Source: Fibrobacter succinogenes (GTDB lineage Bacteria; Fibrobacterota; Fibrobacteria; Fibrobacterales; Fibrobacteraceae). From it: a stretch of 64,000 nucleotides of DNA. Positions within the stretch are counted from its first letter, which is position 1; each line of letters opens with the position of its first letter. The position numbers were made by a program, and so were the translations under genes. Below are positions 1 through 64,000 of the stretch, in pieces. Below the pieces are notes generated by a model. It ran no database searches. It was not told the DNA's origin and saw only the letters and a list, made by a program, of their open reading frames with translations. The stretch is taken from positions 1 through 64,000 of the forward strand of contig CACWPM010000012.1 of the NCBI GenBank assembly GCA_902762795.1, in the 5' to 3' direction.

Positions 1-243
1 CTCGGTCTCGACAAGATTTTCAAGGAAGCCGGTGCCGAATGGCGCGAAGCAGGCTGCTCGCTCTGCCTCGCCATGAACCCGGACAAGCTCAAGGGCCGCC
101 AGGTGAGCGCAAGCTCCAGCAACCGTAACTTCAAGGGCCGTCAGGGCAGCCCGTCGGGCCGCACCATCCTCATGAGCCCCGCCATGGTGGCCGCCGCCGC
201 CATCGAAGGCTGTGTCACCGACGTCCGCAAGTACATCAAGTAA
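1..243 (+). CDS. leuC: 3-isopropylmalate dehydratase large subunit, C-terminal part
   Basis: The window opens inside this gene; 80 codons and a TAA stop are visible. The segment has the AcnA/LeuC C-terminal pattern: [11 protein letters not shown], with a Cys-x-x-Cys pair of the kind that ligates the 4Fe-4S cluster, then [12 protein letters not shown] and an [12 protein letters not shown] tail. LeuC with LeuD isomerises 2-isopropylmalate to 3-isopropylmalate in cytoplasmic leucine biosynthesis. leuD follows after 19 bp in the same direction, the usual leuCD operon order. The missing N-terminus is only the window edge. Confidence 0.95.
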
Positions 244-262
244 CGCTAAGGAGATTTATAAA

Positions 263-880
263 ATGAATTCTATCGACATTGTTAAAGGTTCCGGCGTTCC
301 TGTTCGCGGAAACGATATCGACACTGACCGTATCATCCCGGCACGCTTCCTCAAGTGCGTCACCTTCGAAGGCCTCGGCGACAACGCCTTTGCCGACGAT
401 ATCGCTGGCCTCGCCGCTCAGGGCAAGGTTCACCCGTTCCGCGATCCGGCTTACAAGAATGGCTCCATCCTCGTTTCGAACCAGAACTTCGGTTGCGGTT
501 CCAGCCGTGAACACGCTCCGCAAGCTCTCAAGCGCTGGGGCATCCGAGCCATCATCGCCGAAAGCTACTCCGAAATCTTCTTCGGTAACTGCGTCGCTAT
601 CGGCGTGCCCTGCTACAAGGTGAGCCACGAAGTGGCCGACAAGATCCTCGCTTGGATCGAAGCACACCCGAGCGAAGAACTCGTCACCAGCACCGAAAGC
701 CGCACGCTCAAGATGGGTGACGAAACCATCGAGCTCACGCTTGCCGACGGCCCCCGCGGTTGCCGACGGCCCCCGCGGCCAGTTCCTCGACGGCTCCTGG
801 CACGCACGCTCCGCCCTCATGGCCAACGCCGACAAGGTGCAGGAACTTGCAAGCAAGCTGCCGTACATGCAGTTCTTTAA
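263..880 (+). CDS. leuD: 3-isopropylmalate dehydratase small subunit, C-terminus frameshifted
   Basis: The ATG at 263 is chosen because AAGGAG lies at 248-253 and MNSIDIVKG is the family N-terminus; an ATG at 212 lies inside leuC. The frame reads as normal LeuD (NDIDTDRIIPARFL, NFGCGSSREHAPQAL, EIFFGNC) up to LTLADGPRG. There a 19-bp tandem duplication (741-759 and 760-778) shifts the frame, giving an Arg/Pro-rich tail and a stop at 878-880. Removing one copy restores GQFLDGSWHARSALMANA and ends at MQFFK with a stop at 882-884, a 200-residue protein of normal LeuD length. As written, about 35 native C-terminal residues are lost, so activity is doubtful. Confidence 0.9.
   Translation: MNSIDIVKGSGVPVRGNDIDTDRIIPARFLKCVTFEGLGDNAFADDIAGLAAQGKVHPFRDPAYKNGSILVSNQNFGCGSSREHAPQALKRWGIRAIIAESYSEIFFGNCVAIGVPCYKVSHEVADKILAWIEAHPSEELVTSTESRTLKMGDETIELTLADGPRGCRRPPRPVPRRLLARTLRPHGQRRQGAGTCKQAAVHAVL
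741..778. repeat. 19-bp perfect tandem duplication in leuD
   Basis: Two identical adjacent copies, 741-759 and 760-778, beginning TTGCCGACGG and ending CCCCCGCGG. The length is not a multiple of three, so it breaks the leuD frame. The unit is GC-rich and runs of C could favour replication or polymerase slippage. Confidence 0.95.
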
Positions 881-884
881 ATAG

Positions 885-1143
885 ACGAGATATACGATAC
901 TTGGTGCTTAAGCACCATAGTAGAGTTATCCTCTTTGAGGAGGACGGCCCTACGGGCCTACAGACGAGAGACGAGAGATGTTTTTGCCTGTAGGAAGTAG
1001 GCTGTGGTTAGTAAGGTCACTGAGCTTGCCGAAGTGCTCTTACGACGAAGTGTCATCCTGAGCGAAGGGCGCTAGCCCGAAGTCGAAGGATCTCTCACGA
1101 AATGTCATCCCCACGAAAGCGGGAATTTCCTATACGAAAAGCG
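885..1143. repeat. Intergenic mosaic of small palindromes and dispersed repeats
   Basis: There is no credible gene between leuD and abiH. The stretch holds a perfect 16-bp palindrome TGGTGCTTAAGCACCA (902-917), a GGCCC-tac-GGGCC hairpin (about 946-958), tandem AGACGAGAGACGAGAG (a motif that recurs at 16.86 kb and 27.2-27.5 kb), and a GTCATCCTGAGCGAAG...GAAGGATCT unit followed by a GTCATCCC...GCGGGAAT unit. These resemble dispersed intergenic repeats. Function is not evident. Confidence 0.6.
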
Positions 1144-1169
1144 CCCGGTTTAAAGCCGGGTGTTTTTTT
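1144..1169 (+). terminator. Rho-independent terminator after leuCD
   Basis: CCCGG and CCGGG arms enclose TTTAAAG and are followed by a T7 run (1163-1169). It lies between leuD and the convergent abiH gene. The opposite strand has a weaker T-rich tail (CGCTTTTCG), so it may act in both directions. Confidence 0.8.
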
Positions 1170-1249
1170 GTTATTCAGTTCTTCAATAAAACATATTACT
1201 ATCAGCAAAGCATAAAATACAAATGCGGCAACATCAATACAAACTGTCA

Positions 1250-2167
1250 TCACCAACACTTAATTTTTCCATCTAATTTATTTCTGGAAAAAAAATCCTT
1301 AGCATCATCATACTCATTAGGTGCATAACAATATATCGTCCATTTGGCAGAAGAATATTTGGGTAGAAAAACTTTTTCATAATAAAGCCAATCACTTTTT
1401 AGATAGGAATGCCCCATAATTACAACTTCTGTAATTTTCTTTTTTTCAAGGAAACGCATCAAATTAGGTATGTTTCTTTCCAAATTCTTAGACATCGACT
1501 CCGCAAAGTCTTCTAATTCTTCTATTTCCGATTCACTAATACGCTCAAAGCGAACATCTTTAGATAGTTTTTCATTATATATTTCACGAATTTTTCCTGC
1601 TGTTTGCTGCGTATTTCCAAATTGCAAAAGACCTTCAGAATTCGATCCATGACATCCATGTAAATGTAGTATTCTATCATTGGAAATATGATAAACTTCC
1701 TCCAAAGTTCTCGTGTAATTCAAGCTAACAAACAAATCATCGGATTCTAAAAGAACCTTATTCAAAGGTTTTTCATCAAAAAGTTCTATATGATTAATCC
1801 AATCATCCAACAAACTAGATGTAAACGAAGTATAAATCTCATCCAATTTTTTCAAAAGAGCAATACCATCATCATAAGAATAATCATCAGCATAATCTTC
1901 ATCATTTGACATCATTGATGTATCAACAAAGCATAGCATATCATCAATTATTTTTTCATAATCAAACGACAAATTACTTTCCACATCGCTCCAAAATACA
2001 TCATCTCCATCTAGTATATCTCGACAACAGCCATTAAAATATGGGCTATTTATTATACTCTCCAAAGCCCTTGGATTATAAGACTTTAAATACTCACAAT
2101 AATCCTTTGCTCGAGTTTTCATGCCATGATGTAAATCAAATCCATTTCCAACAATGATTAATCGCAT
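1250..2167 (-). CDS. AbiH-like abortive-infection protein
   Basis: 305 residues from the ATG at 2167, chosen because AAAGGA lies 9 nt upstream and the AbiH N-terminal pattern starts there: MRLIIVGNGFDLHHGMKTRAKDYCEYL, comparable to the family NGFDLaHGlpT..Y..F motif. Later AbiH-like blocks are SLNYTRTLEEVY, ILHLHG and VVIMGHSYLKSDWLYYEKV. Upstream in-frame ATGs are rejected because they leave no usable ribosome site. AbiH proteins act in phage-triggered growth arrest; the mechanism is not settled. The gene stands alone and is visibly more AT-rich than leuCD, consistent with lateral acquisition. Confident about the family, not about activity. Confidence 0.8.
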   Translation of the reverse strand: MRLIIVGNGFDLHHGMKTRAKDYCEYLKSYNPRALESIINSPYFNGCCRDILDGDDVFWSDVESNLSFDYEKIIDDMLCFVDTSMMSNDEDYADDYSYDDGIALLKKLDEIYTSFTSSLLDDWINHIELFDEKPLNKVLLESDDLFVSLNYTRTLEEVYHISNDRILHLHGCHGSNSEGLLQFGNTQQTAGKIREIYNEKLSKDVRFERISESEIEELEDFAESMSKNLERNIPNLMRFLEKKKITEVVIMGHSYLKSDWLYYEKVFLPKYSSAKWTIYCYAPNEYDDAKDFFSRNKLDGKIKCW

Positions 2168-2344
2168 AGTAAGCATTCCTTTAATAAAAGGAAAAATTAG
2201 CAACTTCATATTTTTTTTCAAGATTTAAATCAAAGCAACATCATCTCAATCTTATATTTGATAAATCATAACACAGCAAAAATAAGATATAACCAGTCCA
2301 TCTTTTTTACTTTTCTAACTTTATTCAAAGTCTTTTCTTTATTA

Positions 2345-3170
2345 CTATTTCCGAACGGACTTTACTTCAGCAGTCTTTTTCAATCGTCTTTCAACCTTTT
2401 TGACATCCTCGCCTGCCGGCAACTTTTCAGGAACGATGCCGCGATCAAGCAACATCTTGCGGACTGCACGATTGTTGTCCACATGTTCCTTTTCAATTTT
2501 CTTCTGTCCAAAAAGATTTTTGGTTTGCGTTTTGACAGACGTCATTTCAGCAGCAAGGTCCTTGGCCTTGATACTGACTGTCGGCAAAAAATCTGCCAAC
2601 GGACGACTTGCAGGAACATTATACTTGCGCTTAAGCAAATTCGTATCAATATTGAACAAAGCTTGATCACCCTTCGAACGAATAATAGCGAACCCCTTGC
2701 TATCTACGCCGCGTTCAAACAAGACTCCAGAAAGAATCTTCTCTGTCTGTGCAAGTTTTGCACGAGCCTGAACGCGTTCAAGTTCATGGATACGAGTTTC
2801 TACAATTTCAGCAACACGGGTCTGAACAGCAAAATAATTCTGTACAAAGGAAATTTCTGGCTTGCGGGAATCACCGTTCTGCGCAATCAAATAACAAGCA
2901 TAGCGAGAAAGCATGTAATCATCTACTTCACGCCTTGCACCCTTAGCAAGATTGATCATTTTCCCCACGCGGGGAAAATGATCCTCAGAAAGTTCTCCCG
3001 CATTATCACAGGCTTCTTTTGCCTTGTCAACCACATTCAAAAATTTTTTCCCACTTGCTATACCCAAGCAATACAGCAAGTTCGCGAGCGCTCCAGCATT
3101 CAATGCCTTCGTATTCGCATGCAATTTGTTCAAACTTGTTGAACAGTTCCTTGATTTCATTAGACTTCAT
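2345..3170 (-). pseudogene. dinD: DNA-damage-inducible protein D (DinD), +1 frameshift
   Basis: The start ATG at 3170 has GGAGG five nt upstream. Frame 1 gives MKSNEIKELFNKFEQIAC...ECWSARELAVLLGYSKWEK. A T6 run on the + strand (3044-3049; A6 in the gene) then shifts the frame, and the rest reads FLNVVDKAKEAC, ...VDDYMLSRYACYLIAQNGD, NYFAVQTR and so on, the conserved DinD body. Deleting one base rejoins GYSKWEKFLNVVDKAKEAC, and the total is about 274 residues, the length of E. coli DinD. The gap is a single homopolymer base, so a sequencing indel is a serious alternative to true inactivation. DinD is SOS-induced in E. coli and inhibits RecA filament activity. Confidence 0.85.
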
Positions 3171-3187
3171 ATAGCCTCCGTTGTTAT

Positions 3188-3204
3188 GGTCGCATTTTGC
3201 GACC
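3188..3204. promoter_or_regulatory. 17-bp palindrome in the dinD leader
   Basis: GGTCGCA-TTT-TGCGACC has perfect 7-bp arms and lies 18-34 nt upstream of the dinD ATG, just outside its Shine-Dalgarno sequence. Its position suits a repressor operator or a 5'-UTR hairpin. It does not match the E. coli CTG-N10-CAG LexA box. Confidence 0.5.
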
Positions 3205-3258
3205 GGTTGATTTTTAGAGGCGTTCTTTCGCAAAGGGCCGGAAAACCCAAATAATAAA

Positions 3259-3293
3259 GAACGCACCTCGCCTTTCTTAGACGAGATGCGTTC
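3259..3293. other. Stem-loop between dinD and the 3442 gene
   Basis: GAACGCACCTCG (3259-3270) pairs with CGAGATGCGTTC (3282-3293) with one non-Watson-Crick position, around an 11-nt loop. Read on the minus strand it is followed by TTTATTATTT, so it could be a terminator or attenuator ahead of dinD. Confidence 0.45.
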
Positions 3294-3441
3294 GGGGATG
3301 CAGTAATTGTATCTATATTTTACAACCGTGGCAAGGGGGGAGAAAAAAATTTACATTTCAACCCAATACATGAATGAGCGGCCAACAAATAAAGTATATT
3401 ATAAACTACTACAATTTTCAAAAACTCAGAGACACCTGATT

Positions 3442-4137
3442 ATGCCTATTTCGTTAGACAATTTTAAAAACGGAATGGAACGTCTTGATGTAAGAGACTT
3501 CCACAAGAAAAAGATTTGGCACGGTTTTGAATTTTTCAAGTCAGACCGGAAAAAAGGCGTTAAGGTTTCCATAATTTTAGGCTATAACGAAGGCTACGAT
3601 AATTTTCATATCAATTCTTTTTTCGCTTCCCTCTATTTTAAATCTATAGAAAGCGCTCGATGTCCATTGTTGAACAAATACCATATCGTCGGCGGAAACA
3701 CAGTGTCAACTCTTACGCATTCTTTTATGAAAGAATTGGAGGGGTGTGAGCTAAGAATTTCACAGCCAGAGCACATTGACATTCTGGTAAACAAGATTCA
3801 ATGTATATTGAACGAGAAAATTTGGCCATACATCGACCAATACTCCAATATTGAAGAAGTCGCTAAAGAAATCGCATCTAAAAAGATAGATGAATTACCT
3901 TTCGACATCGCCTACGCTGGACCACACGCAGCAGCAATGCTTTTCTTGAAGCAAACAAACAACCCCGCTTATGAAGAAAAATTAATAGAAACCGTAAACG
4001 GCTTAAAGCAATACGTTATTAGCGATGTTGCTGAACACGGGTCTCTCGCCGAAGGTTCCGTCAGAGTATTGAAAATGGTCGAAGAGCAACTGCACGACGA
4101 TTTAGAAAAAGTTGGCTACGAGTTTTATAAAGGTTAA
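3442..4137 (+). CDS. Conserved-looking protein of unknown function (231 aa)
   Basis: I do not recognise the family. The frame is open from 3307, but a TATATT-type box at about 3396 and the lack of a ribosome site at the earlier ATGs favour the ATG at 3442 (MPISLDNFKNGMERLDVRDF). The product has no signal peptide or membrane segment and reads as a soluble mixed alpha/beta protein (KKIWHGFEFFKSDRKKG, VSIILGYNEGYDNFHINSFFASLYF). It sits among defence and toxin-antitoxin genes and shares their AT-rich composition. An immunity or DUF4304-like protein is possible but unsupported. Confidence 0.6.
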   Translation: MPISLDNFKNGMERLDVRDFHKKKIWHGFEFFKSDRKKGVKVSIILGYNEGYDNFHINSFFASLYFKSIESARCPLLNKYHIVGGNTVSTLTHSFMKELEGCELRISQPEHIDILVNKIQCILNEKIWPYIDQYSNIEEVAKEIASKKIDELPFDIAYAGPHAAAMLFLKQTNNPAYEEKLIETVNGLKQYVISDVAEHGSLAEGSVRVLKMVEEQLHDDLEKVGYEFYKG

Positions 4138-4164
4138 AAAATATTTTTTTTCAAAGAACACCTG

Positions 4165-4626
4165 ATGTCGATCAAACGCACACACCTCCTACTTTTACTA
4201 ACGTTTCTTTTGTTCTCTTGCTCATCGGAAAAGGAATCCCCCAAAGTCATGCTAACCTCACCCATTGACAACATTCTCGTAGAAAAGGCGAAGCGCCAAA
4301 TGCACTTGCGCAACGGCGAGAGTGTTGTCAAGACTTACAAAATTTCTTTGGGCAAGAATCCTGTGGGAGCGAAAGTCAAGTCCGGCGACAACAAGACGCC
4401 CGAAGGCGAATACACCATCGTGCTTCACAACCCCAAAAGCGCTTTTCATCTATCGCTGAAGGTTTCGTACCCGAACGCGGAGCAAATCAAGGCCGCGAAA
4501 GAAGGCAACTACGAGCCCGGTGGCGACATCATGATCCACGGCTACCCGAACAAGGTTCCCGCATTCCTCTTTAAATTCTGGCACAAGTGGAAAGACTGGA
4601 CCGATAACCATCAAGCCTTAGAATAA
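4165..4626 (+). pseudogene. Decayed L,D-transpeptidase-like (YkuD) lipoprotein, copy 1
   Basis: Begins with a lipoprotein signal peptide (MSIKRTHLLLLLTFLLFSCSS), then a YkuD-like body: ISLGKNPVGAKVKSGDNKTPEGEYTI, GGDIMIHGYPN. Active YkuD enzymes carry SHGC(I/V)R or a distal DGCIA-type cysteine block. Here the sequence jumps from WHKWKDW directly into the last codons of the gene in a shifted frame (TDNHQALE), whose DNA matches the 3' end of copy 2 (ACCATCAAGCCTTAG). The segment that should carry the catalytic Cys is gone. Probably inactive. It shares near-identical DNA with 5649-6049. Confidence 0.7.
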
Positions 4627-4630
4627 CGCT

Positions 4631-4795
4631 TCATCGACCATTCCTTGCAGCATCGATTTCAGCATTGATTTCATCCAAAGACATTTCGAAGGCGCCTGCA
4701 TGAACCGCATCAGCAGAGAGTTGCTGCATAGTTTTCAGCATTTTCTCAGATTGCATATTGAATTGGGCTATATTAACTTCAAGTTTATTTTTCAT
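4631..4795 (-). CDS. Small antitoxin-like protein (54 aa), no toxin partner
   Basis: ATG at 4795 with TGAGGAG about 2-4 nt upstream; TGA at 4631-4633. The product begins MKNKLEVNIAQFNMQSEKML and ends FEMSLDEINAEIDAARNGR. The final EINAEI.AAR segment resembles the tails of RelB/DinJ-type antitoxins. No toxin gene is adjacent: downstream is the 3' end of the L,D-transpeptidase copy on the other strand, and upstream is the divergent hicAB module. An inverted repeat at 4881-4898 overlaps its probable -35 region. The coding call is supported by ribosome site and composition; function is inferred. Confidence 0.6.
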   Translation of the reverse strand: MKNKLEVNIAQFNMQSEKMLKTMQQLSADAVHAGAFEMSLDEINAEIDAARNGR

Positions 4796-4880
4796 ACTCC
4801 TCAGGATATAAGTTATTTTCTATTCAACAACAAGCCCTCCTCCTTCGTACACACTTCCAGCATTTTTCAAAAAAACAAGG

Positions 4881-4898
4881 ATGTCAAAATACGACATT
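4881..4898. promoter_or_regulatory. Inverted repeat, putative operator (ATGTC...GACAT)
   Basis: ATGTCAAAATACGACATT. On the minus strand it contains TTGACAT, a good -35 hexamer for the small antitoxin-like gene 86 bp away; hicA starts 100 bp away on the other side. It matches 14 of 18 positions with the site at 51438-51455 upstream of the GNAT/small-protein pair. Confidence 0.5.
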
Positions 4899-4997
4899 CT
4901 TTTTATTTACATTCAAAAAAAAATTATTGTCACCTTTTTTAGCCGCGAAAGATAAACAAATATATTGACAAATCAACAAAAAGGTTGTATTTTTATT

Positions 4998-5171
4998 ATG
5001 AAATTTAGAGAAATATGCAAATACGCCGAAGATCGTGGATGGGTTAAAGCTAGAGTTTCTGGCGACCACTACATCTACACCAAGCCCGGAAGACGATCCG
5101 TGCCGATACAAAGAAACAGGCACGAAATCGAGGGCACATACTTGAAACGCATTTTAAAGCAATTCGACTAA
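4998..5171 (+). CDS. hicA: HicA-family mRNA interferase toxin
   Basis: 57 residues: MKFREICKYAEDRGW, then RVSGDHYIYTKPGRRSVPIQ and HEIEGTYLKRILKQ. This is the HicA dsRBD-like fold with the catalytic His in the G(S/D)H motif. The ATG at 4998 is preferred to one at 4965 because family members begin here and a TATATT-type -10 lies at about 4970. HicA cleaves mRNA on free ribosomal transcripts. hicB follows after 13 bp, forming a toxin-first operon. The module sits between two near-identical copies of a decayed L,D-transpeptidase gene. Confidence 0.88.
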   Translation: MKFREICKYAEDRGWVKARVSGDHYIYTKPGRRSVPIQRNRHEIEGTYLKRILKQFD

Positions 5172-5184
5172 TCGGGAGGACGTC

Positions 5185-5604
5185 ATGGATTACGCAGCAA
5201 AAATCGAAAAAGACAAAAACATGGGATACGTGGTTTCGTTCCCGGACCTACCGAACGTAAACGCATTTGGCAAGACTCGCGAAGAAGCAATTAGGCAAGC
5301 TAAGGACGCACTCGATGGAGCTATGGAATGCGATCTTGATATGGGCTATTCGTTCGTATATCCAAAGACGATGCCTGATGCAGACAAAGACCTTGTCGCC
5401 ATCCAGCTATCCCCAAGAATTGAAGTTGCATACAAAATTTTCGAAGCCCGCCGTGGCAAAACAAAAGCAGAAGTTGCAAAAGCAGCCGGATTCACACCTC
5501 AAGCGTACCAGCGTTTTGAAACTCCCAAAGGCACCCCTACTGTAGAAACGCTCTATAAAATCGCAGCGGCACTCGGGAAAAAATTGGAAATCAGATTCGC
5601 CTAA
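5185..5604 (+). CDS. hicB: HicB-family antitoxin with C-terminal HTH
   Basis: 139 residues, GGGAGGA just upstream of the ATG. The N-terminal half (MDYAAKIEKDKNMGYVVSFP, DLPNVNAFGKTREEA, AKDALDGAM) is the partial RNase-H-like HicB fold that masks HicA. The C-terminal half (GKTKAEVAKAAGFTPQAYQR, GTPTVETLYKIAAALGKKL) is an XRE-type helix-turn-helix, so HicB probably autorepresses the operon. Intact length for the HTH-bearing subclass. Confidence 0.9.
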   Translation: MDYAAKIEKDKNMGYVVSFPDLPNVNAFGKTREEAIRQAKDALDGAMECDLDMGYSFVYPKTMPDADKDLVAIQLSPRIEVAYKIFEARRGKTKAEVAKAAGFTPQAYQRFETPKGTPTVETLYKIAAALGKKLEIRFA

Positions 5605-5648
5605 AGCACACCTTTTCACTGCTTACAACCCATTAAACATTTCAGCCC

Positions 5649-6049
5649 ATGCTCACCTCACCCATTGACAACATTCTCGTAGAAAAGGCGAAGCGCCAAA
5701 TGCACTTGCGCAACGGCGAGAGTGTTGTCAAGACGTACAGAATTTCATTGGGCAAGAATCCTGTGGGAGCGAAGGTCAAATCCGGCGACAACAAGACGCC
5801 CGAGGGCAATTATACCATCGAAAAGCACAACCCCAAAAGCAAATTCCATTTATCGCTGAAGGTTTCGTACCCAAACGCGGAGCAAATCAAGGCCGCGAAA
5901 AAAGGCAACTACGAGCCCGGTGGCGACATCATGATCCACGGCTACCCGAACAAGGTTCCCGCATTCCTCTTTAAATTCTGGCACAAGTGGAAAGACTGGA
6001 AATTTACGAAGCCGTCAAAGACGGCACGCCGATAACCATCAAGCCTTAG
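5649..6049 (+). pseudogene. Decayed L,D-transpeptidase-like (YkuD) gene, copy 2
   Basis: Near-identical DNA to copy 1 starts exactly at the internal Met codon (5649 matches 4249), so this copy has no signal peptide. The frame runs to WHKWKDWK and is then shifted, ending at 6035. In the neighbouring frame the DNA still encodes YEAVKDGTPITIKP and a stop at 6047-6049, the normal family C-terminus. The deletion again removes the expected catalytic DGC segment. The two copies have different deletion endpoints in the same place. Confidence 0.7.
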
Positions 6050-6189
6050 AATGCCGGGTTTTAGGGCGGAGCCCTCGGCGAAGGGGTAACGGAAGATACT
6101 AGGAGATGGCGGCTCAAGGCCACCATGACGATGCAGCTACAGCGACCTTTGGACACTTGTCCTTTGAGCCCTCCCACTTTCCAATTTCA
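6036..6189. other. Intergenic stretch with small hairpins
   Basis: After the second L,D-transpeptidase copy there is no gene. AGGGCGGAGCCCT, TGGCGGCTCAAGGCCACCA and an imperfect repeat around CCTTTGGACACTTGTCCTTTG can each fold locally. No function is evident. Confidence 0.4.
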
Positions 6190-6220
6190 AAAAAAGGCAT
6201 CCTGGTTAAAAGCCTTTTTT
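6190..6220 (+). terminator. Terminator in a repeated terminator-promoter cassette
   Basis: AAAAAAGGC and GCCTTTTTT arms enclose ATCCTGGTTAAAA. Immediately after comes GTATTATATTATAT, a likely promoter for the 6281 lipoprotein gene. The same arrangement recurs at 8580-8655 and, in shorter form, at 7836-7875. Confidence 0.7.
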
Positions 6221-6280
6221 GTATTATATTATATGCAATGTAGCAGAACAAATATTTGTTAGAAAACGAGATAAAACCAA

Positions 6281-7126
6281 ATGATTAAGAAGATTTTATT
6301 TGCAACATTTTTCATCATCTTGGCGGCTTGCGACAACCCAAACCAGCTGAAAGAAGCCAGCAAGGATTTTACTCCGTCTAAGGACTTGCTCCTTGCCGAC
6401 TATATTGCCTCCGCAGATTCGATGGCTGTTTTTTCTTGCGGCGATCCTGAGCCATCTTTCGCATCGCGCTTAAAAAAAGACTTTGACGAATTTGCCAAAG
6501 CAATGGCTTTCAAAGAGAAAAAAGAATGCCGTGGAATTTGTTGGGACAAGCAATGGCCTGCATATTATGTAGAACTTTATCGTAACGGAACACCAATTGA
6601 CACGACAGAAATTTACGCAACGGTTTCTAAGCACGGTTTTAAAAAGAACGGATATAACTACTATTTTACCGACACGTCTAAGGCAAAAGTTTTTTTCGAG
6701 TCTCGTAAAATTCAAAGAATTCCCTGGGGATGCCGACAGATGCACTGGCCCAAAGAGGACTGCGGTACACCCTGCCGCTCCATAGAAATCGAAGATGTAC
6801 AACTATACGACTCTACCGGACAATCATTACCCGATTCCGTTTATCAAGAATTTGCAGAACGAGTAAAACAGAAATATTTGCTTTTCTATGCGCAATTCAG
6901 TGTTCAACAAAAAATTCAACTAGACATGGACTGCGAAATAGAAATGACAGTCAACAATCAGTTCGTCTCGCACTTTTCAATCAAATCCACGCCCCAAATA
7001 GACTCATTTGAAAAACATATAACAGAAAATTGGGAAGTTATTTGCGATGAATGCAACAAGGAAATGCGTTCCGTTAAATTCAAAATGAAATTTAAAAAGT
7101 CCCCCAAAAGGGGGACAGAAAAGTGA
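6281..7126 (+). CDS. Lipoprotein of unknown function (281 aa)
   Basis: Signal peptide with lipobox LAAC at about residues 14-17 (MIKKILFATFFIILAACDN), so a lipid-anchored envelope protein. The mature part has many Cys residues (VFSCGDP, KECRGICWD, PWGCRQMH, EDCGTPCRS, EVICDECNK), suggesting disulfides or a metal site. No family recognised. The last codons (KSPKRGTEK) lie over a perfect hairpin GTCCCCC-AAAA-GGGGGAC (7099-7116), which may protect or terminate the transcript despite lacking a T tract. Confidence 0.75.
   Translation: MIKKILFATFFIILAACDNPNQLKEASKDFTPSKDLLLADYIASADSMAVFSCGDPEPSFASRLKKDFDEFAKAMAFKEKKECRGICWDKQWPAYYVELYRNGTPIDTTEIYATVSKHGFKKNGYNYYFTDTSKAKVFFESRKIQRIPWGCRQMHWPKEDCGTPCRSIEIEDVQLYDSTGQSLPDSVYQEFAERVKQKYLLFYAQFSVQQKIQLDMDCEIEMTVNNQFVSHFSIKSTPQIDSFEKHITENWEVICDECNKEMRSVKFKMKFKKSPKRGTEK
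7099..7116. other. Perfect G/C hairpin spanning the end of a coding region
   Basis: GTCCCCC-AAAA-GGGGGAC, 7-bp arms, 8 nt before the stop codon of the 6281 gene. No T run follows. Confidence 0.6.
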
Positions 7127-7151
7127 GGAATAAAGCAGCGCTCACTTCGCT

Positions 7152-7511
7152 TTATTCATCCAAGCAGGAATTGACTTCAGCGGCCGCTCCATAGTAATAG
7201 GCAACTATACCGCCGCCCTGGTTGCACTTTTTTCCTCCGGCGGGACATCCCGAGCCCAAAGTGGCCTTAGAGACGCCTTCTATATTTTGCGCATCACAGG
7301 TTTCCTTGAATTTATCCGTAGTCTTATAAGATGTCGGAACCTCGGAACAAGACGCGGAACCGTTCCCACCAGGCAATTCCACATAGCATGAAACGACGCT
7401 ACCGGATCCTGTCCCATCAGACCCAGAAGAGGCACTGTCATCGCAGCCGTAGAATGCGAAACTGACAGCAGTCACGACCGCCATCGCCAATAAAGCTTTT
7501 CTTGTTTTCAT
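7152..7511 (-). CDS. Small Cys-rich lipoprotein (119 aa)
   Basis: ATG at 7511 with AGAGGG seven nt upstream. Signal peptide with lipobox FYGC (about residues 19-22), then an acidic Ser/Gly linker (DDSASSGSDGTGSGS) and a mature domain with six Cys (VVSCYVEL, SASCSEVP, ETCDAQN, GSGCPAGGKKC, VNSCLDE). Envelope-attached; function unknown. Convergent with the 6281 lipoprotein, 25 bp apart. Confidence 0.75.
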   Translation of the reverse strand: MKTRKALLAMAVVTAVSFAFYGCDDSASSGSDGTGSGSVVSCYVELPGGNGSASCSEVPTSYKTTDKFKETCDAQNIEGVSKATLGSGCPAGGKKCNQGGGIVAYYYGAAAEVNSCLDE

Positions 7512-7630
7512 ATGAGCCCTCTTTTTGATAATAGATTTGTAATTAAAATATAATCTTTTTCATATTAGAAAGGAGTCAACAAAAATTTTTCCAGAACCCT
7601 ACTGAGCCCCCTTCATATAGCGAACAGCAA

Positions 7631-7740
7631 AAAGCACTTGCGTCACGGTAATAATGTTGTCGAGACGTACAGAATTTCAATGGGCAAGAATTCGGCGCTT
7701 CTTTTTAATATCGGCACAAGCAAAAAGACTGGACCACTAG
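7631..7740 (+). pseudogene. Third, heavily deleted L,D-transpeptidase-like fragment
   Basis: The DNA matches the 4165 and 5649 copies in two blocks: the GCACTTGCG...GTTGTCGAGACGTACAGAATTTC...GGGCAAGAAT region, and a block matching CTCTTTAAATTCTGGCACAAG...AAAGACTGGACC. The intervening several hundred bases are missing. No open frame remains. Confidence 0.65.
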
Positions 7741-7842
7741 CAAGTTATTACCGAGCCTAAGCCGCCAAGCGCTTTGCGCAATGACAAAGGCGTATTGGGA
7801 CTTGAGCGAAGCGAAAGAGCAACGCTTTCCCTTTTCAAAAAA

Positions 7843-7869
7843 GTCCAAGTTAAAAGTTTGGGCATTTTT
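7843..7869 (+). terminator. Hairpin with T run ahead of the 7927 gene
   Basis: GTCCAA (7843-7848) pairs with TTGGGC (7858-7863) with one G-T pair, then ATTTTT. Its GTTAAAAG loop matches the hairpins at 6190 and 8587. Confidence 0.5.
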
Positions 7870-7926
7870 ATTATGCACGTTCACGATTGTCAAAAAAAAA
7901 CTATATTCGGGTACAAAGGATTTATC

Positions 7927-8550
7927 ATGAAAATTTCAACTGTTATTTCTACACTGAGCATCATCACACTTATCGGCTGCGCAAGCGGCCCCCGTCAACG
8001 CAGCATCAACGAAATCCCGGAATACGGCAATCAGCCCAAGAGCCAGGAATTGCAGCAAGCAGACCAGCAATTTTTAAACACCGTCAAAGGCAAGGAAAAA
8101 GAATCTTTTGACTACATGATGAATGTAGGATGGTCCTTTTTCAAACGTGGCGATATCGGGACCGCCATCAAGCGCTTCAACCAGGCATGGCTCATCGATT
8201 CTACCCGCTACGAGTCCTACTGGGGTTTTGCCGCCGCCGAAGGCCGTCTGAACAACCTCGAAACATCTAAGCATTATTACGAGAAAGCTCTTAACCACGG
8301 AGGCGATACCAAAATTCTGAATCCGGAATACGCCATCGTGCTCCGCGAACAAGCCAAGGCCGAAAACAACAGCGAAAAACTCGCCGAAGCGGACAACCTG
8401 TTCAAAAGCGAAATCGAAGCAGGCAACGAAAAAGCCGCCTGCATTTACGCCTACCAGCTTTTCCGCGAAAACAAGAAAGATGAAGCCTGCCAAATCATGG
8501 CATCTTGCCCAGATGATAAAGACAATCTGAAAAAAATATGCAGGATGTAG
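7927..8550 (+). CDS. TPR lipoprotein (207 aa)
   Basis: The ATG at 7927 (AAAGGA about 7 nt upstream) starts a lipoprotein signal MKISTVISTLSIITLIGC, lipobox LIGC. The mature protein has tetratricopeptide-like helices: DYMMNVGWSFFKRGDIGTAI, YWGFAAAEGRLNNLETSKHY and a Cys-containing C-terminal repeat (NEKAACIYAYQLFRENKKDE). It is likely a scaffold for envelope proteins; partner unknown. Followed by a clear terminator. Confidence 0.78.
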   Translation: MKISTVISTLSIITLIGCASGPRQRSINEIPEYGNQPKSQELQQADQQFLNTVKGKEKESFDYMMNVGWSFFKRGDIGTAIKRFNQAWLIDSTRYESYWGFAAAEGRLNNLETSKHYYEKALNHGGDTKILNPEYAIVLREQAKAENNSEKLAEADNLFKSEIEAGNEKAACIYAYQLFRENKKDEACQIMASCPDDKDNLKKICRM

Positions 8551-8579
8551 CAGATTCTAGGGAGGAACCCATACCCCTT

Positions 8580-8655
8580 TTCAAAAGCGTCCAGGTTAAA
8601 AGTCTGGGCGTTTTTTGTATTATATCATATACAACGTAGAATAAATACTTGTAAA
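8580..8655 (+). repeat. Duplicated terminator-promoter cassette (second copy of 6186-6262)
   Basis: About 75 bp are similar in both places: TTCAAAA, a hairpin with loop GTTAAAAG, T6, GTATTATAT(T/C)ATAT(G/A)CAA(T/C)GTAG and a tail AATA(T/C)TTGT. The upstream copy leads into the 6281 gene. This copy leads into a gene remnant, so the cassette seems to have been carried with the 5' flank of a gene. Confidence 0.55.
8587..8616 (+). terminator. Terminator of the TPR lipoprotein gene
   Basis: CGTCCAG (8588-8594) pairs with CTGGGCG (8604-8610) around GTTAAAAGT, followed by T6. Part of the duplicated terminator-promoter cassette. Confidence 0.75.
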
Positions 8656-8666
8656 AAAAGAGATGA

Positions 8667-8867
8667 GCATTTCGTAAAGCCCGCCATGTCATACGATATA
8701 TTCGTCAGCGAGCTCCAAACTTCCGCCACATCTATTACAAACATTTAAAAAACAAAGCATACTTTGAAGGTTCTATTACCGTAAAATTCACGATTGAGCC
8801 AAATGGGAATGTTGTTCTTTTGCTCGCAAAAAGGGGCAAAATGCGAAAATGTGCTACCAAATGCTAA
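8667..8867 (+). pseudogene. Remnant of an AgmX/TonB-C-terminal-domain protein
   Basis: No start codon, but a continuous frame reads RKARHVIRYIRQRAPNFRHI, then YYKHLKNKAYFEGSITVKFT and IEPNGNVV. This matches the AgmX/PglI-type C-terminal domain pattern R.IYNK.LK...F.GKVTLKFTI.P.G.V. It is preceded by an in-frame TGA (8664-8666) and truncated after GNVV. Its 3' end runs straight into the inverted-repeat array starting at 8850. Both ends of the gene are missing. Confidence 0.6.
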
Positions 8868-9070
8868 AAAAATCTTTGTTCGGTAGCACATTTTACACAC
8901 AAAATAAGTATTTTTCTCAAAAAATTTGAAATCATACCGCAGATTATGCGACCAAACTGGTAAAAAAAGTAAATTCAGTAACACATAAACCGTCCGTACA
9001 ACTGAAATTTCATCAAACAAAGTAAAAAACATGTTACCAAAGCATCAAAAAACAGGGATTTGGTACCACA
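8850..9070. repeat. Phased 41-bp inverted-repeat array A (3 units)
   Basis: Units at 8850-8890, 8945-8985 and 9030-9070, each exactly 41 bp: TGTGCTACCAAA...GGTAGCACA; TATGCGACCAAA...AGTAACACA; CATGTTACCAAA...TTTGGTACCACA. Unit starts are 95 and 85 bp apart. The 17-nt centres contain an A tract. The array ends 88 bp before the start of the 9159 gene. Arms and spacing match array C (63810) in sequence and array B (48797) in geometry. Confidence 0.8.
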
Positions 9071-9158
9071 AAATCGCAAAATTCGCTCTGCAAGGAAGAA
9101 TAACTTCCATAAAAAACGTTAATTTTACTACGACCTTTTATGTTAAGGATCATTCGTT

Positions 9159-10151
9159 ATGAAAAAAAACATTTGGATTGCAGTTTATTGTTCTCTTGCT
9201 CTATGTGTCATAGCTTTAATAGTCTTTCACGAAAAAATTTTACATAAACTAGATGATACGGGAATCATCGTCGATTCGCTTCATGAATTCAACGATGATG
9301 ACGAACACAGTTTAGCAATAAATTTAGGAGAACTCAAGCTTTGGCCCATGTCCGCAGGAAAATTTTTCTCCATAAGGTATTCTCTCGATGCAGACGCCAT
9401 GGGCGGATATGCCCTCGATTTCACTTGCGAAACGCCCGATTTTTCAAAATGCAATAAGACAGTTTCCAACAAGAACAGCCTTGGCGACGATATACAAAAA
9501 ACAGTCGAGCCGATTGCTTCACACGAAGCCAAAACCATCTACGATGAATTTACCGCTTTGGATGTTTTCAACTTAAAGTCCGTTGAATCGCGACCTTTAG
9601 GTGAAAATTTAGGCGTTCGACTGGGAATATACCCTTCCGCTTCATTCTCCCTTGTCAGCGTTTCTGTTGAAGTTTCAGACGACAAGCGCCTGAACCGTTT
9701 TTTCATTGTGCCCGGCAAACATAAAGACGAGCGATACATCAAGATTTTCAAAATTTTCAAGAATCACGGCTTTTTGCCAGAAGAAACGAAAAAGAACACA
9801 AGCAACAACGCAGACTCCAAGGCCATAGAAAAAATCCAGACGTTCTACAGCAGACATATTTTCGGGAACGAGTTCGCGAACGATTCCGTCATTGCAAAGT
9901 ATTGCACGAAAGGGCTCGCCCAAGAACTTTCAAAAGCCTACGACAACGAATTCATCGACGGCGGCGGCTACGCCGTCTGGAAGTTCCGCAGCAACGCGCA
10001 GGATGGCGAGGACATCCAGGAAGTCGAAAAGATCGAACCTCTAGGCGATGGCAAATACCTCGTCCATTACAACGACATGGGCAACAAAGGAACGCACACC
10101 ATCACCATCGTCCAGCAAGACGGCGAGATTTTCTTTGACAAGCTAGATTAA
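9159..10151 (+). CDS. Membrane-anchored protein with DUF3828-like C-terminus (330 aa)
   Basis: One N-terminal membrane segment (about residues 5-25, IWIAVYCSLALCVIALIVF) with the bulk outside the cytoplasm. The C-terminal 110 residues (KAIEKIQTFYSRHIFGNEF, KYCTKGLAQELSKAYDNEF, LGDGKYLVHYNDMGNKGTH) resemble DUF3828/YbjP-like domains, which start with a helix around FY, contain a 'lt..L...l..ay' helix and end in a strand pair; this assignment is tentative. AAGGA lies about 10 nt upstream of the ATG. Inverted-repeat array A lies directly upstream. The stop overlaps the convergent 10148 gene by 4 bp. Confidence 0.65.
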   Translation: MKKNIWIAVYCSLALCVIALIVFHEKILHKLDDTGIIVDSLHEFNDDDEHSLAINLGELKLWPMSAGKFFSIRYSLDADAMGGYALDFTCETPDFSKCNKTVSNKNSLGDDIQKTVEPIASHEAKTIYDEFTALDVFNLKSVESRPLGENLGVRLGIYPSASFSLVSVSVEVSDDKRLNRFFIVPGKHKDERYIKIFKIFKNHGFLPEETKKNTSNNADSKAIEKIQTFYSRHIFGNEFANDSVIAKYCTKGLAQELSKAYDNEFIDGGGYAVWKFRSNAQDGEDIQEVEKIEPLGDGKYLVHYNDMGNKGTHTITIVQQDGEIFFDKLD

Positions 10152-10780
10152 TCGTCCTTGACGCAGCGGAGCGAAAGGGCATCCCCGCGTTCCATACCGC
10201 CACAAATCAACTTACCGGTTTCGTCCTCATCAGAGAATTCCACATAGCACTCGCCTTGACCGATGACTTCCGTCGAGACCCAGAAATACGCTTTTTCTTC
10301 CATGAGGCTATAAGTTCCGCCCGTCTTGCGAAAGCCCGCCGATAACGGTTTGAACACGCGAACGTAATCCCGATGACGGTTCAGGAACTTCAACAACTTT
10401 TCATATTCGTCCTTGCTGGGTACATGCCAACCGTCTTTACAGATAAGGAAAATCGTTGACTTGTCGTAGAGTTTTCCGTACTTGGTGCAGTTGGAGTCCT
10501 TATCATCATAACAGTAGCTACCGACCATGTAGTAATTCATGTTCTGGGCAGTCCACACCATGCTATCGATTTCCACGGTCCTGTAAACTTGTCCGTCACG
10601 AGGGTCGCAGAACGCATCGTCGGAAACGTCCGTACACTTCGCAGAACCACCGACAGGTTCCTCCGAATTTGCCCCCGAATCAGAATTCGAATCGGAACAG
10701 GCGGAAAGCGCAAAGGCAAGCGCCACGGAAGCGATAACGGCTCCATAGTAAAACATACGGGAAACAGAAGCTATGTTCAT
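10148..10780 (-). CDS. Fibrobacter major paralogous domain (FISUMP) lipoprotein
   Basis: Signal peptide and lipobox LSAC (about residues 25-28), then a Ser/Asn linker. The mature domain has the FISUMP pattern: FCDPRDGQVYRTVEIDSMVW, TAQNMNYYMVGSYCYDDK, CTKYGKLYD, CKDGWHVPSKDEYEKLLKFL, YFWVSTE and ALSLRCVKD. These C-type-lectin/FGE-like domains are a large paralogous family in Fibrobacter; function unknown, presumed surface-exposed. Convergent with the 9159 gene, sharing 4 bp. Confidence 0.9.
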   Translation of the reverse strand: MNIASVSRMFYYGAVIASVALAFALSACSDSNSDSGANSEEPVGGSAKCTDVSDDAFCDPRDGQVYRTVEIDSMVWTAQNMNYYMVGSYCYDDKDSNCTKYGKLYDKSTIFLICKDGWHVPSKDEYEKLLKFLNRHRDYVRVFKPLSAGFRKTGGTYSLMEEKAYFWVSTEVIGQGECYVEFSDEDETGKLICGGMERGDALSLRCVKDD

Positions 10781-10886
10781 AAGTCAGACCTCCATTTTTT
10801 CAATATAATTATTTCGAATAACCACGCAATGGAACGCATTACAAAATAATGCTATATTCATAATGGTAAAATACATTGGAGAATAT

Positions 10887-11807
10887 ATGTCAAAAAAACA
10901 TTTCGCAATTCCGTTCTTTGCGATTTTCATCGCAACTTATGCCATAACGGCCTGCAGTGATGAAAACCCAAATATATTCCCTTCGGATTTTAGCGAAACT
11001 TCGTCAAGTTCAAACGAAGAAAATTCCAGTTCAAGCACAAAGCTTCAGGATCCTTACCCTGACAGCCTTATCTGCGACACAACCTATGTCGACAAGAAAG
11101 CATACAGTTTTATCTATTATTCCGGTCCAAAGAAAATAGATACGGTAACAGCCTCTGCAACAGACATGTCCTGCAACATTGACGAAAATACGTTTTCCTG
11201 CAAATTGGAAGAAAGATACAGAAGCACAGATTCCACAACGAATGAACGGATCGATAAAGACTATATAACTCCACCTAAAATCGTAATCGAAGCAGATTCT
11301 TTAAAGCACTTGAAAATCAACATCAAACGCGTTGATACGACTTATATCAATTATGGCAAACAGCGGCTGATGGACTACATCATGCCCTATATAGAAACAC
11401 CCAAATTAAATGTAGATGAATTGCGGGCAGCCATGGATACAGTCACCGTAGAGTACCACCTTCTTCAATACAATGAAATAAATTCGTATTACGCAGGCAA
11501 TGCCAAATACATGAGTCCCTATGAATTCGAAGAATGGACTGCCAACGGGTTACCCGATTGGGTCCACATAGATGCCGACAGTTATACAAACTGGAGAGGA
11601 TATTGTCTAGACGATCTTGAATATTACTGCGAGGATACATACACCACTTATTATCCGTCAACACTCAAGGAGCTCAAATTTCAAATTTATTTAATGGTGT
11701 CCAAACCAATCAGCGACACGACTGTCACTTGGACAGCCTATTACAAGGACTTGTACGAAGCTAGGGATTCGGTTGAAATAACGACCCACTTCATGATGAA
11801 ACAATGA
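10887..11807 (+). CDS. Ser-linker lipoprotein of unknown function (306 aa)
   Basis: The ATG at 10887 follows GGAG by 6 nt; an ATG at 10863 gives no signal peptide. Lipobox ITAC at about residues 21-24, then a Fibrobacter-type Ser linker (SETSSSSNEENSSSSTKLQD) and a mature domain rich in Tyr, Asp and Thr (DTTYVDKKAYSFIYYSGPKK, DSYTNWRGYCLDDLEYYCED). No catalytic motif recognised. A TATATT box at about 10850 suggests its own promoter. Likely a surface lipoprotein. Confidence 0.72.
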   Translation: MSKKHFAIPFFAIFIATYAITACSDENPNIFPSDFSETSSSSNEENSSSSTKLQDPYPDSLICDTTYVDKKAYSFIYYSGPKKIDTVTASATDMSCNIDENTFSCKLEERYRSTDSTTNERIDKDYITPPKIVIEADSLKHLKINIKRVDTTYINYGKQRLMDYIMPYIETPKLNVDELRAAMDTVTVEYHLLQYNEINSYYAGNAKYMSPYEFEEWTANGLPDWVHIDADSYTNWRGYCLDDLEYYCEDTYTTYYPSTLKELKFQIYLMVSKPISDTTVTWTAYYKDLYEARDSVEITTHFMMKQ

Positions 11808-11820
11808 CAATTACCGTATT

Positions 11821-12450
11821 CTATCCACGATACTTTGTACTGTATCCGTGATTGGTCTTGGGACGCAAGTCGTTCGGGTACATCACATCGGTGTAGATAT
11901 CCTGTTGCAGCTTTTTCACGATGTTATAGACTTCGATGTAGTTCGAAATGCTGTCTATGGAAATGCCCGCATTTGAGGAAGTCATTCTTCCGTTTCGCGT
12001 TGCGGGATTTGCCTGCGCAGAGGTCGTAACAATGTCGCCCACGCCAAACCACTGGTCGAAAATGCCACGGTGCAAATCGACATGCGAAAGTTCCGCAAAC
12101 GGTTTTGTATTATAATGTCTGCTAAAGACGCCTCCGGACGCGTATATCGCCTTGTCTGTTACGATATAGTTCGTATTCTGGTACCGCCTAAACGACAACA
12201 GCGCGCCCCCGAGATAAATCCAGACCGGCATCAGGTGCAGCAACATAAAGGGAACCAAGAAAAACACAGCTTTTTCGTCTTTAGACGTCATCGAAAACCC
12301 GATAACACCAAAGTCGATGAGTCCCCAAAGGAGCGCAAACGGGAGTAACGGATTAAAAATGCTTTCAAAGATAAAACACTTCTTATTGGGCTTGCCGGCA
12401 TAAATGATCTTTTCGTCATCGCCAATCAACAGTTTGAGTTCGTTATCCAT
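11821..12450 (-). CDS. Bacterial PH-domain (YdbT/DUF304-like) membrane protein
   Basis: 209 residues. Begins ELKLLIGDDEKIIYAGKPNK, followed by two hydrophobic segments at about residues 32-52 and 62-84 (PLLPFALLWGLIDFGVIGF; VFFLVPFMLLHLMPVWIYLG). The PH-like stretch follows: YQNTNYIVTDKAIYASGGVF, PFAELSHVDLHRGIFDQWFG, VGDIVTTSA. This order (two TM then bPH2) is that of YdbS/YdbT-like proteins. Inner-membrane; molecular role unknown. Confidence 0.75.
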   Translation of the reverse strand: MDNELKLLIGDDEKIIYAGKPNKKCFIFESIFNPLLPFALLWGLIDFGVIGFSMTSKDEKAVFFLVPFMLLHLMPVWIYLGGALLSFRRYQNTNYIVTDKAIYASGGVFSRHYNTKPFAELSHVDLHRGIFDQWFGVGDIVTTSAQANPATRNGRMTSSNAGISIDSISNYIEVYNIVKKLQQDIYTDVMYPNDLRPKTNHGYSTKYRG

Positions 12451-12735
12451 AAGCCACTCCTTAATACATCTCTAAATTATATTATCCATTCTATTTTTCG
12501 CAAGTCGCATTTGATATTCCTTACATTTTTATAAAAAAAAAGGACAATTTCAAATAATAAGATATATTAAAAGAAACATTTTTCAATGGAGAAGCCCTCT
12601 CCATACGCGAATCATGCACACACAAGATTCAGTACTAAGTGGTCTGTGAGCTCGATGGAGGGTACGCCAAACAACAAAAATGTGCGTCAGCAGGCATGAC
12701 AAGCTGCATTTGCAAAACTAAAGAGGGAGAAAAAC
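12451..12735 (+). promoter_or_regulatory. Long leader region of the 12736 gene
   Basis: A TATATT box (12563-12568) would start transcription near 12575, leaving about 160 nt of untranslated leader. The leader contains TGGAGA-AGCCC-TCTCCA and other short complementary segments (for example CAAGCTGC near GCAGG). No known riboswitch consensus was recognised. No gene is seen in this stretch. Confidence 0.35.
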
Positions 12736-13308
12736 ATGGATGAACAGCGCTCCAAACAAGCCGAATTTGAAAAGCAAATGAGAAAAGTGGGAATGAAAAT
12801 TGCTTTTATCATGGCGATATTGATGAGCTTTGCTCTTTCACTCACAGGAAATTTATTCGCGAGACGTCCACCCGAAACGCCCTTGGCCCCCATTATCATC
12901 GGCTTTCTAGAATGCTTCATCTTGAGTTTTGTGATTAGCCTTGCCATTGGCTTATTTGTCCCCATTCCCAAAGTGAATGCAGCCCTCGCAAAAAAATTTC
13001 ACCTGCAGCCCCGCACATTAAAGGCTCACTTCGTAGAATCCCTTGCCTCAAATCTGATATACACGCCACTCATAACAACAGCGATGGTATCGTTCGTATA
13101 TTTCACCATGATACCTACCGGGCACAAGCCTCCGTTCTTGCCCATGTTCATTCACTCGCAAATCGTTTGCTTTGTCGTGGCTCAGGTGTTGATATTCGTC
13201 AGCATTCCAATTATCATGAAACTGGTAATGCCAAAGAAATTTAACGATGCTCATTCGTCGTCGGATCCATCCCGCGGAAAAAACGGAGTCCATCAAAATC
13301 GTCCTTGA
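12736..13308 (+). CDS. Four-TM membrane protein, DUF2798-like
   Basis: 190 residues, AGAGGGAG just upstream of the ATG. Four hydrophobic segments: GMKIAFIMAILMSFALSLTG, PIIIGFLECFILSFVISLAI, LIYTPLITTAMVSFVYFTMI and QIVCFVVAQVLIFVSIPIIM, with a Lys-rich cytoplasmic N-terminus. The paired-TM pattern with 'lmSf.ls' resembles DUF2798 proteins, but I cannot confirm this. The 3' end overlaps convergent folC by 68 bp, so the last 23 codons (after KFNDAHSSS) are shared DNA and may not be conserved. Confidence 0.65.
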   Translation: MDEQRSKQAEFEKQMRKVGMKIAFIMAILMSFALSLTGNLFARRPPETPLAPIIIGFLECFILSFVISLAIGLFVPIPKVNAALAKKFHLQPRTLKAHFVESLASNLIYTPLITTAMVSFVYFTMIPTGHKPPFLPMFIHSQIVCFVVAQVLIFVSIPIIMKLVMPKKFNDAHSSSDPSRGKNGVHQNRP

Positions 13309-14581
13309 GTACCTGCACGGTTGCGCCAATCATATAAAGGCTTCCCGTTATGAGTATCGGCGATCCGTCAACGACGCTAGCGCAAACATCATTCAAATAA
13401 TCGCGCGAAAATTCACCCGCACTCGCCACACAAAGTCCTAACTTTTCTAGTTCTTCTTGCAAATCAGAAAGTTCCCGGAAACGCGGATACGGCGTACGCG
13501 TTATATGCCAATGGCTAACATGCGGTGCCATGAGTCTAAGCATTTCGCGCACATCCTTGTCGCGAAGCGCTCCAAATACGCAGTGAAACTTTTGCCCCGG
13601 ATAATACTTGTCAAGAGTTTCGACCAAACGAAGAACAGCATGAGAATTATGAGCCCCATCCAAGATAAATTGCGTTTTTCCACTGCAATCCATCAACTTC
13701 TGCATACGTCCCGCCCATGAACGTGTCGATAACGTTTTCAATGCAAGGGCTTCGTCATAACAAACAAATTTATTATTTACATCAACTTCCGTCGGAGGCA
13801 AATCTCGCAGCCCCTGAATGAAAAGTTCGGCGGCCTTCATGGAAAGGCTCGCATTTTCGATATAATGTTGTCCTAAATTAGGAAGAACGATATCTTTGCG
13901 GATTTCAGGGACAACGCACGAGCTGCCACGAGAAGCTGCATAAATTTTGGCTTCTGCGATCAAGGCTGCGTTCAGTCCACCAAGTACAAAAGTCTTGCCA
14001 CGACCATTGGAGAGAATATTTTGCGCAGAACCCGCAACCCCCATCTTTTCCTTGAGAATGGCACTTTCGGTATTTCCGAGAACCTCGGTATGTTCCAATC
14101 CAATACTTGTGAGCACAATCAGTTCGCCATCAGCAACGGCGGTGCTGTCCAAGCGACCTCCCATGCCCGCTTCAAGAACAGCAACATCAATATTCTGTTC
14201 GGCATAATAGAGAAAGGCGACAATCGTCAGCACCTCAAAGAACGTCGGTTCTACACCCGTTTCTTCGGCAGCTGTTTTCACCCTCATAATCAAGCGATCC
14301 AACGTTTCGTCGCTGATAGGCAAATCATCAACACGGATGCGTTCACGCAAATTTACCAAATGCGGACTCGTATAAAGTCCAGTCTTGAAACCGTGCGCCT
14401 GTAAAATACCGGACAGATAATAGCTCGTGGAACCTTTGCCGTTTGTTCCGACTACATGTATTTTCTTGAATTTTTTTTGAGGATTTCCAAGGACTTCACA
14501 AAGTTTACGTGTTGAGGCGAGCCCAGGCATCATTCCGAAAATGAGTCGGGAATTCAAGTATTCCAATCCGTTTTTAATCAT
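13241..14581 (-). CDS. folC: Folylpolyglutamate synthase / dihydrofolate synthase
   Basis: 446 residues from the ATG at 14581; MIKNGLEYLNSRLIFGMMPG is the FolC N-terminal pattern, and a TTG further up has a badly spaced ribosome site. Mur-ligase-type ATP loop HVVGTNGKGSTSYYLSGIL, then TGLYTSPHLVNLRERIRVDD, FEVLTIVAFLYYAEQNIDVA, VLEAGMGGRLDSTA, SIGLEHTEVLGNT and the C-terminal FILDGAHNSHA. It adds glutamate to dihydropteroate or folates in the cytoplasm. A TATATT box lies only about 8 bp upstream of the ATG, so the transcript may be nearly leaderless. Confidence 0.95.
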   Translation of the reverse strand: MIKNGLEYLNSRLIFGMMPGLASTRKLCEVLGNPQKKFKKIHVVGTNGKGSTSYYLSGILQAHGFKTGLYTSPHLVNLRERIRVDDLPISDETLDRLIMRVKTAAEETGVEPTFFEVLTIVAFLYYAEQNIDVAVLEAGMGGRLDSTAVADGELIVLTSIGLEHTEVLGNTESAILKEKMGVAGSAQNILSNGRGKTFVLGGLNAALIAEAKIYAASRGSSCVVPEIRKDIVLPNLGQHYIENASLSMKAAELFIQGLRDLPPTEVDVNNKFVCYDEALALKTLSTRSWAGRMQKLMDCSGKTQFILDGAHNSHAVLRLVETLDKYYPGQKFHCVFGALRDKDVREMLRLMAPHVSHWHITRTPYPRFRELSDLQEELEKLGLCVASAGEFSRDYLNDVCASVVDGSPILITGSLYMIGATVQVLKDDFDGLRFFRGMDPTTNEHR

Positions 14582-14927
14582 GCGTAAAATATAGAAAGAT
14601 TGAGCATCAACAAACAGCTGAATCAAAAATCGAATTTAATAGACTCCTTGTACATTTCAAATCATCCTAAGCGGTGTTTCAAAAAGGCGTAAAGCACTAG
14701 GCAAGCACCACGAAATAAGCGCACTTTTAGATATAGCGTTTTAGAAACATAAACGTAACTTTAGCCGCCGACATTCATTGCAAGCGCCCCGACAATCGTC
14801 AAATTGAATACGAATTAAAAACAAGCAAAATCTCGCCCGTTTTTCAAGATTTCATGAATTCAACAAGACGCGTTCACGTCAAAGGATTCTATCAAAACGT
14901 AAAAATTCAATAGCAGACTTGAACGAC
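14582..14927. other. Intergenic stretch with no recognisable gene
   Basis: 346 bp upstream of folC and downstream of the 14928 gene. I looked for tRNA, small genes with a ribosome site and hairpin-plus-T terminators, and found none convincing. Confidence 0.5.
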
Positions 14928-15410
14928 TTACGGATTTGGAGGCGGCGCAGGATAATTACTTTGTTCATTATCGTTTCCACCTTGGTTTTCAATTTTTTCT
15001 TGCAAGTGTTCAATCCGGTTTTCCAGCAACTTCTCTATCTCTGGAAGCAAGCGATCTTTCACTCTGTCCAAATAAAGGCATTGCAACTGAATCATGCGGT
15101 TACGGTGGCGACCGGCATATTCTTGAATCCAGTGACTGACCGCCTGCTGGCGGTCCTGAATTTTATCATGCAAGGAACGCTGGATAAAAGTTCTTTGGAC
15201 TTCCATATAGCGCTGCATATTGAACGGCATACGGTAAGTACGAATAAATTGTTTCAAAAGCACAAGCAGTCCCAAGTGATCGTGCTGATGATCATGAATG
15301 AACTGCCGTAACTCTTCCAGATGCTTCTGGAAGAATGGAACGATGGCCTTATCATCGATTTGATAAAGTTCTAACTCGTCCTGCTTTTTTGTCGCTTCAT
15401 CGACAGCCAT
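14928..15410 (-). CDS. Basic, helical protein of unknown function (160 aa)
   Basis: No signal peptide or membrane segment. Almost entirely predicted helix, rich in Gln, Arg and His (QKHLEELRQFIHDHQHDHLG, MQRYMEVQRTFIQRSLHDKI, HLQEKIENQGGNDNEQ), with a Pro tail (NYPAPPPNP). Coiled-coil character suggests a structural or binding role. It lies 25 bp downstream of trhP on the same strand, so probably co-transcribed. Confidence 0.65.
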   Translation of the reverse strand: MAVDEATKKQDELELYQIDDKAIVPFFQKHLEELRQFIHDHQHDHLGLLVLLKQFIRTYRMPFNMQRYMEVQRTFIQRSLHDKIQDRQQAVSHWIQEYAGRHRNRMIQLQCLYLDRVKDRLLPEIEKLLENRIEHLQEKIENQGGNDNEQSNYPAPPPNP

Positions 15411-15435
15411 ATTCCAAATCTATTTTTTTAACAAG

Positions 15436-16728
15436 TTACAATGTTTTAGAACGCTTGACAAGGAAGCCAAATTTGGCTTTTTTTTCGTTATTTAAGGTGC
15501 TTTTTCCCAGAAAAACGCGTCCTTCCGTCCCCGGATTCAATCGATCAGCCGCAGCGCCGCGAAAATCGAGCAGTTCTTCGACCTCGCAAGGTTGCATTCC
15601 ATCGGGAGTCATGAGCTCCAAAGAATCGTCCATAGAAAACGGGTTTTTCACGTTTACAAGGCACGCTCCTGTAGCTACATCGAAATCCTTGACCTGAGCC
15701 GCTACACAGCCGCCTTCAGCGTCCACATGAGTCGCTTCGTAATTCTGTGGAAGCGGTCCGCGTAGAAATCCCGGCATAAAGCCTCTCCCATCGACAAAAC
15801 GAATGGCACGACGGCTTTCTTCGGGTACAGGATTTCCGGCAGCAACGGCGTCAATCGCCATGCGGTAAGCACGAACGACCTGGCTCAAGTAGTAAACCGA
15901 GCGAGTGCGCCCTTCGATCTTGAAGGAATCGAGACCACCGGCCACAAGCTCCGGGATTACATCCAAGGCGCAAAGGTCTCGGCTGCTCATAAAATAAGTT
16001 CCCCAAGTATCTTCGTCGAGCGCTATCGGATCCAGTTCCGGGCGATCTGTACGCTGCAAGGTAAACAAGCCTTCGTGTTCGCGGTAGTCTTCAACCTGGG
16101 GACCAGAATTCGCGTACAATCGGTATGGCATACGGCAGCTGTTATCGCAAGCGCCCTGGTTAGCATCACGGTGCGTCACCCAGTTCGAAAGCATACAACG
16201 GCCGGACATCGCCATGCAGACGGCGCCGTGAACGAACACTTCCAGTTCCAATTCAGGAACACGTTTCTTTATCTCCAAAATTTCAGATAACCGAAGTTCA
16301 CGGCTTAAAATAATGCGGCGAACACCCAAGTTTTTCCAGAACGAAGCAGCCAAATAGTTGGTCGTATTCGCCTGCACGGACAAATGGACTTCCGTTTCGG
16401 GATGTTCTTTCAACAACCAGCCCACAAAACCAGGATCTGCAACAATCAATGCATCGGGTTTGAGCTCCAAAGCAGCATTCAAAGCCTTCTGGAAAGCATC
16501 GACCTTCACGTTACGTGGAATCACGTTACTCGTGAGGTAGAACTTCTTGCCATGCTCATGCGCATACGCAATGCCTTCGGCAAGGTCGTCCAGGTTCTTG
16601 AAACCGTTTTCGCGAGCACGCAGCGAGAAAGCCGGTTGCCCAGCATACACAGCATCTGCGCCGTAAGCAAACGCATACTTCATTCTCACGAGGTCACCCG
16701 CAGGTGCTAAAAGTTCAGGTTTAATCAT
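15436..16728 (-). CDS. trhP: tRNA 5-hydroxyuridine synthesis protein, U32 family
   Basis: 430 residues. Starts KPELLAPAGDLVRMKYAFAY and GADAVYAG, then EVFVHGAVCMAMSGRCMLSN, RDANQGACDNSCRMPY and SFKIEGRTRSVYYLSQVVRA. The four-Cys pattern (C..., GRC, GAC, NSC) is that of YegQ/TrhP proteins, which use prephenate to hydroxylate U34 of certain tRNAs and have a 4Fe-4S cluster. The YegQ subtype is chosen over RlhA because of the HRDANQGAC motif and length. Cytoplasmic. Confidence 0.88.
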   Translation of the reverse strand: MIKPELLAPAGDLVRMKYAFAYGADAVYAGQPAFSLRARENGFKNLDDLAEGIAYAHEHGKKFYLTSNVIPRNVKVDAFQKALNAALELKPDALIVADPGFVGWLLKEHPETEVHLSVQANTTNYLAASFWKNLGVRRIILSRELRLSEILEIKKRVPELELEVFVHGAVCMAMSGRCMLSNWVTHRDANQGACDNSCRMPYRLYANSGPQVEDYREHEGLFTLQRTDRPELDPIALDEDTWGTYFMSSRDLCALDVIPELVAGGLDSFKIEGRTRSVYYLSQVVRAYRMAIDAVAAGNPVPEESRRAIRFVDGRGFMPGFLRGPLPQNYEATHVDAEGGCVAAQVKDFDVATGACLVNVKNPFSMDDSLELMTPDGMQPCEVEELLDFRGAAADRLNPGTEGRVFLGKSTLNNEKKAKFGFLVKRSKTL

Positions 16729-16903
16729 TGTTAGTTTTTCTTGGTTTTAGGTTATAGGTTGTAGGTCTTAAGGATTAGGTGTTAGAACGATCTCTTTAAT
16801 TTTTTTGTGGGTCGGCGGGAAAACCGTGATTATACATACTAAAGCCTAACACCTGTTACCTATTACCTCTCTCGTCTATAGGCTCGCAGAGCCGTTCTTT
16901 CGT
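16729..16903. repeat. Intergenic dispersed repeats
   Basis: TTAGGTGTTAG (near 16775) and CTAACACCT (near 16844) form long-range inverted copies with flanking TAGGTTATAGG-like words, followed by CTCTCGTCTATAGG...TTCTTTCGTCTAG, the inverse of the AGACGAAAG/AGACGAGAG motif found at 0.95 kb and 27.2 kb. Confidence 0.5.
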
Positions 16904-18499
16904 CTAGAACTTGAATCCGGCGCGGATAAACACTTTTCGGTCATCGATCAACGTCAGTTCCCCCATGAACGAGAATCGCTGCCCTTCATAGCTAACCGCA
17001 GGCGTGAGCGAATACTGGAGTTTCGCTCCACCGAGGAACTTCTTTGGGATTTTCAAATGCCCTTCCGGAGTCGTATCATTCACGGCGCTACCGTAATCGG
17101 TCCCCTTCCAAAACCACGTCTGCCTAATCGAAGCAAATATGTGTCCATCCAAGCGTGCAAAAATATTCCAGTCTATCGTTCGACTATTCGGCCCCCCCTG
17201 GTTCCCTAGCGGATACCCCAAATGAGCAACCTGCGCGGTATTCTTCATGAAATGCGAATAGACATAAGGCTCGACTCGGGCGTATTCAAAAATAGTTCCC
17301 GCTTCAATTTTGTGCCCTTTGTAATAAAAATCATGCCCCGCCTGGAAACCGGCCATCCAAGCCCACTTCGCTTCGATATTATCGTTTCTGATAAGGCTAA
17401 TCGGGGATTCCATATCGTCCAGGAAGAACTCCGTATAAAAACGCACCGTATTAAACAGGCGGTAGTTAAAATCAAACGACAGAGAACCATTATTGCTGAT
17501 TTCCGAATAATTGCCCTTTTCCATGAACAGCGGCGCCGTCGGAACAAAGAGCCAAGGTTTCATGTTGTCATAAAGCACCTGAAGTTCGCTAATGCCAAAG
17601 GTCGCATTACCCACAGCTAGTTCATAACGGTGCCCAAAGAGGTTACGCGTATTATCCTTGTTTTCATCGCTCATGCTATTGCTGAAAATTCGCAAATCCG
17701 CATAAAAACTCATCACACGGAGAGGTCCAATCATCAAGTCGAGACTCATCATGTTGTACGGGAGCGCAAACTGGTTCAACGTCAAGTTGTTATAGTAGCC
17801 GGGTCCCCAGTGCATCACATCGCGACCAAAGTCCAAGCGCAACCAATCATGGTTGAACGCAAAATGCGTACGGTAACGCGCATAGCTTGTGTACTCAACA
17901 CCGGAATTGTCCTCTTTTTTCTGCTTTTCCAAAAATTCACGGTCAAAAGATTTCGGCGTTCTCGAGGAATGGCCCTCACTATAAATACGGGCATCCAAGA
18001 CGAAATCTACAGAATCCACAAAGCCACGTAGATAAAGTCCCCCGTCTAATCCCGGCCAAATCGTATCGCCGAACGATTTGCCGCCGCGATAATCATACCC
18101 ACCGATGACATTCGTATCAACAAGCGCTTTTCCGCCACGATAATCGATTCCGCCAACAATACTAGCGGCAATGGCCACTCGCGGCGATGCATTTTCAAGA
18201 GTTTGAAGCCCCTTCCCTAAAATGCCCGGACCGCGCGCATTATCGAAATAAAGAAGCGCATTACCATCCGTCTTGAAAAAATTCTTACGGAAAGTCGTAT
18301 CCCTACGCGGGTAAGTAAAGTATTGGCGTTCGTCCCCAACCGTCTGCCGATGGTATTCAAAAAGCATCGGAGCCGTTTCCAAAGTTCGCAAATTGCGGGA
18401 ATGTTCCGGCTCAATCACTGGCGATGCCGCCATGGTTTTGCCTAAGCCCGTAAACAAAAGCAGGCCAGACAAGACAGAAATAATCTTTTTAAAAGTCAT
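16904..18499 (-). CDS. Outer-membrane beta-barrel, capsule-assembly Wzi-like
   Basis: 531 residues with an N-terminal signal peptide (about residues 1-24, ending TMAA). The mature chain has alternating amphipathic strands and ends in Phe (VFIRAGFKF), typical of Omp85-inserted barrels. The block WLRLDFGRDVMHWGPGYYNN followed by LTLNQFALPYNMMSLD matches the Wzi-type 'GR...WGpG' signature (capsule assembly family). Wzi anchors capsule at the surface in enterics; here the polymer is unknown. Divergent from the 18683 lipoprotein across 183 bp. Confidence 0.72.
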   Translation of the reverse strand: MTFKKIISVLSGLLLFTGLGKTMAASPVIEPEHSRNLRTLETAPMLFEYHRQTVGDERQYFTYPRRDTTFRKNFFKTDGNALLYFDNARGPGILGKGLQTLENASPRVAIAASIVGGIDYRGGKALVDTNVIGGYDYRGGKSFGDTIWPGLDGGLYLRGFVDSVDFVLDARIYSEGHSSRTPKSFDREFLEKQKKEDNSGVEYTSYARYRTHFAFNHDWLRLDFGRDVMHWGPGYYNNLTLNQFALPYNMMSLDLMIGPLRVMSFYADLRIFSNSMSDENKDNTRNLFGHRYELAVGNATFGISELQVLYDNMKPWLFVPTAPLFMEKGNYSEISNNGSLSFDFNYRLFNTVRFYTEFFLDDMESPISLIRNDNIEAKWAWMAGFQAGHDFYYKGHKIEAGTIFEYARVEPYVYSHFMKNTAQVAHLGYPLGNQGGPNSRTIDWNIFARLDGHIFASIRQTWFWKGTDYGSAVNDTTPEGHLKIPKKFLGGAKLQYSLTPAVSYEGQRFSFMGELTLIDDRKVFIRAGFKF

Positions 18500-18682
18500 T
18501 GCAAAAATTTAGCATTTTCATGAAAAATCATCATCAAGATGTTTTTTTTGAGGACTTTTGTCCCATACGGAACTTTTCACACCACTAATTTTTTTCAAAA
18601 AAAATTATATCAGTTTTTTAACAGTTTCCTGGACATCTCCAGAAACCTACGTTTATAAAAAAATGAATGGGAGTATATATTT

Positions 18683-20686
18683 ATGAGCATGGACAAAAAA
18701 ATTTTTTTTCTGCGAAGTACTTTAACGGCAGCATCTCTAGCCTTGCTCGCAAGCTGCTCCGATTCGACTTCAGCATCGGGTGAAAACCTAGATGGCACAA
18801 ACGAAGAATCGTCATCTTCAGTTTTCAACGAATACAGTTCCTCGACAAAAGATGGAAATTTCAATGGAGAAGTTTCTAGCAGCTCCATGACAGAACCGCA
18901 GGGAAAAACCGGCAGTTCAAGCCAAGAAACAAGCGTTGTCTATTCGAGCAGCATCCCTATCACGCAAAGTTCCTCGAGCGGAATTTCTTCCTCAACTAAC
19001 GAGAACGACGACTCCAAAGACCGCCCCGTCATCACTTACGCCGCAAGCGGCGCGACCGTCACAAATGCCGGGAACTGCGTTGTGGTCGAAGGCGGAACCG
19101 TTAAGATTACTTGCGGAGGAGAATACGATTTTAGCGGAACCTACAGCGGGAACGATGCACAGATTTTCGTTGCGACAGCAAAGACGGACACGACAGTCTA
19201 TCTGAACATGAAGGGGCTGACACTCACCAACACAGCCGACGCCCCTATTTACATCCAGAAGGCAGACAAGGCGTTCGTCGTTGCCAAAAAAGGAACCACC
19301 AACACGTTCACCGATGCATCGACAAGAAATAAGACGCACACTTACACGAACGATGCCGGTGCCCCCAAAACCGACACGACTAGCGCCTGCATTTACTCCA
19401 AGGATGACCTCACCCTCAAAGGTGAAGGCGAGCTGATCGTAAAAGCAAACTACAATAACGGAGTACACTCAACAAACGACTTGAGAGTTAAAAACGGCCT
19501 CATCACGGTCAACTCTAAAAACAACGGTCTCAAAGGCAAAGGTTCCGTAGCAATTAGCGGAGGCACAATCAACATCACGACAACCGCTGGCGATGGAATC
19601 AAAAGCGATGCCAGCGATGCGACAGATTTAGCAAACGGCAAGGGCTCCATCGAAATCACGGGTGGCGAAATCACCATCTCGTCCGCATTTGACGGCATCA
19701 CGGCCAACAACGTCGTCACCATCGCCAAAGAATCCAAAGATAAAGCCGTCAACGAATCAAACGGAGAAAACAAGGCCCCGACCATCAAGATTACGACCGG
19801 TGGCGGGCAGAACTGTCTTGGTCAAAGCACCAGTGGCGGAGGCGGAAATGGCGGTCGCGGAGGATTTGGCGGCGGCAATTCATGCGCACCCGACTCCAGC
19901 ATGAAGGGCATCAAGAGCGATTCCAGCATCGTTATTAGCGACGGCATAATCGAAATCAGCAGCCGTGACGACGGCATTCACAGCGGCGGCACCGTCACCC
20001 TCACTGGCGGAAAAATAACGATCAAGACGGACGATGACGGCGTCCATGCAGACAAGGCGCTCTATGTCAAGGACAATGCAAACGTAAGCGTAACGATGGC
20101 GTACGAGGGCATGGAATCGCCAGACATGAATTTCGAAGGCGGTATCACGAGCGTCATCACCACGGATGACGGCTGGAACGCTGCGGGCGGCACCAGTACG
20201 ACAACTGGCGGCAATCTAGGTGGCAGAGGCGGCCCAGGCGGTGGCGGCGGATTCCCGGGCGGTCCTGGCGGAGGAAGCAGCGGCAAACTCAAGGTTACCG
20301 GCGGGTACCACTACATTTATGTAGGAACAGGTGACACGGACGGCATCGACAGTAACGGCAGCATCGACATCACCGGTGGCGTCATCGTGGTGGAATGCCG
20401 CATGAATGGCGGTATGGGCGGCATGGTCGATTCCGACGGCACGACAAGCATCACCGGAGGAAAGTTGCTCGGCTTCGGCACGAACAATTCCGAAGAAGGC
20501 AAGCAATATAGCGTAAGCTTCACCGCCGACAATTACTATGGGACTTCCGAAATTGCATTCAAGCCCAGCTTCTCCGGAAGCAAGATGGTTTCTAACGTAG
20601 GCCAGCCCGCTGTCGTGAACAGCGTAAGCGGCATGAACAAAACATGCTTCGGCGACAGCGCTGACAGATGCGTTTATACGAAGTAG
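18683..20686 (+). CDS. Cthe_2159-type beta-helix carbohydrate-binding lipoprotein
   Basis: 667 residues; GGGAG precedes the ATG. Lipobox LASC (about residues 22-25), then a long Ser linker (NEESSSSVFNEYSSST) to about residue 110. The rest is built of short beta-helix turns: GGTVKITCGGEYDFSGTYSG, DDLTLKGEGELIVKANYNNG, NGLKGKGSVAISGGTINITT, GDGIKSD, RDDGIHSGGTVTLTGGKITI, DDDGVHADKALYVKDNANVS, YEGMESP. This is the DUF4353/Cthe_2159 pattern, whose founding member binds polygalacturonate and cellulose. Two Gly-rich inserts interrupt it (GGGGNGGRGGFGGGNS; GGRGGPGGGGGFPGGPGGG). Likely surface-exposed. Confidence 0.82.
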   Translation: MSMDKKIFFLRSTLTAASLALLASCSDSTSASGENLDGTNEESSSSVFNEYSSSTKDGNFNGEVSSSSMTEPQGKTGSSSQETSVVYSSSIPITQSSSSGISSSTNENDDSKDRPVITYAASGATVTNAGNCVVVEGGTVKITCGGEYDFSGTYSGNDAQIFVATAKTDTTVYLNMKGLTLTNTADAPIYIQKADKAFVVAKKGTTNTFTDASTRNKTHTYTNDAGAPKTDTTSACIYSKDDLTLKGEGELIVKANYNNGVHSTNDLRVKNGLITVNSKNNGLKGKGSVAISGGTINITTTAGDGIKSDASDATDLANGKGSIEITGGEITISSAFDGITANNVVTIAKESKDKAVNESNGENKAPTIKITTGGGQNCLGQSTSGGGGNGGRGGFGGGNSCAPDSSMKGIKSDSSIVISDGIIEISSRDDGIHSGGTVTLTGGKITIKTDDDGVHADKALYVKDNANVSVTMAYEGMESPDMNFEGGITSVITTDDGWNAAGGTSTTTGGNLGGRGGPGGGGGFPGGPGGGSSGKLKVTGGYHYIYVGTGDTDGIDSNGSIDITGGVIVVECRMNGGMGGMVDSDGTTSITGGKLLGFGTNNSEEGKQYSVSFTADNYYGTSEIAFKPSFSGSKMVSNVGQPAVVNSVSGMNKTCFGDSADRCVYTK

Positions 20687-21013
20687 GAAGTTGGAAGTAA
20701 ATGCTAGGTATGGGCTCGGCACTACGTGCCTTTGAGGTATGGGCTAAATGTAATAAGAAAAGCCCCAAAGCCGTGCAGAGCTAGGCGACCCCAAAGCGAG
20801 TTTACGAGCGTGCCCATAGCCCATCGTCTACGTTCTAAGCATTTTGTAGTTAATAGTTTGTAGTTACTAGAGGTTCTCAAAAAAAATCATTCTCGACGGA
20901 ACGTAGCGAAGGAGGGAATCCATACATTGTACCTCAAGAATTTATGGATGGGGCAAAGCCCCTCCCCATTGGCTCAGTCATGTTCATACAAGAGCGATTA
21001 GAATTGTATGGAT
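20687..21013. repeat. Intergenic dispersed repeats
   Basis: Direct words AGGTATGGGCT (twice) with an inverse GCCCATAGCCCA, a GGGGCAAAGCCCC hairpin, and long-range inverted copies of ATCCATACA (near 20921) and TGTATGGAT (near 21006). No gene seen. Confidence 0.45.
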
Positions 21014-21151
21014 CCTCCTAACGGAGGATGACTATGAATGCGACGTTCGCCTTGAAGGGAGTCTCCTATCGGAGGATGACCGTGGCTGCGACGTTCGCCT
21101 TGAAGGGAGTCTCCTAGCGGAGGATGACTGTAGACGCGACGCTCGTCTTTT
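21014..21151. repeat. 48-bp tandem repeat, about 3 units
   Basis: Unit starts at 21014, 21062 and 21110. Each has a CTCC-TA(A/T/G)C-GGAG hairpin, GATGAC, then GCGACG(T/C)TCG(C/T)C and, in the first two, TTGAAGGGAG. The third unit ends in CTCGTCTTTTTT. The loop base changes while the stem is kept. Confidence 0.8.
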
Positions 21152-21260
21152 TTAAATACTTAAGCCGTATTAATCCGAAAAGACAAAAAATTTCTTATTG
21201 CAATTTTCTGTCTACGGCCTACTGTCTACTAACCACTATTGACTAACCACTGTCTACTAA

Positions 21261-22361
21261 TTACATCCAGCCACGGTCAGATGTACCGGAAATACCACGA
21301 ATCTTAAGATCGAAGTCATCGCGGTTCGTCGCAGCGTTCATAGCCGTTTCAAGCGAAATCTGCTCGTTCTGGTAAAGTTCCAGAAGCGCCTGGTCGAACG
21401 TTTGGCTATGGTATTGAATGTGGCCTTCGGCAACCGCCTGCTCCACCATGTCGATCTTGTTCTTGTCCTGGATATATTCTTTGATAGCGCCCGTATTCAC
21501 AAGGATCTCAGCAGCAGGAACTCGCCCCTTGCCATCCTTTGTCGGCAAAAGACGCAAAGAAATAATACCTGCCAAAACTTCAGCCAACAATAGGCGCACT
21601 TCGTCATGCTGATGCGGCGGATACATAGAAAGCACACGATGGATTGTTTCCACGGCATTTGTCGTATGGATGGTCGCAAAAACCATGTGGCCTGTATCTG
21701 CAGCTGTAAGCGCAATCTGCATCGTTTCAAGATCGCGAATTTCACCCACAAGAAGCACATCGGGATCTTGACGAAGTGCAGCACGCAGGGCATTCGCGTA
21801 AGAAAGCGTATCCACGCCAATTTCACGCTGCGAAATAATCGCTACGTTATCCTTATACAAATATTCAATAGGGTCTTCAACCGTAATTACGTTTACGGAT
21901 TCCTTCTGGTTGATGTAGTCGATCATCGAGGCAAGCGTCGTGGATTTTCCAGAACCGGTCGTACCCGTCACGAGCACAAGACCGCGCTTGGTCAGAGCTA
22001 AATCGCGAATGACTTCGGGCAGGTGAAGTTCCTCGAATGCAGGTATTTTTGCCTTGATATGACGGATTACAACCGCGATCGATCCTCGCTGACGGAAAAC
22101 GTTCACACGGAAACGTCCCATATCGCGGGCACCCACGGCAAAGTCGCATTCCTTGTTGGCTTCAAAACGTTGCTTTTGGTCGCGATTCATGATATCATCC
22201 AAAAATGCATCCATCATCGCGGCATCAATGCGAACGTCAAAGAGTCTTTGCAAAGCACCATTGATACGATAAACCGGCGGAACGCCAACACGCAGATGCA
22301 AGTCGGACGCCTTGCGATTCACCATTTCACGCAAGAGCTGTTCTATGCGAAGTTCAGCCAT
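21261..22361 (-). CDS. pilT: Twitching-motility retraction ATPase PilT
   Basis: 366 residues from the ATG at 22361 (GGAGAA 8 nt upstream). Motifs in order: KASDLHLRVGVPPVYRINGA; Walker A VTGTTGSGKSTTLASMIDYI; Asp box ITVEDPIEYLYKD; Walker B DPDVLLVGEIRD; His box TGHMVFATIHTTNAVETIHR; C-terminal AEILVNTGAIKEYIQDKNK, the 'AIRNLIRE'-like PilT segment. It is the hexameric cytoplasmic ATPase that depolymerises type IV pili. It starts 1 nt after the large TPR gene stop, so the two are translationally linked. Confidence 0.95.
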   Translation of the reverse strand: MAELRIEQLLREMVNRKASDLHLRVGVPPVYRINGALQRLFDVRIDAAMMDAFLDDIMNRDQKQRFEANKECDFAVGARDMGRFRVNVFRQRGSIAVVIRHIKAKIPAFEELHLPEVIRDLALTKRGLVLVTGTTGSGKSTTLASMIDYINQKESVNVITVEDPIEYLYKDNVAIISQREIGVDTLSYANALRAALRQDPDVLLVGEIRDLETMQIALTAADTGHMVFATIHTTNAVETIHRVLSMYPPHQHDEVRLLLAEVLAGIISLRLLPTKDGKGRVPAAEILVNTGAIKEYIQDKNKIDMVEQAVAEGHIQYHSQTFDQALLELYQNEQISLETAMNAATNRDDFDLKIRGISGTSDRGWM

Positions 22362-22362
22362 A

Positions 22363-25221
22363 TTAGACTTCTCCAAATTTTTCGCGGCAGAGTTTTTCTA
22401 TTTCTTCCAGTCGAGATTTTATTTCAGCATTATCCGGGTTTTTCTTTGCCAAATCCGAATAAATCTCAAGAGCCTTGTTGTAAACACCTTGTTCCATGTA
22501 AATATCAGCAAGTGTCCGCGTATTCAGGCTGTCATCCAAATCGGCGGCGCCACGAGAAAGCGGAGCTTCGACATTGTTCACGAGACTTGCCGAGACTTCA
22601 TCATCAGAATCACCCGACATCAAGTAATCAACACCCTTGTTGCTGGGTTCATCAACTTCCGACAAAGAATCGTCCTCATCGAACAATCCCTTAAAAGCAT
22701 TGGATACTTCGGAATCTATGGAATCCAGTTCTGCAGACGGAGCTTGTTCGGCAACTGTAGCCGAAGCCACCGAAGTGGCCGAGACATCAGCTTTTGCAAC
22801 CTGTTCCATAGCAGGTTCTTCGAAAGTTTTCTTTTCTTCAGGCAGGTCATCGTCCGTTCCAAAGATGCTATCGAATGATTCACTGATGCCGCCCTTAGCT
22901 TCTTCCTTAACTGAACTTTCCTCGATTTCAGCACCCGTAGCTTCCTGACTCAATTGTTCGGTTGCGGGAACATCGGCAATTTTTTCATTTCCAGTTGCAA
23001 ATAAGTTATTCGCTTCAGTTGGAGAAGGCGCCGAAAAAGACGAGGACAAAGCATCCGATTTTTCTTCAGGTAAGGCAGCATCATCTTCCTCACCAAATAT
23101 AGAAGCAAAAGCTCCGCCCATTTCCTTAACGACATCGTCCTTGTCGGCAGGAGCCGCGGGAGCATTTTCAGCGGGAACCGCCAAATCAACCGGAGCCGCA
23201 GGAGCTTTTTCAACAGGAGCGGTTTCAGCCGCTGTTGTAGATGCGGGCAAAACTTCCGCATCGGCCTTCTCTTCGGAAGCTTCGTTTCCAAAGAGAGCAT
23301 CAAAAGCGTCATCCACTTCTTCAACAGCAGATTCTTCTGTAGCAGGAGCTTTTTCAGCGAGTTCTACAGGTGCGTCAGCAACAGCTTGTACAGGTTTGGT
23401 TGCAGACAAAGAAGCCGTTTCTGTCGCAGAAGGCGTTTCCGAAGGCGTATCTTCATCCAAATTAAGGACAAAATCGTCATCCGTCTTCGAGGGAGCTTCA
23501 TCTTCAGAAAAGCTCATGCGCGACATAGGAACAAGCCCTTCGGCCTGTTCAATTTCAGCCGTTTCTGTCGGCACGAATTCCGGAGCTTTTTCCAAAGCAT
23601 GTTCCGGCGCATCCGTTGTAGACAAAGTTTCAGAATCGGACGACAAGTTCGTCGAAGCTTCATCCATACTAAAATCAGCATCGGCTGATTTTTCGAATAA
23701 GCCTCCAAAAGATTCTTCCTCAGCAGGACTCTCCGAAGGAATTGGTTCAGTCGAAGGAGCTGTATCGGCCAAGCCCCCATCCATGCTAAAGTCCGCATCG
23801 GCTGATTTTTCAAATAAATTACCAAAAGAATCTTCTACGGATTCTTCAAGCGACTTTTCAGGGGCACTTGTTTCTGACAAAGTTTTTTCATCAGGCAATT
23901 CATCTTCACCAAGAAGCGAAGCGAACGCATCATCAACATTCGTTTCCGCATCTGCGGCCTTAGGCTCATCATCTAGACTAAATTTATCGGAAACAGTATT
24001 TTCAGCACCAGAATTGTCATCTAAAAAATCCATGTGCTGCGAAGGTATTTCGCTTTTTTCAGCAAGCTCTTCCACAGCAGGTTCTTCTGCCGGAATATCA
24101 GTTTTCGCGAACGATTCAAAAAGTCCACCTAAAGATTCTTCTTCATGTAAACCCAATGATTCAGTCGGCTTTTCCGGTTCTGAATTTTCTACAGCAAGAG
24201 GTTCGGCCTGTTCTGCCGCAGCACTTGCCGTGCCAGCCGAAGCATCTTCCGAAAGGTTATCATCAAGAAGCGATGACAGGGCATCGTTCACATCCGAGGC
24301 AATATCTTTTGTCTCTAGCGGTTCGTCTAAATCATCTATGCTGAATTTTTTTTGTTCTTCGGCTCCGTCACTGTTTTTTTTTTGACCCGGTTCTTCGAAC
24401 TTAGGCTCTTCGTCCAAGGTTTCGTTTTCACCGTCATCTACAAAATTCGAGAACAACGAAGCCGCAGTCGCAGCTGCTGCTGCGGTTCCTGCTTTTTTGG
24501 CAGAACTCGCTATATCAAAATCATCGCTATCGCCCAAAAGTCCCGAAATGGCCGAAGTCACTTCCGACGAATTCAAGACTTGGTCGTCAAAGCCCGATGC
24601 TTCGGAACCCGCAGCATTCTTGGAAAAATCATCCGAAGCAGAATCCAATGAGTTGCGCAAGGCATCCATCGAGGAATTGTCTTCTTCGTCCGTATTCGAA
24701 AGCGAAGCCGCAAGATTTGCAAAAACGTTATCTTCCTGAACTTCCGTATTTTCAGTTTCGTCTGCAACATCCATCGTGAACGAACTTTCGTCCATCGGTG
24801 GCGGAGCCAAGTTAGCTTGCTCCTCTTCGGACAAGACGTCATATTCATCTTTCCAGAACGAATCCAGAGGGTCCATGTCATGAACACGACGGAAACAAGC
24901 ATTACGCTCAGCAACTTTGCCAAGCTTATCGTAAGATTCTCCCATCCTCTTGTGCGCCGACAGGCAGAACGGGTCCTTGGCAAGCACTTTCTTGTATTCC
25001 GAAATACTACCGGCAAAATCTTGCTTTCCTGACAAGATTTTTGCGCGAACCAACATAGCCGGAACATCAGATGGAGAGGCGGCAAGCGCACTATCAATTG
25101 TCTTTAAGGCGGCATCATAGTCGCCCGAGGCACGTTCCATATCGGCAAGCCAGGCCATCGCCTGCGAACGCCCCTTATTCTTTTTTACCGTTTTTCTGAG
25201 AGAATCCAACGTTACAGCCAT
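22363..25221 (-). CDS. FimV-like acidic TPR protein upstream of pilT (952 aa)
   Basis: Tetratricopeptide repeats at the N-terminus (QAMAWLADMERASGDYDAAL, VLAKDPFCLSAHKRMGESYD) and a single TPR at the C-terminus (ADIYMEQGVYNKALEIYSDL, AKKNPDNAEIKSRLEEIEKL) enclose about 700 residues of acidic, Ala/Glu/Ser-rich, apparently disordered chain. The linker repeats a short hydrophobic motif in acidic context: SLLDDNL, LGGLFESF, AFASLLGED, SFGNLFEKSADADFSMD, SFGGLFEKSADADFSMDE, AFDALFGNE, AFASIFGEE, SFDSIFGTD, AFKGLFDED. No signal peptide seen. Domain order recalls FimV/TspA, polar organisers of type IV pili, but no LysM is present. The ATG at 25221 is preferred to 25224 for ribosome-site spacing (TGATG overlap with the previous gene). 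Confidence 0.75.
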   Translation of the reverse strand: MAVTLDSLRKTVKKNKGRSQAMAWLADMERASGDYDAALKTIDSALAASPSDVPAMLVRAKILSGKQDFAGSISEYKKVLAKDPFCLSAHKRMGESYDKLGKVAERNACFRRVHDMDPLDSFWKDEYDVLSEEEQANLAPPPMDESSFTMDVADETENTEVQEDNVFANLAASLSNTDEEDNSSMDALRNSLDSASDDFSKNAAGSEASGFDDQVLNSSEVTSAISGLLGDSDDFDIASSAKKAGTAAAAATAASLFSNFVDDGENETLDEEPKFEEPGQKKNSDGAEEQKKFSIDDLDEPLETKDIASDVNDALSSLLDDNLSEDASAGTASAAAEQAEPLAVENSEPEKPTESLGLHEEESLGGLFESFAKTDIPAEEPAVEELAEKSEIPSQHMDFLDDNSGAENTVSDKFSLDDEPKAADAETNVDDAFASLLGEDELPDEKTLSETSAPEKSLEESVEDSFGNLFEKSADADFSMDGGLADTAPSTEPIPSESPAEEESFGGLFEKSADADFSMDEASTNLSSDSETLSTTDAPEHALEKAPEFVPTETAEIEQAEGLVPMSRMSFSEDEAPSKTDDDFVLNLDEDTPSETPSATETASLSATKPVQAVADAPVELAEKAPATEESAVEEVDDAFDALFGNEASEEKADAEVLPASTTAAETAPVEKAPAAPVDLAVPAENAPAAPADKDDVVKEMGGAFASIFGEEDDAALPEEKSDALSSSFSAPSPTEANNLFATGNEKIADVPATEQLSQEATGAEIEESSVKEEAKGGISESFDSIFGTDDDLPEEKKTFEEPAMEQVAKADVSATSVASATVAEQAPSAELDSIDSEVSNAFKGLFDEDDSLSEVDEPSNKGVDYLMSGDSDDEVSASLVNNVEAPLSRGAADLDDSLNTRTLADIYMEQGVYNKALEIYSDLAKKNPDNAEIKSRLEEIEKLCREKFGEV

Positions 25222-25478
25222 CATTTCTCCAATGGAAGAAGAATAGCTTCATCCGCCAAAAGTACAGGTATTCCTTCACGAACCGGATAGACTCGAGATC
25301 CATCAGGAGTCACAAGCGCTTCGGAGAGGAGTTCAGATACAGCTTCGCCGGCAACGTTCTTGAGTGAACCTGCGTTAATAGCACTGTTCAAAAGAGCGAT
25401 GCAATCCTCGCCGGCCTGTGTAAGAGGCTTGCGAGTTTCCGGGCAGCAAAGAATACTTAACAATTTAGTATCGAGCAT
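25221..25478 (-). CDS. Trm112/UPF0434 (YcaR)-like small protein
   Basis: 85 residues from the ATG at 25478 (AAAAGG 5-10 nt upstream). MLDTKLLSILCCPETRKPL and VTPDGSRVYPVREGIPVLL are the two ends of the Trm112-like fold. It has CCPE at the first zinc knuckle; the second Cys pair is absent, as in many YcaR proteins. Members serve as partners of methyltransferases or have unknown roles. Stop and next start overlap (TGATG). A perfect 12-bp hairpin sits right before its ribosome site. Confidence 0.78.
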   Translation of the reverse strand: MLDTKLLSILCCPETRKPLTQAGEDCIALLNSAINAGSLKNVAGEAVSELLSEALVTPDGSRVYPVREGIPVLLADEAILLPLEK

Positions 25479-25488
25479 AAAACCTTTT

Positions 25489-25522
25489 AAATGTGTTATT
25501 TCATAAAAAAAATAACACATTT
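25489..25522 (-). promoter_or_regulatory. Perfect 12-bp hairpin adjoining a ribosome-binding site
   Basis: AAATGTGTTATT (25489-25500) and AATAACACATTT (25511-25522) are exact reverse complements around a 10-nt A/T loop. On the minus strand the 3' arm abuts AAAAGG, the ribosome site of the Trm112-like gene. No T run follows, so a terminator for the preceding glycosyltransferase gene is less likely than a translational or RNA-stability element. Confidence 0.55.
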
Positions 25523-25541
25523 TTACAAAAAAGGGCGATCT

Positions 25542-27206
25542 TTAACGAAGATATTTGAGATTTACAAGGGCAAAATTGCCATTTTTCCCATTTCCAATGA
25601 GCAAAAACACGCACATTCCCAATTTATCGAGCCAATTTATGTCAAAATTTTCACGATAACCGGAGAAATTGGAGACGACCAAAAGTTCACGGCAGCCGGT
25701 GCGGTTACAAATGGAATCCATCTGAGAAAGTGGTCCTAACATGTGCTTGCGGTTCTCTTCAGTCAACTTTTCGGGTTCTGAGCTCACACAGCCGAGAATT
25801 TCAATGCCCGGAATCACGTTGTAGCTGTCGAACCAGTTGTTGAGGGAATCTTCGCGGCCACCAAGCAAGATGGAGCGGTGACGCTTTTTCGCAAAGATGC
25901 GGTAGAAATAGTTTATCCAGAACGCAACGCGACGCCAGGCAAGGAGCGCAAACGGGATAAAGAGGCTGGAGAAAATCGTAATAAATAACCAGTCCCTACC
26001 AATATACGGTAAGGAGCTTGCACTGTTTCCAAGAACGGAAACCTGGGTAAAGTAACGGAACGCAGCGTACCCGCCCACCGTAAACAGGTTCAGCGGAATC
26101 AGGTAACGCAGGAACTTTTCGCCCTTGAGACTCGACACAGTGTATTCCCCACGGAACATGAGAAACACGAGGTTCACAATGACGACAAGCCCCACAAGCC
26201 ACCAGTCCTCAAATTGAGCCAAGTCCAGAATGCCATGCACGGCAGTAAAACCTTCGACGGGGCTATCCGTAATAGCAACATCAATCCCTTTGTTCAAGCC
26301 GACAAGCGCCCACACGACAAGCACGCCCAAGTCGAGGAACATCTTCCAGAACTTCGGGATGAGGCGCGAGAACATGCCCACAAAAGCGGCAAACAAAATA
26401 CCGAAAGACACGAGGAAGTTCGGAACAAAATAGAGATCCTTGTGCTTGCGGACAAAGATAAGCATAGCCTTGTAGAAGTCCACGTAGGAACCCCAACGGC
26501 GTGTACGGCAGCTCTGGCCCTTAAAGTGCAGAATGTTCGTGACCGGCGTGTAATAGTTCTTGAGGCCCATCTGCTTCGTGCGGAAACAGAGGTCCAAGTC
26601 TTCACCGTACATGAAGTAGTCTTCGTCAAATCCGTTCAGCTTTTCGTAAACGTCGCGACGGATGCAGAAGAACGAGCCACTCACGGCATCGACTTCAATC
26701 ATCTCGTCCGGATCGGCGTACGTCATGTTATAGCTGGCGAGCATCTTGCTTTTCGGGAAAAGTGCTGCAAGACCAATCGTCTTCGACACAGCTGAAACAA
26801 TCGTCGGGAACGAGCGGCGGCATGCCCACTGGAGCGTTCCGTCTTCGTTAAGAATACGGCAACCGACAGTACCAGCATCCGGATGTTCTTCCATAAATTG
26901 GAGCATTTCGCGGAAAGCGTTCTTCGAAATGATCGTATCCGGATTGATGAAGAACAGGTACGGCTTGGTCGCATGCTTTTCGGCGAGATTGCAGCCTTTA
27001 CCAAAGCCCAGATTTTCCTTGGAGTCAATCCATTCCACTTCCGGGAAGAAGTTCTTTATTTCGGGAATAATCGGCTCATTGGAACCGTTGTCCAAAACGA
27101 TAATCTGCGAATCGATTCCTTCGCATGCGTCACGGACGGACTTCAAGCACGCCGGAATGAAATCGCAAGAATTATAGGCAATGATGATGACAGAACAGGA
27201 ATGCAT
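25542..27206 (-). CDS. GT2 rhamnosyltransferase-like enzyme fused to a WbaP-type membrane/nucleotide-binding-like module
   Basis: 554 residues. The N-terminal GT2 domain (about 1-250) has CSVIIIAYNSCDFIPACLKS, IIVLDNGSNEPI, ENLGFGKGCNLA, FFINPDT, GTVGCRILNEDG, and GFDEDYFMYGEDLDLCFRTK, a rhamnosyltransferase-like ED..L..R motif. About four membrane segments follow (FLVSFGILFAAFVGMFSRLI, VLVVWALVGLNKGIDVAI, WWLVGLVVIVNLVFLMF, WLFITIFSSLFIPFALLAWR). The last 110 residues (RHRSILLGGREDSLNNWFDS, PGIEILGCVSSEPEKLTEEN, CRELLVVSNFSGYRENFDI) look like the CoA_binding_3 part of polyprenyl-phosphate sugar transferases, without their catalytic domain. Inner membrane. Confidence 0.75.
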   Translation of the reverse strand: MHSCSVIIIAYNSCDFIPACLKSVRDACEGIDSQIIVLDNGSNEPIIPEIKNFFPEVEWIDSKENLGFGKGCNLAEKHATKPYLFFINPDTIISKNAFREMLQFMEEHPDAGTVGCRILNEDGTLQWACRRSFPTIVSAVSKTIGLAALFPKSKMLASYNMTYADPDEMIEVDAVSGSFFCIRRDVYEKLNGFDEDYFMYGEDLDLCFRTKQMGLKNYYTPVTNILHFKGQSCRTRRWGSYVDFYKAMLIFVRKHKDLYFVPNFLVSFGILFAAFVGMFSRLIPKFWKMFLDLGVLVVWALVGLNKGIDVAITDSPVEGFTAVHGILDLAQFEDWWLVGLVVIVNLVFLMFRGEYTVSSLKGEKFLRYLIPLNLFTVGGYAAFRYFTQVSVLGNSASSLPYIGRDWLFITIFSSLFIPFALLAWRRVAFWINYFYRIFAKKRHRSILLGGREDSLNNWFDSYNVIPGIEILGCVSSEPEKLTEENRKHMLGPLSQMDSICNRTGCRELLVVSNFSGYRENFDINWLDKLGMCVFLLIGNGKNGNFALVNLKYLR

Positions 27207-27516
27207 ATTAGACGAAAGAACGGCGCTTTGCGCCTACAGACGAAAGACGAGTGATGTGAAATAAGAGACGAAAGACGAGAGACGATAGACGAAAGAGAAA
27301 AGACGAGAGACGATAGACTATAGAAGTGCGACAAGAGAAACGTGAGCAACAAGGCTGCACACAGTTCCGTTGCTGAACCAGACAATCAAGGCTCATAGCA
27401 CAAGCATTTACCCTATTTAGCATAGAAACTCTTTAAAGCAAAAAACTTTCATATTTTGTGCGAAGCACCATTATAAAATCTTTCGTCTCTCGTCTACCAG
27501 CGTAGCGGTCTTTCGT
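27207..27516. repeat. Low-complexity AGACGAAAG/AGACGAGAG intergenic repeats
   Basis: From 27212 to about 27325 the sequence is made of AGACGAAAG, AGACGAGAG, AGACGATAG and similar words with a GGCGCTTTGCGCC hairpin. The inverse words (TCTTTCGTCTCTCGTCT, TCTTTCGTCT) occur at 27479-27520 just after the next gene, so the stretch is flanked by inverted copies. No gene seen. Confidence 0.65.
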
Positions 27517-28230
27517 CTAAGCGAGGCCGAGGCGAAGCTTGAGCACGAGGAAGAATGCTTCGGAGATGATTCCTCCGCTCATCTTGGAGGTGCCACGGGT
27601 GCGGTCCGTAAAGATGATGGGGATTTCCTTCACGCGGAGGCCTTTCTTCCAAATCTTGAACGTTGTTTCGATCTGGAAGCAGTAACCGTCACTCTTCATC
27701 TTGTCAAGGTTCAAGGCCTGCAATGCTTCACGGCGGAAGCACTTGAAACCGCCCGTTGCATCGCTAATCGGAAGCCCCGTCACAAGTCGCGTATAGACGT
27801 TTGCGCCATAGCTCAAGATAAGACGGCGAAGGTCCCAGTTCACCACACTGATGCGGTGATCCTGATAACGGCTACCAAGCACGAGGTCGGCATCTTCGGC
27901 AGTTTCCAAGAATCTATTCAAGTCCGTTGGAGCATGGCTAAAGTCGGCATCCATTTCGAACACGCGCTCATAATCGCGTTCAAGCGCCCACTTGAAGCCC
28001 GTCACGTAAGCGGAACCAAGCCCCATCTTTCCCTTGCGACGGATCAGATGGATTCTCGGATTCTTGTCGGCTTCAGCCTGAACAAGATCGCCCGTTCCAT
28101 CCGGAGAACCATCGTCCACCACCAAAATTTCAAGACATTCATTTTGTTCCAATATCGCAGACATGATGAGGAGAATATTCTCCTTCTCATTGTAAGTCGG
28201 AACAATCACTAAACTCTTAGGGAACGCCAT
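27517..28230 (-). CDS. Polyprenol-phosphate mannosyltransferase-like GT2 (DPM1 type)
   Basis: 237 residues from the ATG at 28230 (GAGGT five nt upstream). DPM1 pattern: SLVIVPTYNEKENILLIMSA, ILVVDDGSPDGTGDLVQ, GLGSAYVTGFKWAL, FEMDADFSHAPTDLNRFL, DLVLGSRY, GANVYTRLVTGLPISDATGG, SDGYCFQIETTFKIWKKG and EIPIIFTDRTRGTSKMS. It transfers a sugar, typically mannose from GDP-mannose, to undecaprenyl-type phosphate on the cytoplasmic face. Soluble single-domain form without C-terminal TM. It would supply lipid-linked sugar to the DUF2723 protein nearby. Confidence 0.85.
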   Translation of the reverse strand: MAFPKSLVIVPTYNEKENILLIMSAILEQNECLEILVVDDGSPDGTGDLVQAEADKNPRIHLIRRKGKMGLGSAYVTGFKWALERDYERVFEMDADFSHAPTDLNRFLETAEDADLVLGSRYQDHRISVVNWDLRRLILSYGANVYTRLVTGLPISDATGGFKCFRREALQALNLDKMKSDGYCFQIETTFKIWKKGLRVKEIPIIFTDRTRGTSKMSGGIISEAFFLVLKLRLGLA

Positions 28231-28263
28231 TAAATACCTCACTATAGCTCAAATCTACACAAA

Positions 28264-29202
28264 TTACAATTCACCAATCGTCTCGGATACAGGATACGTG
28301 CGTTTTTTATTGCCATTCATCATCTCGCCCAAAAGCCCAAGCGAGAAAAACTGAACACTCATGACAAGCGAGAATGCGCCAGCTAACAACAGCGGTCGCA
28401 CATGCATTGCTCCCGTCTGTATCCATTCATAGCCAAAATAACCGCAAGTACCAAGGCCGAAAAGCATGAACAATAGCCCAATGAGACCAAAGAAATGCAG
28501 CGGCTTCGAAGAAAAGCTGCGCATGAACATGAGGGAAACCAAATCGAGGAACCCGCTCACGAGGCGGGAAACTCCGTACTTCGAGACTCCATGAACGCGG
28601 GCACGATGCGCAACCGGCATTTCGGTAATGCGGAAACCTTGCCACTTGGCCATCACCGGGATAAAGCGGTGGTAATCTCCATAAAGCTGGATAAAGCGCA
28701 CGACGCAACTGCGATAAGCCTTGATGCCGCAGTTGAAATCGTGCAGACGCTTGCCGCACACAATCGAGACCGTCAAGTTGAAAAGCTTGGACGGAAGCGT
28801 CTTGTGCCACGGATCCAGGCGGCGGATTTTCCAACCGGACACAAGATCATATCCTGATTCGAGAATCTTGATCATCTTCGGGATTTCGAGCGGGTCATCC
28901 TGCAAGTCGCCGTCAAGAGTGGCGACATACTTGCCGCGTGCTTTGGAAAATCCAAGGGCAAGCGCAGCGGCCTTGCCGCAGTTGAACTGGAAACGGAATG
29001 CGTTCACCGAAGAATTCTGCTTCGCATTATATTCCTTCGCCAAACCTTCGACAACTTCCCATGTATTGTCTCGGCTACCATCATCAATGACGATAACTTC
29101 AAATTCCATACCGGTCGGTTCGATGGCCGCCCAAATTTCCTTCATCAACTCAGGAAGATTTTCACTTTCTTCCTTAACAGGAATCACCAAGCTCAAATCC
29201 AT
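28264..29202 (-). CDS. GtrB/ArnC-like polyprenyl-phosphate glycosyltransferase
   Basis: 312 residues. GT2 domain with DLSLVIPVKEESENLPELMK, FEVIVIDDGSRDNTWEV, FQFNCGKAAALALGFSKARG, VATLDGDLQDDP, SGWKIRRLDPWHKTLPSKLF and HDFNCGIKAYR. Two C-terminal membrane segments (PLHFFGLIGLLFMLFGLGTC; PLLLAGAFSLVMSVQFFSLG) are as in GtrB and ArnC. It makes polyprenyl-phosphate-linked glucose or a related sugar at the inner membrane; the sugar cannot be read from sequence. Same strand, 33 bp before the DPM1-like gene. Confidence 0.85.
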   Translation of the reverse strand: MDLSLVIPVKEESENLPELMKEIWAAIEPTGMEFEVIVIDDGSRDNTWEVVEGLAKEYNAKQNSSVNAFRFQFNCGKAAALALGFSKARGKYVATLDGDLQDDPLEIPKMIKILESGYDLVSGWKIRRLDPWHKTLPSKLFNLTVSIVCGKRLHDFNCGIKAYRSCVVRFIQLYGDYHRFIPVMAKWQGFRITEMPVAHRARVHGVSKYGVSRLVSGFLDLVSLMFMRSFSSKPLHFFGLIGLLFMLFGLGTCGYFGYEWIQTGAMHVRPLLLAGAFSLVMSVQFFSLGLLGEMMNGNKKRTYPVSETIGEL

Positions 29203-29218
29203 TACAAGAACCTCGATA

Positions 29219-32200
29219 TTAATTTACAGCAGAAACAGATTCTGCGGCCGGCGACGGCGCCGGAGTTTCATCGACCTTAAGTTCATCATCGGTAATCGAT
29301 TCAATCTGCTGTAGGCTCATCGAAAGGCGGCTCTTGCCCGGAGCATCGTAAGCAGGAATATTCTCGAGACCGCGTTTGACAACATCAAGAGCCTTTGCCT
29401 TCATACCAGCAGAAGCGTAAACAAAAGAGGCCGCCCAATAATTACGCCATTCTCTCGGGAACTGGTAAATGCCGAGTTCTAGATACTTAGCGGCATCGTT
29501 TGCAATGCGTTCCACTTCAGCCTTGTCTGTCTTCGTAAAAGGCTTCTTCGAAACAAGCGCAGCAATCTTTTCACGGGCATCGAACGAAATCTGCAAATAG
29601 AGCGAAACATAACTGCTAAGCAGGCGCTCCGTTTCTGAATTGATATATGCAGAACCGTCACCAAGGCCACGGAACTTGTAAACGCTATCAATGAGCGCTG
29701 CGGTCTTTTGTGCATCAAAGGCATTCTGCTTCGGCTTGAGGTCACCCTTCACAAAGTTGTAGACCATACCTTCCTGGACCATGTATTTTTCGAGGCCCAT
29801 GAAGTTAGACGTTCCGACAGTCGTCGAAATTTCAATCGGCTTGTCCATGTTCTGGAGAGCAAGATCAATAACAAGCTTGTACTGAGTGAGCATCATGCTA
29901 GAGCGGTTTCTCTTGGCCCAATCCAGGAAAGCATCCCAAACCTGGTAATTCACCTTGAACTGGAGGAGCTTCGAAGAATCCGCTTGAGACAGATTGCCTG
30001 CGGTTTCCATTTGGTCAATGCGTTCCTTGAGTTTCGGCTTGAGAGTTTCGGCACGGCGAACCCATGTAGAAACAAGGTGGTTCGGATTGTTAGCACTGCT
30101 ATTATCAAGAACCAAGTCATTATCGATGGTTTCCTTGGTGTAAGAAAGCTTGAGGATCGGTTCATTCACAAGCATCTGCTTGATGTACCAGTCCGTGTTG
30201 CCCAAGGAGAGGTTCACGACACGCACATCCTTACGCACACCGGCAACTTCTTGAGCAAACCACAACGGGAACGTGTCATTGTCGCCATTCGTGAAGAGAA
30301 TTGCGTTCGGACGGCAGCTGTTGAGGAGGTTGTATGCATAATCCCAGGGAACCCAGAGGCCGGAACGGTCATGTTCCTTGTAATTCGAAATACACGGAAC
30401 AAGGAATGACACAAGCACAAGCGTGGCTGCGATCGGAGATGCAAATGCAGCCGTTGTTGCAGACGTTGCGGCAAGCAGTACCAAAATGCCAGCGCCGATG
30501 CCGTAAATCATGCTCATGAAAATGAATGCCGGCGTGTAGAAATAGTCACGTTCACGGACTTCCATGTGGACCGCTTCGGGGAACGGAGCGCGCTGGCCGA
30601 AACGGGCAAAGTTTTCTTCAATCTTCTGCCAGTTTTTCCAAGCCACCGTATTTTCAGCATCGCTAATCTTCTTTTCATATTCCGAGATTGCCGATGCCGA
30701 AGCATTGCGCATACGGAGTCTTTCAATCATGAACTTGGATGTTTCAATTTTTTGACGAAGATCGATGAGTTCGTTAGGATCCGGAAGCGATGTAATTCGT
30801 GCTCCGGCATTGTTCAAATCAGCCACATTACGAGTCATGGCATTGACCCAATAATCGCGGTCACGCTGTTCCATGCGTGTGCCATCGGCAAAGTTGATGT
30901 AGAACAGAAGTCCAAAAGAACAAAGTGCATAAAGGGTCGAAACAAAAATACCCAAGTGCTTATTGCGCCTGTAGACGTACACGCACACAGCAATGAGCAA
31001 GCCGTTAAAAATCAAGAAGTAGAAGAGCTGGACTCCAATATTGTCTCCCATTTTCGCCATCTGCGTCGGGAATGTGATGCCAAAGCGTTCAACCGGCTCA
31101 TTTTCGGCGGCATCAAACGTGTAAACACCGTTCGCATAATTCACACCGCCCACCTTGTACGGCAGGTACTGGGCAATTTGGTAGCCACCATAACTCATGC
31201 TCGGGAAAGAGAGCACCTGGTGGGCAAGCTGGGAACGTCGATAGAAAGCACGGGTAATCATGCTTTCAGAGCCGTACTGTTTACGTTCGATAAATGCGTT
31301 GAAGGCCTCCCAGTTCTTGCCATCGAAGAGGTTGCTGAGCTGGAGGTTGCCTTGTTCGTCACGAATATTGAATTCCGGATCGTTTTCGTCAATCGTCGGG
31401 TTGAGTTCCGAACGAATAGGAATGTAAAGATGCGTACTGTAGCCCACCAAAGCAAAGAACGCAAAAGCGAGAGACAACTTGAAAGCGTGGTTTACGCGAG
31501 CCGGGAAAATAGACCTAATGGCCGGAACAAAAACGACAAGCGAAAGAATCAAAAGGCAGCCCAAAGTGATTCCGATAAAGCTTGACACCATGTAAATCAC
31601 GGAGCAAAGCGCCGTACCCGTAATCCAGATGGGGATGCGTTCAACAATCTTTCTCGGTTGCGCCACGAGAAGGAGCACGAACACAGCGGGAATGGTGAGC
31701 ATCGTATAAAGATGAGCGCCAACACCGAGGAAAGCGATATAGCAAATGAAGATGAGAATGCGATCGCTACCCGCTTCATCACGCTTGTTGTACCACACAA
31801 GACCAAGATAAGAGACGAGCATCAAGATAAGCATGGCAACGCCATAGACTTCGGCTTCGACAGCGTTGAACCAGAACGTATCGGAGAACGTGAGGAGGAA
31901 ACCGGCCACGAGAGCTGCGGTGCCAAGCACGAACGTGCGCATTTTTTCAGAAATTTTCTGGGCAAGAGTATCCGTCTTGAGGACCGTTGCCAAAAGTTCC
32001 CACGCAAAGAGGGCGGTCACATAAACAGTCGCCGCAGAGCTTATTACGGAAATATAGTTCACGCGCTTTGCGATTTCGCCCACGAACGGCAAGAAGAGAA
32101 TGACCGCACGGGCAAAGAAAACGAAGAACGGAGTTCCAGGAGGATGCGGAATACCAAGCGTGTTGGCGCAAGCGACGAATTCACCGCAGTCCCAGAACGA

Positions 32201-32293
32201 AACCGTCGGTGCCATCGTCATCATGTAGACGATCAAAGCGATAAAGCCAGCGATACCGGCAAAAATATGCTTATACCATTTTTCATTAATCAT
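29219..32293 (-). CDS. DUF2723 (TMEM260-like) membrane protein, probable O-glycosyltransferase
   Basis: 1024 residues. The N-terminus has the DUF2723 signature YMMTMAPTVSFWDCGEFVAC, ANTLGIPHPPGTPFFVFFAR, followed by about ten or more membrane segments. Large loops carry LLNSCRPNAILFTNGDNDTF, PLWFAQEVAGVRKDVRVVNL and SLGNTDWYIKQML. The C-terminus has a TPR-like stretch (GIYQFPREWRNYWAASFVYA, SAGMKAKALDVVKRGLEN) and a Pro/Ala tail. The family is related to GT-C enzymes, and human TMEM260 is a protein O-mannosyltransferase; by analogy this could move a polyprenyl-linked sugar onto exported proteins. Two GT2 genes that could make the donor lie directly downstream. Confidence 0.82.
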   Translation of the reverse strand: MINEKWYKHIFAGIAGFIALIVYMMTMAPTVSFWDCGEFVACANTLGIPHPPGTPFFVFFARAVILFLPFVGEIAKRVNYISVISSAATVYVTALFAWELLATVLKTDTLAQKISEKMRTFVLGTAALVAGFLLTFSDTFWFNAVEAEVYGVAMLILMLVSYLGLVWYNKRDEAGSDRILIFICYIAFLGVGAHLYTMLTIPAVFVLLLVAQPRKIVERIPIWITGTALCSVIYMVSSFIGITLGCLLILSLVVFVPAIRSIFPARVNHAFKLSLAFAFFALVGYSTHLYIPIRSELNPTIDENDPEFNIRDEQGNLQLSNLFDGKNWEAFNAFIERKQYGSESMITRAFYRRSQLAHQVLSFPSMSYGGYQIAQYLPYKVGGVNYANGVYTFDAAENEPVERFGITFPTQMAKMGDNIGVQLFYFLIFNGLLIAVCVYVYRRNKHLGIFVSTLYALCSFGLLFYINFADGTRMEQRDRDYWVNAMTRNVADLNNAGARITSLPDPNELIDLRQKIETSKFMIERLRMRNASASAISEYEKKISDAENTVAWKNWQKIEENFARFGQRAPFPEAVHMEVRERDYFYTPAFIFMSMIYGIGAGILVLLAATSATTAAFASPIAATLVLVSFLVPCISNYKEHDRSGLWVPWDYAYNLLNSCRPNAILFTNGDNDTFPLWFAQEVAGVRKDVRVVNLSLGNTDWYIKQMLVNEPILKLSYTKETIDNDLVLDNSSANNPNHLVSTWVRRAETLKPKLKERIDQMETAGNLSQADSSKLLQFKVNYQVWDAFLDWAKRNRSSMMLTQYKLVIDLALQNMDKPIEISTTVGTSNFMGLEKYMVQEGMVYNFVKGDLKPKQNAFDAQKTAALIDSVYKFRGLGDGSAYINSETERLLSSYVSLYLQISFDAREKIAALVSKKPFTKTDKAEVERIANDAAKYLELGIYQFPREWRNYWAASFVYASAGMKAKALDVVKRGLENIPAYDAPGKSRLSMSLQQIESITDDELKVDETPAPSPAAESVSAVN

Positions 32294-32298
32294 AAGAA

Positions 32299-32739
32299 TT
32301 AAGCATCCTTCTTAGTAGAGTTAGCAACCATCCCACGCTTCTGCATAAATCCTGCCAAAAGTCCGTTCACGAACGTACCTGAAGAATCCGTGCTAAACTT
32401 TGCGGCAATCTGGACCGCTTCGGAAATGACAACCTTGTACGGAACATCGGTAACATACAAAAGTTCCACCATCGCGATGCGGAGAATTATCCTGTCAAGA
32501 GTCGCCATGCGCTCAATTCCCCAATGGGCGGAGCACGCTTCGATTTCAGAATCGAGTTCGGCCTTGTGGGCAAGAACCAAGTCGACAAGCTTCATGCCGT
32601 ACTTTTTCATATTGTCCTGGAGTGGCTGGGCTTCCAAAACGCCCGGGAGAGCATCTGCAACCGTACCGCCAGAAATTTCCATTGCATAAAGCAACTGCAT
32701 CGCAAAAACGCGAGCAGGCCTAAAACTTACTTGTGCCAT
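32299..32739 (-). CDS. nusB: Transcription antitermination factor NusB
   Basis: 146 residues from the ATG at 32739; the open frame further upstream lies inside ribH. RPARVFAMQLLYAMEISGG, WGIERMATLDRIILRIAMVE, LLYVTDVPYKVVISEAVQIA and DSSGTFVNGLLAGFM are typical NusB segments. NusB with NusE binds boxA in rRNA leaders. It starts 2 nt after the ribH stop, the common ribH-nusB pairing, and ends 5 nt before the DUF2723 gene. Confidence 0.93.
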   Translation of the reverse strand: MAQVSFRPARVFAMQLLYAMEISGGTVADALPGVLEAQPLQDNMKKYGMKLVDLVLAHKAELDSEIEACSAHWGIERMATLDRIILRIAMVELLYVTDVPYKVVISEAVQIAAKFSTDSSGTFVNGLLAGFMQKRGMVANSTKKDA

Positions 32740-32741
32740 AA

Positions 32742-33209
32742 TTATTTTCCAATCTGCTTGTAAAGGTTCACCATTTCGACGGCTGTTCTTGCCCAGTTGC
32801 AACCGAGGTTTCCAGCCTTGAGACCAGCACGGTTCATCGCCTGGTCGACTGTGTCCGTCGTTAAAATTCCAAGGATCACCGGGATCTTGCCTTCGGCAGC
32901 AAGAGCGGCAACGCCCCCCGTCGAAGAATTCACCACCACGTCGTAGTGTCCCGTTTCGCCACGGATAACGGCACCGAGAGCCATCACCGCATCGTACTTG
33001 CCAGAATTCACGAACCTGCGGCACAGGCCAGGCAATTCAAAAGCACCCGGCACATGAGCCACAGCGATATCATCGCTATCGACGCCGAGCGTTTCGAGTT
33101 CGCGAACGGCGCCTTCAAGAAGACGGTCTGTCACCACTTCGTTGAAACGGGCGACAGCAATCGCGACCTTCATACCAGAACCATTGAGGGAATTTTTGAA
33201 TTCTTTCAT
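32742..33209 (-). CDS. ribH: 6,7-dimethyl-8-ribityllumazine synthase
   Basis: 155 residues from the ATG at 33209, which has AAGGA 7 nt upstream; an ATG five codons earlier overlaps ribBA with no ribosome site. Motifs: KVAIAVARFNEVVTDRLLEG, DIAVAHVPGAFELPGLCRR, DAVMALGAVIRGETGHYDVV, PVILGILTTDTVDQAMNRAG and GNLGCNWARTAVEM. It condenses the ribBA products into lumazine, the substrate of RibE. Third gene of the ribE-ribBA-ribH-nusB series. Confidence 0.95.
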   Translation of the reverse strand: MKEFKNSLNGSGMKVAIAVARFNEVVTDRLLEGAVRELETLGVDSDDIAVAHVPGAFELPGLCRRFVNSGKYDAVMALGAVIRGETGHYDVVVNSSTGGVAALAAEGKIPVILGILTTDTVDQAMNRAGLKAGNLGCNWARTAVEMVNLYKQIGK

Positions 33210-33210
33210 C

Positions 33211-34458
33211 TTATTTTCCTTCATCTAAAACTTCGGCGGCACCATGATCGGAATCGTCGAGATGAAGCTCGTGGCCCATCTTTTCCTTTTTGGTGCGCAG
33301 GTAAAAACGGTTGATTTTGTTCGGCTTGATCTCGATAGGCACGCGTTCCACAATTTCGAGACCGTAACCGGAAATACCCGTGACCTTGCTCGGATTGTTC
33401 GTCAAAAGACGCATCTGCTTCACGCCGAGATCCGCAAGAATTTGGGCACCCGTGCCATACTGGCGCAAGTCGGACTTGAACCCAAGGTGGTGGTTCGCTT
33501 CGACAGTATCAAGTCCCTTCTCCTGCAATTCGTAAGCGCGGAGCTTGTTGCAAAGACCAATGCCACGGCCTTCCTGACCGCGCATGTAAAGGAGCACACC
33601 GCCGTGTTCGCCAATGAACTTCATTGCAGCCTGAAGCTGATCGCCGCAATCGCAACGGAGGCTACCGAAAATATCACCTGTGAGGCATTCACTGTGAACA
33701 CGCACATAGACCGGCTTACTGAAATCCGGATTTCCGGCAACCCAAGCCACGTGTTCAACGCCATCGGTAGAGCTCTTGTAAGCGAAGGCGGTAAATTCGC
33801 CATACTTGGTCGGCACATGCGGAGCGGCAACACGCTGCACGAGCTTTTCGGTACGAAGGCGATAGGCAATCAAATCCTGGATCGAAATAATCTTGAGACC
33901 GAACTTCTTTGCGACTTCCTGCAACTGAGGCATTCGGGCCATCGTGCCATCTTCGTTCATAATCTCGATAAGGGCGGCAGCAGGGCGAAGTCCAGCAAGC
34001 CTTGCGAGGTCCACTGCAGCTTCGGTATGCCCCGCACGGCGAAGAACACCTTCTTCCTGGGCATACAGCGGAGAAATGTGACCAGGACGGCCAAAGTCCG
34101 AGGGCTTGGAATTCGGATCGGCCAAAGCCTGGATCGTCGCTGCACGGTCATGGGCAGAAACGCCCGTGGTGCAGCCTTCGAGCTTATCCACCATGATGGT
34201 GAACGGTGTGCCTAGCATAGACGTATTTTCAGCCGTCTGACGAGTCAAATTCAATTCGCGACAACGCTTAATCGGAAGCGGGCAGCAAAGCACACCACGC
34301 CCCTCATGGAGCATGAAATTCACCTTTTCTGGGGTAATCTTTTCGGCGGCGATAATAAAATCGCCCTCATTTTCGCGGTCTTCGTCATCGACCACGATCA
34401 AGAATTTTCCATTCTTGAAATCCTCAAGGGCCTCTTCAATCGTATTAAGCAAGGTCAC
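33211..34458 (-). CDS. ribBA: Bifunctional DHBP synthase / GTP cyclohydrolase II
   Basis: 415 residues with a GTG start. RibB half (about 1-205): [92 protein letters not shown]. RibA half: [20 protein letters not shown] with the zinc Cys residues, [36 protein letters not shown] and [20 protein letters not shown]. Both catalytic parts look complete. The start overlaps the end of ribE by 14 bp. Confidence 0.95.
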
Positions 34459-35044
34459 GTTCCTTTAGATAATTTTCAATATATTTGCCGAGCATATCGA
34501 CTTCGACATTCACAACGGTTCCGCTCGCCCAGTTCCTAAGATTCGTTCGGGCTAGCGTTTCGGGAATAATGCAAACGCGGATATAGTCCTCCCCTTTTTC
34601 GGCAACAGTCAAGCTAATGCCATTCAAGGTGATGGATCCACGACGGATGACATAGCGACGCAAATCTGTCGGGAGCGCCAAATCGACCTCCACGCCCGTC
34701 TCGCGCGGAGTCACATGCAAAACTTCAATAGTGGAGTCCACATGGCCCATTACGAAATGACCGCCCATAAAGCTATCGGCACGGCAAGGATACTCGAGAT
34801 TTACGAGATCCCCGACTTTAGCCTGCCTGAAGGACGTGTTCACCACGGTCTGGTGCATGAGACAGAACGTAGCGATATCATCAGTGCAACTTTCAACGGA
34901 AAGGCACACACCGTTATTGGCAATGCTGTCACCCAGTTTGCAGTTTTTAAAGAATCCCGGCGACTTCATGCGCATCGAGAGCGCATCTCCCCTGTTTTCA
35001 AGGGAAATGATTTCGCCAGTTGCTTGAATTATACCCGTAAACAT
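34445..35044 (-). CDS. ribE: Riboflavin synthase (alpha subunit)
   Basis: 199 residues from the ATG at 35044: [19 protein letters not shown], the invariant start. Two lumazine-binding repeats follow ([40 protein letters not shown]), with [20 protein letters not shown] at the junction. It dismutates two lumazines to riboflavin. First visible gene of the riboflavin operon. No ribD lies here, and no FMN-riboswitch pattern is visible upstream. Confidence 0.95.
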
Positions 35045-35066
35045 ACGCGGCAAATTTAGAAAAATT

Positions 35067-35290
35067 CTAGTAGTTCAACACGAGCACACCCATTTCATCG
35101 CATAGAATCACGTAATCGTTTATATCGGCAGGCCCGCTTCCATTCATTTCAACTAAATACACCTAGACCTCATCCCATGAAATTTCAGGATAGTTATAGT
35201 GCCACGGACGTACATTTATCGTGCACTCCCATAAAAACGCTGTATATAATACATTTCTCGAAATAAAATGACAAAGACACGCGAAAAAAC
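35067..35290 (-). pseudogene. Possible remnant of a coding region upstream of ribE
   Basis: A frame on the minus strand reads VLYTAFLWECTINVRPWHYN, YPEISWDEV, one TAG stop, then VYLVEMNGSGPADINDYVIL, CDEMGVLVLNY and a final TAG at 35067-35069. The protein-like composition on both sides of a single stop suggests a decayed gene end. Family not recognised; no start or ribosome site. Confidence 0.35.
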
Positions 35291-35422
35291 GTTCCTTCGT
35301 CTCTATAAATTACATTTATTTACAATCACCAAATTTATATTACGAATAGCTAGTCAATGATTATTAGTTTGTCATTGCAAGTTTCGGATAACGCGAAGAA
35401 ATTATTATGAAAAGGAGAAAAC

Positions 35423-36064
35423 ATGTTTAACAAGATCCATAAATTTTTGGGTAAAGCGTTTCTTTCCTGTACAGCTTTCTTTTGGGCCGGATGCGACAAC
35501 GGCACCGCAGATGCAAACAAAGAAAAACCTTTCATCGATATTGAGCAGGAGCTTGCTAAAATAAGCAAACCGGACACAACAGGACTAAGAGGACAATGCG
35601 TTTCTATGTATACCTATTGTGAAAACGTCAAAACAGGAGGATCATCTTACTATAGTTTACGAAACCGCGCAAGCAGCATTGCAAAAAATAAACTCGAAAG
35701 TGAACACAATTTAAAACAAAATAATCGCTGCCTAGAAAGATTTCTAGAAATAGAAAATGAGCCCCTGTACGGGATATCCGTCTGTTACGATGACTTAAAA
35801 TATATAAACATGCCGCCACCCTCATTCTTTGCGGATTCGCTCTTTTTTGACGATTACAAATCAGAATACGAAGCCGCAAAATCCCAGTATGAAACTTTTG
35901 CAAAAGACTACGATGTAACACCCTGCGATTCCTCCAACGATAAGGCAACCGTCAACGACAGGTACATCAAAGCACTTCTCCAAAACGATCTCGATGACCG
36001 CGACATCATCCGACAGAAATTGGAAGAAATCAACCAAGGCATGGAAGAATGCAAGGTGCCATAA
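35423..36064 (+). CDS. Lipoprotein of unknown function (213 aa)
   Basis: AAAAGGAG is 5 nt before the ATG. Signal peptide with lipobox WAGC (about residues 21-24). The mature domain is acidic and helical with several Cys (RGQCVSMYTYCENVK, NRCLERFLEIENEPLYGISV, TPCDSSND, GMEECKVP), possibly disulfide-bonded pairs. No family recognised. The stretch behind it (36065-36391) holds only a hairpin at 36234 and the promoter region of the next gene. Confidence 0.7.
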   Translation: MFNKIHKFLGKAFLSCTAFFWAGCDNGTADANKEKPFIDIEQELAKISKPDTTGLRGQCVSMYTYCENVKTGGSSYYSLRNRASSIAKNKLESEHNLKQNNRCLERFLEIENEPLYGISVCYDDLKYINMPPPSFFADSLFFDDYKSEYEAAKSQYETFAKDYDVTPCDSSNDKATVNDRYIKALLQNDLDDRDIIRQKLEEINQGMEECKVP

Positions 36065-36233
36065 CGTTTTTTCAGGGTCCAAATCTTGCTTTTTTTCTCG
36101 TAAGTCGTTGATACTTCGATAGTTACAAAGATTTTTATAACCAAAAACAAATTTTCAAGGAATCGCGCGCATTCCGCATGAAATAAGGCTTCCAAACAAT
36201 ATTTTACATTCGCAAAATCGGAAATTTAGACCA

Positions 36234-36272
36234 TTTTATGAGAGTTTTACACTCATAAAAAGCTTCTTTTTA
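36234..36272 (+). terminator. Hairpin with T-rich tail
   Basis: TTTTATGAG (36234-36242) pairs with CTCATAAAA (36252-36260) around 9 nt, followed by AGCTTCTTTTTATT. It is 170 nt past the stop of the 35423 gene, so it may end that transcript or belong to the M23 gene promoter region. Confidence 0.4.
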
Positions 36273-36391
36273 TTACAACAAACTTACATAAATACTTTAT
36301 GTTAATAACTCGTTAAAATGTGACCGAAATCTAGTGACAAAAACGATTAAAATGTGTATTATTAGCTCCATTATATAATACACGAAATTTT

Positions 36392-37423
36392 ATGAAGATC
36401 AAAACTATACTCATTGCAGGAGTCCTGCCTATCGCGCTTTTCGCAAAAGACGACGATATGGCCGGAAAAATCGTTCCTCGCCTGGTTGATTCAAAAAACA
36501 CTGAATTGACCCAAACTCTTGGTGATCTCGCTAGCATCGAGACTCAGGATCCTTCCGTTGGGAAATTTGTCATTACCGAAAGCAATTTCTCCAGCAAAAA
36601 AATCAAGCCCAAAAAGCAGAACAAGGTCAGCACGCCGAAGGTTCACAAACCCCAAGCGAATGATTTGGGAACCGAAGAGGGCATCAACAGCGATAGCCTC
36701 GACACAGAGGAAGCCGCTCGCGAATATGCCGAAGCCGATGCAGATATCAAGGCAACTACGGATTCCGCGTCCACAGGCGAACCTGCCAAGCTGTTTGTCC
36801 TTGACATGACGACCTCGATCATCCCGACAGAAAGCCGTCGCGTTGCAGGCCATTACGGACCGCGCAAACATAGAATGCATCGCGGAGTGGACCTCGGGCT
36901 CTGCCACGGTGAAAACCGCACTATCGTTGCCGCATTCGCCGGTAAAGTCGTGAAGGTCAGAAACCAGGGCCGCCGCAAGGGTTACGGTCGCTACGTGATT
37001 CTCGATCATGGCAACGGACTCACCACTCTTTACGCACATCTCGAGCGTTGGAAAGTAAAAGTCGGCGATGAACTCCAGGCAGGCGACACGCTTGGCATTG
37101 GGGGCAACTCCGGACGATCGTTCGGCGCTCATCTGCACTTTGAAATGCGTTACAACGGCATATACATCAATCCGGAAACGATTTATGACTTTGCCGAAGG
37201 CACTTTCAAGGACATTTCCATCACTCTTGACACGGAAAAGCTCCAGGAAGTCGAAGCCGCCTACCAGAAAGAAATTGGCAAGAGTAAGTTCTACAAAGTG
37301 CGCCGCGGCGATTGTCTCGGAAAAATCGCACACAAATACGGCACGTCGGTCGAACAGATCAAGCGTTTGAACAATCTCAAGTCGGAAAAAATCCGCCCGG
37401 GCCAAGTGCTCCGTTGCTCTTAA
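36392..37423 (+). CDS. M23 murein endopeptidase with C-terminal LysM
   Basis: 343 residues. Signal peptide (about 1-18, MKIKTILIAGVLPIALFA), a Lys/Glu-rich linker to about 140, then a lysostaphin-type M23 domain: HYGPRKHRMHRGVDLGL supplies the zinc ligands His and Asp (HxxxD), YVILDHGNGLTTLYAHLE and GRSFGAHLHFEMRYNG the HxH ligand. The C-terminal LysM (FYKVRRGDCLGKIAHKYGTS, VEQIKRLNNLKSEKIRPGQV) binds glycan strands. All metal ligands are present, so it is probably an active periplasmic D,D-endopeptidase rather than an EnvC-like activator. Ends before a strong terminator. Confidence 0.9.
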   Translation: MKIKTILIAGVLPIALFAKDDDMAGKIVPRLVDSKNTELTQTLGDLASIETQDPSVGKFVITESNFSSKKIKPKKQNKVSTPKVHKPQANDLGTEEGINSDSLDTEEAAREYAEADADIKATTDSASTGEPAKLFVLDMTTSIIPTESRRVAGHYGPRKHRMHRGVDLGLCHGENRTIVAAFAGKVVKVRNQGRRKGYGRYVILDHGNGLTTLYAHLERWKVKVGDELQAGDTLGIGGNSGRSFGAHLHFEMRYNGIYINPETIYDFAEGTFKDISITLDTEKLQEVEAAYQKEIGKSKFYKVRRGDCLGKIAHKYGTSVEQIKRLNNLKSEKIRPGQVLRCS

Positions 37424-37452
37424 TTTCTCATCGACATGTTTCTACGAAAATC

Positions 37453-37477
37453 GCCGCGCTAAGAAGCGCGGCTTTTT
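37453..37477 (+). terminator. Terminator of the M23 gene
   Basis: GCCGCGC-TAAGAA-GCGCGGC followed by T5. Lies between convergent M23 and cpoB-like genes; the minus strand has a shorter T tail, so it may serve both. Confidence 0.85.
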
Positions 37478-37503
37478 CGTCATGAACAGCAGGCGTTCTA
37501 CTT

Positions 37504-38364
37504 TCACTTCATCTTTTCTAAGCAGACTTCCGTAGCGGAGCGGCCATCAGACGACCTGAAGTCCAACATATCTTGCAAGGCAAGCGCCGCCTGCTCCAGT
37601 TCCGGCGTTGAAGCGCATGTATTACTCGATATAATCATCTGCAAGTACTGTTTTTTTCGGTCAAGATTGCATTCATTGCCATAAATCGATGCGAGTTTGA
37701 ACATTCCCGCACAGGCTTTAGAACCTTGCGGATTGGAATCCACGAGATTTGTCAAAAGCGTTTTCGCCTTCGCCACCTGTTTTGCCTCAATCAAGCAAAG
37801 AGACATCCAGTAAAGAGCGCCTTCGGCCATTTCGCCCGTCTTGACCAACTCATAGACCTGCTTAAAGCCGTTATACGCAAGCTTGTATTCTCCACGATGA
37901 TAATCCGAATGAGCCGTATTGAACATCGTCTCCGCTTCAATCATTTTTTCAGCATTGGCATCCGGTTCCATCACCGCGTTAGCGGTACCACCGCTCACGA
38001 CAACCTTTTTCGCCAAAATTTTATCGGACTTGCCCAACAGCAAATCCAGACGATAAACAATTTCTTCTTGACGAGCGTCTCGACGGACAGTCTCTTCGCT
38101 CATGCGATTCGAAAGGAGAGTCACCTCCGCCTGCAAGCGTTTTTGAGCCACCGCGGCAGCATCCAATTGAGCCTTCACGCTATCCAGTTCTGCGCGGAGC
38201 GTTGCGTTTTCAGCAGAAAGCGCCTTGTAAGCGGAATCATTTTTCACCATGATTTCATCGCCCACGGCCCTCATTTCTTTTGTACGCAATATCGTAATAC
38301 TGCTACAACCAGAAAGTACAAACGAAGTAAGAACGACACCAAGAGAAACGTTTTTCAAATTCAC
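37504..38364 (-). CDS. cpoB: CpoB/YbgF-like TPR lipoprotein of the Tol-Pal system
   Basis: 286 residues. Lipobox LSGC at about residues 17-20, unlike the soluble E. coli CpoB. A coiled coil follows (about 38-105, KALSAENATLRAELDSVKAQ, LDAAAVAQKRLQAEVTLLSN), then TPR-like helices (FNTAHSDYHRGEYKLAYNGF, LYWMSLCLIEAKQVAKAKTL), the CpoB order of trimerising coil then TPR. In other bacteria CpoB links outer-membrane constriction by Tol to peptidoglycan synthesis. Last gene of the tol series, 10 bp after pal. Confidence 0.8.
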   Translation of the reverse strand: MNLKNVSLGVVLTSFVLSGCSSITILRTKEMRAVGDEIMVKNDSAYKALSAENATLRAELDSVKAQLDAAAVAQKRLQAEVTLLSNRMSEETVRRDARQEEIVYRLDLLLGKSDKILAKKVVVSGGTANAVMEPDANAEKMIEAETMFNTAHSDYHRGEYKLAYNGFKQVYELVKTGEMAEGALYWMSLCLIEAKQVAKAKTLLTNLVDSNPQGSKACAGMFKLASIYGNECNLDRKKQYLQMIISSNTCASTPELEQAALALQDMLDFRSSDGRSATEVCLEKMK

Positions 38365-38374
38365 AATTCAACTC

Positions 38375-38950
38375 CTATTCAATCGTTACACGGAAATGCG
38401 CTCTACGGTTTTTCGAATAAGCGCTTTCATCATTTCCTTGGACTTTCGGACGCTCCTTGCCATAGCTCACCGGAACAAGCCTACGACCATCGACCCCATA
38501 CGCTATCAAGAAATCCCTCACAATCGTCGAACGACGCGCTCCCAAAGAAATATTGTAATCCTCAGTCCCGCGGGCATCAGTATGCCCTTCAACTATAACG
38601 GTAAAGCGGTTTTCATTGACCAATATTTCAGCCACTTGAGCAAGCAAGCGCTTTGCGTTTTCCGTCAAATCCGAGCGGTCATAGTCGAAGTAAACATCTT
38701 CCATCATAATGCGGTTAATCAATTCTTCCAAACGAGCTCGGTCTGCTTCTAGGCGTTCCGCCTCCAAGCGAGCTAAAGAATCCGCGCTCAACGTGTCCGC
38801 AATAAGCGCATCGAGATTAAGCGTCGAATCTACTGGAGCTTCAGGCGCCGTTTTCGGAACTGGGTCCGTCTCCGGTTTTTCCTTGCTGCATCCCCAAACT
38901 AAAAAAACAATAGCCGTCCCCATCAAAGCGAGTTTAAAAATTCTGTCCAT
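38375..38950 (-). CDS. pal: Peptidoglycan-associated lipoprotein Pal
   Basis: 191 residues from the ATG at 38950; GAGGAATG lies upstream with correct spacing for this ATG, not for one three codons earlier. Lipobox VWGC (about residues 18-21), Pro/Ala linker, helix SADSLARLEAERLEADRARL and an OmpA domain: EDVYFDYDRSDLTENAKRLL, FTVIVEGHTDARGTEDYNIS, LGARRSTIVRDFLIAYGV, KNRRAHFRV. The Asp and Arg that bind diaminopimelate (TDARG..., R of NRRAHF) are present. It tethers the outer membrane to peptidoglycan and binds TolB. Confidence 0.93.
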   Translation of the reverse strand: MDRIFKLALMGTAIVFLVWGCSKEKPETDPVPKTAPEAPVDSTLNLDALIADTLSADSLARLEAERLEADRARLEELINRIMMEDVYFDYDRSDLTENAKRLLAQVAEILVNENRFTVIVEGHTDARGTEDYNISLGARRSTIVRDFLIAYGVDGRRLVPVSYGKERPKVQGNDESAYSKNRRAHFRVTIE

Positions 38951-38963
38951 ATTCAACATTCCT

Positions 38964-40238
38964 CTATTTCACTTTTTTCTCGTCAAAGAACCAAGACCAT
39001 GTCGGCGAAGTATTCTCGTTGCCGTTCGTAATTCGCGTCACGCTACTGCCGTCCTTACGCATAATATAAATTTGATAACTGCCACCGCGGTCACTGCTAA
39101 ACGCAATTAACTTGCCATCGGGCGACCAAGACGGGTGTTCGTTATTCCCGGCGTTCGATGTCAACTGGATAATATCCGTCCCATCAAGAGCGCACGTATA
39201 AATATTCATCTTGCCGTCGTCCATCGAAGTGTAAACGATGCGGTCCCCTTCCGGAGACCAGCTTGCACGTTCATTGTAGTGTCCCATGAACGTAATGCGA
39301 CGCACGTCCGTACCATCCTTGCCCACGGCATACACTTGCGGGGAACCGCCACGGTCGCTCGTAAACAGGACTTCACTTGCAAACGGGCTCCAAGAAGGAC
39401 TCACCTGGTTCGATTTCAAATGCAAGAACTTTTGCGCAGAACCATTTTTCATGTCGCCGCGGTAAATTTCAGTTTTTCCATTTTCCGTCACTGAAAAAAG
39501 GAGTTCTCCTGTTTTCGGATTCACGGCTGGGCTAAATGTCTGTGCGAACTGGGTAAAAAGCGGTGTTTCCTTGCCGCCAAACGTTATCGCATAAAGGTTC
39601 GGGCGATTCCGCCTAAAGTTCACATATACTAAACCGTTATTATTTTTTTGCCAAACAGGCATTATGTTAATTGAAGAATCTCGCGTAATCTGTCGGCGTG
39701 AAAATCCATCGTAATCAGCAACCATCACCTGTTTCAAGCCATTGATTTTAGAAACGTAGGCAAGTTTCGTCGTCGCGATTCCACGTTCCCCGAACAGGCG
39801 ATAAACAACTTTATCGAAAAAAGAATGAACAGCCTGACGCACATCTTGTGGCTTCACGGTATAGCTTTCGCCAAGCAACAGGTCCTTTGTTTCCGCGGCA
39901 TACAAGAAACAATCCAACTTGATTTTTCCATTAGAAAGTTTGGTCGCATTTCCAGTCACGTACTGGCGGGCGCGCTTCTTGCTGAAAAGCACCAAGTCAA
40001 AATGGTCCGAAGGAACCGCTTCGAAACGCCCGGAGAGATTCGCATCGCGTGCCAAAATCTTATGCGGAGCCTCGCTCGACCACTTGATTGCCGTTTCTTC
40101 TTCAAAAGGCACAATACCAATCGGCATCGTCTGGAAAACAGAAATACCCACATCCACGGCAATCGTGTCAATCGCCGCAAACGTTGGCGCACTGAGCGCC
40201 ATCGCAACAAACAAAAAAAGCAATTTTATTTTATTCAT
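38964..40238 (-). CDS. tolB: Tol-Pal system beta-propeller protein TolB
   Basis: 424 residues from the ATG at 40238. Sec signal peptide ending near TFAA; an N-terminal TolB_N domain (IGIVPFEEETAIKWSSEAPH, KILARDANLSGRFEAVPS); then six WD40-like blades marked by SPSWSPFASEVLFTSDRGGS, PQVYAVGKDGTDVRRITFMG, RASWSPEGDRIVYTSMDDGK and HPSWSPDGKLIAFSSDRGGS. Periplasmic. It cycles between Pal and the TolA/TonB-like protein. Between tolA and pal in the operon. Confidence 0.93.
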   Translation of the reverse strand: MNKIKLLFLFVAMALSAPTFAAIDTIAVDVGISVFQTMPIGIVPFEEETAIKWSSEAPHKILARDANLSGRFEAVPSDHFDLVLFSKKRARQYVTGNATKLSNGKIKLDCFLYAAETKDLLLGESYTVKPQDVRQAVHSFFDKVVYRLFGERGIATTKLAYVSKINGLKQVMVADYDGFSRRQITRDSSINIMPVWQKNNNGLVYVNFRRNRPNLYAITFGGKETPLFTQFAQTFSPAVNPKTGELLFSVTENGKTEIYRGDMKNGSAQKFLHLKSNQVSPSWSPFASEVLFTSDRGGSPQVYAVGKDGTDVRRITFMGHYNERASWSPEGDRIVYTSMDDGKMNIYTCALDGTDIIQLTSNAGNNEHPSWSPDGKLIAFSSDRGGSYQIYIMRKDGSSVTRITNGNENTSPTWSWFFDEKKVK

Positions 40239-40276
40239 AGTAGCATTGTCACGCCCGCCCCGCGCGGGCATCTCCT

Positions 40277-41218
40277 CTAGTTCGGCGTAAAGTTAAACTG
40301 CAACACAAGACTCGAACCATTGTACGTCGGTGGAAGTTCCGGCAATTTCGAAATTTTCACGGCACGCATCGACAAATGATCCCAGGCGGTATTCGATGAG
40401 GAGCGTTTCAGCAACACTCCAGTAATCGCACCCGAGCGTTCCACAGAAAACTGCACAGTCGTCTTCGCGTCACGCGGGATAGAAAGACCGTTCGGAGGAT
40501 TGAAATTGCTCATGATTTTTGCCTTCGCGCGTTCCAGGAAAACCTGCATCAACGGGTCCATATCAATCGGATTCACCGTCTTGAGGCTCGGCATCTCGAA
40601 AGACTTCTGCAAATTCAAATCATCGATGTTAAAGTCATCCTCGTCCTTCTTCGGCTTCTTCGCAGGCTTCGATTCCGTCTTTTTCTTTTCTACAGTTTTC
40701 TTTGCAATCCTTTCTACAGGCTTTTCGACGGGTTTCTCGACCGGTTTCGGCTTTTCAGGCTCCACCTTTTTCGGCTCTTCGGGCTGCGGAGCTTCTTTTG
40801 GAACAGGCACGGGTTCCGGCGTATCCGGCTTCATTTCTGGCGCATGATCTTCAGGAATTTTCGGGGCATCAGGTTCCAGAGTCTTGGCAGGTTCGGGATT
40901 TGGAACAGGTTCAGGTTCCGGAGCAACTTCAGGAACGGGCGCGGGCGGTGCTTCCGGCGGAATATCCTCTTTGGGCGCCTGTTGCGGTTCCGGTTCCGGC
41001 ACGGGCGCGGGCGCCGAAGGCTGTTTTACAGGCGCGTCTACTTGCACCATTTCGAATACAGGGATTTCTTCGGCAGGCTTACTCAAGTCAATGTTATGCA
41101 AAGCGACTAACGTTCCGACAACCGCCAAATGAAAAACAACGGCACACACGATGATTTTAATCAGCGTTCCATCGTCTTCCATTTCGAAATACTGGATTTG
41201 GTCCCTATTTCTTTTCAT
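40277..41218 (-). CDS. tolA: TolA/TonB-type energy-transducing protein
   Basis: 313 residues. Short cytoplasmic head, one membrane anchor (about residues 18-40, TLIKIIVCAVVFHLAVVGTL, with a His inside the helix as in TonB/TolA), a long Pro/Glu/Lys spacer (about 60-190: PAPVPEPEPQQAPKED, KPVEKPVEKPVERIAKKTVE), and a C-terminal TonB-like domain (AKAKIMSNFNPPNGLSIPRD, TTVQFSVERSGAITGVLLKR, SSSNTAWDHLSMRAVKISKL, PELPPTYNG). Named tolA from its place between tolR and tolB; by domain type TonB is equally fair. It overlaps tolR by 14 bp. Confidence 0.85.
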   Translation of the reverse strand: MKRNRDQIQYFEMEDDGTLIKIIVCAVVFHLAVVGTLVALHNIDLSKPAEEIPVFEMVQVDAPVKQPSAPAPVPEPEPQQAPKEDIPPEAPPAPVPEVAPEPEPVPNPEPAKTLEPDAPKIPEDHAPEMKPDTPEPVPVPKEAPQPEEPKKVEPEKPKPVEKPVEKPVERIAKKTVEKKKTESKPAKKPKKDEDDFNIDDLNLQKSFEMPSLKTVNPIDMDPLMQVFLERAKAKIMSNFNPPNGLSIPRDAKTTVQFSVERSGAITGVLLKRSSSNTAWDHLSMRAVKISKLPELPPTYNGSSLVLQFNFTPN

Positions 41219-41621
41219 TTACCAATTCATCTTTAGGGGTCATCGTCAAGAAGCCTAGCTTCGTCACACCAAGTTTTTGCACTAGGGTCACGACCTTCAT
41301 CACAAAGCCATAGCTAACCGCTTCGTCCGAATTGATGACCACAGCCATTTCGCCATTCCACAGCGACTTGAAAATGCTTTCGAAGCTCTCCATATCCACC
41401 TGCATGTCGGCAATGAATATTTCAAGATTCTTGGTGATAGAAACTTTAAGGAGCTTTTGCTGTTCCATCGTCGGGGCCTTTACCTGCGGTAGATTGACCT
41501 TCACGCCCTGGCTCATCAACGGTGCACACAAAATAAATACAATCAAGATAGCGAACACAATGTCAATCATGTTCGTGAGATTCAACTCTTGCTTTAAATC
41601 CTTACGACGGCTACGTTTCAA
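41205..41621 (-). CDS. tolR: TolR/ExbD proton-channel subunit
   Basis: 138 residues, TTG start preceded by GAGGAGG; the family N-terminus (KRSRRKDLKQELNLTNMIDI) requires this start. One membrane helix (about 18-38, MIDIVFAILIVFILCAPLM) with the conserved proton-carrying Asp at its start (NMIDIVF), then the periplasmic ExbD domain. The start overlaps the tolQ stop. With TolQ it uses proton flow to energise TolA. Confidence 0.92.
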   Translation of the reverse strand: MKRSRRKDLKQELNLTNMIDIVFAILIVFILCAPLMSQGVKVNLPQVKAPTMEQQKLLKVSITKNLEIFIADMQVDMESFESIFKSLWNGEMAVVINSDEAVSYGFVMKVVTLVQKLGVTKLGFLTMTPKDELVNEKK

Positions 41622-42319
41622 GCGTCCTCCTCACCGATTCCTTCAACAGCAAGCAAGTCCCCTCTTTTGAACAAACTCAGCACTTGCGATCCAAAGTTGT
41701 AATAAGACGTTTCATTGCGTCCGTTATTCGATATAAAGTAATTATATCCGGCAGACGCAGGAATTGCAACCACAAGGCCTGCCACAGTCGTGATAAGCGC
41801 CATGGCAATTCCAGGTGCTACAACAGTCAAGTCCGCAGAACCGTGATGTCCAATCTGGAAAAACGCAATCATAATTCCCCAGACGGTGCCAAGCAAGCCA
41901 AAGAACGGCGCCAAGTTCGAGCTCGTAGCAAGGAACGTCAAGTAGCGATCTTCGCGCATCCGAAGCCCTTCAATCGAACGCTGGATAGCGTCTTCGAGCA
42001 ACGACGCCCTGTGCTGAATCGATTCGTAGTTCACTTTTCCCTTGAACTTGGACACTTCGTTCAATACCTCGACACTCAATAAACGGAGTGCGCTGTCTTT
42101 AGAAACGGAGCAAAGTCTTTGAAGTTCCGAAAAATGTTTAAGCTTGCAAAAGTCCTTAAAAAATTTTGCATTCGAATGCAAATTCGACTTATGCTTAAAG
42201 AACTTCACGATGATAATACCCCAGGAACCAAGCGACATAAAGGCCAGAATCCCGAGAATAATCATGGTAACAATATCGGACTGGGCAATCATCTGCAAGA
42301 CTGGTACTGTATTGTTCAA
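41618..42319 (-). CDS. tolQ: TolQ/ExbB proton-channel subunit
   Basis: The start is taken as TTG at 42319, with GGAGG five nt upstream (LNNTVPVLQMIAQSDIVTMI); the open frame continues to 42451 but that part lacks a ribosome site and makes the protein 44 residues too long. 233 residues, the normal TolQ length. Three membrane helices: IVTMIILGILAFMSLGSWGI, TFLATSSNLAPFFGLLGTVW (with the conserved AP..GLLGTV) and VAPGIAMALITTVAGLVVAI. First gene of the tolQRA-B-pal-cpoB operon; divergent from the 42513 lipoprotein gene. Confidence 0.92.
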   Translation of the reverse strand: MNNTVPVLQMIAQSDIVTMIILGILAFMSLGSWGIIIVKFFKHKSNLHSNAKFFKDFCKLKHFSELQRLCSVSKDSALRLLSVEVLNEVSKFKGKVNYESIQHRASLLEDAIQRSIEGLRMREDRYLTFLATSSNLAPFFGLLGTVWGIMIAFFQIGHHGSADLTVVAPGIAMALITTVAGLVVAIPASAGYNYFISNNGRNETSYYNFGSQVLSLFKRGDLLAVEGIGEEDA

Positions 42320-42512
42320 GACAACCTCCAAAAAATTTTTACAAAATTCACGAACTATATTATAATACAAAAAAGCACTATAAAAAGTAAAACACAATCG
42401 TTTAACAACACTTTTTTCGACAATTGACGCAAATTCACTTTTTTGCATCATATTTTTTGTATATTAAAATCACAAAACAGTACTAATGGATTTTTATTCC
42501 AAGGAGAAAACA

Positions 42513-43052
42513 ATGAAAAAACTCATCGCATGTCTCGCCCTTGCAGCAATGTTCGCAGGTTGCTCCAGCAATCCTCCGCAGACTCCGCAAGAAAAGCAAG
42601 CAAGCCTTCTCATCGAAATGCAGATGCAGAAGAAAAACTACCTCAAGCAGCACATCCCGGCCGGTATCGGTATCGGTGAATCTGCGGACGAACAGATTGC
42701 TTACGAAAAAGCCGACCAGAACGCCCGCGTAGACCTCGCCAGGTCTATCGATGCCCAAACCAAGGCATTGGTCAAGAACTTCAAGGAAGACGTTAGCGAT
42801 GAAATTGCAGAACACTTCCAGAGCACGTCCAAGACCTCTGTGAACCAGCGTTTGAACGGTGCTACGCTCAACGATGTCAAGGTTGAAACCACCGCCGACG
42901 GCAAGTTCAAGGTCTACGGTGTCATGACGCTCGACTCTGACCTCGTCTCCGAATACATCAAGATGCTCGAACAGCAGGAAAAGAAGGAAGAAGCCGAAAA
43001 GATCCGCGCCGCTGCTGAAAAGGCATACGCTGAACTTGACGAAATGGACTAA
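42513..43052 (+). CDS. LPP20-family lipoprotein
   Basis: 179 residues from the ATG at 42513, AAGGAG at 42501-42506. Lipobox FAGC (about residues 14-17). The mature domain has the LPP20 features: PAGIGIGESADEQIAYEKAD, QNARVDLARSIDAQTKALVK, DGKFKVYGVMTLDSDLVSEY and a Lys/Glu/Ala-rich helical tail. LPP20-like proteins are outer-membrane lipoproteins of unclear function. It has its own promoter (TATATT at about 42459) and terminator. Confidence 0.78.
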   Translation: MKKLIACLALAAMFAGCSSNPPQTPQEKQASLLIEMQMQKKNYLKQHIPAGIGIGESADEQIAYEKADQNARVDLARSIDAQTKALVKNFKEDVSDEIAEHFQSTSKTSVNQRLNGATLNDVKVETTADGKFKVYGVMTLDSDLVSEYIKMLEQQEKKEEAEKIRAAAEKAYAELDEMD

Positions 43053-43076
43053 TTTTCAAGTTTTAAGTAAATTAAA

Positions 43077-43102
43077 GACATTGGCGAAGCCAATGTCTTT
43101 TT
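43077..43102 (+). terminator. Terminator of the LPP20-like gene
   Basis: GACATTGGC-GAA-GCCAATGTC, perfect 9-bp arms, then T5. Convergent with sodB. Confidence 0.88.
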
Positions 43103-43178
43103 GTTTATAGTCGACAGACGGAACGGAATGTTCAAGGAACACTTTAAAAGCGCACAGATCTGTCCGTGCATTTATTCG

Positions 43179-43778
43179 TCATCCAAGCCGTTCGTTCACA
43201 ACGCCCCAATTGACAATGCTCCAAAGAGCCTTGAGATAATCAAGGCGACGGTTGCGGTAATCTATGTAATAGGCATGTTCCCACACGTCAAACGTCAGTA
43301 AAGGCTTGAGACCTTTGGTCATCGGATTCTGGGCGTTACCCTCTTGCGTAATTACCAACTTTCCACCAGCATCGACAGAAAGCCAAACCCATCCAGAACC
43401 AAAAAGCGCAACCCCCTTCGCCTGGAATTCTTCCTGGAATTTCTCGAACGAGCCAAAATCCCGTACAATCGCTTCTGCAATCTTGCCCGACGGCACATTG
43501 TTCATCGAGGGAGCCTTAAACTGCAAAAAATACATGGCATGATTCAAAATTTGCCCAGCATTATTAAACACGCCGCCTTCTGAATTTTTCACTATATCCT
43601 CGATAGATTTTCCCTCATAAGCGCTTCCCGGAAGAGCGGCATTGAGATTGTTCACATAAGTCTGCAAATGCTTGCCAAAATGAAAAAGGATAGACTCTTG
43701 GCTTAATGCAGGTGCAAGATCGGCGGCTCCGTACGGCAACGCGGGCATTTCAAATTTTCCATTTTTGGGCTGAAACAT
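43179..43778 (-). CDS. sodB: Superoxide dismutase, Fe/Mn family
   Basis: 199 residues from the ATG at 43778 (AAAGGAG 8 nt upstream; an earlier start lacks one). Metal ligands are visible in order: His in ILFHFGKHLQTYVNNLN, His in GQILNHAMYFLQF, Asp and His in TFDVWEHAYYIDYRNRRLDY. GSGWVWLSV is the conserved aromatic block. The usual HH pair after GK is KHL here, a mild variation. The Fe/Mn preference cannot be read reliably. Cytoplasmic; single-gene unit, consistent with oxygen defence in an anaerobe. Confidence 0.93.
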   Translation of the reverse strand: MFQPKNGKFEMPALPYGAADLAPALSQESILFHFGKHLQTYVNNLNAALPGSAYEGKSIEDIVKNSEGGVFNNAGQILNHAMYFLQFKAPSMNNVPSGKIAEAIVRDFGSFEKFQEEFQAKGVALFGSGWVWLSVDAGGKLVITQEGNAQNPMTKGLKPLLTFDVWEHAYYIDYRNRRLDYLKALWSIVNWGVVNERLG

Positions 43779-43924
43779 TAAATTATCTCCTTTAGTAAAA
43801 AGTTTTATCATTGCTCAGGCAACTAATATAAACAATTCTAGCCCAAAGAAACACTAAAAATAAAAAAAGCCCATAAAAACGCACCCTTCGCGAGGAGCGT
43901 TCTATGCTTCGATAAAAGCAATTT

Positions 43925-44698
43925 TCAAGAACAGCCGCATATCATGGAATTAAGAATAACTCTATAAAAGCCCAAGGTTGCAAGCATCAACAAGAGATTT
44001 ACAGAAGCAAAAACAATACACTTACGGGAAAAATTTCCTAAAAACATTTTTTTCCGGTTCGACTTATTATTCCATTCCGCATTGTTTCCATTTTTCGATA
44101 TATAGTATTCTTTAATTTCCTTGTTTAAAGATCTGTAATCAAACGGTTTTTCGTCATGAGCCTTGTATTTCTCAATAATACTCCTAATCTTTTCATCCTT
44201 AGCTATATAACCACGATACTCCAACGATAAAGAAAGCAATAAAGCAACAACGGACACTAATATGGAAGCAAACAAAACAACAAGCAGGCAGAAAAAGAAT
44301 GCATACACCCTACCATCCACGATATTGAAAAGATGCTTGCCAAGATAAAATCCCGCAGTCACCAGGGTTATGATAATCGCTGTCATCGATAAATTGGACT
44401 GATTTTCCTGGTTTCTCAAATCAAACGAGAACTGCAAATTCCTGCGAGATTCCTCAAGCAACATGTCACCAAATTTATCAAAATCCTCTCGTTTACAATC
44501 AGAAGCAGCATCCTTGCTTGGATAAACTAACGGAAGACTTTTCAAAAGTTCATTAAAAGAATCTTTTTTGTCTTCGTCCTCTCGTTTTGGAGAACAACAA
44601 TACTCCTTTACATCGGAATAAATCCATATAGAACCCGCAACTACGAAAAAAACAAGTACACCCCAGCCAATAAGGGTTAAAAGCAAAAATGAATCCAT
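43925..44698 (-). CDS. Four-TM membrane protein of unknown function (257 aa)
   Basis: ATG at 44698 with AAAGGAG six nt before it. Membrane segments: LLLTLIGWGVLVFFVVAGSI (about 5-25), MTAIIITLVTAGFYLGKHLF and VYAFFFCLLVVLFASILVSV (about 105-165), and CIVFASVNLLLMLATLGFYR near the C-terminus. The cytoplasmic linkers are charged (PKREDEDKKDSFNELLKSLP; EYYISKNGNNAEWNNKSNRK). The arrangement recalls SLATT-like defence membrane effectors, but no diagnostic motif is seen. AT-rich relative to neighbours and isolated. Confidence 0.65.
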   Translation of the reverse strand: MDSFLLLTLIGWGVLVFFVVAGSIWIYSDVKEYCCSPKREDEDKKDSFNELLKSLPLVYPSKDAASDCKREDFDKFGDMLLEESRRNLQFSFDLRNQENQSNLSMTAIIITLVTAGFYLGKHLFNIVDGRVYAFFFCLLVVLFASILVSVVALLLSLSLEYRGYIAKDEKIRSIIEKYKAHDEKPFDYRSLNKEIKEYYISKNGNNAEWNNKSNRKKMFLGNFSRKCIVFASVNLLLMLATLGFYRVILNSMICGCS

Positions 44699-44800
44699 GT
44701 ACAACTCCTTTATTTAAAACCACCCCACAGGACGTAACATTATAATAAGCAAAAACGAAACAAAAGTCAACAATCTTATTCAAAATTTTTCAATTCATAC

Positions 44801-44828
44801 AAAAAAGCCCTCGCAACAGTGTGCGAGG
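44801..44828 (-). terminator. Terminator downstream of the 44938 gene
   Basis: On the minus strand CCTCGCA-CACTGT-TGCGAGG is followed by GCTTTTTTG. It ends the two-gene transcript 45998-44938 and could also stop + strand reading (TTCTTCTT). Confidence 0.8.
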
Positions 44829-44937
44829 TTCTTCTTACTAGAAATTATAGATTTTCCAACGTTCCAGATCACCCTGGAAAGTCGCACCGAAGACGGTAAG
44901 GGCGAGTACGGCTAAGTCAGAAAGAACTCCATAACAA

Positions 44938-45426
44938 TTATTCTTCTTCGCCTTCCTCAGAACCTTCTTCGGATTCAGCGGCGGCGACGACGTTACCGAG
45001 CAAGACACTCACGTCAACAGACAGGAGACCCGCGAGACTCTTCACACCGGTCGTCTTGTTTTCTTCGACCTTGGCAAAATTCGAAACAATGACGTTCGAA
45101 GAATTCGCTTCAAAGCGACGAGTCTTATTCGTGATGCTCATGGAGCCCTTTGTGGCCGGGAAGAACTTGGCTTCGAGTTTTGCCATGTCCTGCGTATTCT
45201 TGACAGTCTGGAGCGCTTCGCAAGCAATAGCCCAAGTGCCCTTGTTCGTTTCAATGGCCGTATTGACAAGATCAAAGACCATGGAATTGCCTTTGTACGA
45301 TGCATTCGTATTTTTTTCGTAATTAGCCTTGGCCTGATCCGCATAACCAGACTTCTGCATAAAGAACAATGCAATCACGCCAAAAACGAGAACAGTAAGA
45401 GCGATGAAAATATTCTTTAAATTCAT
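44938..45426 (-). CDS. Membrane-anchored periplasmic protein with acidic tail (162 aa)
   Basis: N-terminal anchor (about residues 6-24, IFIALTVLVFGVIALFFMQK), short domain (YADQAKANYEKNTNASYKGN, WAIACEALQTVKNTQDMAKL) and a strongly acidic C-terminus (ESEEGSEEGEEE). Same plan as the neighbouring 45438 gene: anchor, 'K.GY...AK...' segment, helix around W and 'V'-rich end. They may be diverged duplicates. 11 bp separate them, so one transcript. Function unknown. Confidence 0.7.
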   Translation of the reverse strand: MNLKNIFIALTVLVFGVIALFFMQKSGYADQAKANYEKNTNASYKGNSMVFDLVNTAIETNKGTWAIACEALQTVKNTQDMAKLEAKFFPATKGSMSITNKTRRFEANSSNVIVSNFAKVEENKTTGVKSLAGLLSVDVSVLLGNVVAAAESEEGSEEGEEE

Positions 45427-45437
45427 GATAATCTCCC

Positions 45438-45998
45438 TTATTCGAAACGGAATTCTGCCGGTTTTTCAATTTTGAGGCTGTTTGCAAGGTTGTACTGGAT
45501 AAGAGCGCTGTAATCGACGTTCTTGAGTTTGCCCTTTACAAAGTTGAACTTCACGACACAATTTTGACCGCAAGCGACTTCCTTAGAGGTCTTTTCGTTC
45601 TTGAGAAGGATAGATTCTTCGACAAGCCCTGCCTTTTTGAAGATGCCGTTCTGCACATCGGCGTTGATGCCCACGCTAGAATAAAGGTGGGAAATCTGCT
45701 TGAAGCGGGCATCCTTGTCAGCCTGGATAGCGGCAAGGCTCGTATTGAAAGCGGCTTCGGTCTTTGCACCGGAGAGCACGGTATGGACGAGTTTCCAGGC
45801 CATGCTGTACTGATCCACGGCACGCCACTGGTCCACGAGAACCTGTGTATTCTTATCCAAGTAGTTTTTCACCTGTTCATTCGAGGATCTCTTGGCAGTT
45901 TCTTCATAGCCCCCCTTGAGCATCATCAAGACTACGATGAGAGCGACGAGGACAACGACCTCGACCACAACAAGAATCTTCATTTTCTTTTTATCCAT
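45438..45998 (-). CDS. Membrane-anchored periplasmic protein (186 aa)
   Basis: Anchor at about residues 8-28 (ILVVVEVVVLVALIVVLMML), then GGYEETAKRSSNEQVKNYLD, a helical stretch (QYSMAWKLVHTVLSGAKTEA) and an ACGQNCVVKF Cys pair near the C-terminus that could form a disulfide. Not recognised as a known family. First gene of the pair with 44938; AAGGA precedes the start. Confidence 0.7.
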   Translation of the reverse strand: MDKKKMKILVVVEVVVLVALIVVLMMLKGGYEETAKRSSNEQVKNYLDKNTQVLVDQWRAVDQYSMAWKLVHTVLSGAKTEAAFNTSLAAIQADKDARFKQISHLYSSVGINADVQNGIFKKAGLVEESILLKNEKTSKEVACGQNCVVKFNFVKGKLKNVDYSALIQYNLANSLKIEKPAEFRFE

Positions 45999-46115
45999 AG
46001 TATTCCTTTAAAAAAAAGACGTTTCAAAAACAATCTAAACTTTAATTTAAAAAAAACAAGCAAATTTAAAGTAAAAATAGAGAACTTACCCACCTATTTT
46101 TTATATTCTCTGTAT

Positions 46116-46631
46116 ATGAGCGAAGACATCAACAAATTACCGTCCCAAATCATCTATAATAATCTTAAAGAACTAGTCCGTGCCAAAAACACCGCACACG
46201 AGTCCATTTTTAAATTTCATTGGAAAAAAATGTGGCCGTTCAGCCTAATTTGGCCACAAGTTGATTTCGTCCGTATCGTGAGACTCATGGGCGAACTGCG
46301 GAAGAACGTTGTTTCGCAAAAAGCGCTCGTAAAAGAAGCAAAAACCAAGGCGAAGCCTTTTGAGAAGATGTTCCTCGATGTTTTGCCAGCCTACTTGGAA
46401 AGTTTCGACATTTCTTGTAAATGCCTCGCCGATGTCGCCCAGTGGAAACAGGACATGCTCGAAAAGAAGCTCCATCACGATGTCAAGATGATGCGCGATG
46501 TATCAGAGTACAACAACATACTCAAAGCATACGAAAAAGCACAAAATGAACTTGTCAAGGCAGGCGAGTTTGTCCGCCTTGGTTGGGTTGAAATGCTCAA
46601 GGGTTTCGTAACAGAAACAGAAGGCGCCTAA
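46116..46631 (+). CDS. Helical protein of unknown function (171 aa) starting a glycosyltransferase operon
   Basis: The ATG at 46116 is chosen because a TATATT box lies just upstream (about 46101); longer frames run into the divergent 45438 gene. No signal peptide. Predominantly helical, Lys-rich (ELVRAKNTAHESIFKFHWKK, VRLMGELRKNVVSQKALVKE, HHDVKMMRDVSEYNNILKAY). Its stop overlaps the next start (TAATG), so translation is coupled to the GT2 gene. Confidence 0.65.
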   Translation: MSEDINKLPSQIIYNNLKELVRAKNTAHESIFKFHWKKMWPFSLIWPQVDFVRIVRLMGELRKNVVSQKALVKEAKTKAKPFEKMFLDVLPAYLESFDISCKCLADVAQWKQDMLEKKLHHDVKMMRDVSEYNNILKAYEKAQNELVKAGEFVRLGWVEMLKGFVTETEGA

Positions 46632-47590
46632 TGCCGGCTATAAGCGTCATCATTCCAATGTTCAACACTGAGGCATACATCAAGGATTGCCTCGACAGTC
46701 TCGTTGCCCAGACTTTCACGGATTTTGAGGCAATCATTATTGACGACGGTTCTACCGATGAAAGCGCAAGAATTGTAGCCAGTTACGCCTCTTCAGATGC
46801 CCGTTTTAAGCTTATCGGACAACCAAACAAGGGACCTTCCGAAGCACGCAACACAGGGCTCAAGATAATGCAAGGCGATTACGTCACTTTTATCGATAGC
46901 GATGATTGCGTTGCGCCAAATTTTCTTGAAACGTTATACTTCATAGCCCAATTGCACCAAGCCGATGTCGCCTGCTGTTCCTTCAAGAATATCGATGAAG
47001 CATACAAAACAGACGGAAGAGCTCCCGACACAGATATTTCCAAAATTCTTAGCGCAAAAGACGCTACCCGAATTTCGCTATACCAAGATTCACTGCCGGA
47101 CTATTCCGCTTGGAATAAATTATACAAAGCAAGCCTTTGGAAAGACAAATTTTTCCCGGCCGGACAAATTTTTGAAGATCTCGCCGTAGTTCCAGAAATT
47201 TTACTTTCAGCAAACAAAGTCACCATAACAAAATCCAAACTTTATTTTTACCGCAAACGTTCTGGCAGCGCACTGGCCACGCCATTCAACATTTCAAAAC
47301 TTGCGCTGACGGAAACGGCCGAAAAAGTATTCGAAAAAATGAAGTTTGAGTCAAAACCACTTTACAAGGCTGCTCGCAGCATGTTAGTCAGCGCTTGTTT
47401 CAGCATTCTGATGCGCACCAGCGATTCTGAAGAATTTGCGAATGCCCGCAAAAAAGCACTCACGCACATCCGGAAATACCGTCTTGGTACATTCTTTGAT
47501 TTGAAAATTCGAATGCGAAACCGCATGGCCATCATACTTTCGTACCTTCCCCGCCCACTATTTTTCAAGCTATTGAAAAAAGGTCTCTAG
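46631..47590 (+). CDS. GT2 family glycosyltransferase
   Basis: 319 residues. AISVIIPMFNTEAYIKDCLD, SLVAQTFTDFEAIIIDDGST, NKGPSEARNTGLKIMQGDYV and TFIDSDD are the GT-A nucleotide-sugar and metal-binding motifs (DDGS, DSDD). WNKLYKASLWKD and FEDLAVVPEIL follow, the EpsJ/WaaV-like pattern. No membrane segment, though the C-terminus is basic. Likely adds a sugar to a surface glycan. The next gene starts inside its stop codon (TAGTG). Confidence 0.85.
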   Translation: MPAISVIIPMFNTEAYIKDCLDSLVAQTFTDFEAIIIDDGSTDESARIVASYASSDARFKLIGQPNKGPSEARNTGLKIMQGDYVTFIDSDDCVAPNFLETLYFIAQLHQADVACCSFKNIDEAYKTDGRAPDTDISKILSAKDATRISLYQDSLPDYSAWNKLYKASLWKDKFFPAGQIFEDLAVVPEILLSANKVTITKSKLYFYRKRSGSALATPFNISKLALTETAEKVFEKMKFESKPLYKAARSMLVSACFSILMRTSDSEEFANARKKALTHIRKYRLGTFFDLKIRMRNRMAIILSYLPRPLFFKLLKKGL

Positions 47591-48705
47591 TGCATCCTCT
47601 CTCGCCTAAAGAAGTCATTATCCATATTGCGCGGCGCATTCTCGGTGAAGCGCGCGTTCACGATTATTTGATTAAACGTGGAATTGAACTAAGACATTTG
47701 AAGGACGGGTATAAAAATTTAGAAACTAGCGAAAATCACGAGCCAAGCAACGGGCTTTTTACCGAGAAAGCCTGTGGCAAACGCCCTTTTCGCCAGACGC
47801 TTGTATTCATGGCAGACGGCAAATGGATGCACGGCGGACTTACGGACAGACTGCGCGGAATGACTAGTGCGTATAAGTTCGCAGTCGAGCATAATCTCGA
47901 CTTTAAGATATTTCACACATCACCGTTTTTATTGCAAGAAATTTTAGAGCCGAACAAAGTAAATTGGATTATTGACAAACATGAAATAAGCTACGACAGT
48001 AACGTTGCCAAACCAGCATTGCTTTATAGAGAAGATTTCGACAACGTTTCAGCCTTAGAACGGCAACTCGATTCTAGCCATCAGCAGTTTCACCTCTATT
48101 CATGCGTAGATTCCGTTGGTAAAAAATTTTCTGAATACTTTAATATTTTATTTAAGCCGTCGCCTCTATTAATGCAGGAACTTTCGCGCTACAACAAGAT
48201 TTTAGGAACAAACTACATTTCCATTTCATTTCGCTTTCAGAACAAGCTTGGTGATTTCAAGGAATTCACATTCAAGGAATTGCCGGAAAAGGACAAGCAG
48301 AAACTGATGAAAGCGTCATTAGAAATGCTTAAACGAGAGATTTCTCTTAACAACGAGAAAGCAATTCCTACATCCGGGAACGAAGTCGAGATAGGCTCTA
48401 GCCAAATGGACATGGTAAAACCAAATGCTTCTAGCACACTCGTAACAGCGGACAGTCCCATGTTCCTTGCCGAAGCAGAAAAGCTGCCAAACGTTGTCAC
48501 GGTCAAAGGCAATAGCATCCACATAGACTTCAACGGATCCAAAAAAGTAACGGATTACTTGAAAGCATTCACGGAGTTTTTCCTGATTTCAAAAGCGGCA
48601 AAAGCCAAGCTTTACCGCAATAGCGAATACAAGACATACCCGTCAAACTTTCCAAAATACGCCGCCAGCCTCGGTAACGTACCTTACGAAATCATAGAAG
48701 AATAA
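47590..48705 (+). CDS. Putative fucosyltransferase-like glycosyltransferase (371 aa)
   Basis: GTG start sharing a base with the previous stop codon. The block LVFMADGKWMHGGLTDRLRG followed by MTSAYKFAVEHNLDFKIF resembles the GGl.DRLRG nucleotide-binding entry of NodZ/GT23-type and related fucosyltransferases; later YISISFRFQNKLGDF and LVTADSPMFLAEAEKLPNVV match the 'H.R.gD' and 'sDs..f' regions of that fold. Other GT-B families with a similar N-terminus are possible. It probably works with the GT2 gene on the same glycan. Confidence 0.6.
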   Translation: MHPLSPKEVIIHIARRILGEARVHDYLIKRGIELRHLKDGYKNLETSENHEPSNGLFTEKACGKRPFRQTLVFMADGKWMHGGLTDRLRGMTSAYKFAVEHNLDFKIFHTSPFLLQEILEPNKVNWIIDKHEISYDSNVAKPALLYREDFDNVSALERQLDSSHQQFHLYSCVDSVGKKFSEYFNILFKPSPLLMQELSRYNKILGTNYISISFRFQNKLGDFKEFTFKELPEKDKQKLMKASLEMLKREISLNNEKAIPTSGNEVEIGSSQMDMVKPNASSTLVTADSPMFLAEAEKLPNVVTVKGNSIHIDFNGSKKVTDYLKAFTEFFLISKAAKAKLYRNSEYKTYPSNFPKYAASLGNVPYEIIEE

Positions 48706-48796
48706 ACACATTCCCCAAACATTTAGAAAGCCGCCAAAACACGCTATAACAGTCATTGAGGGAAATCTCGGGTCATTTTGAGTTTTTTTGCGAATT
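48706..48796. other. Spacer before array B
   Basis: About 90 bp between the glycosyltransferase stop and the first inverted-repeat unit. No gene and no clear terminator. Confidence 0.4.
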
Positions 48797-49007
48797 TTAC
48801 GTACTTTTCGGACTCCAAACGAGCTGTTAGTACGTAATCCAAGGGGTGTTAATTTGTATTAACCCATGTTTTTTGCCGTATTTACGTACTAAAAGGCAAA
48901 AAATATAGCGTTCAGTACGTAAAATCAACCATCGAGCAGTTAATTTACATGCAAAAAAAGGCTTTTTTACGTACTAAAAGCCCCTTAAAACCACCTCAAG
49001 TACGTAA
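48797..49007. repeat. Phased 41-bp inverted-repeat array B (3 units)
   Basis: Units at 48797-48837, 48882-48922 and 48967-49007. Every unit is TTACGTACT-N23-AGTACGTAA with perfect 9-bp arms in all three. Starts are exactly 85 bp apart; spacers between units are exactly 44 bp and differ in sequence. The array ends 69 bp before the endonuclease gene start. Geometry is identical to arrays A and C although the outer arm sequence differs. Confidence 0.92.
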
Positions 49008-49076
49008 CAAACAAAATATTCGTTCAAAAAAAGACTAATTTTTTACACACACACATTAAAATCAAGGGTTATTTAT

Positions 49077-49880
49077 ATGAAAGTATCAGCAAGCGCTGTC
49101 GCTTTGATTTTCTGCATTTTCGCTGCGTTCTCGTTCGCAAAGGTGAATCCCGAAGCAGCCCCCCAGCACTACAACTACCGCGATGCAGGCAAGCAAATGA
49201 GACGCATCTATTACGGAGATCTCCAGCGGACGCTCTACTGCGATTGCCGGTACATCGACAAAAAGACCGTCGATTTCAGCAGTTGCAACTTCAAACCCCG
49301 CGAAAATGAAAAACGCAAAAGTTTCAAGCGAGCCGAGCGCATTGAATGGGAACACATAGTCACCGCCCACAACATGGGCCAGCACCTCCCCTGCTGGCGC
49401 GACGGCGGCCGCAAGAACTGCAGCGCGAACGACACTACGTTTAAAATCATGGAAGGCGACCTCCACAACCTCTACCCCGCCATCGGCGAAGTGAACGGAG
49501 ACCGCAGCAATTTCATGTTCAGCCAATGGACGAACACCCCTGTTCCGATGTACGGCGAGTGCGAAACAATCATCGATTTCAAGGACAAGAAGGTCCAACC
49601 CCGCAAAGAAGTCCGAGGCTTGATTGCCCGCGTGCACTTCTACATGGAAAAGACTTACGGCATCAACCTTTCCAAGCAAGACCGCAGGCTTTTCGAAGCT
49701 TGGGACAGAGCATACCCCGTCACGGAACGCGAATGCGAGCGTGACCGCCGCATTTTCAAAGTCCAGGGCGACCACAACCCGTTCGTCTTCGAAAAGTGCC
49801 AGGAACCCGTCACGCCGGTCGATCCTGCAGCGCCAGCTGAACCCGCCGCTCTTGTTGACAGCCTAAAAGCAAATGACTAA
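49077..49880 (+). CDS. endA: Secreted endonuclease I (EndA/Dns family)
   Basis: 267 residues, signal peptide about 1-21 (ending FSFA). Endonuclease I motifs: RIEWEHIVTAHNMGQ (family EWEH(I/V)VPA), DLHNLYPAIGEVNGDRSNF (DLHNL.PA.GE.N..R), which supply the His and Asn catalytic residues, and FYMEKTYGINLSKQDRRLFE. Eight or so Cys in the mature part suggest disulfides. It degrades extracellular or periplasmic DNA. A Pro/Ala tail follows the domain (TPVDPAAPAEPAAL). Preceded by inverted-repeat array B. Confidence 0.92.
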   Translation: MKVSASAVALIFCIFAAFSFAKVNPEAAPQHYNYRDAGKQMRRIYYGDLQRTLYCDCRYIDKKTVDFSSCNFKPRENEKRKSFKRAERIEWEHIVTAHNMGQHLPCWRDGGRKNCSANDTTFKIMEGDLHNLYPAIGEVNGDRSNFMFSQWTNTPVPMYGECETIIDFKDKKVQPRKEVRGLIARVHFYMEKTYGINLSKQDRRLFEAWDRAYPVTERECERDRRIFKVQGDHNPFVFEKCQEPVTPVDPAAPAEPAALVDSLKAND

Positions 49881-49964
49881 ATTTGGGACTCCAAATCTTG
49901 CAAGTTGTGCCAAGCTCTGCCAATTTGCAAGCGTAACCAAAGAGCTTCCTCAAAGAGGTATAAC

Positions 49965-50570
49965 ATGTCCTCCTTCCGCGGACCTAAAGGTAAAGTAGCA
50001 CGCTCTCTCGGCGTTGCCGTTTCTCAGAAGACTCAAAAGGCTCTCGACCGCCGCAACTTCGCACCTGGCCAGCATGGTCAGACCCGCAAGAAGTCTGCTT
50101 CCGTTTACAAGCAGCAGTTGGTCGAAAAGCAGCGTCTTCGTTTCACCTACAACATTTCCGAAGCTCAGCTTGCCAAGGCATACAAGGAAGCTAACCGTCG
50201 TGAAGGTTCTGCAGGTGATAACCTGATGATCTTGCTCGAAACTCGTCTTGACGCAGTCGTCTTCCGCATGGGTTTTGCCCGTACGATTTTCGCTGCCCGT
50301 CAGTACGTTGCACACGGTCACTTCACTGTGAACGGTGTTCGTAGCTTCTCTCCGAGCCGCCTCATCAAGGCTGGCGACGTGGTTGCCGTTCGTGAACAGT
50401 CCAAGGAACACGTGCAGATCAAGGAAGCAATCGCTTCTGCTGCCGCCGCTCCGGAATACTTGTCTGTCGATCTCGGCAAGATGCAGGGTACTCTCGTGAA
50501 GCTTCCGCTCCGCGACCAGATCCCGGTCAAGCTCGAAGAACAGCTCGTCGTGGAATACTACTCCAGGTAA
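49965..50570 (+). CDS. rpsD: 30S ribosomal protein S4 (zinc-free form)
   Basis: 201 residues from the ATG at 49965 (AGAGG 8 nt upstream). RRNFAPGQHGQTRKKSASVY, KQQLVEKQRLRFTYNISEAQ, GDNLMILLETRLDAVVFRMG, FARTIFAARQYVAHGHFTVN and SPSRLIKAGDVVAVRE (S4 RNA-binding domain). The N-terminal Cys4 zinc knuckle of the C+ form is replaced (MSSFRGPKGKVARSLGVAVS), the C- type. S4 starts 30S assembly. It stands outside a ribosomal operon, with its own terminator. Confidence 0.95.
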   Translation: MSSFRGPKGKVARSLGVAVSQKTQKALDRRNFAPGQHGQTRKKSASVYKQQLVEKQRLRFTYNISEAQLAKAYKEANRREGSAGDNLMILLETRLDAVVFRMGFARTIFAARQYVAHGHFTVNGVRSFSPSRLIKAGDVVAVREQSKEHVQIKEAIASAAAAPEYLSVDLGKMQGTLVKLPLRDQIPVKLEEQLVVEYYSR

Positions 50571-50606
50571 CCCGACTCGAGTTGCAAAGACTCAAGCTTT
50601 TAAAGA

Positions 50607-50631
50607 CGCTCGCAGCAACGCGGGCGTTTTT
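50607..50631 (+). terminator. Terminator of rpsD
   Basis: CGCTCGC-AGCAAC-GCGGGCG with one G-T pair, followed by T5. Confidence 0.85.
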
Positions 50632-50634
50632 AGT

Positions 50635-50826
50635 TTACTTTATCAAAAATGCAAGTTTTTCATCGTAAGACAAGTCATTTATAGACTTGCCTACTTTTTT
50701 GGCATACGCAACAAGCGCCCGATGATCATACTTACAAGAAGGAGCATCTTCATAGGGATTCGGAAAACCCAAATATTCGCTTTGAATATCCGCTAAATTC
50801 ATGGTCTTTTTATCAATTCCACTCAT
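50635..50826 (-). CDS. Small protein (63 aa) coupled to a GNAT gene
   Basis: ATG at 50826; GGAGA lies about 10 nt upstream, inside the end of the GNAT gene, which it overlaps by 14 bp. Sequence MSGIDKKTMNLADIQSEYLG, FPNPYEDAPSCKYDHRALVA, YAKKVGKSINDLSYDEKLAF. Soluble, no signal, helix-rich at the C-terminus. Family not recognised. Overlapping small-partner genes next to GNAT proteins occur in GNAT toxin-antitoxin systems, though the antitoxin is usually upstream and ribbon-helix-helix. Confidence 0.7.
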   Translation of the reverse strand: MSGIDKKTMNLADIQSEYLGFPNPYEDAPSCKYDHRALVAYAKKVGKSINDLSYDEKLAFLIK

Positions 50827-51367
50827 AAGTGTATTTCTCCAAAAGCTTTTGGGCCGCACTAGGTTCTATCAAAAAATGATACGGATGAAGAATACCAACG
50901 AAAGAACATCCGAGAAACTCAATATAGTGATTTAGAAGTTCTTTGTTAAGTGCGAAGCCATACACAAAGCCATCAAATCCCCATTTAAAAAACATATCTG
51001 CAGCAATAGCAAAAAGATGACCACCTACACCACTATACTTCTTCTTTCCAAATAAATATATGTTATTTCTAGGAGCCGTACAAGCCCAATGCAAATACAC
51101 GGCTCGAATATCAGAATCCTTTTTTAGAGCAACAAGCCCCTGTATTTCATTATTTCTCTTTAATGCTAGGGCAAATACATCAATATTTAAAGGAACTTTA
51201 ACCCAATCAATTCCCCAACCATTGGACGAATTATACTTTTTAAGAACAGAACGGCTTTCTATTTTAAAAACGAAAGTTTCTTCAATCAATCCGGTTTCCA
51301 AATCCTTGAGACACGGAAGTAATTCATCCAGCCATATATCAACACAGCAATTTAATACATTCTTCAT
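50813..51367 (-). CDS. GNAT-fold acetyltransferase-like protein
   Basis: 184 residues, AAGGAG just before the ATG. VFALALKRNNEIQGLVALKK (strand 3-4 of GNAT), VYLHWACTAPRNNI (strand 4), KKYSGVGGHLFAIAADMFFK, where GVGGHL stands for the acetyl-CoA loop (R/Q)xxGxG, and GFDGFVYGFALNKELLNHYI EFLG with F/Y aromatic positions. The acetyl-CoA loop is recognisable but degenerate. AT-rich against the neighbouring rpsD and GH8 genes. A palindromic operator candidate lies 71 bp upstream. Could be a toxin of a GNAT TA pair, or a stand-alone acetyltransferase. Confidence 0.68.
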   Translation of the reverse strand: MKNVLNCCVDIWLDELLPCLKDLETGLIEETFVFKIESRSVLKKYNSSNGWGIDWVKVPLNIDVFALALKRNNEIQGLVALKKDSDIRAVYLHWACTAPRNNIYLFGKKKYSGVGGHLFAIAADMFFKWGFDGFVYGFALNKELLNHYIEFLGCSFVGILHPYHFLIEPSAAQKLLEKYTYEWN

Positions 51368-51437
51368 TTTTCTCCTTTCCCGCCTACATGCAAAAAAAAA
51401 CGGGATTATCCATTTTTAATGAATATAGAATCATAGA

Positions 51438-51455
51438 ATGTCAAATCATGACATT
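51438..51455. promoter_or_regulatory. Inverted repeat, putative operator of the GNAT pair
   Basis: ATGTCAAATCATGACATT; with the preceding A it is AATGTCA-aatca-TGACATT, perfect 7-bp arms. On the minus strand TTGACAT inside it fits a -35 box, with TATATT nearby. Nearly the same 18-mer is at 4881-4898. Confidence 0.55.
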
Positions 51456-51566
51456 TTCAATTTTATTTGAATTTTTATAAGCATCGAGAGAAACACTCAC
51501 AACACTTTTTCAATATTTCATCTCGTAAACAAGACCCCGCCCCAATACATTTCTATTTTAGATGCC

Positions 51567-52685
51567 ATGAGAAATATCTTTGAAGAAATTGGTAAGACTC
51601 CCGCCGAAATCGAGGCAAAACTGAACAAGGCTTTTGCCCAGCTCTTTGAAGGCGACAGCAAAAACGAACGGATTTGCTTCGACAAGGGCGATGACATGGC
51701 GTACATCGTGGATATCGGTCACAACGACATCCGCTCCGAAGGCATGAGCTATGGCATGACAGTTGCCGCACTCCTCGGCAAGCGAGACCTTTTTGACAAG
51801 CTCTGGAAATTTGCCAAGAAGCACATGAAAAATACCGAGGGCGATCTTGCCGGCTATTACGCGTGGCAAGTTTCGACCGCCGACTTTTCGATGATGGACC
51901 CGGGGGCCGCCCCGGATGGCGAAGAGTACTTTGCAGCAGCGCTCCTTTACGCAGCAAAGATTTTCAAATGCGACGATTATAAGCGTGACGCCATAGAACT
52001 CATCAACGACATGGCCCACAAACCGCAAACAGGCGATGTCTATACGATGATGGACGTGAACGCAGGACTTGTGCGCTTCTCCCCCATGAAAGGCAACGAC
52101 TTCACCGATCCAAGCTATAACACAGTCGCGTTCTACAGAATGTTCGGAGAAGCAAGCGGTGATGAAATTTGGGACAACATAGCAAACAACAGTGTTGCCT
52201 ATTTGAAAAAAGCCTGTCATCCGGTCACGGGACTTGCCGCCGACTACAGCGAATTTGACGGGACTCCCAAAATCACACCATGGCATCCCGTAAGTGGCTG
52301 TTTCAGCGGAGACGCATGGCGTGTTGTATGGAACATCGGGCTTGACGCCGCTAATTTGCAAGACAAAGGCAAACGCGCAGACGTGAGCGAATGGGAAGTT
52401 TCTGCAGTCAAGAAGATTCTCGGTTATCTCCACGGGCGTCGCCCATACCTCGCCGACATGCGAGTCGATGGGAGTGCATTCCCGCGCGAGGCAAGACCTG
52501 CAACCGGGGGACTCATCGCAATGAATGCCGCAGCGACAATAGCACTCCCTGCCGGAGACCCCCTCATCAAGCCGTTCGCCGAAGACCTTTGGAACATGGA
52601 GATTCCAACAGGGCTTTGGCGCTATTATGACGGACTACTCTATACGCTAGGACTCCTCGCCTGCTCCGGGAAGTTTGATGTATAA
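51567..52685 (+). CDS. GH8 family, reducing-end xylose-releasing exo-oligoxylanase-like
   Basis: 372 residues, no signal peptide, so cytoplasmic. GH8 motifs: DIGHNDIRSEGMSYGMTVAA, with the general acid Glu at about residue 58; YYAWQVSTADFSMMDPGAAP and DGEEYFAAALLYAA; PWHPVSGCFSGDAWRVVWNI, whose Asp is the candidate base as in Rex enzymes. Length and DPGAAPDGEEYF place it with Rex (EC 3.2.1.156) rather than secreted endoglucanases. It would trim xylo-oligosaccharides inside the cell. Its convergent neighbour is a tandem-wHTH sugar-type regulator. Confidence 0.85.
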   Translation: MRNIFEEIGKTPAEIEAKLNKAFAQLFEGDSKNERICFDKGDDMAYIVDIGHNDIRSEGMSYGMTVAALLGKRDLFDKLWKFAKKHMKNTEGDLAGYYAWQVSTADFSMMDPGAAPDGEEYFAAALLYAAKIFKCDDYKRDAIELINDMAHKPQTGDVYTMMDVNAGLVRFSPMKGNDFTDPSYNTVAFYRMFGEASGDEIWDNIANNSVAYLKKACHPVTGLAADYSEFDGTPKITPWHPVSGCFSGDAWRVVWNIGLDAANLQDKGKRADVSEWEVSAVKKILGYLHGRRPYLADMRVDGSAFPREARPATGGLIAMNAAATIALPAGDPLIKPFAEDLWNMEIPTGLWRYYDGLLYTLGLLACSGKFDV

Positions 52686-52695
52686 AAAGCAAACA

Positions 52696-52760
52696 TCGTC
52701 ATTCCGGGCTTACCTAGAAATTTTACTTCAACGTCATTCCGGGCTTGACCCGGAATCTTG
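52696..52760. repeat. Two GTCATTCCGGGC dispersed-repeat copies
   Basis: CGTCATTCCGGGCTTACC near 52698 and CGTCATTCCGGGCTTGACCC near 52733. The second forms the palindrome ATTCCGGGC-TTG-ACCCGGAAT (52736-52756), which could act as a bidirectional terminator between the convergent genes. Confidence 0.6.
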
Positions 52761-52785
52761 TCAGCCATAATGCGACAAAAATCGT

Positions 52786-54111
52786 TTAGTGTTTCTCGAC
52801 AACTCTTCCTAGCGGTGTCTGCATCTGGCGCCGCTGTTCTGCATATATGGTTGGCGCGACAATGTGGTAAATCGCTTCTTTCACCATTGTCCCGACGTTG
52901 AAAGCAAACGAATCAAAAACATAACGATAACTTTCAATCGTATCGTCAAACCCGATAACGTATGGTGCAGACAAATTTCTAGCCTTGAAATAATCGATAA
53001 GCGAAGCCGCCACCCAATCGTTCGAACATACAAATTTATCCAAAGTCGCATTTTTCAAAAGCGTTTCAAGGATGTTATCCAAAAGCACCTGACGCTCAAC
53101 GCCATCCCGTTTAGCAGCATCTGCCAAATCGAACGGAGATGCAAAACGGTCATCGACTAAGGGAATCACGTCCGTTCCGGCTTCAATCAGTCCCTGCAAA
53201 CGAGCCTTAGACCAAAAGCTTGCATGGTACGGCGATAAATAATGCACTTGTTCCACATTTTTACTCTTGAGGTAGCGTCCAACAATCACGCCTGCATCTT
53301 TACCAAATGCAACATTGTAAAAAGCCCACTTCTTTTTGTTGCGAGCAATCACCGGCACAACATCTGGAGAATATTCCCACCAGACCGAAATCGGATTCTT
53401 GAACGATGCAAAATGTGCGAAAAGCTTTGCTGCATCATATACAAGCCATGTTGAAAGAAATACACCTAAGCAATGCGAATCATTTTTTACAACATAACTT
53501 TCACCATTTGACAAATAAAATTTATTTGAAGCCTCGTGATACCCAATAAACTTCACAGCTATTTTTTGTTCTGCAGCAATCTGTGCAAACGTACGAAAAA
53601 CATCCGACTCACGTTCCGACTCTATTTTCAAATGTCCAAATTCATCCGAACGATGAACAAACAAAATAAAATTCAATTTTTCAACGGGACGTTCTTCACT
53701 AAAGAAAAAACGATGACCTATATGACGCAAAATTCCTTGCGAACATTTTTGCATCAAGTACTTTTTTACTATGTATAACGAGACGTCATAACGATTAGAA
53801 AGTTCCTTACAAGAGGGCAAGGCATCAAAGGCATTCAAATAGCCACATTCCAAATCCTTTTGGAACAATCGTTCAATGACCGAATATACACTCTCTTCGG
53901 AAGTAACTTCAAACGAAGGTGCCGCGCCCCAGAAACAACCTTTGCCATGAATCAACTGCACACGATTTTCTTTCGCCAAAACCTTATACACTCGATGAAC
54001 CGTATTGACAGAAAGACCCAAACGTTCCGCCATTTTACGCACGGAAGGCATTTTGTCACCATCGCGAAAGCCCGCTTCGATAATGGATTTTTTTACATTT
54101 TCAATCAGCAA
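52786..54111 (-). CDS. GntR-type regulator with two wHTH domains and a LacI-like sensor
   Basis: 441 residues. First wHTH (about 1-65): ENVKKSIIEAGFRDGDKMPS, VRKMAERLGLSVNTVHRVYK, VLAKENRVQLIHGKGCF, a clear GntR domain. Second wHTH (about 75-140): ECGYLNAFDALPSCKELSNR, YDVSLYIVKKYLMQKCSQGI, LRHIGHRFFF, with the same helix order. The rest resembles periplasmic-binding-protein/LacI sensors (DVVPVIARNKKKWAFYNVAF, GVIVGRYLKSKNVEQVHYLS, FVCSNDWVAASLIDYFKARN, PYVIGFDDTIESYRY). Probably a sugar-responsive transcription factor. Next to the GH8 gene, which it may control. Confidence 0.78.
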   Translation of the reverse strand: MLIENVKKSIIEAGFRDGDKMPSVRKMAERLGLSVNTVHRVYKVLAKENRVQLIHGKGCFWGAAPSFEVTSEESVYSVIERLFQKDLECGYLNAFDALPSCKELSNRYDVSLYIVKKYLMQKCSQGILRHIGHRFFFSEERPVEKLNFILFVHRSDEFGHLKIESERESDVFRTFAQIAAEQKIAVKFIGYHEASNKFYLSNGESYVVKNDSHCLGVFLSTWLVYDAAKLFAHFASFKNPISVWWEYSPDVVPVIARNKKKWAFYNVAFGKDAGVIVGRYLKSKNVEQVHYLSPYHASFWSKARLQGLIEAGTDVIPLVDDRFASPFDLADAAKRDGVERQVLLDNILETLLKNATLDKFVCSNDWVAASLIDYFKARNLSAPYVIGFDDTIESYRYVFDSFAFNVGTMVKEAIYHIVAPTIYAEQRRQMQTPLGRVVEKH

Positions 54112-54164
54112 CTTTTAAGACCTCACCTAGTCACAAAATAAAAAAATTTATAGATTTGTCTATT

Positions 54165-54788
54165 ATGAGATTTGGTTTAATTATAGCTCTTTTGATAACA
54201 AGCATCGCAGTTGCCGCGCCGTCCAAAAGCGCGTCTGCAAAAAATGCATCCGCAAAGAAATTCAAGGATCCCCGTGACGGTCACACATACAAGATTGTCA
54301 AGATAGGTAATCACAACTGGCTTGCCGAAAACCTCACTTATAAGACAACGAAAGGCAGCTACTGCTACAACGACGACAAGACGAACTGCCACAAGTACGG
54401 CCGCCTTTACACTTGGAAAGCGGCGATGAAAGCTTGCCCTACCGGCTGGAGACTTCCCGACCGTAAAGATTGGAATTTTTTAAGCAAGTACCTCGGTTCA
54501 AGCAAGCGCAATGGTTTTAGAGTCAAGCAAGCAGGGCAAAGAATTTGCTTCGGTCAAAACGAAATGTGGAGTCCTTACTGCGAAAGCACCAAGTCCTTCG
54601 GCGTTCCGGGCGAAAAAGACACCCACTTCGCTTATGAAGACATGGACAAGTCCGCATTCTTCTGGACAGCAACCGAAGAAACAACCTACATCGCAAACTT
54701 CGTGACCATCGGCGGTTACAACGAACGTTATGCGGAACGCGCTATCGAAGAAAACAACGCATTTTCTGTCAGGTGTATCGAAAAATAG
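54165..54788 (+). CDS. FISUMP-domain exported protein
   Basis: 207 residues from the ATG at 54165. Cleavable signal peptide (about 1-18, ending AVAA) without lipobox, then a Ser/Ala/Lys linker. The FISUMP domain reads FKDPRDGHTYKIVKIGNHNW, LAENLTYKTTKGSYCYNDDK, CHKYGRLYTWKAAMKACPTG, WRLPDRKDWNFLSKYLG and AFFWTATEE, ending AFSVRCIEK. Paralogous to the 10148 lipoprotein. Role unknown; exported. Followed by a strong terminator. Confidence 0.9.
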   Translation: MRFGLIIALLITSIAVAAPSKSASAKNASAKKFKDPRDGHTYKIVKIGNHNWLAENLTYKTTKGSYCYNDDKTNCHKYGRLYTWKAAMKACPTGWRLPDRKDWNFLSKYLGSSKRNGFRVKQAGQRICFGQNEMWSPYCESTKSFGVPGEKDTHFAYEDMDKSAFFWTATEETTYIANFVTIGGYNERYAERAIEENNAFSVRCIEK

Positions 54789-54812
54789 TTTATATAAAAC
54801 AATAATAAAATA

Positions 54813-54845
54813 GCTTGTCCATTGCTGGACAAGCCTTTTTTTTTC
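54813..54845 (+). terminator. Terminator of the FISUMP gene
   Basis: GCTTGTCCA-TTGC-TGGACAAGC, perfect 9-bp arms, then C and T9. A-rich 5' flank means it may also serve the convergent 54871 gene. Confidence 0.9.
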
Positions 54846-54870
54846 TATCCCCACTCCTGATAGATAACAA

Positions 54871-56223
54871 TCAATCAATCATCAACATCGCAATTTGATA
54901 CACAACGCCATTGAACGAGAAGTATTTTGCATCAAGATTTTCCTGCGATATTGCAAAACGGATGACATTAAAGGTACAAATACAATCGGAAGAAGCACCG
55001 ACATCCGCATATTTAACAAACAAAGTATCATTCCTAAATTTCTGTGAAATTTTCGCATCAACATCGCAATAATCTACAGCATTGTTGACATCAATAACGT
55101 TCGTTCCGTCAGAATCCGAATAGTATAAAGTAGCTATCGGAAGCTGATTCGAAGGAGACACATTCGTAGCACCATTGATATTTTCTAGAGACGGAACCAC
55201 ATCATTATTACATTGACCTTTTGCAAAGCCTTTTTTTAGAAGAACCGATTTTTCATATGTTCCATTGACAAGTTGGAAAACGTCAAAACCATCTATTTTG
55301 ACATAATGTGCTTGGGAAAATTCCGTTTCATTCTTGATATCGAAAGATATCCTGGTCGGGCAAATGCAATTAACTATAGGACTATCAGGATCAACTTCCG
55401 GTTTCACATAAAGCGTGTCACTAGACGATATGACTTCAATCTTTTTAAATAGGACTCCGCAAGGAAAATTTAATTTATCAACAATAATTGATGTTACTCC
55501 ATTAACACCAACATATTTCCTTGCCACTGGAGCTGTTCTATTAGCAGAATCGTCCGTATCCATTACATTGACAACAAGCGAAGAAGCTTTTTTGGATTGG
55601 ATGTTATTCGAAGCACTTTGACATTCTGCCACGATGTTACTCGCCTGTTGACGCAAAAGAGACTCCGATGAAGACGATTCGGTGCTAGACGAGGATGCAG
55701 GAAATGGTCCTGACTCAACATCATAGATATCACCAAATTGAACATATTTGACGCCAATATCGGCTTCATCAACATCGAACCAATAATCCATATAGCACAT
55801 GCATGCCGACGGATATGTTTTTTCACGATTGATCTTGATAAATAAGGTATCGCCAGAACGTTCTTTAGAAGCAATCTGCTCACCGTAATAACTACAGTGG
55901 TCTTTTACATCAGGTAAAAAGATATGATAAGCACCCGTGGAATCTTCAACGAAAAAAGCTTTTAAGCGTTCGCTCGCCGATGATTCTTTCGCAAGTACGC
56001 CATCATAAACATTAGCCTTGCACACTCCCGTACTAAAGCCTCTTCGAACAAAGTGTTCCGAATCAGAAGAGCTCGAATTGACGGGAGCAAAGCCGCTGCT
56101 TGACAGTTCTCCGATCGTAGCTGACGTTGCAGAAGTTTCATCCCCGCATGCCATTAACGAAAGTGAAAAAGTTAAAGAGAAAGCCATCGAAACAGCTGCA
56201 GTAAAAAGTGCAGACTTTTCCAT
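54871..56223 (-). CDS. Lipoprotein with repeated CxC modules (450 aa)
   Basis: Lipobox LMAC (about residues 23-26), Ser linkers (NSSSSDSEHF; ASSSSTESSSSES). The mature chain repeats a module of about 80-110 residues: a strand pair ending before a short CxC motif, then a further strand with an aromatic-rich end. Module cores are SACMCYMDYWFDV...VKYVQFG, VNCICPTRISFDIKN...YVKIDGF and SDCICTFNVIRFAISQ...YFSFNGV. The preceding segment often has DTLYVK or DTLFVK. No known family. The same module occurs twice in the neighbouring 56245 gene. Envelope protein of unknown function. Confidence 0.72.
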   Translation of the reverse strand: MEKSALFTAAVSMAFSLTFSLSLMACGDETSATSATIGELSSSGFAPVNSSSSDSEHFVRRGFSTGVCKANVYDGVLAKESSASERLKAFFVEDSTGAYHIFLPDVKDHCSYYGEQIASKERSGDTLFIKINREKTYPSACMCYMDYWFDVDEADIGVKYVQFGDIYDVESGPFPASSSSTESSSSESLLRQQASNIVAECQSASNNIQSKKASSLVVNVMDTDDSANRTAPVARKYVGVNGVTSIIVDKLNFPCGVLFKKIEVISSSDTLYVKPEVDPDSPIVNCICPTRISFDIKNETEFSQAHYVKIDGFDVFQLVNGTYEKSVLLKKGFAKGQCNNDVVPSLENINGATNVSPSNQLPIATLYYSDSDGTNVIDVNNAVDYCDVDAKISQKFRNDTLFVKYADVGASSDCICTFNVIRFAISQENLDAKYFSFNGVVYQIAMLMID

Positions 56224-56244
56224 AAGAAACCTTTTTTACAAAAA

Positions 56245-57300
56245 TTATCTTACTTCTTTTCCCGAGCCATTCGAAAAAGGAATAGGATCAAAGCCATTCA
56301 ATTGAACATAGCTTGCATCAGCAACGCCATGTTCGTTCTTTATTTCGAAAGAAACACGGGTCGGGCAAATGCAATCAACAAGCGGGCTGGACGGATCGAT
56401 ATTCATCTGCGCAAAAATCGTGCTTCCACCGGAATAAGCCGCATTGATACTTTCAATAATCAGACCGCATGTAAGATAAATATCTTCAATGACAATCTTC
56501 ATCATACCATTATTGCTAATAAACTTCAAAGCCCTCGGCGATATTCTATCAACGGACGCAATGGTATCGACCAAAACGGCATCGATTTTCGAAGCGGCAT
56601 TCAACAAGGCTTTTTCCGTCGCATTATTCGCAGCACTATTTTTTGCGTGATTGCAATCCGCAGAAACATTTATCGCTTTCTGTTCATACGTTGTCGGATC
56701 GGCAGCCACAACATGAAGATCGACAATCGGCATTATACTTTCAAAGCTAAGATCGGCATCATGATGCAGTACAAGGACCCCAGCACTGAGGAAATCAGAG
56801 TTCAAGCCAACTTTGAACGTAATTTTCGATTTGCAGAGGCACCTCAGCGGGTTTGACATATCAAGTTTCGCATTTACTACAATCGTATCATTCGACACCA
56901 AAAGTTCCAAGCTATCGACAACCGCACCGCAATTCAACTGGACATACTCAATCGAAAAACTAATGGAATCTTGACCGGCATACCGGTAAGCAATCGTCGG
57001 ACGCGTTGAACGGGTATCCGGCAACAAATCATTTTGCGCAGTTTCACCCAGAGTACGTTTTGAATCACATTGAGCAACAGCATTCTTGATGACAAAGCGA
57101 GTCTGCTCCCTGACAAGCGACGAGACCTGCATCGGCGGAACAAACGACGATTCAACATAAGAAGACGAGCTCACGCTACCCATTGACGGATTCGGTTCGA
57201 TCAAGGACGAATCTCCGCTGCACGCCCAAAATGAAAGTACAGTCGCCAAAACAACAGAAATCGCGGTAGCCTTTGTAGCCGCAAAAGTAATCTTTTTCAT
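56245..57300 (-). CDS. Lipoprotein with repeated CxC modules (351 aa)
   Basis: The ATG at 57300 has AAGGAG 6 nt upstream; an in-frame start ten codons earlier lacks one. Lipobox FWAC, then a Ser-rich stretch (GSVSSSSYVESSF). Two module cores: RCLCKSKITFKVGLN and VDCICPTRVSFEIKN, followed by YVQLNGFDPIPF. Each is preceded by CG(A/L)..(D/E)S(L/I) and DP(S/..)NP-like turns. Clear paralogue of the 54871 gene (CICPTR(I/V)SF(D/E)IKN in both). 21 bp apart, so co-transcribed. Confidence 0.72.
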   Translation of the reverse strand: MKKITFAATKATAISVVLATVLSFWACSGDSSLIEPNPSMGSVSSSSYVESSFVPPMQVSSLVREQTRFVIKNAVAQCDSKRTLGETAQNDLLPDTRSTRPTIAYRYAGQDSISFSIEYVQLNCGAVVDSLELLVSNDTIVVNAKLDMSNPLRCLCKSKITFKVGLNSDFLSAGVLVLHHDADLSFESIMPIVDLHVVAADPTTYEQKAINVSADCNHAKNSAANNATEKALLNAASKIDAVLVDTIASVDRISPRALKFISNNGMMKIVIEDIYLTCGLIIESINAAYSGGSTIFAQMNIDPSSPLVDCICPTRVSFEIKNEHGVADASYVQLNGFDPIPFSNGSGKEVR

Positions 57301-57493
57301 AAAAATCTCCTTCCAAGAATTTTCTAACATTTATAAATATAACTTAATTTTTTTCAAAAGCAACGTTTCACGCAACAAAATATTTATTTTTTCGCAATTT
57401 TTAAGCAGTTTTACAAAAACATTTAAAAACAAACCACTATATGCAACAGCGCGTTCAATAAACAAGAACGAACCTGTATTTCAATAGAAGCTT

Positions 57494-58657
57494 TTACGGA
57501 GAAACGCCGTCAATCCCCTCGAACACAATTTGGTCGATTTTCAAATAAGACCCGCTCTTTATAAAGACGCTAAAAAAACCTATTTCTTTCGAAATTTCGC
57601 TCCACGCGACCTGAAAAGTGTTTTCGTCAAGGACCTCTTTGCCGGGACGCAGTACAACTTCGTGCCAGCCATCAGTTGCACGAGCACTCCAAAGCGACTT
57701 GCGGTAATTATTGTCCCCCACTTCACGGTAATGTTCCAACGCCACGTCAAATTCACAATCACCGCTTACGGTCAAACGGATAGCCGTGAGCCCGCTCAAA
57801 TCATAATAGCCCGTATCAAGCCCAAGATGCGTCCCGAGCAGCACATAGCCAGAATCCCCTGGAGTAAACAGCACCGAAAGGAATTTGCCTCGCCCCGTTT
57901 CTTGAGCAATAGCAGCGGCAAATCCACTTACGGTATCAGGCTTCAAAAGCGTTGCGCCCTTTTCTGCAATATAGTACCAGCCATAATTCATATAAGTTTT
58001 CGCAATGTTGTTCAGACTATCACCGTCTTCAAAATCTTCAAATACAAATTCACGCGTCACCCCAGGCATTCGAACAAGCGTGTCTGCAACAGCGCCCGGA
58101 TCAAGCGATACGTCAGCTACAGCGGAATCTCCGGCAACAACAGTAAACAATCCTGCAGGAACATGCGCGAATACATATTCATTCCCAGAACGATTTGCAA
58201 AATACGGAGTCGATTGCAGGTGGAGTATTTCATATAAGTTCTCACAGCTTGAATCTGCCGCCCCAGTGCGCAGCATCAACGAAGACGAAGGCAACAGCGA
58301 AATTTCCGTTGCAGAGGCTGTAGCCATGTCAAGCGGAGTCCAACTCATAAGCGAAGAATCGACACCTGCAATACCCTCGACAAAGCAACTTTTATCAACG
58401 CATTCCACAGAATCTTTTCTGAAACGGGCTACACCCGCCGAATCAGAAACCGACGTTTCAATCAAAGACGTACCTGATTTTTCATACAGCGAAACACGAG
58501 CCTGCGCCAGAGGCTTACGTTCCGCATCGACAACAACTAATGCAACTCCATTCGTCGTTTCGCTTGTAGCCCCAGTAAATTCAGGATTACTTTCGGAACA
58601 ACCGGTCAATGAGAAGACAAGAGCACCGCACAACAACATTTTCAATTCATCTTTCAT
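57494..58657 (-). CDS. Lipoprotein with CarboxypepD-reg-like and beta-sandwich domains (387 aa)
   Basis: ATG at 58657 with AAAGGA six nt before it. Lipobox LTGC (about residues 17-20). About 40-100: GVALVVVDAERKPLAQARVS, LYEKSGTSLIETSVSDSAGV, ARF, the transthyretin/CarboxypepD-regulatory pattern. From about 215: FVFEDFEDGDSLNNIAKTYM, then SGLTAIRLTVSGDCEFDVAL, GWHEVVLRPGKEV and VFIKSGSYLKIDQIVFEG, a CBM11/CIA30-like jelly-roll. Probably a surface glycan-binding lipoprotein. Its start overlaps the stop of the TIGR02147 regulator. Confidence 0.75.
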   Translation of the reverse strand: MKDELKMLLCGALVFSLTGCSESNPEFTGATSETTNGVALVVVDAERKPLAQARVSLYEKSGTSLIETSVSDSAGVARFRKDSVECVDKSCFVEGIAGVDSSLMSWTPLDMATASATEISLLPSSSLMLRTGAADSSCENLYEILHLQSTPYFANRSGNEYVFAHVPAGLFTVVAGDSAVADVSLDPGAVADTLVRMPGVTREFVFEDFEDGDSLNNIAKTYMNYGWYYIAEKGATLLKPDTVSGFAAAIAQETGRGKFLSVLFTPGDSGYVLLGTHLGLDTGYYDLSGLTAIRLTVSGDCEFDVALEHYREVGDNNYRKSLWSARATDGWHEVVLRPGKEVLDENTFQVAWSEISKEIGFFSVFIKSGSYLKIDQIVFEGIDGVSP

Positions 58658-58659
58658 CG

Positions 58660-59502
58660 TCATTCCTTTTTCATCATGGGAAACAACTGAAAATTCAACT
58701 GGTAAACGCTATCGCAGACTTGCGATGGCATCGCGTTGACCACGTTTACTATGGCCTTGCGCGTTTCGGCAAGGATGTTCCTAATCTTGTCAATCTGGCT
58801 GGAATCAAGAGCCATCGTAAGCGTACTGATGTCGCGTTTTTCCTTGGGCGTTTCGGCAATCGACTTGCGGGCAAGTTCGGCAATGCTCCCCTGATAATCG
58901 CTAATGGAAGCACTCAGCCAATGTTCCTTTGTCTTAAGATGTGCTTCCGTCGGGACAATCCGACCGTCCTTGCGTTCGTACGCAAGTCCAAGCTGCAAAA
59001 GCGCTTCGACAGCATTCTGTACCTGGATCGCCGTAAGTTTCGGGATGCAGGCTTCCCCTAAAGCCGCCGCATGTCGGGCACCGCGATAATCAAAAACATC
59101 TAGCGCCGAACGGATCATCGGGTAATACCACTGCTGAAAATAGCGATAACGAGCCTCGTCGAGCTCACGACACGCCGCTGGGCGCATCTTTTGCAAAGCC
59201 TCGAAATGTTTGCGCACCTGTTCATCGTTTTTGGCCTTGCCATAAGCGACCATTTCACGAAAATACTCCGCCTTGCCTTCCTTAAAACGGAAAAATTGTA
59301 CAAACGATTCAATGCACTTGGGAGACACATGCCGTTTACCCTGCAAAATCTTCAAAAGCAAACTCGCATCCATCGCAACAGCTGTAGCGAACACGCGGTA
59401 ACTGAACGTTGGGTCCAGCGATTTTTCGATTTCGTAAAAGTCCATAAGGAATTTTCGATAATCGGAATAGTCATAAATGTTGATGCGGTTTTTAGCAAGC
59501 AT
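58660..59502 (-). CDS. TIGR02147-family regulator (DUF4423-like)
   Basis: 280 residues. N-terminal INIYDYSDYRKFLMDFYEIE and an HTH-like segment (TFSYRVFATAVAMDASLLLK; ILQGKRHVSPKCIESFVQFF) are the hallmark of the TIGR02147 family, expanded in Fibrobacter. The C-terminal half (YYPMIRSALDVFDYRGARHA, LLQLGLAYERKDGRIVPTEA, MALDSSQIDKIRNILAETRK) is the DUF4423 region. Probably a transcription regulator of the lipoprotein gene that follows with overlapping ends. Cytoplasmic. Confidence 0.82.
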   Translation of the reverse strand: MLAKNRINIYDYSDYRKFLMDFYEIEKSLDPTFSYRVFATAVAMDASLLLKILQGKRHVSPKCIESFVQFFRFKEGKAEYFREMVAYGKAKNDEQVRKHFEALQKMRPAACRELDEARYRYFQQWYYPMIRSALDVFDYRGARHAAALGEACIPKLTAIQVQNAVEALLQLGLAYERKDGRIVPTEAHLKTKEHWLSASISDYQGSIAELARKSIAETPKEKRDISTLTMALDSSQIDKIRNILAETRKAIVNVVNAMPSQVCDSVYQLNFQLFPMMKKE

Positions 59503-59673
59503 AGGCGACCTAGTTTAAAAATAGGTTTTATCAATTAAAATTTCAAATTTTTCGGTGATTCTCGCACTTTTTTTACAGAAGCGTTGACATTTTTGTCCAC
59601 AGCTTCATAAAAAATACAACTCTTTTTACCATAATCAATATACTTTAGTGTACAAGTTCAGTGTTTATAGATT

Positions 59674-61308
59674 ATGGATTTTCTAAAAATATTCATCGCC
59701 GCATGCTTTGCTCTAGGATGTAATTCTTACGCTATCAAATATGAAAGCGAAGTCGCAATCCTCTCCGGCAACGCTAAAATTGTCAACAGCACGGAAGCGT
59801 CAGGAACCAAATATGTAAACATTCATGAAGGCAGCATTACCTTCAAGAGCGTTAAGGTTCCCAAAGCAGGCACATACACACTTACCATCCACTACAAAAC
59901 TTCGGATGACAAAGTCCATAACATCATAGTGAACGGCACAAGTTTCGGAAACATCTATTTCGAAAAAAATTGCGTTTGGAGTGACGCATCCACAGTGGTC
60001 ACGCTCAAGGCTGGCGAAAACACAATCGCTCTCGAAAAATTCTGGGGTTGGACAAGCATGGATTACATCGAGATTAGCGATTATGTTCCAATCGCTTTTA
60101 AGCCTTCAGCAAAGATCGTCACTCCAAACGTCATCATTCCAAACAAGCTTGTTTCAGGGGGAAGCAAGGCTTATACAGGGCGCACAACGACCGATTACCT
60201 GACCGATGGGTTCCTCACCAACTGGAAATACAGTAGCGCAAAAGAAATTGCATTGAACGTAGGCGAAGGCCCCCAAAAATTAAGGATAAACTGGGAATCT
60301 TATGGCGATTGCGCCTGGGCGACCAACTTCACGAGCGGTTGCGGACATACCGGCGTAGCGCTCTCGAATTTCAAAATCTTGACCTCGGCAAATTCTACCG
60401 ATGGAAACAATGGCGATTGGACAGAGGCTGCAGCCGTCAAGAACAATCCCGTAATGGCACGGGGAGTCGATATCGATTTTACTGGAAAATCCTGGTTCAA
60501 GTTCGTGAGCGAAGGCGATGTGGGACAACTCCTCGAAATAGAAGCGTTCGACATGAGCAACGGAGGTACCGATACCTGGTTCTTCATGGGCACAAGCATC
60601 AGCCAGATGGGAATCAAGCAGCAGGACACCGATTCGACAACAGCTCAATTGATACACGCAAGGTTCCCCGAATACACGCCGGCAATGCTACGAGGAGGCA
60701 TCGGTTGCATCAACAGCACCGAGGTTGTCGAGCACTTGAAAGAATACTTGGAATACGCAGGCAACGTAAAATTCTGGGCTATTGAAATGGGCACAAACGA
60801 CGCTTGGGGCGGTGGCGACAGGAACCTCGCTACATACAAGAAGAACATGCAGACGATCATCGATTCGGCGAAGGCTCACGGAATCACCCCGATTATCGCC
60901 CGCATCATTGCGACAGATTCCGCAAAAGCGGGCTGGCAGGTGAATCCCGCGTTCCTCGAAGCCGTCGACAAGCTGACAGAAGACAACAACTTGCCAAAAG
61001 GACCCGATTTCTACACCTACTTCAAGAAACATCCGGAACAGCTCGCAAGCGACGGAGTCCACCCGAATGGCGACAAGAAGGGTGGCCAGGCGATGCACCA
61101 CCTGTGGGCAGAAGCACTCGCCCCACTGTATGCAATCCGCCTCGCAACAAAAGTATTATTCTACAGTGAAAAGAATGCAATTACAAGAATTTTTGATTTG
61201 AACGGGCAATACCTAGGCACGAGCACAAGCTCACTCCCCAAAGGCCGTTACATAGTCCGTTCAAGCATTCAAGGGCACAGCAAAAATGTGCTTTTCATCA
61301 AAAAGTGA
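59674..61308 (+). CDS. Secreted CBM35-like plus SGNH esterase
   Basis: 544 residues. Signal peptide about 1-20. A CBM35-like domain (about 20-135: YKYESEVAILSG-like start, then VKVPKAGTYTLTIHYKTS, WGWTSMDYIEISDY). A second beta-sandwich (about 150-290). An SGNH hydrolase (about 297-475): block I FFMGTSISQMGI, with Thr in place of the usual Asp before the nucleophile Ser; block II RGGIGCINS; block III IEMGTNDAWGGG; block V ASDGVHPNG. The C-terminal tail (IFDLNGQYLGTSTSSLPKGR, YIVRSSIQGHSKNVLFIKK) resembles the secretion tail of Fibrobacter exported enzymes. Likely deacetylates plant-wall polysaccharide. TATACT-like promoter at about 59640. Confidence 0.82.
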   Translation: MDFLKIFIAACFALGCNSYAIKYESEVAILSGNAKIVNSTEASGTKYVNIHEGSITFKSVKVPKAGTYTLTIHYKTSDDKVHNIIVNGTSFGNIYFEKNCVWSDASTVVTLKAGENTIALEKFWGWTSMDYIEISDYVPIAFKPSAKIVTPNVIIPNKLVSGGSKAYTGRTTTDYLTDGFLTNWKYSSAKEIALNVGEGPQKLRINWESYGDCAWATNFTSGCGHTGVALSNFKILTSANSTDGNNGDWTEAAAVKNNPVMARGVDIDFTGKSWFKFVSEGDVGQLLEIEAFDMSNGGTDTWFFMGTSISQMGIKQQDTDSTTAQLIHARFPEYTPAMLRGGIGCINSTEVVEHLKEYLEYAGNVKFWAIEMGTNDAWGGGDRNLATYKKNMQTIIDSAKAHGITPIIARIIATDSAKAGWQVNPAFLEAVDKLTEDNNLPKGPDFYTYFKKHPEQLASDGVHPNGDKKGGQAMHHLWAEALAPLYAIRLATKVLFYSEKNAITRIFDLNGQYLGTSTSSLPKGRYIVRSSIQGHSKNVLFIKK

Positions 61309-61332
61309 CTCCTCATACATCCTAAGAAACCA

Positions 61333-61360
61333 GACCTTCGCTAACGCGAAGGTCTTTTTT
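61333..61360 (+). terminator. Terminator of the esterase gene
   Basis: ACCTTCGC-TAAC-GCGAAGGT followed by C and T6. No gene is seen between it and purC (61361-61528). Confidence 0.88.
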
Positions 61361-61528
61361 GCCTTTCAGTTTTCATCAAGTTTCGCATGGGAAACGCAAC
61401 ATCTCGGCGCGGCGGACCTGATAAGCCACCTAATCAGCAATCTTTTCGATTCTCACATTCCAGCTCATAGCCGGAATGAAGTTTCTACCCCTAGCCACCC
61501 GCCACTAAATTGCTAAATTTGAGGTACT

Positions 61529-62248
61529 ATGAGCTTAAAATTTGAAACTCCCATTACCGAAGTTCCGCTGTTCCACCAGGGCAAAGTACGCGACATGTAC
61601 GACCTGGGCGACAGCTTCCTGATGGTCGCCAGCGACCGTCTTTCCGCTTTTGACGTGGTGCTCCCCACCCCGATCCCTGGTAAGGGCAAAATCCTCAACC
61701 AGCTTTCGCTGTTCTCCGGCTGGAAGGACTACCAGAAGACCGGCAAGATCTGCGGTCACGTCCTCCCCGAAGGTCTCCTGCTCTGCCAGAAGCTCGAAAA
61801 GCCGCTCTACACGCCGAGCACCAAGCCGGATGTGGGTCACGACGAAAACATCAGCTTCGAACAGACTTTCGATATCGTTGGCGAAAAGGTCGCAACGACT
61901 CTCCGTGACATGTCCCTCGACATCTACACGAAGGCCCGCGACTACGCTGCCGAGAAGGGCATCATCCTCGCCGATACCAAGTTCGAATTCGGTGAAATCG
62001 ATGGCGAAACCATCCTGATCGACGAAGTGCTCACGCCGGACTCCAGCCGTTACTGGCCGGCCGACAAGTACCAGGTGGGCAAGAACCAGGAAAGCTTCGA
62101 CAAGCAGTACGTTCGCGACTGGCTCGAAACGCTCGACTGGGGCAAGACCTATCCGGGTCCGGAAATTCCGCCGGAAGTCGTGAAGAACACGCTCGCCAAG
62201 TACGAAGAAATCTTCGTGCGCCTCACCGGCAAGCAGCCCGAGCTTTAA
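61529..62248 (+). CDS. purC: SAICAR synthetase (ADE1-type) with apparent internal deletion
   Basis: GAGG is 8 nt before the ATG. The ends match the long, yeast-ADE1-like form: [40 protein letters not shown] at the start, and [73 protein letters not shown] at the end. At about residue 62 (61714/61715) NQLSLF runs straight into [14 protein letters not shown]. The roughly 55-68 residues normally between them, including the substrate-binding (V)E(C/V)(I/V)VRGY(L/I)(A/T)G block, are absent, in frame. The 239-residue length is therefore not the normal short E. coli type. As written, the enzyme is probably inactive. Confidence 0.88.
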
Positions 62249-62249
62249 T

Positions 62250-62378
62250 AGACCGCTCGGCTCTATCGCATAAGCAAGAATGTGATTTCGCCTCGCTCTC
62301 GCAACCACGCCTCGTTAATACGAGGCGTTTGTTGCTCACGGAGACCGCTCGACTCTATCGCATAAGCAAGAATGTGAT
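62250..62378. repeat. Two 37-bp direct repeats downstream of purC
   Basis: 62250-62286 and 62342-62378 are identical except one base (AGACCGCTCGGCTCTATCGC versus AGACCGCTCGACTCTATCGC, both continuing ATAAGCAAGAATGTGAT). They are separated by 55 bp that contain a terminator hairpin. Confidence 0.9.
62308..62330 (+). terminator. Terminator of purC
   Basis: CGCCTCG-TTAATA-CGAGGCG followed by TTTGTTG. Lies between the two 37-bp direct repeats. Confidence 0.7.
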
Positions 62379-62388
62379 AATAAAAACG

Positions 62389-62415
62389 CGCAGACCTTCG
62401 GGCCTGCGTTTTTTT
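62389..62415. terminator. Second hairpin-T terminator, convergent
   Basis: CGCAGACC-TTCG-GGCCTGCG (one mismatch) followed by T7; the 5' flank has A5, so it can act from both sides and probably also ends the 62458 gene transcript. Confidence 0.75.
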
Positions 62416-62457
62416 CATGTCGAAAAGCAATACCAATCGCGTCATGTTGAGAAGCCC

Positions 62458-63732
62458 TCACCATTCCAAGATATCATAATTCCTAGTAGCACGAACTTTT
62501 TGCGGTTCCGTTACTTTCCACACAACATTTTTGCCGATGTTGCGGATGAGACGGAAACCGGCGTTCGCTCCACCATTGTAATTCGACTTGAAATATCCGT
62601 AATTTATATCTTTCCATTCGGGAATTGTCGCATGAAAAATATTATTCTCATCTTTATTTAATAAAACTGTGTTGTCACCACCTTTTAAACAAGATGGACT
62701 ATTTCTTAAAATTATGAATGGATTTCTTTCTTCAAAAAGAACATGCTCCCACACTAAGCCAAATATGTCATATAAACCATAGCCGTTAGGCAACAATTGA
62801 CCAACAGGACTTGAATCGTAGAGGTCTTTACTCGTTCCAAATAAGGCGTAATCGAGTACATGTTTTAGTTTTGTATCTGCTGGATAATTACTCCATGGTG
62901 CTTTATTTGTTTTGTCTCCGCCACGGGCTAACATCATCCATTCGTCATAATAGGGGAGACGATAACCATCAGATGTCGAATCCACAGAGACTTGAATAAA
63001 TTTCTTGTCATGATTTGTAAAATCAAAATATCCGATAACATATTTTCCCTTTGATATAATGCCTTGTTCTTTTTCGTTTGATTCTGAAAAGAGATAATAC
63101 GGTTTAAGTCCTTCGCGTACGCTTCGTGCGTTGGCGTATTCCATCGCCTGATACAAGAATACAGTATTTGCGGCGGAATCATGAGCATCGCATTTTTCAC
63201 TAGAAGTACGTTTTCTGGACAGCCACGCTGCATGGATTTCTTGTAAAATCATTGATTCAAAAGATGTCTGTGCTGGAACGCTATCCCACATCAGTTGCGT
63301 AAATTCGCAGTTTGTTACAGGATATTTATCCACCAGAAACGAACCCGTTATGTACGCAAGCCTTTTAGGATCTTTTTTGTTAAATCCTAATAGCACTTCT
63401 TCGTTCTTGAAATCAAGAAACTTCATGCCAACGGCTAAATTGATTTTATGCGAAATGCCGGAGTCGGGATATCTCACGCTAATGGTCGTGGCACCAATAA
63501 GCATCGGCGCTTGGATTTGCAAACACGAGTCGTTGAGGATTTTTGATTTTAACGAGGTTTCCCATGCGTGAACTTTCACATCCAAGCAAATCTTCACAGA
63601 ATCATTCTTTTCGATTTCGAGCCAAGTTTCTTCACCTAATGAATCGCGGCTTAATTCAACAGTTCTGATGCCATCAGAACATGCCAAGCAAAAGACGCAC
63701 AAAACATACAATGAGGTTTTGAAAAAATTCAT
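62458..63732 (-). CDS. Lipoprotein with FGE/SUMF1-like domain (424 aa)
   Basis: Signal peptide with lipobox CLAC (about residues 15-18). After about 100 residues the FGE-sulfatase-like domain begins: YITGSFLVDKYPVTNCEFTQ, LMWDSVPAQTSF, YQAMEYANARSVREGLKPYY, STSDGYRLPYYDEWMMLARG, LPNGYGLYDIFGLVWEHV and NGGANAGFRLIRNI. The usual W(E)WC...GG block is WEHV here and the active-site Cys pair of true FGE is not seen, so probably a binding or structural domain. Its start lies 77 bp from array C. Confidence 0.8.
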   Translation of the reverse strand: MNFFKTSLYVLCVFCLACSDGIRTVELSRDSLGEETWLEIEKNDSVKICLDVKVHAWETSLKSKILNDSCLQIQAPMLIGATTISVRYPDSGISHKINLAVGMKFLDFKNEEVLLGFNKKDPKRLAYITGSFLVDKYPVTNCEFTQLMWDSVPAQTSFESMILQEIHAAWLSRKRTSSEKCDAHDSAANTVFLYQAMEYANARSVREGLKPYYLFSESNEKEQGIISKGKYVIGYFDFTNHDKKFIQVSVDSTSDGYRLPYYDEWMMLARGGDKTNKAPWSNYPADTKLKHVLDYALFGTSKDLYDSSPVGQLLPNGYGLYDIFGLVWEHVLFEERNPFIILRNSPSCLKGGDNTVLLNKDENNIFHATIPEWKDINYGYFKSNYNGGANAGFRLIRNIGKNVVWKVTEPQKVRATRNYDILEW

Positions 63733-63809
63733 CCAAACTCAATCCAAGCCAATATCTATATGGGAAAAATAGACAAAACAAAGGCTCGTCAACCACTTTT
63801 TTGCGATTT

Positions 63810-64000
63810 TGTGCTACCAAATTGTGCATTTTTTTAATTTTGGCAACACATTTTTTACTTTATCTACACCATTTTTACAAGGGTCCAGCGATTTTGTGCT
63901 ACCAAATTTGCATTTTTTCCACTTTTGGTAACACAAAACACCTCGAAAACCGTACGACAGCCCTCAAAAGTACTTAATTTGTCAAAAATTTGTGTTACCA
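63810..64000. repeat. Phased 41-bp inverted-repeat array C (2 units plus an incomplete third)
   Basis: Units at 63810-63850 (TGTGCTACCAAA...TTTGGCAACACA) and 63895-63935 (TGTGCTACCAAA...TTTGGTAACACA), 85 bp apart; a further left arm TGTGTTACCA at 63991-64000 runs off the window, 96 bp after the previous one. The centres contain GCAT followed by T6-T7. Same arm sequence as array A. Upstream of the minus-strand FGE-like lipoprotein gene. Confidence 0.85.

Follow-up and report, generated by a model that had tools for sequence, protein, structure and literature searches.

Phased palindromic arrays in Fibrobacter as probable recognition sites for a nuclease-like partner protein

Why would an intergenic stretch of a Fibrobacter chromosome carry three palindromes of equal length at regular intervals? 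The window analyzed here, 64,000 nucleotides of Fibrobacter succinogenes DNA, holds such an array at positions 8850-9070, and an earlier note on this DNA had argued that geometry is the property under selection.

Results

The array in the window

The three units that the note had described, at 8850-8890, 8945-8985, and 9030-9070, are confirmed; each is exactly 41 bp, and their starts are 95 and 85 bp apart. Their arms are TGTGCTACCAAA-like, as it had stated, and unlike the TTACGTACT arms of another array of 41-bp units at 48797-49007. The middle unit, 8945-8985, is weak, with pairing at 7 of 12 arm positions and 4 mismatches to the consensus. The features, in the orientation established below, are as follows.

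9030..9070, minus strand: U1 of the B module, CATGTTACCAAA..TTTGGTACCACA; the module is read on the minus strand
8945..8985, minus strand: U2 (weak) of the B module, 85 bp from U1
8850..8890, minus strand: U3 of the B module, TGTGCTACCAAA..TTCGGTAGCACA, 95 bp from U2
9014..9025, minus strand: conserved spacer motif after U1, TTACTTTGTTTG, from the module logo
8896..8907, minus strand: conserved spacer motif preceding U3, TTATTTTGTGTG, differing from TTAMTTTRTNYG at one position, from the module logo
8838..9082, minus strand: full conserved module, units plus ≈12 bp of T-rich flank on either side, with limits set by conservation over 52 modules
48797..49007, no strand assigned: family A array, units 48797-48837, 48882-48922, and 48967-49007, steps 85/85
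63810..64000, plus strand: second B module in the window, TGTGCTACC type, units 63810-63850, 63895-63935, and 63991-64031, the last cut by the window end

By the note's account, its reading would fail if such palindromes were common in shuffled AT-rich DNA. A scan for triples of 41-bp palindromes with similar arms, set at 85/95 steps, returned only two arrays in the window (8850-9070 and the TTACGTACT array), none in 80 × 64 kb of simulated DNA of the window's composition, and four in 80 × 64 kb of AT-rich simulated DNA. Genome-wide, 37 sites fit the pattern TGTGYTACCAAA-N17-TTTGGTARCACA with no more than three mismatches, and 0 fit its reversed form; for the family A pattern TTACGTACT-N23-AGTACGTAA, the two figures are 53 and 3.

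Two other features of the surrounding DNA deserve mention. A repeated terminator-like sequence, TTTTCAAAAgcgTCCAggTTAAAAGTcTGGGCgtttttt, stands on both sides of a lipoprotein-like ORF (7790-7870 and 8574-8624) and recurs in several Fibrobacter genomes. Positions 5999-8818, a stretch of ≈2.8 kb lying upstream of the 8838-9082 module, are missing in two related genomes (G019 and G038), whose junction lies ≈30 bp outside the module.

A rigid module at dispersed loci

Rather than standing alone, the array is a copy of a ≈245-bp module, rigid and oriented, U1-85-U2-95-U3, which we call B. It occupies ≈18 loci in the window's genome (G000) and 52 distinct places across related genomes, mostly metagenome-assembled genomes (MAGs), and over these 52 copies the 85 and 95 steps are held to within 1 bp. 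The canonical order is TTTTtgcgATTT, U1, TTTTTTACTTTGTncgta.., U2, ..GTTAATTTATncAAAAt, U3, TTTTcgcAATTT. Conservation is confined to the half-sites and the two T-rich spacer motifs and stops ≈12 nt outside the units; every unit also has a T-rich center. Named public records with the same module are Fibrobacter MAGs, and matches to the arm pattern outside this genus were discarded as isolated chance sites.

Across 148 units, the left and right half-sites vary independently, and paired positions lack covariation; a unit is therefore a site in double-stranded DNA and not a hairpin. At non-conserved positions, modules within one genome are 0.265 identical against 0.253 expected by chance, with a single duplicated pair excepted. 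That pair, at 3850-4070 and 10183-10403 of L061 (contig C4 of G000), has its members in the same orientation 6.3 kb apart, with 60% identity at unconstrained positions.

Helical phase

The note had read the 95-bp step as 85 bp plus one helical turn, and this extends well beyond the window. Family A steps (63-65, 73, 84-85, 95, 135-138, 146-147, 157, 168, and 199 bp) come out as integer multiples of 10.4-10.5 bp (R = 0.89 over unique step values; p = 0.0002 with step classes redrawn), and further families in other species have steps of 64, 84/85, 95, 106, and 137 bp. Whole-turn steps in several families thus support the proposal that geometry is selected. The arm sequence is under selection as well, family by family, tracking the partner protein described below. 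Nor is unit length fixed at 41 bp, being 40 in a related family, B′, and 42/41/42 in family C.

Probable partner genes of the arrays

The genes adjoining A and B arrays include mutual homologues belonging to a family of ≈275-aa proteins, and for A, B, B′, C, and D a gene of this family adjoins an array with the matching arms. Working without any arm sequence as input, a finder detected phased arrays at 38 of 50 gene loci, with 15 or more arm types among them, and no array at the other ≈12; its control gave 1 spurious match in 20 stretches of 20 kb (400 kb). Most of the arrays are upstream of their partner gene, and family A arrays stand on both sides of the A-type gene. For the window's genome, the B-type protein gene is outside the window, at C13:10222-11037, beside another copy of the B module. 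Three paralogues were also seen in this genome: C37:6962-7747 (L313) has its own 4-unit array with GTACCTATAAA arms and steps 63-95-85, C9:95141-96064 (L315) adjoins a TGGCGGTGAAA array, and no array was detected beside C3:124204-124992 (L314).

Genes and sites also occur together across genomes. B-type genes were found in nine of 80 Fibrobacter genomes, all nine with B or B′ modules (the B′ pattern search covered 12 genomes), and A-type genes among the same 80 are limited to G000, G001, G038, and G083, the four genomes rich in A sites. The single intact B′ module of G004 is the one adjoining its partner-family gene. Only one genome, the 88% complete MAG G019, has a module (one copy) without a B-type gene, and G006, with 8% contamination, has a B′-type gene alongside many B sites. 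The protein tree groups as the arm types do, the B/B′ split included. In rumen Fibrobacter, three or more ≈41-bp palindromic sites set whole helical turns apart make up dispersed arrays; each array type is apparently recognized by a nuclease-like protein of its own, with sites and protein changing together from species to species.

TIGR02147 proteins (Fsuc_second) were considered as the partner and rejected; they number 28-39 in every genome tested (G047, G045, G083, and others), even in one that has neither A nor B modules, and their adjacency to modules is inconsistent.

Outside the genus, the product of 3048-3850 on a human fecal contig (L280, MT839528.1) is distantly related to the partner protein, with 35% identity over 204 aa. 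It is followed at 3863-4128 by inverted GTTGC/GCAAC repeats of 34-42 bp, for example ATGCAACC..GAGTTGCAT (40 bp). The system may be present outside Fibrobacter; no relative of the protein was found in viral contigs.

The probable partner protein

The protein combines a variable N-terminal part (mean identity 32-36% vs 54%) with a C-terminal domain of PD-(D/E)XK-like type. Its C-terminal stretch of ≈115 residues is matched by PADLOC PDC-S68 at 3e-28 and, weakly, by HEAT_CxxC_PDDEXK (7e-4). Residues E166, D198, E213, and K230 do not vary among the 54 sequences compared, and the conserved acidic residues and lysine of the PD-(D/E)XK active site are present in the family; the domain is probably a nuclease domain of this kind. 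No relative was found in the PDB by sequence, and a structure prediction from two sequences only reached a pLDDT of 42. Scans with Pfam, NCBIfam, and PHROGs found no Y1 HUH tyrosine transposase domain.

Change at fixed loci

Four orthologous loci carry B arms (CTACCAAA, with units of 41 bp) in some species and B′ arms (CTACTAAA, with units of 40 bp) in others. The arm change is CCAAA to CTAAA; the units of one locus change alike, and the spacers can still be aligned. A larger exchange is seen at one locus compared between G000 and G006. The flanks are common to both and the last ≈190 residues of the protein are ≈98% identical, whereas the upstream array and the first ≈75 residues are wholly different, with GTACCTATAAA arms in G000 and TTACATACTAA arms in G006. 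Judged by these alignments, the locus is a natural joint exchange of array and N terminus, which points to the N terminus as the reader of the half-sites.

Some module loci are empty in relatives. The exonuclease VII locus, an intergenic spot between convergent genes, has a B module in G000 and G038, a TTACATACT-type element in G006, G019, and G044, and nothing in G004 and G014 (L057, L180, L181, L188, L190).

Such patchiness raises the possibility that the arrays derive from transposable elements, as their ends or remnants, and are non-autonomous copies moved by the nuclease-like protein. Variable copy number between species would fit, as would the empty loci, the spot filled by a B module or a TTACATACT element according to species, the A arrays flanking a gene, and the duplicated pair in L061. 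Recent movement should leave near-identical copies, however, and there are none: with that pair set aside, the modules of a genome resemble one another at chance level outside constrained positions. Modules moreover remain at orthologous loci while their arms change in place, and the partner genes keep to conserved loci. No target-site duplication came to light, the boundaries at the two loci with empty sites being indistinct. We regard this origin as a minority possibility, to be taken seriously but not favored. The case for gene-cassette insertion at module edges was unconvincing: 13 of 38 junctions compare with 26 of 139, and many pairs are redundant.

Placement and orientation on the chromosome

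The orientation of B and B′ modules agrees with GC skew for 16 of 16 modules in two near-complete genomes, representing ≈9-10 independent loci. Where the sign of the skew flips near 600 kb in G047, module orientation flips along with it, and in G045 the skew is followed by five modules of one contig and two of a second. When all independent loci are taken together, roughly 18 of 21 fit, the exceptions being the 8838-9082 module itself and two others. The tie to replication direction is suggestive and no stronger, since gene direction also shapes GC skew.

These observations bear on a second alternative, in which the modules are chromosome-organizing or replication-linked sites, with the protein binding along the replication axis and its nuclease domain serving chromosome handling. 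The orientation bias and the independence of modules from promoters speak for it. On the other side, families A and C have mixed orientation with no clear polarity, the module in the window and two others run against the trend, the skew itself reflects gene direction too, and B and A are wholly absent from many species. As the whole explanation of the arrays, we consider this doubtful.

A third and still less probable alternative is that the arrays are ordinary transcription factor operators for the adjacent gene. Their position, mostly upstream of the partner gene, would suit an operator, and the array in the window lies 88 bp ahead of an ORF (9159-10151) with a hydrophobic N terminus, as the note had reported in placing it before a membrane-anchored protein gene. 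That gene turns out to be nothing special, since modules are found between convergent genes too. Modules are intergenic, in divergent, tandem, and convergent settings with unrelated neighbors, and at least 5 of 17 lie between convergent genes. The convergent and tandem placement and the unrelated neighbors argue that the modules are not simply promoters. No neighbor gene is shared by non-orthologous B modules except the abundant Fib_succ_major family, and that candidate link was set aside.

Structured RNA or terminator repeats, which the intergenic inverted repeats often adjoining terminators might bring to mind, are very improbable given the lack of covariation at paired positions and of any Rfam match in the window.

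Discussion

We place a probability of roughly 0.8 on the reading that the 8850-9070 array is a dispersed copy of a recognition array for a site-specific DNA-binding, nuclease-like protein, which would assemble a complex over the module as part of a persistent, vertically inherited protein-repeat system. This reading draws directly on the module's anatomy and phasing, its independent half-sites, the adjacency of genes and arrays, their matching presence and absence, the matching trees, and the swap of array and N terminus; from these patterns, we infer binding, dimers, and a complex. The variable N-terminal part would probably read the half-sites, with one dimer on the two inverted half-sites of each ≈41-bp unit. 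Because the units sit whole helical turns apart, the dimers would stack along a single DNA face, forming one complex over ≈220 bp, with A/T-rich stretches in between. The genus would hold many paralogous protein-array pairs in which sites and protein co-evolve, and arms and unit length would change in concert at fixed loci because they must stay matched to the protein.

In its logic, the nearest known system appears to be REPIN-RAYT. RAYTs are single-copy, vertically inherited genes linked to dispersed palindromic repeats (PMC8049555). The two systems share a single-copy inherited enzyme gene with dispersed palindromic repeats, and a repeat type proper to each enzyme lineage (PMC3116915, PMC8049555, PMC3686654). 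When this likeness was tested, the Fibrobacter gene was indeed found beside repeats of the matching type, further copies of which are dispersed elsewhere. The Fibrobacter protein, however, is PD-(D/E)XK-like, whereas RAYT is a tyrosine transposase; the Fibrobacter repeats form multi-unit arrays of phased sites in double-stranded DNA, with no hairpin covariation; and their copies number in the tens and are not near-identical, whereas REPINs number in the hundreds. Because enzyme and repeat anatomy both differ, the Fibrobacter system is not a member of the REPIN-RAYT group.

Other systems offer partial likenesses. The res sites of serine resolvases consist of three inverted-repeat dimer sites, oriented and at fixed spacing. 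The Fibrobacter module likewise has three oriented inverted-repeat units at fixed spacing, but these are 8-10 turns apart, of equal length, and without a conserved crossover core, and the partner lacks a serine recombinase domain and has dispersed copies of its sites. Ter, parS, matS, and KOPS are dispersed chromosomal signposts, of which Ter and KOPS are oriented with replication. The Fibrobacter sites are also dispersed, and B/B′ modules share that orientation; they differ in forming phased arrays of several units, in having more than one arm type within a genome and a specificity that changes fast, and in their nuclease-like partner. The C-terminal ≈115 residues of the protein are homologous to PADLOC PDC-S68 and HEAT_CxxC_PDDEXK, but there the domain ends proteins of ≈1200 aa or a HEAT protein, whereas in Fibrobacter it is joined to a short variable N terminus and encoded beside arrays. 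A CRISPR array was rejected, as only half-sites are conserved, unit interiors differ, and no cas family occurs among the scanned neighbors.

Our preferred reading, by analogy, remains a persistent, vertically inherited protein-repeat system that would work in a REPIN-RAYT-like manner with a different enzyme. Replication-linked chromosome handling, past mobility, and autoregulation are also possible. A limited search of the open-access literature found no published description of such arrays. We lean slightly toward regarding them as a previously undescribed two-part system of fast-diversifying short nuclease-like proteins and their own phased palindromic arrays, in which specificity would change by swapping N terminus and array, and which would serve a chromosome-level task that is aligned with replication in one family.

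The 15 or more arm types form a natural protein-DNA series in which half-site, unit length, and spacing have changed with the protein, and this series lets DNA recognition and helical phasing be studied comparatively. It also raises the question of why rumen bacteria retain tens of intact arrays for a nuclease-like protein at fixed places, following each change in that protein.
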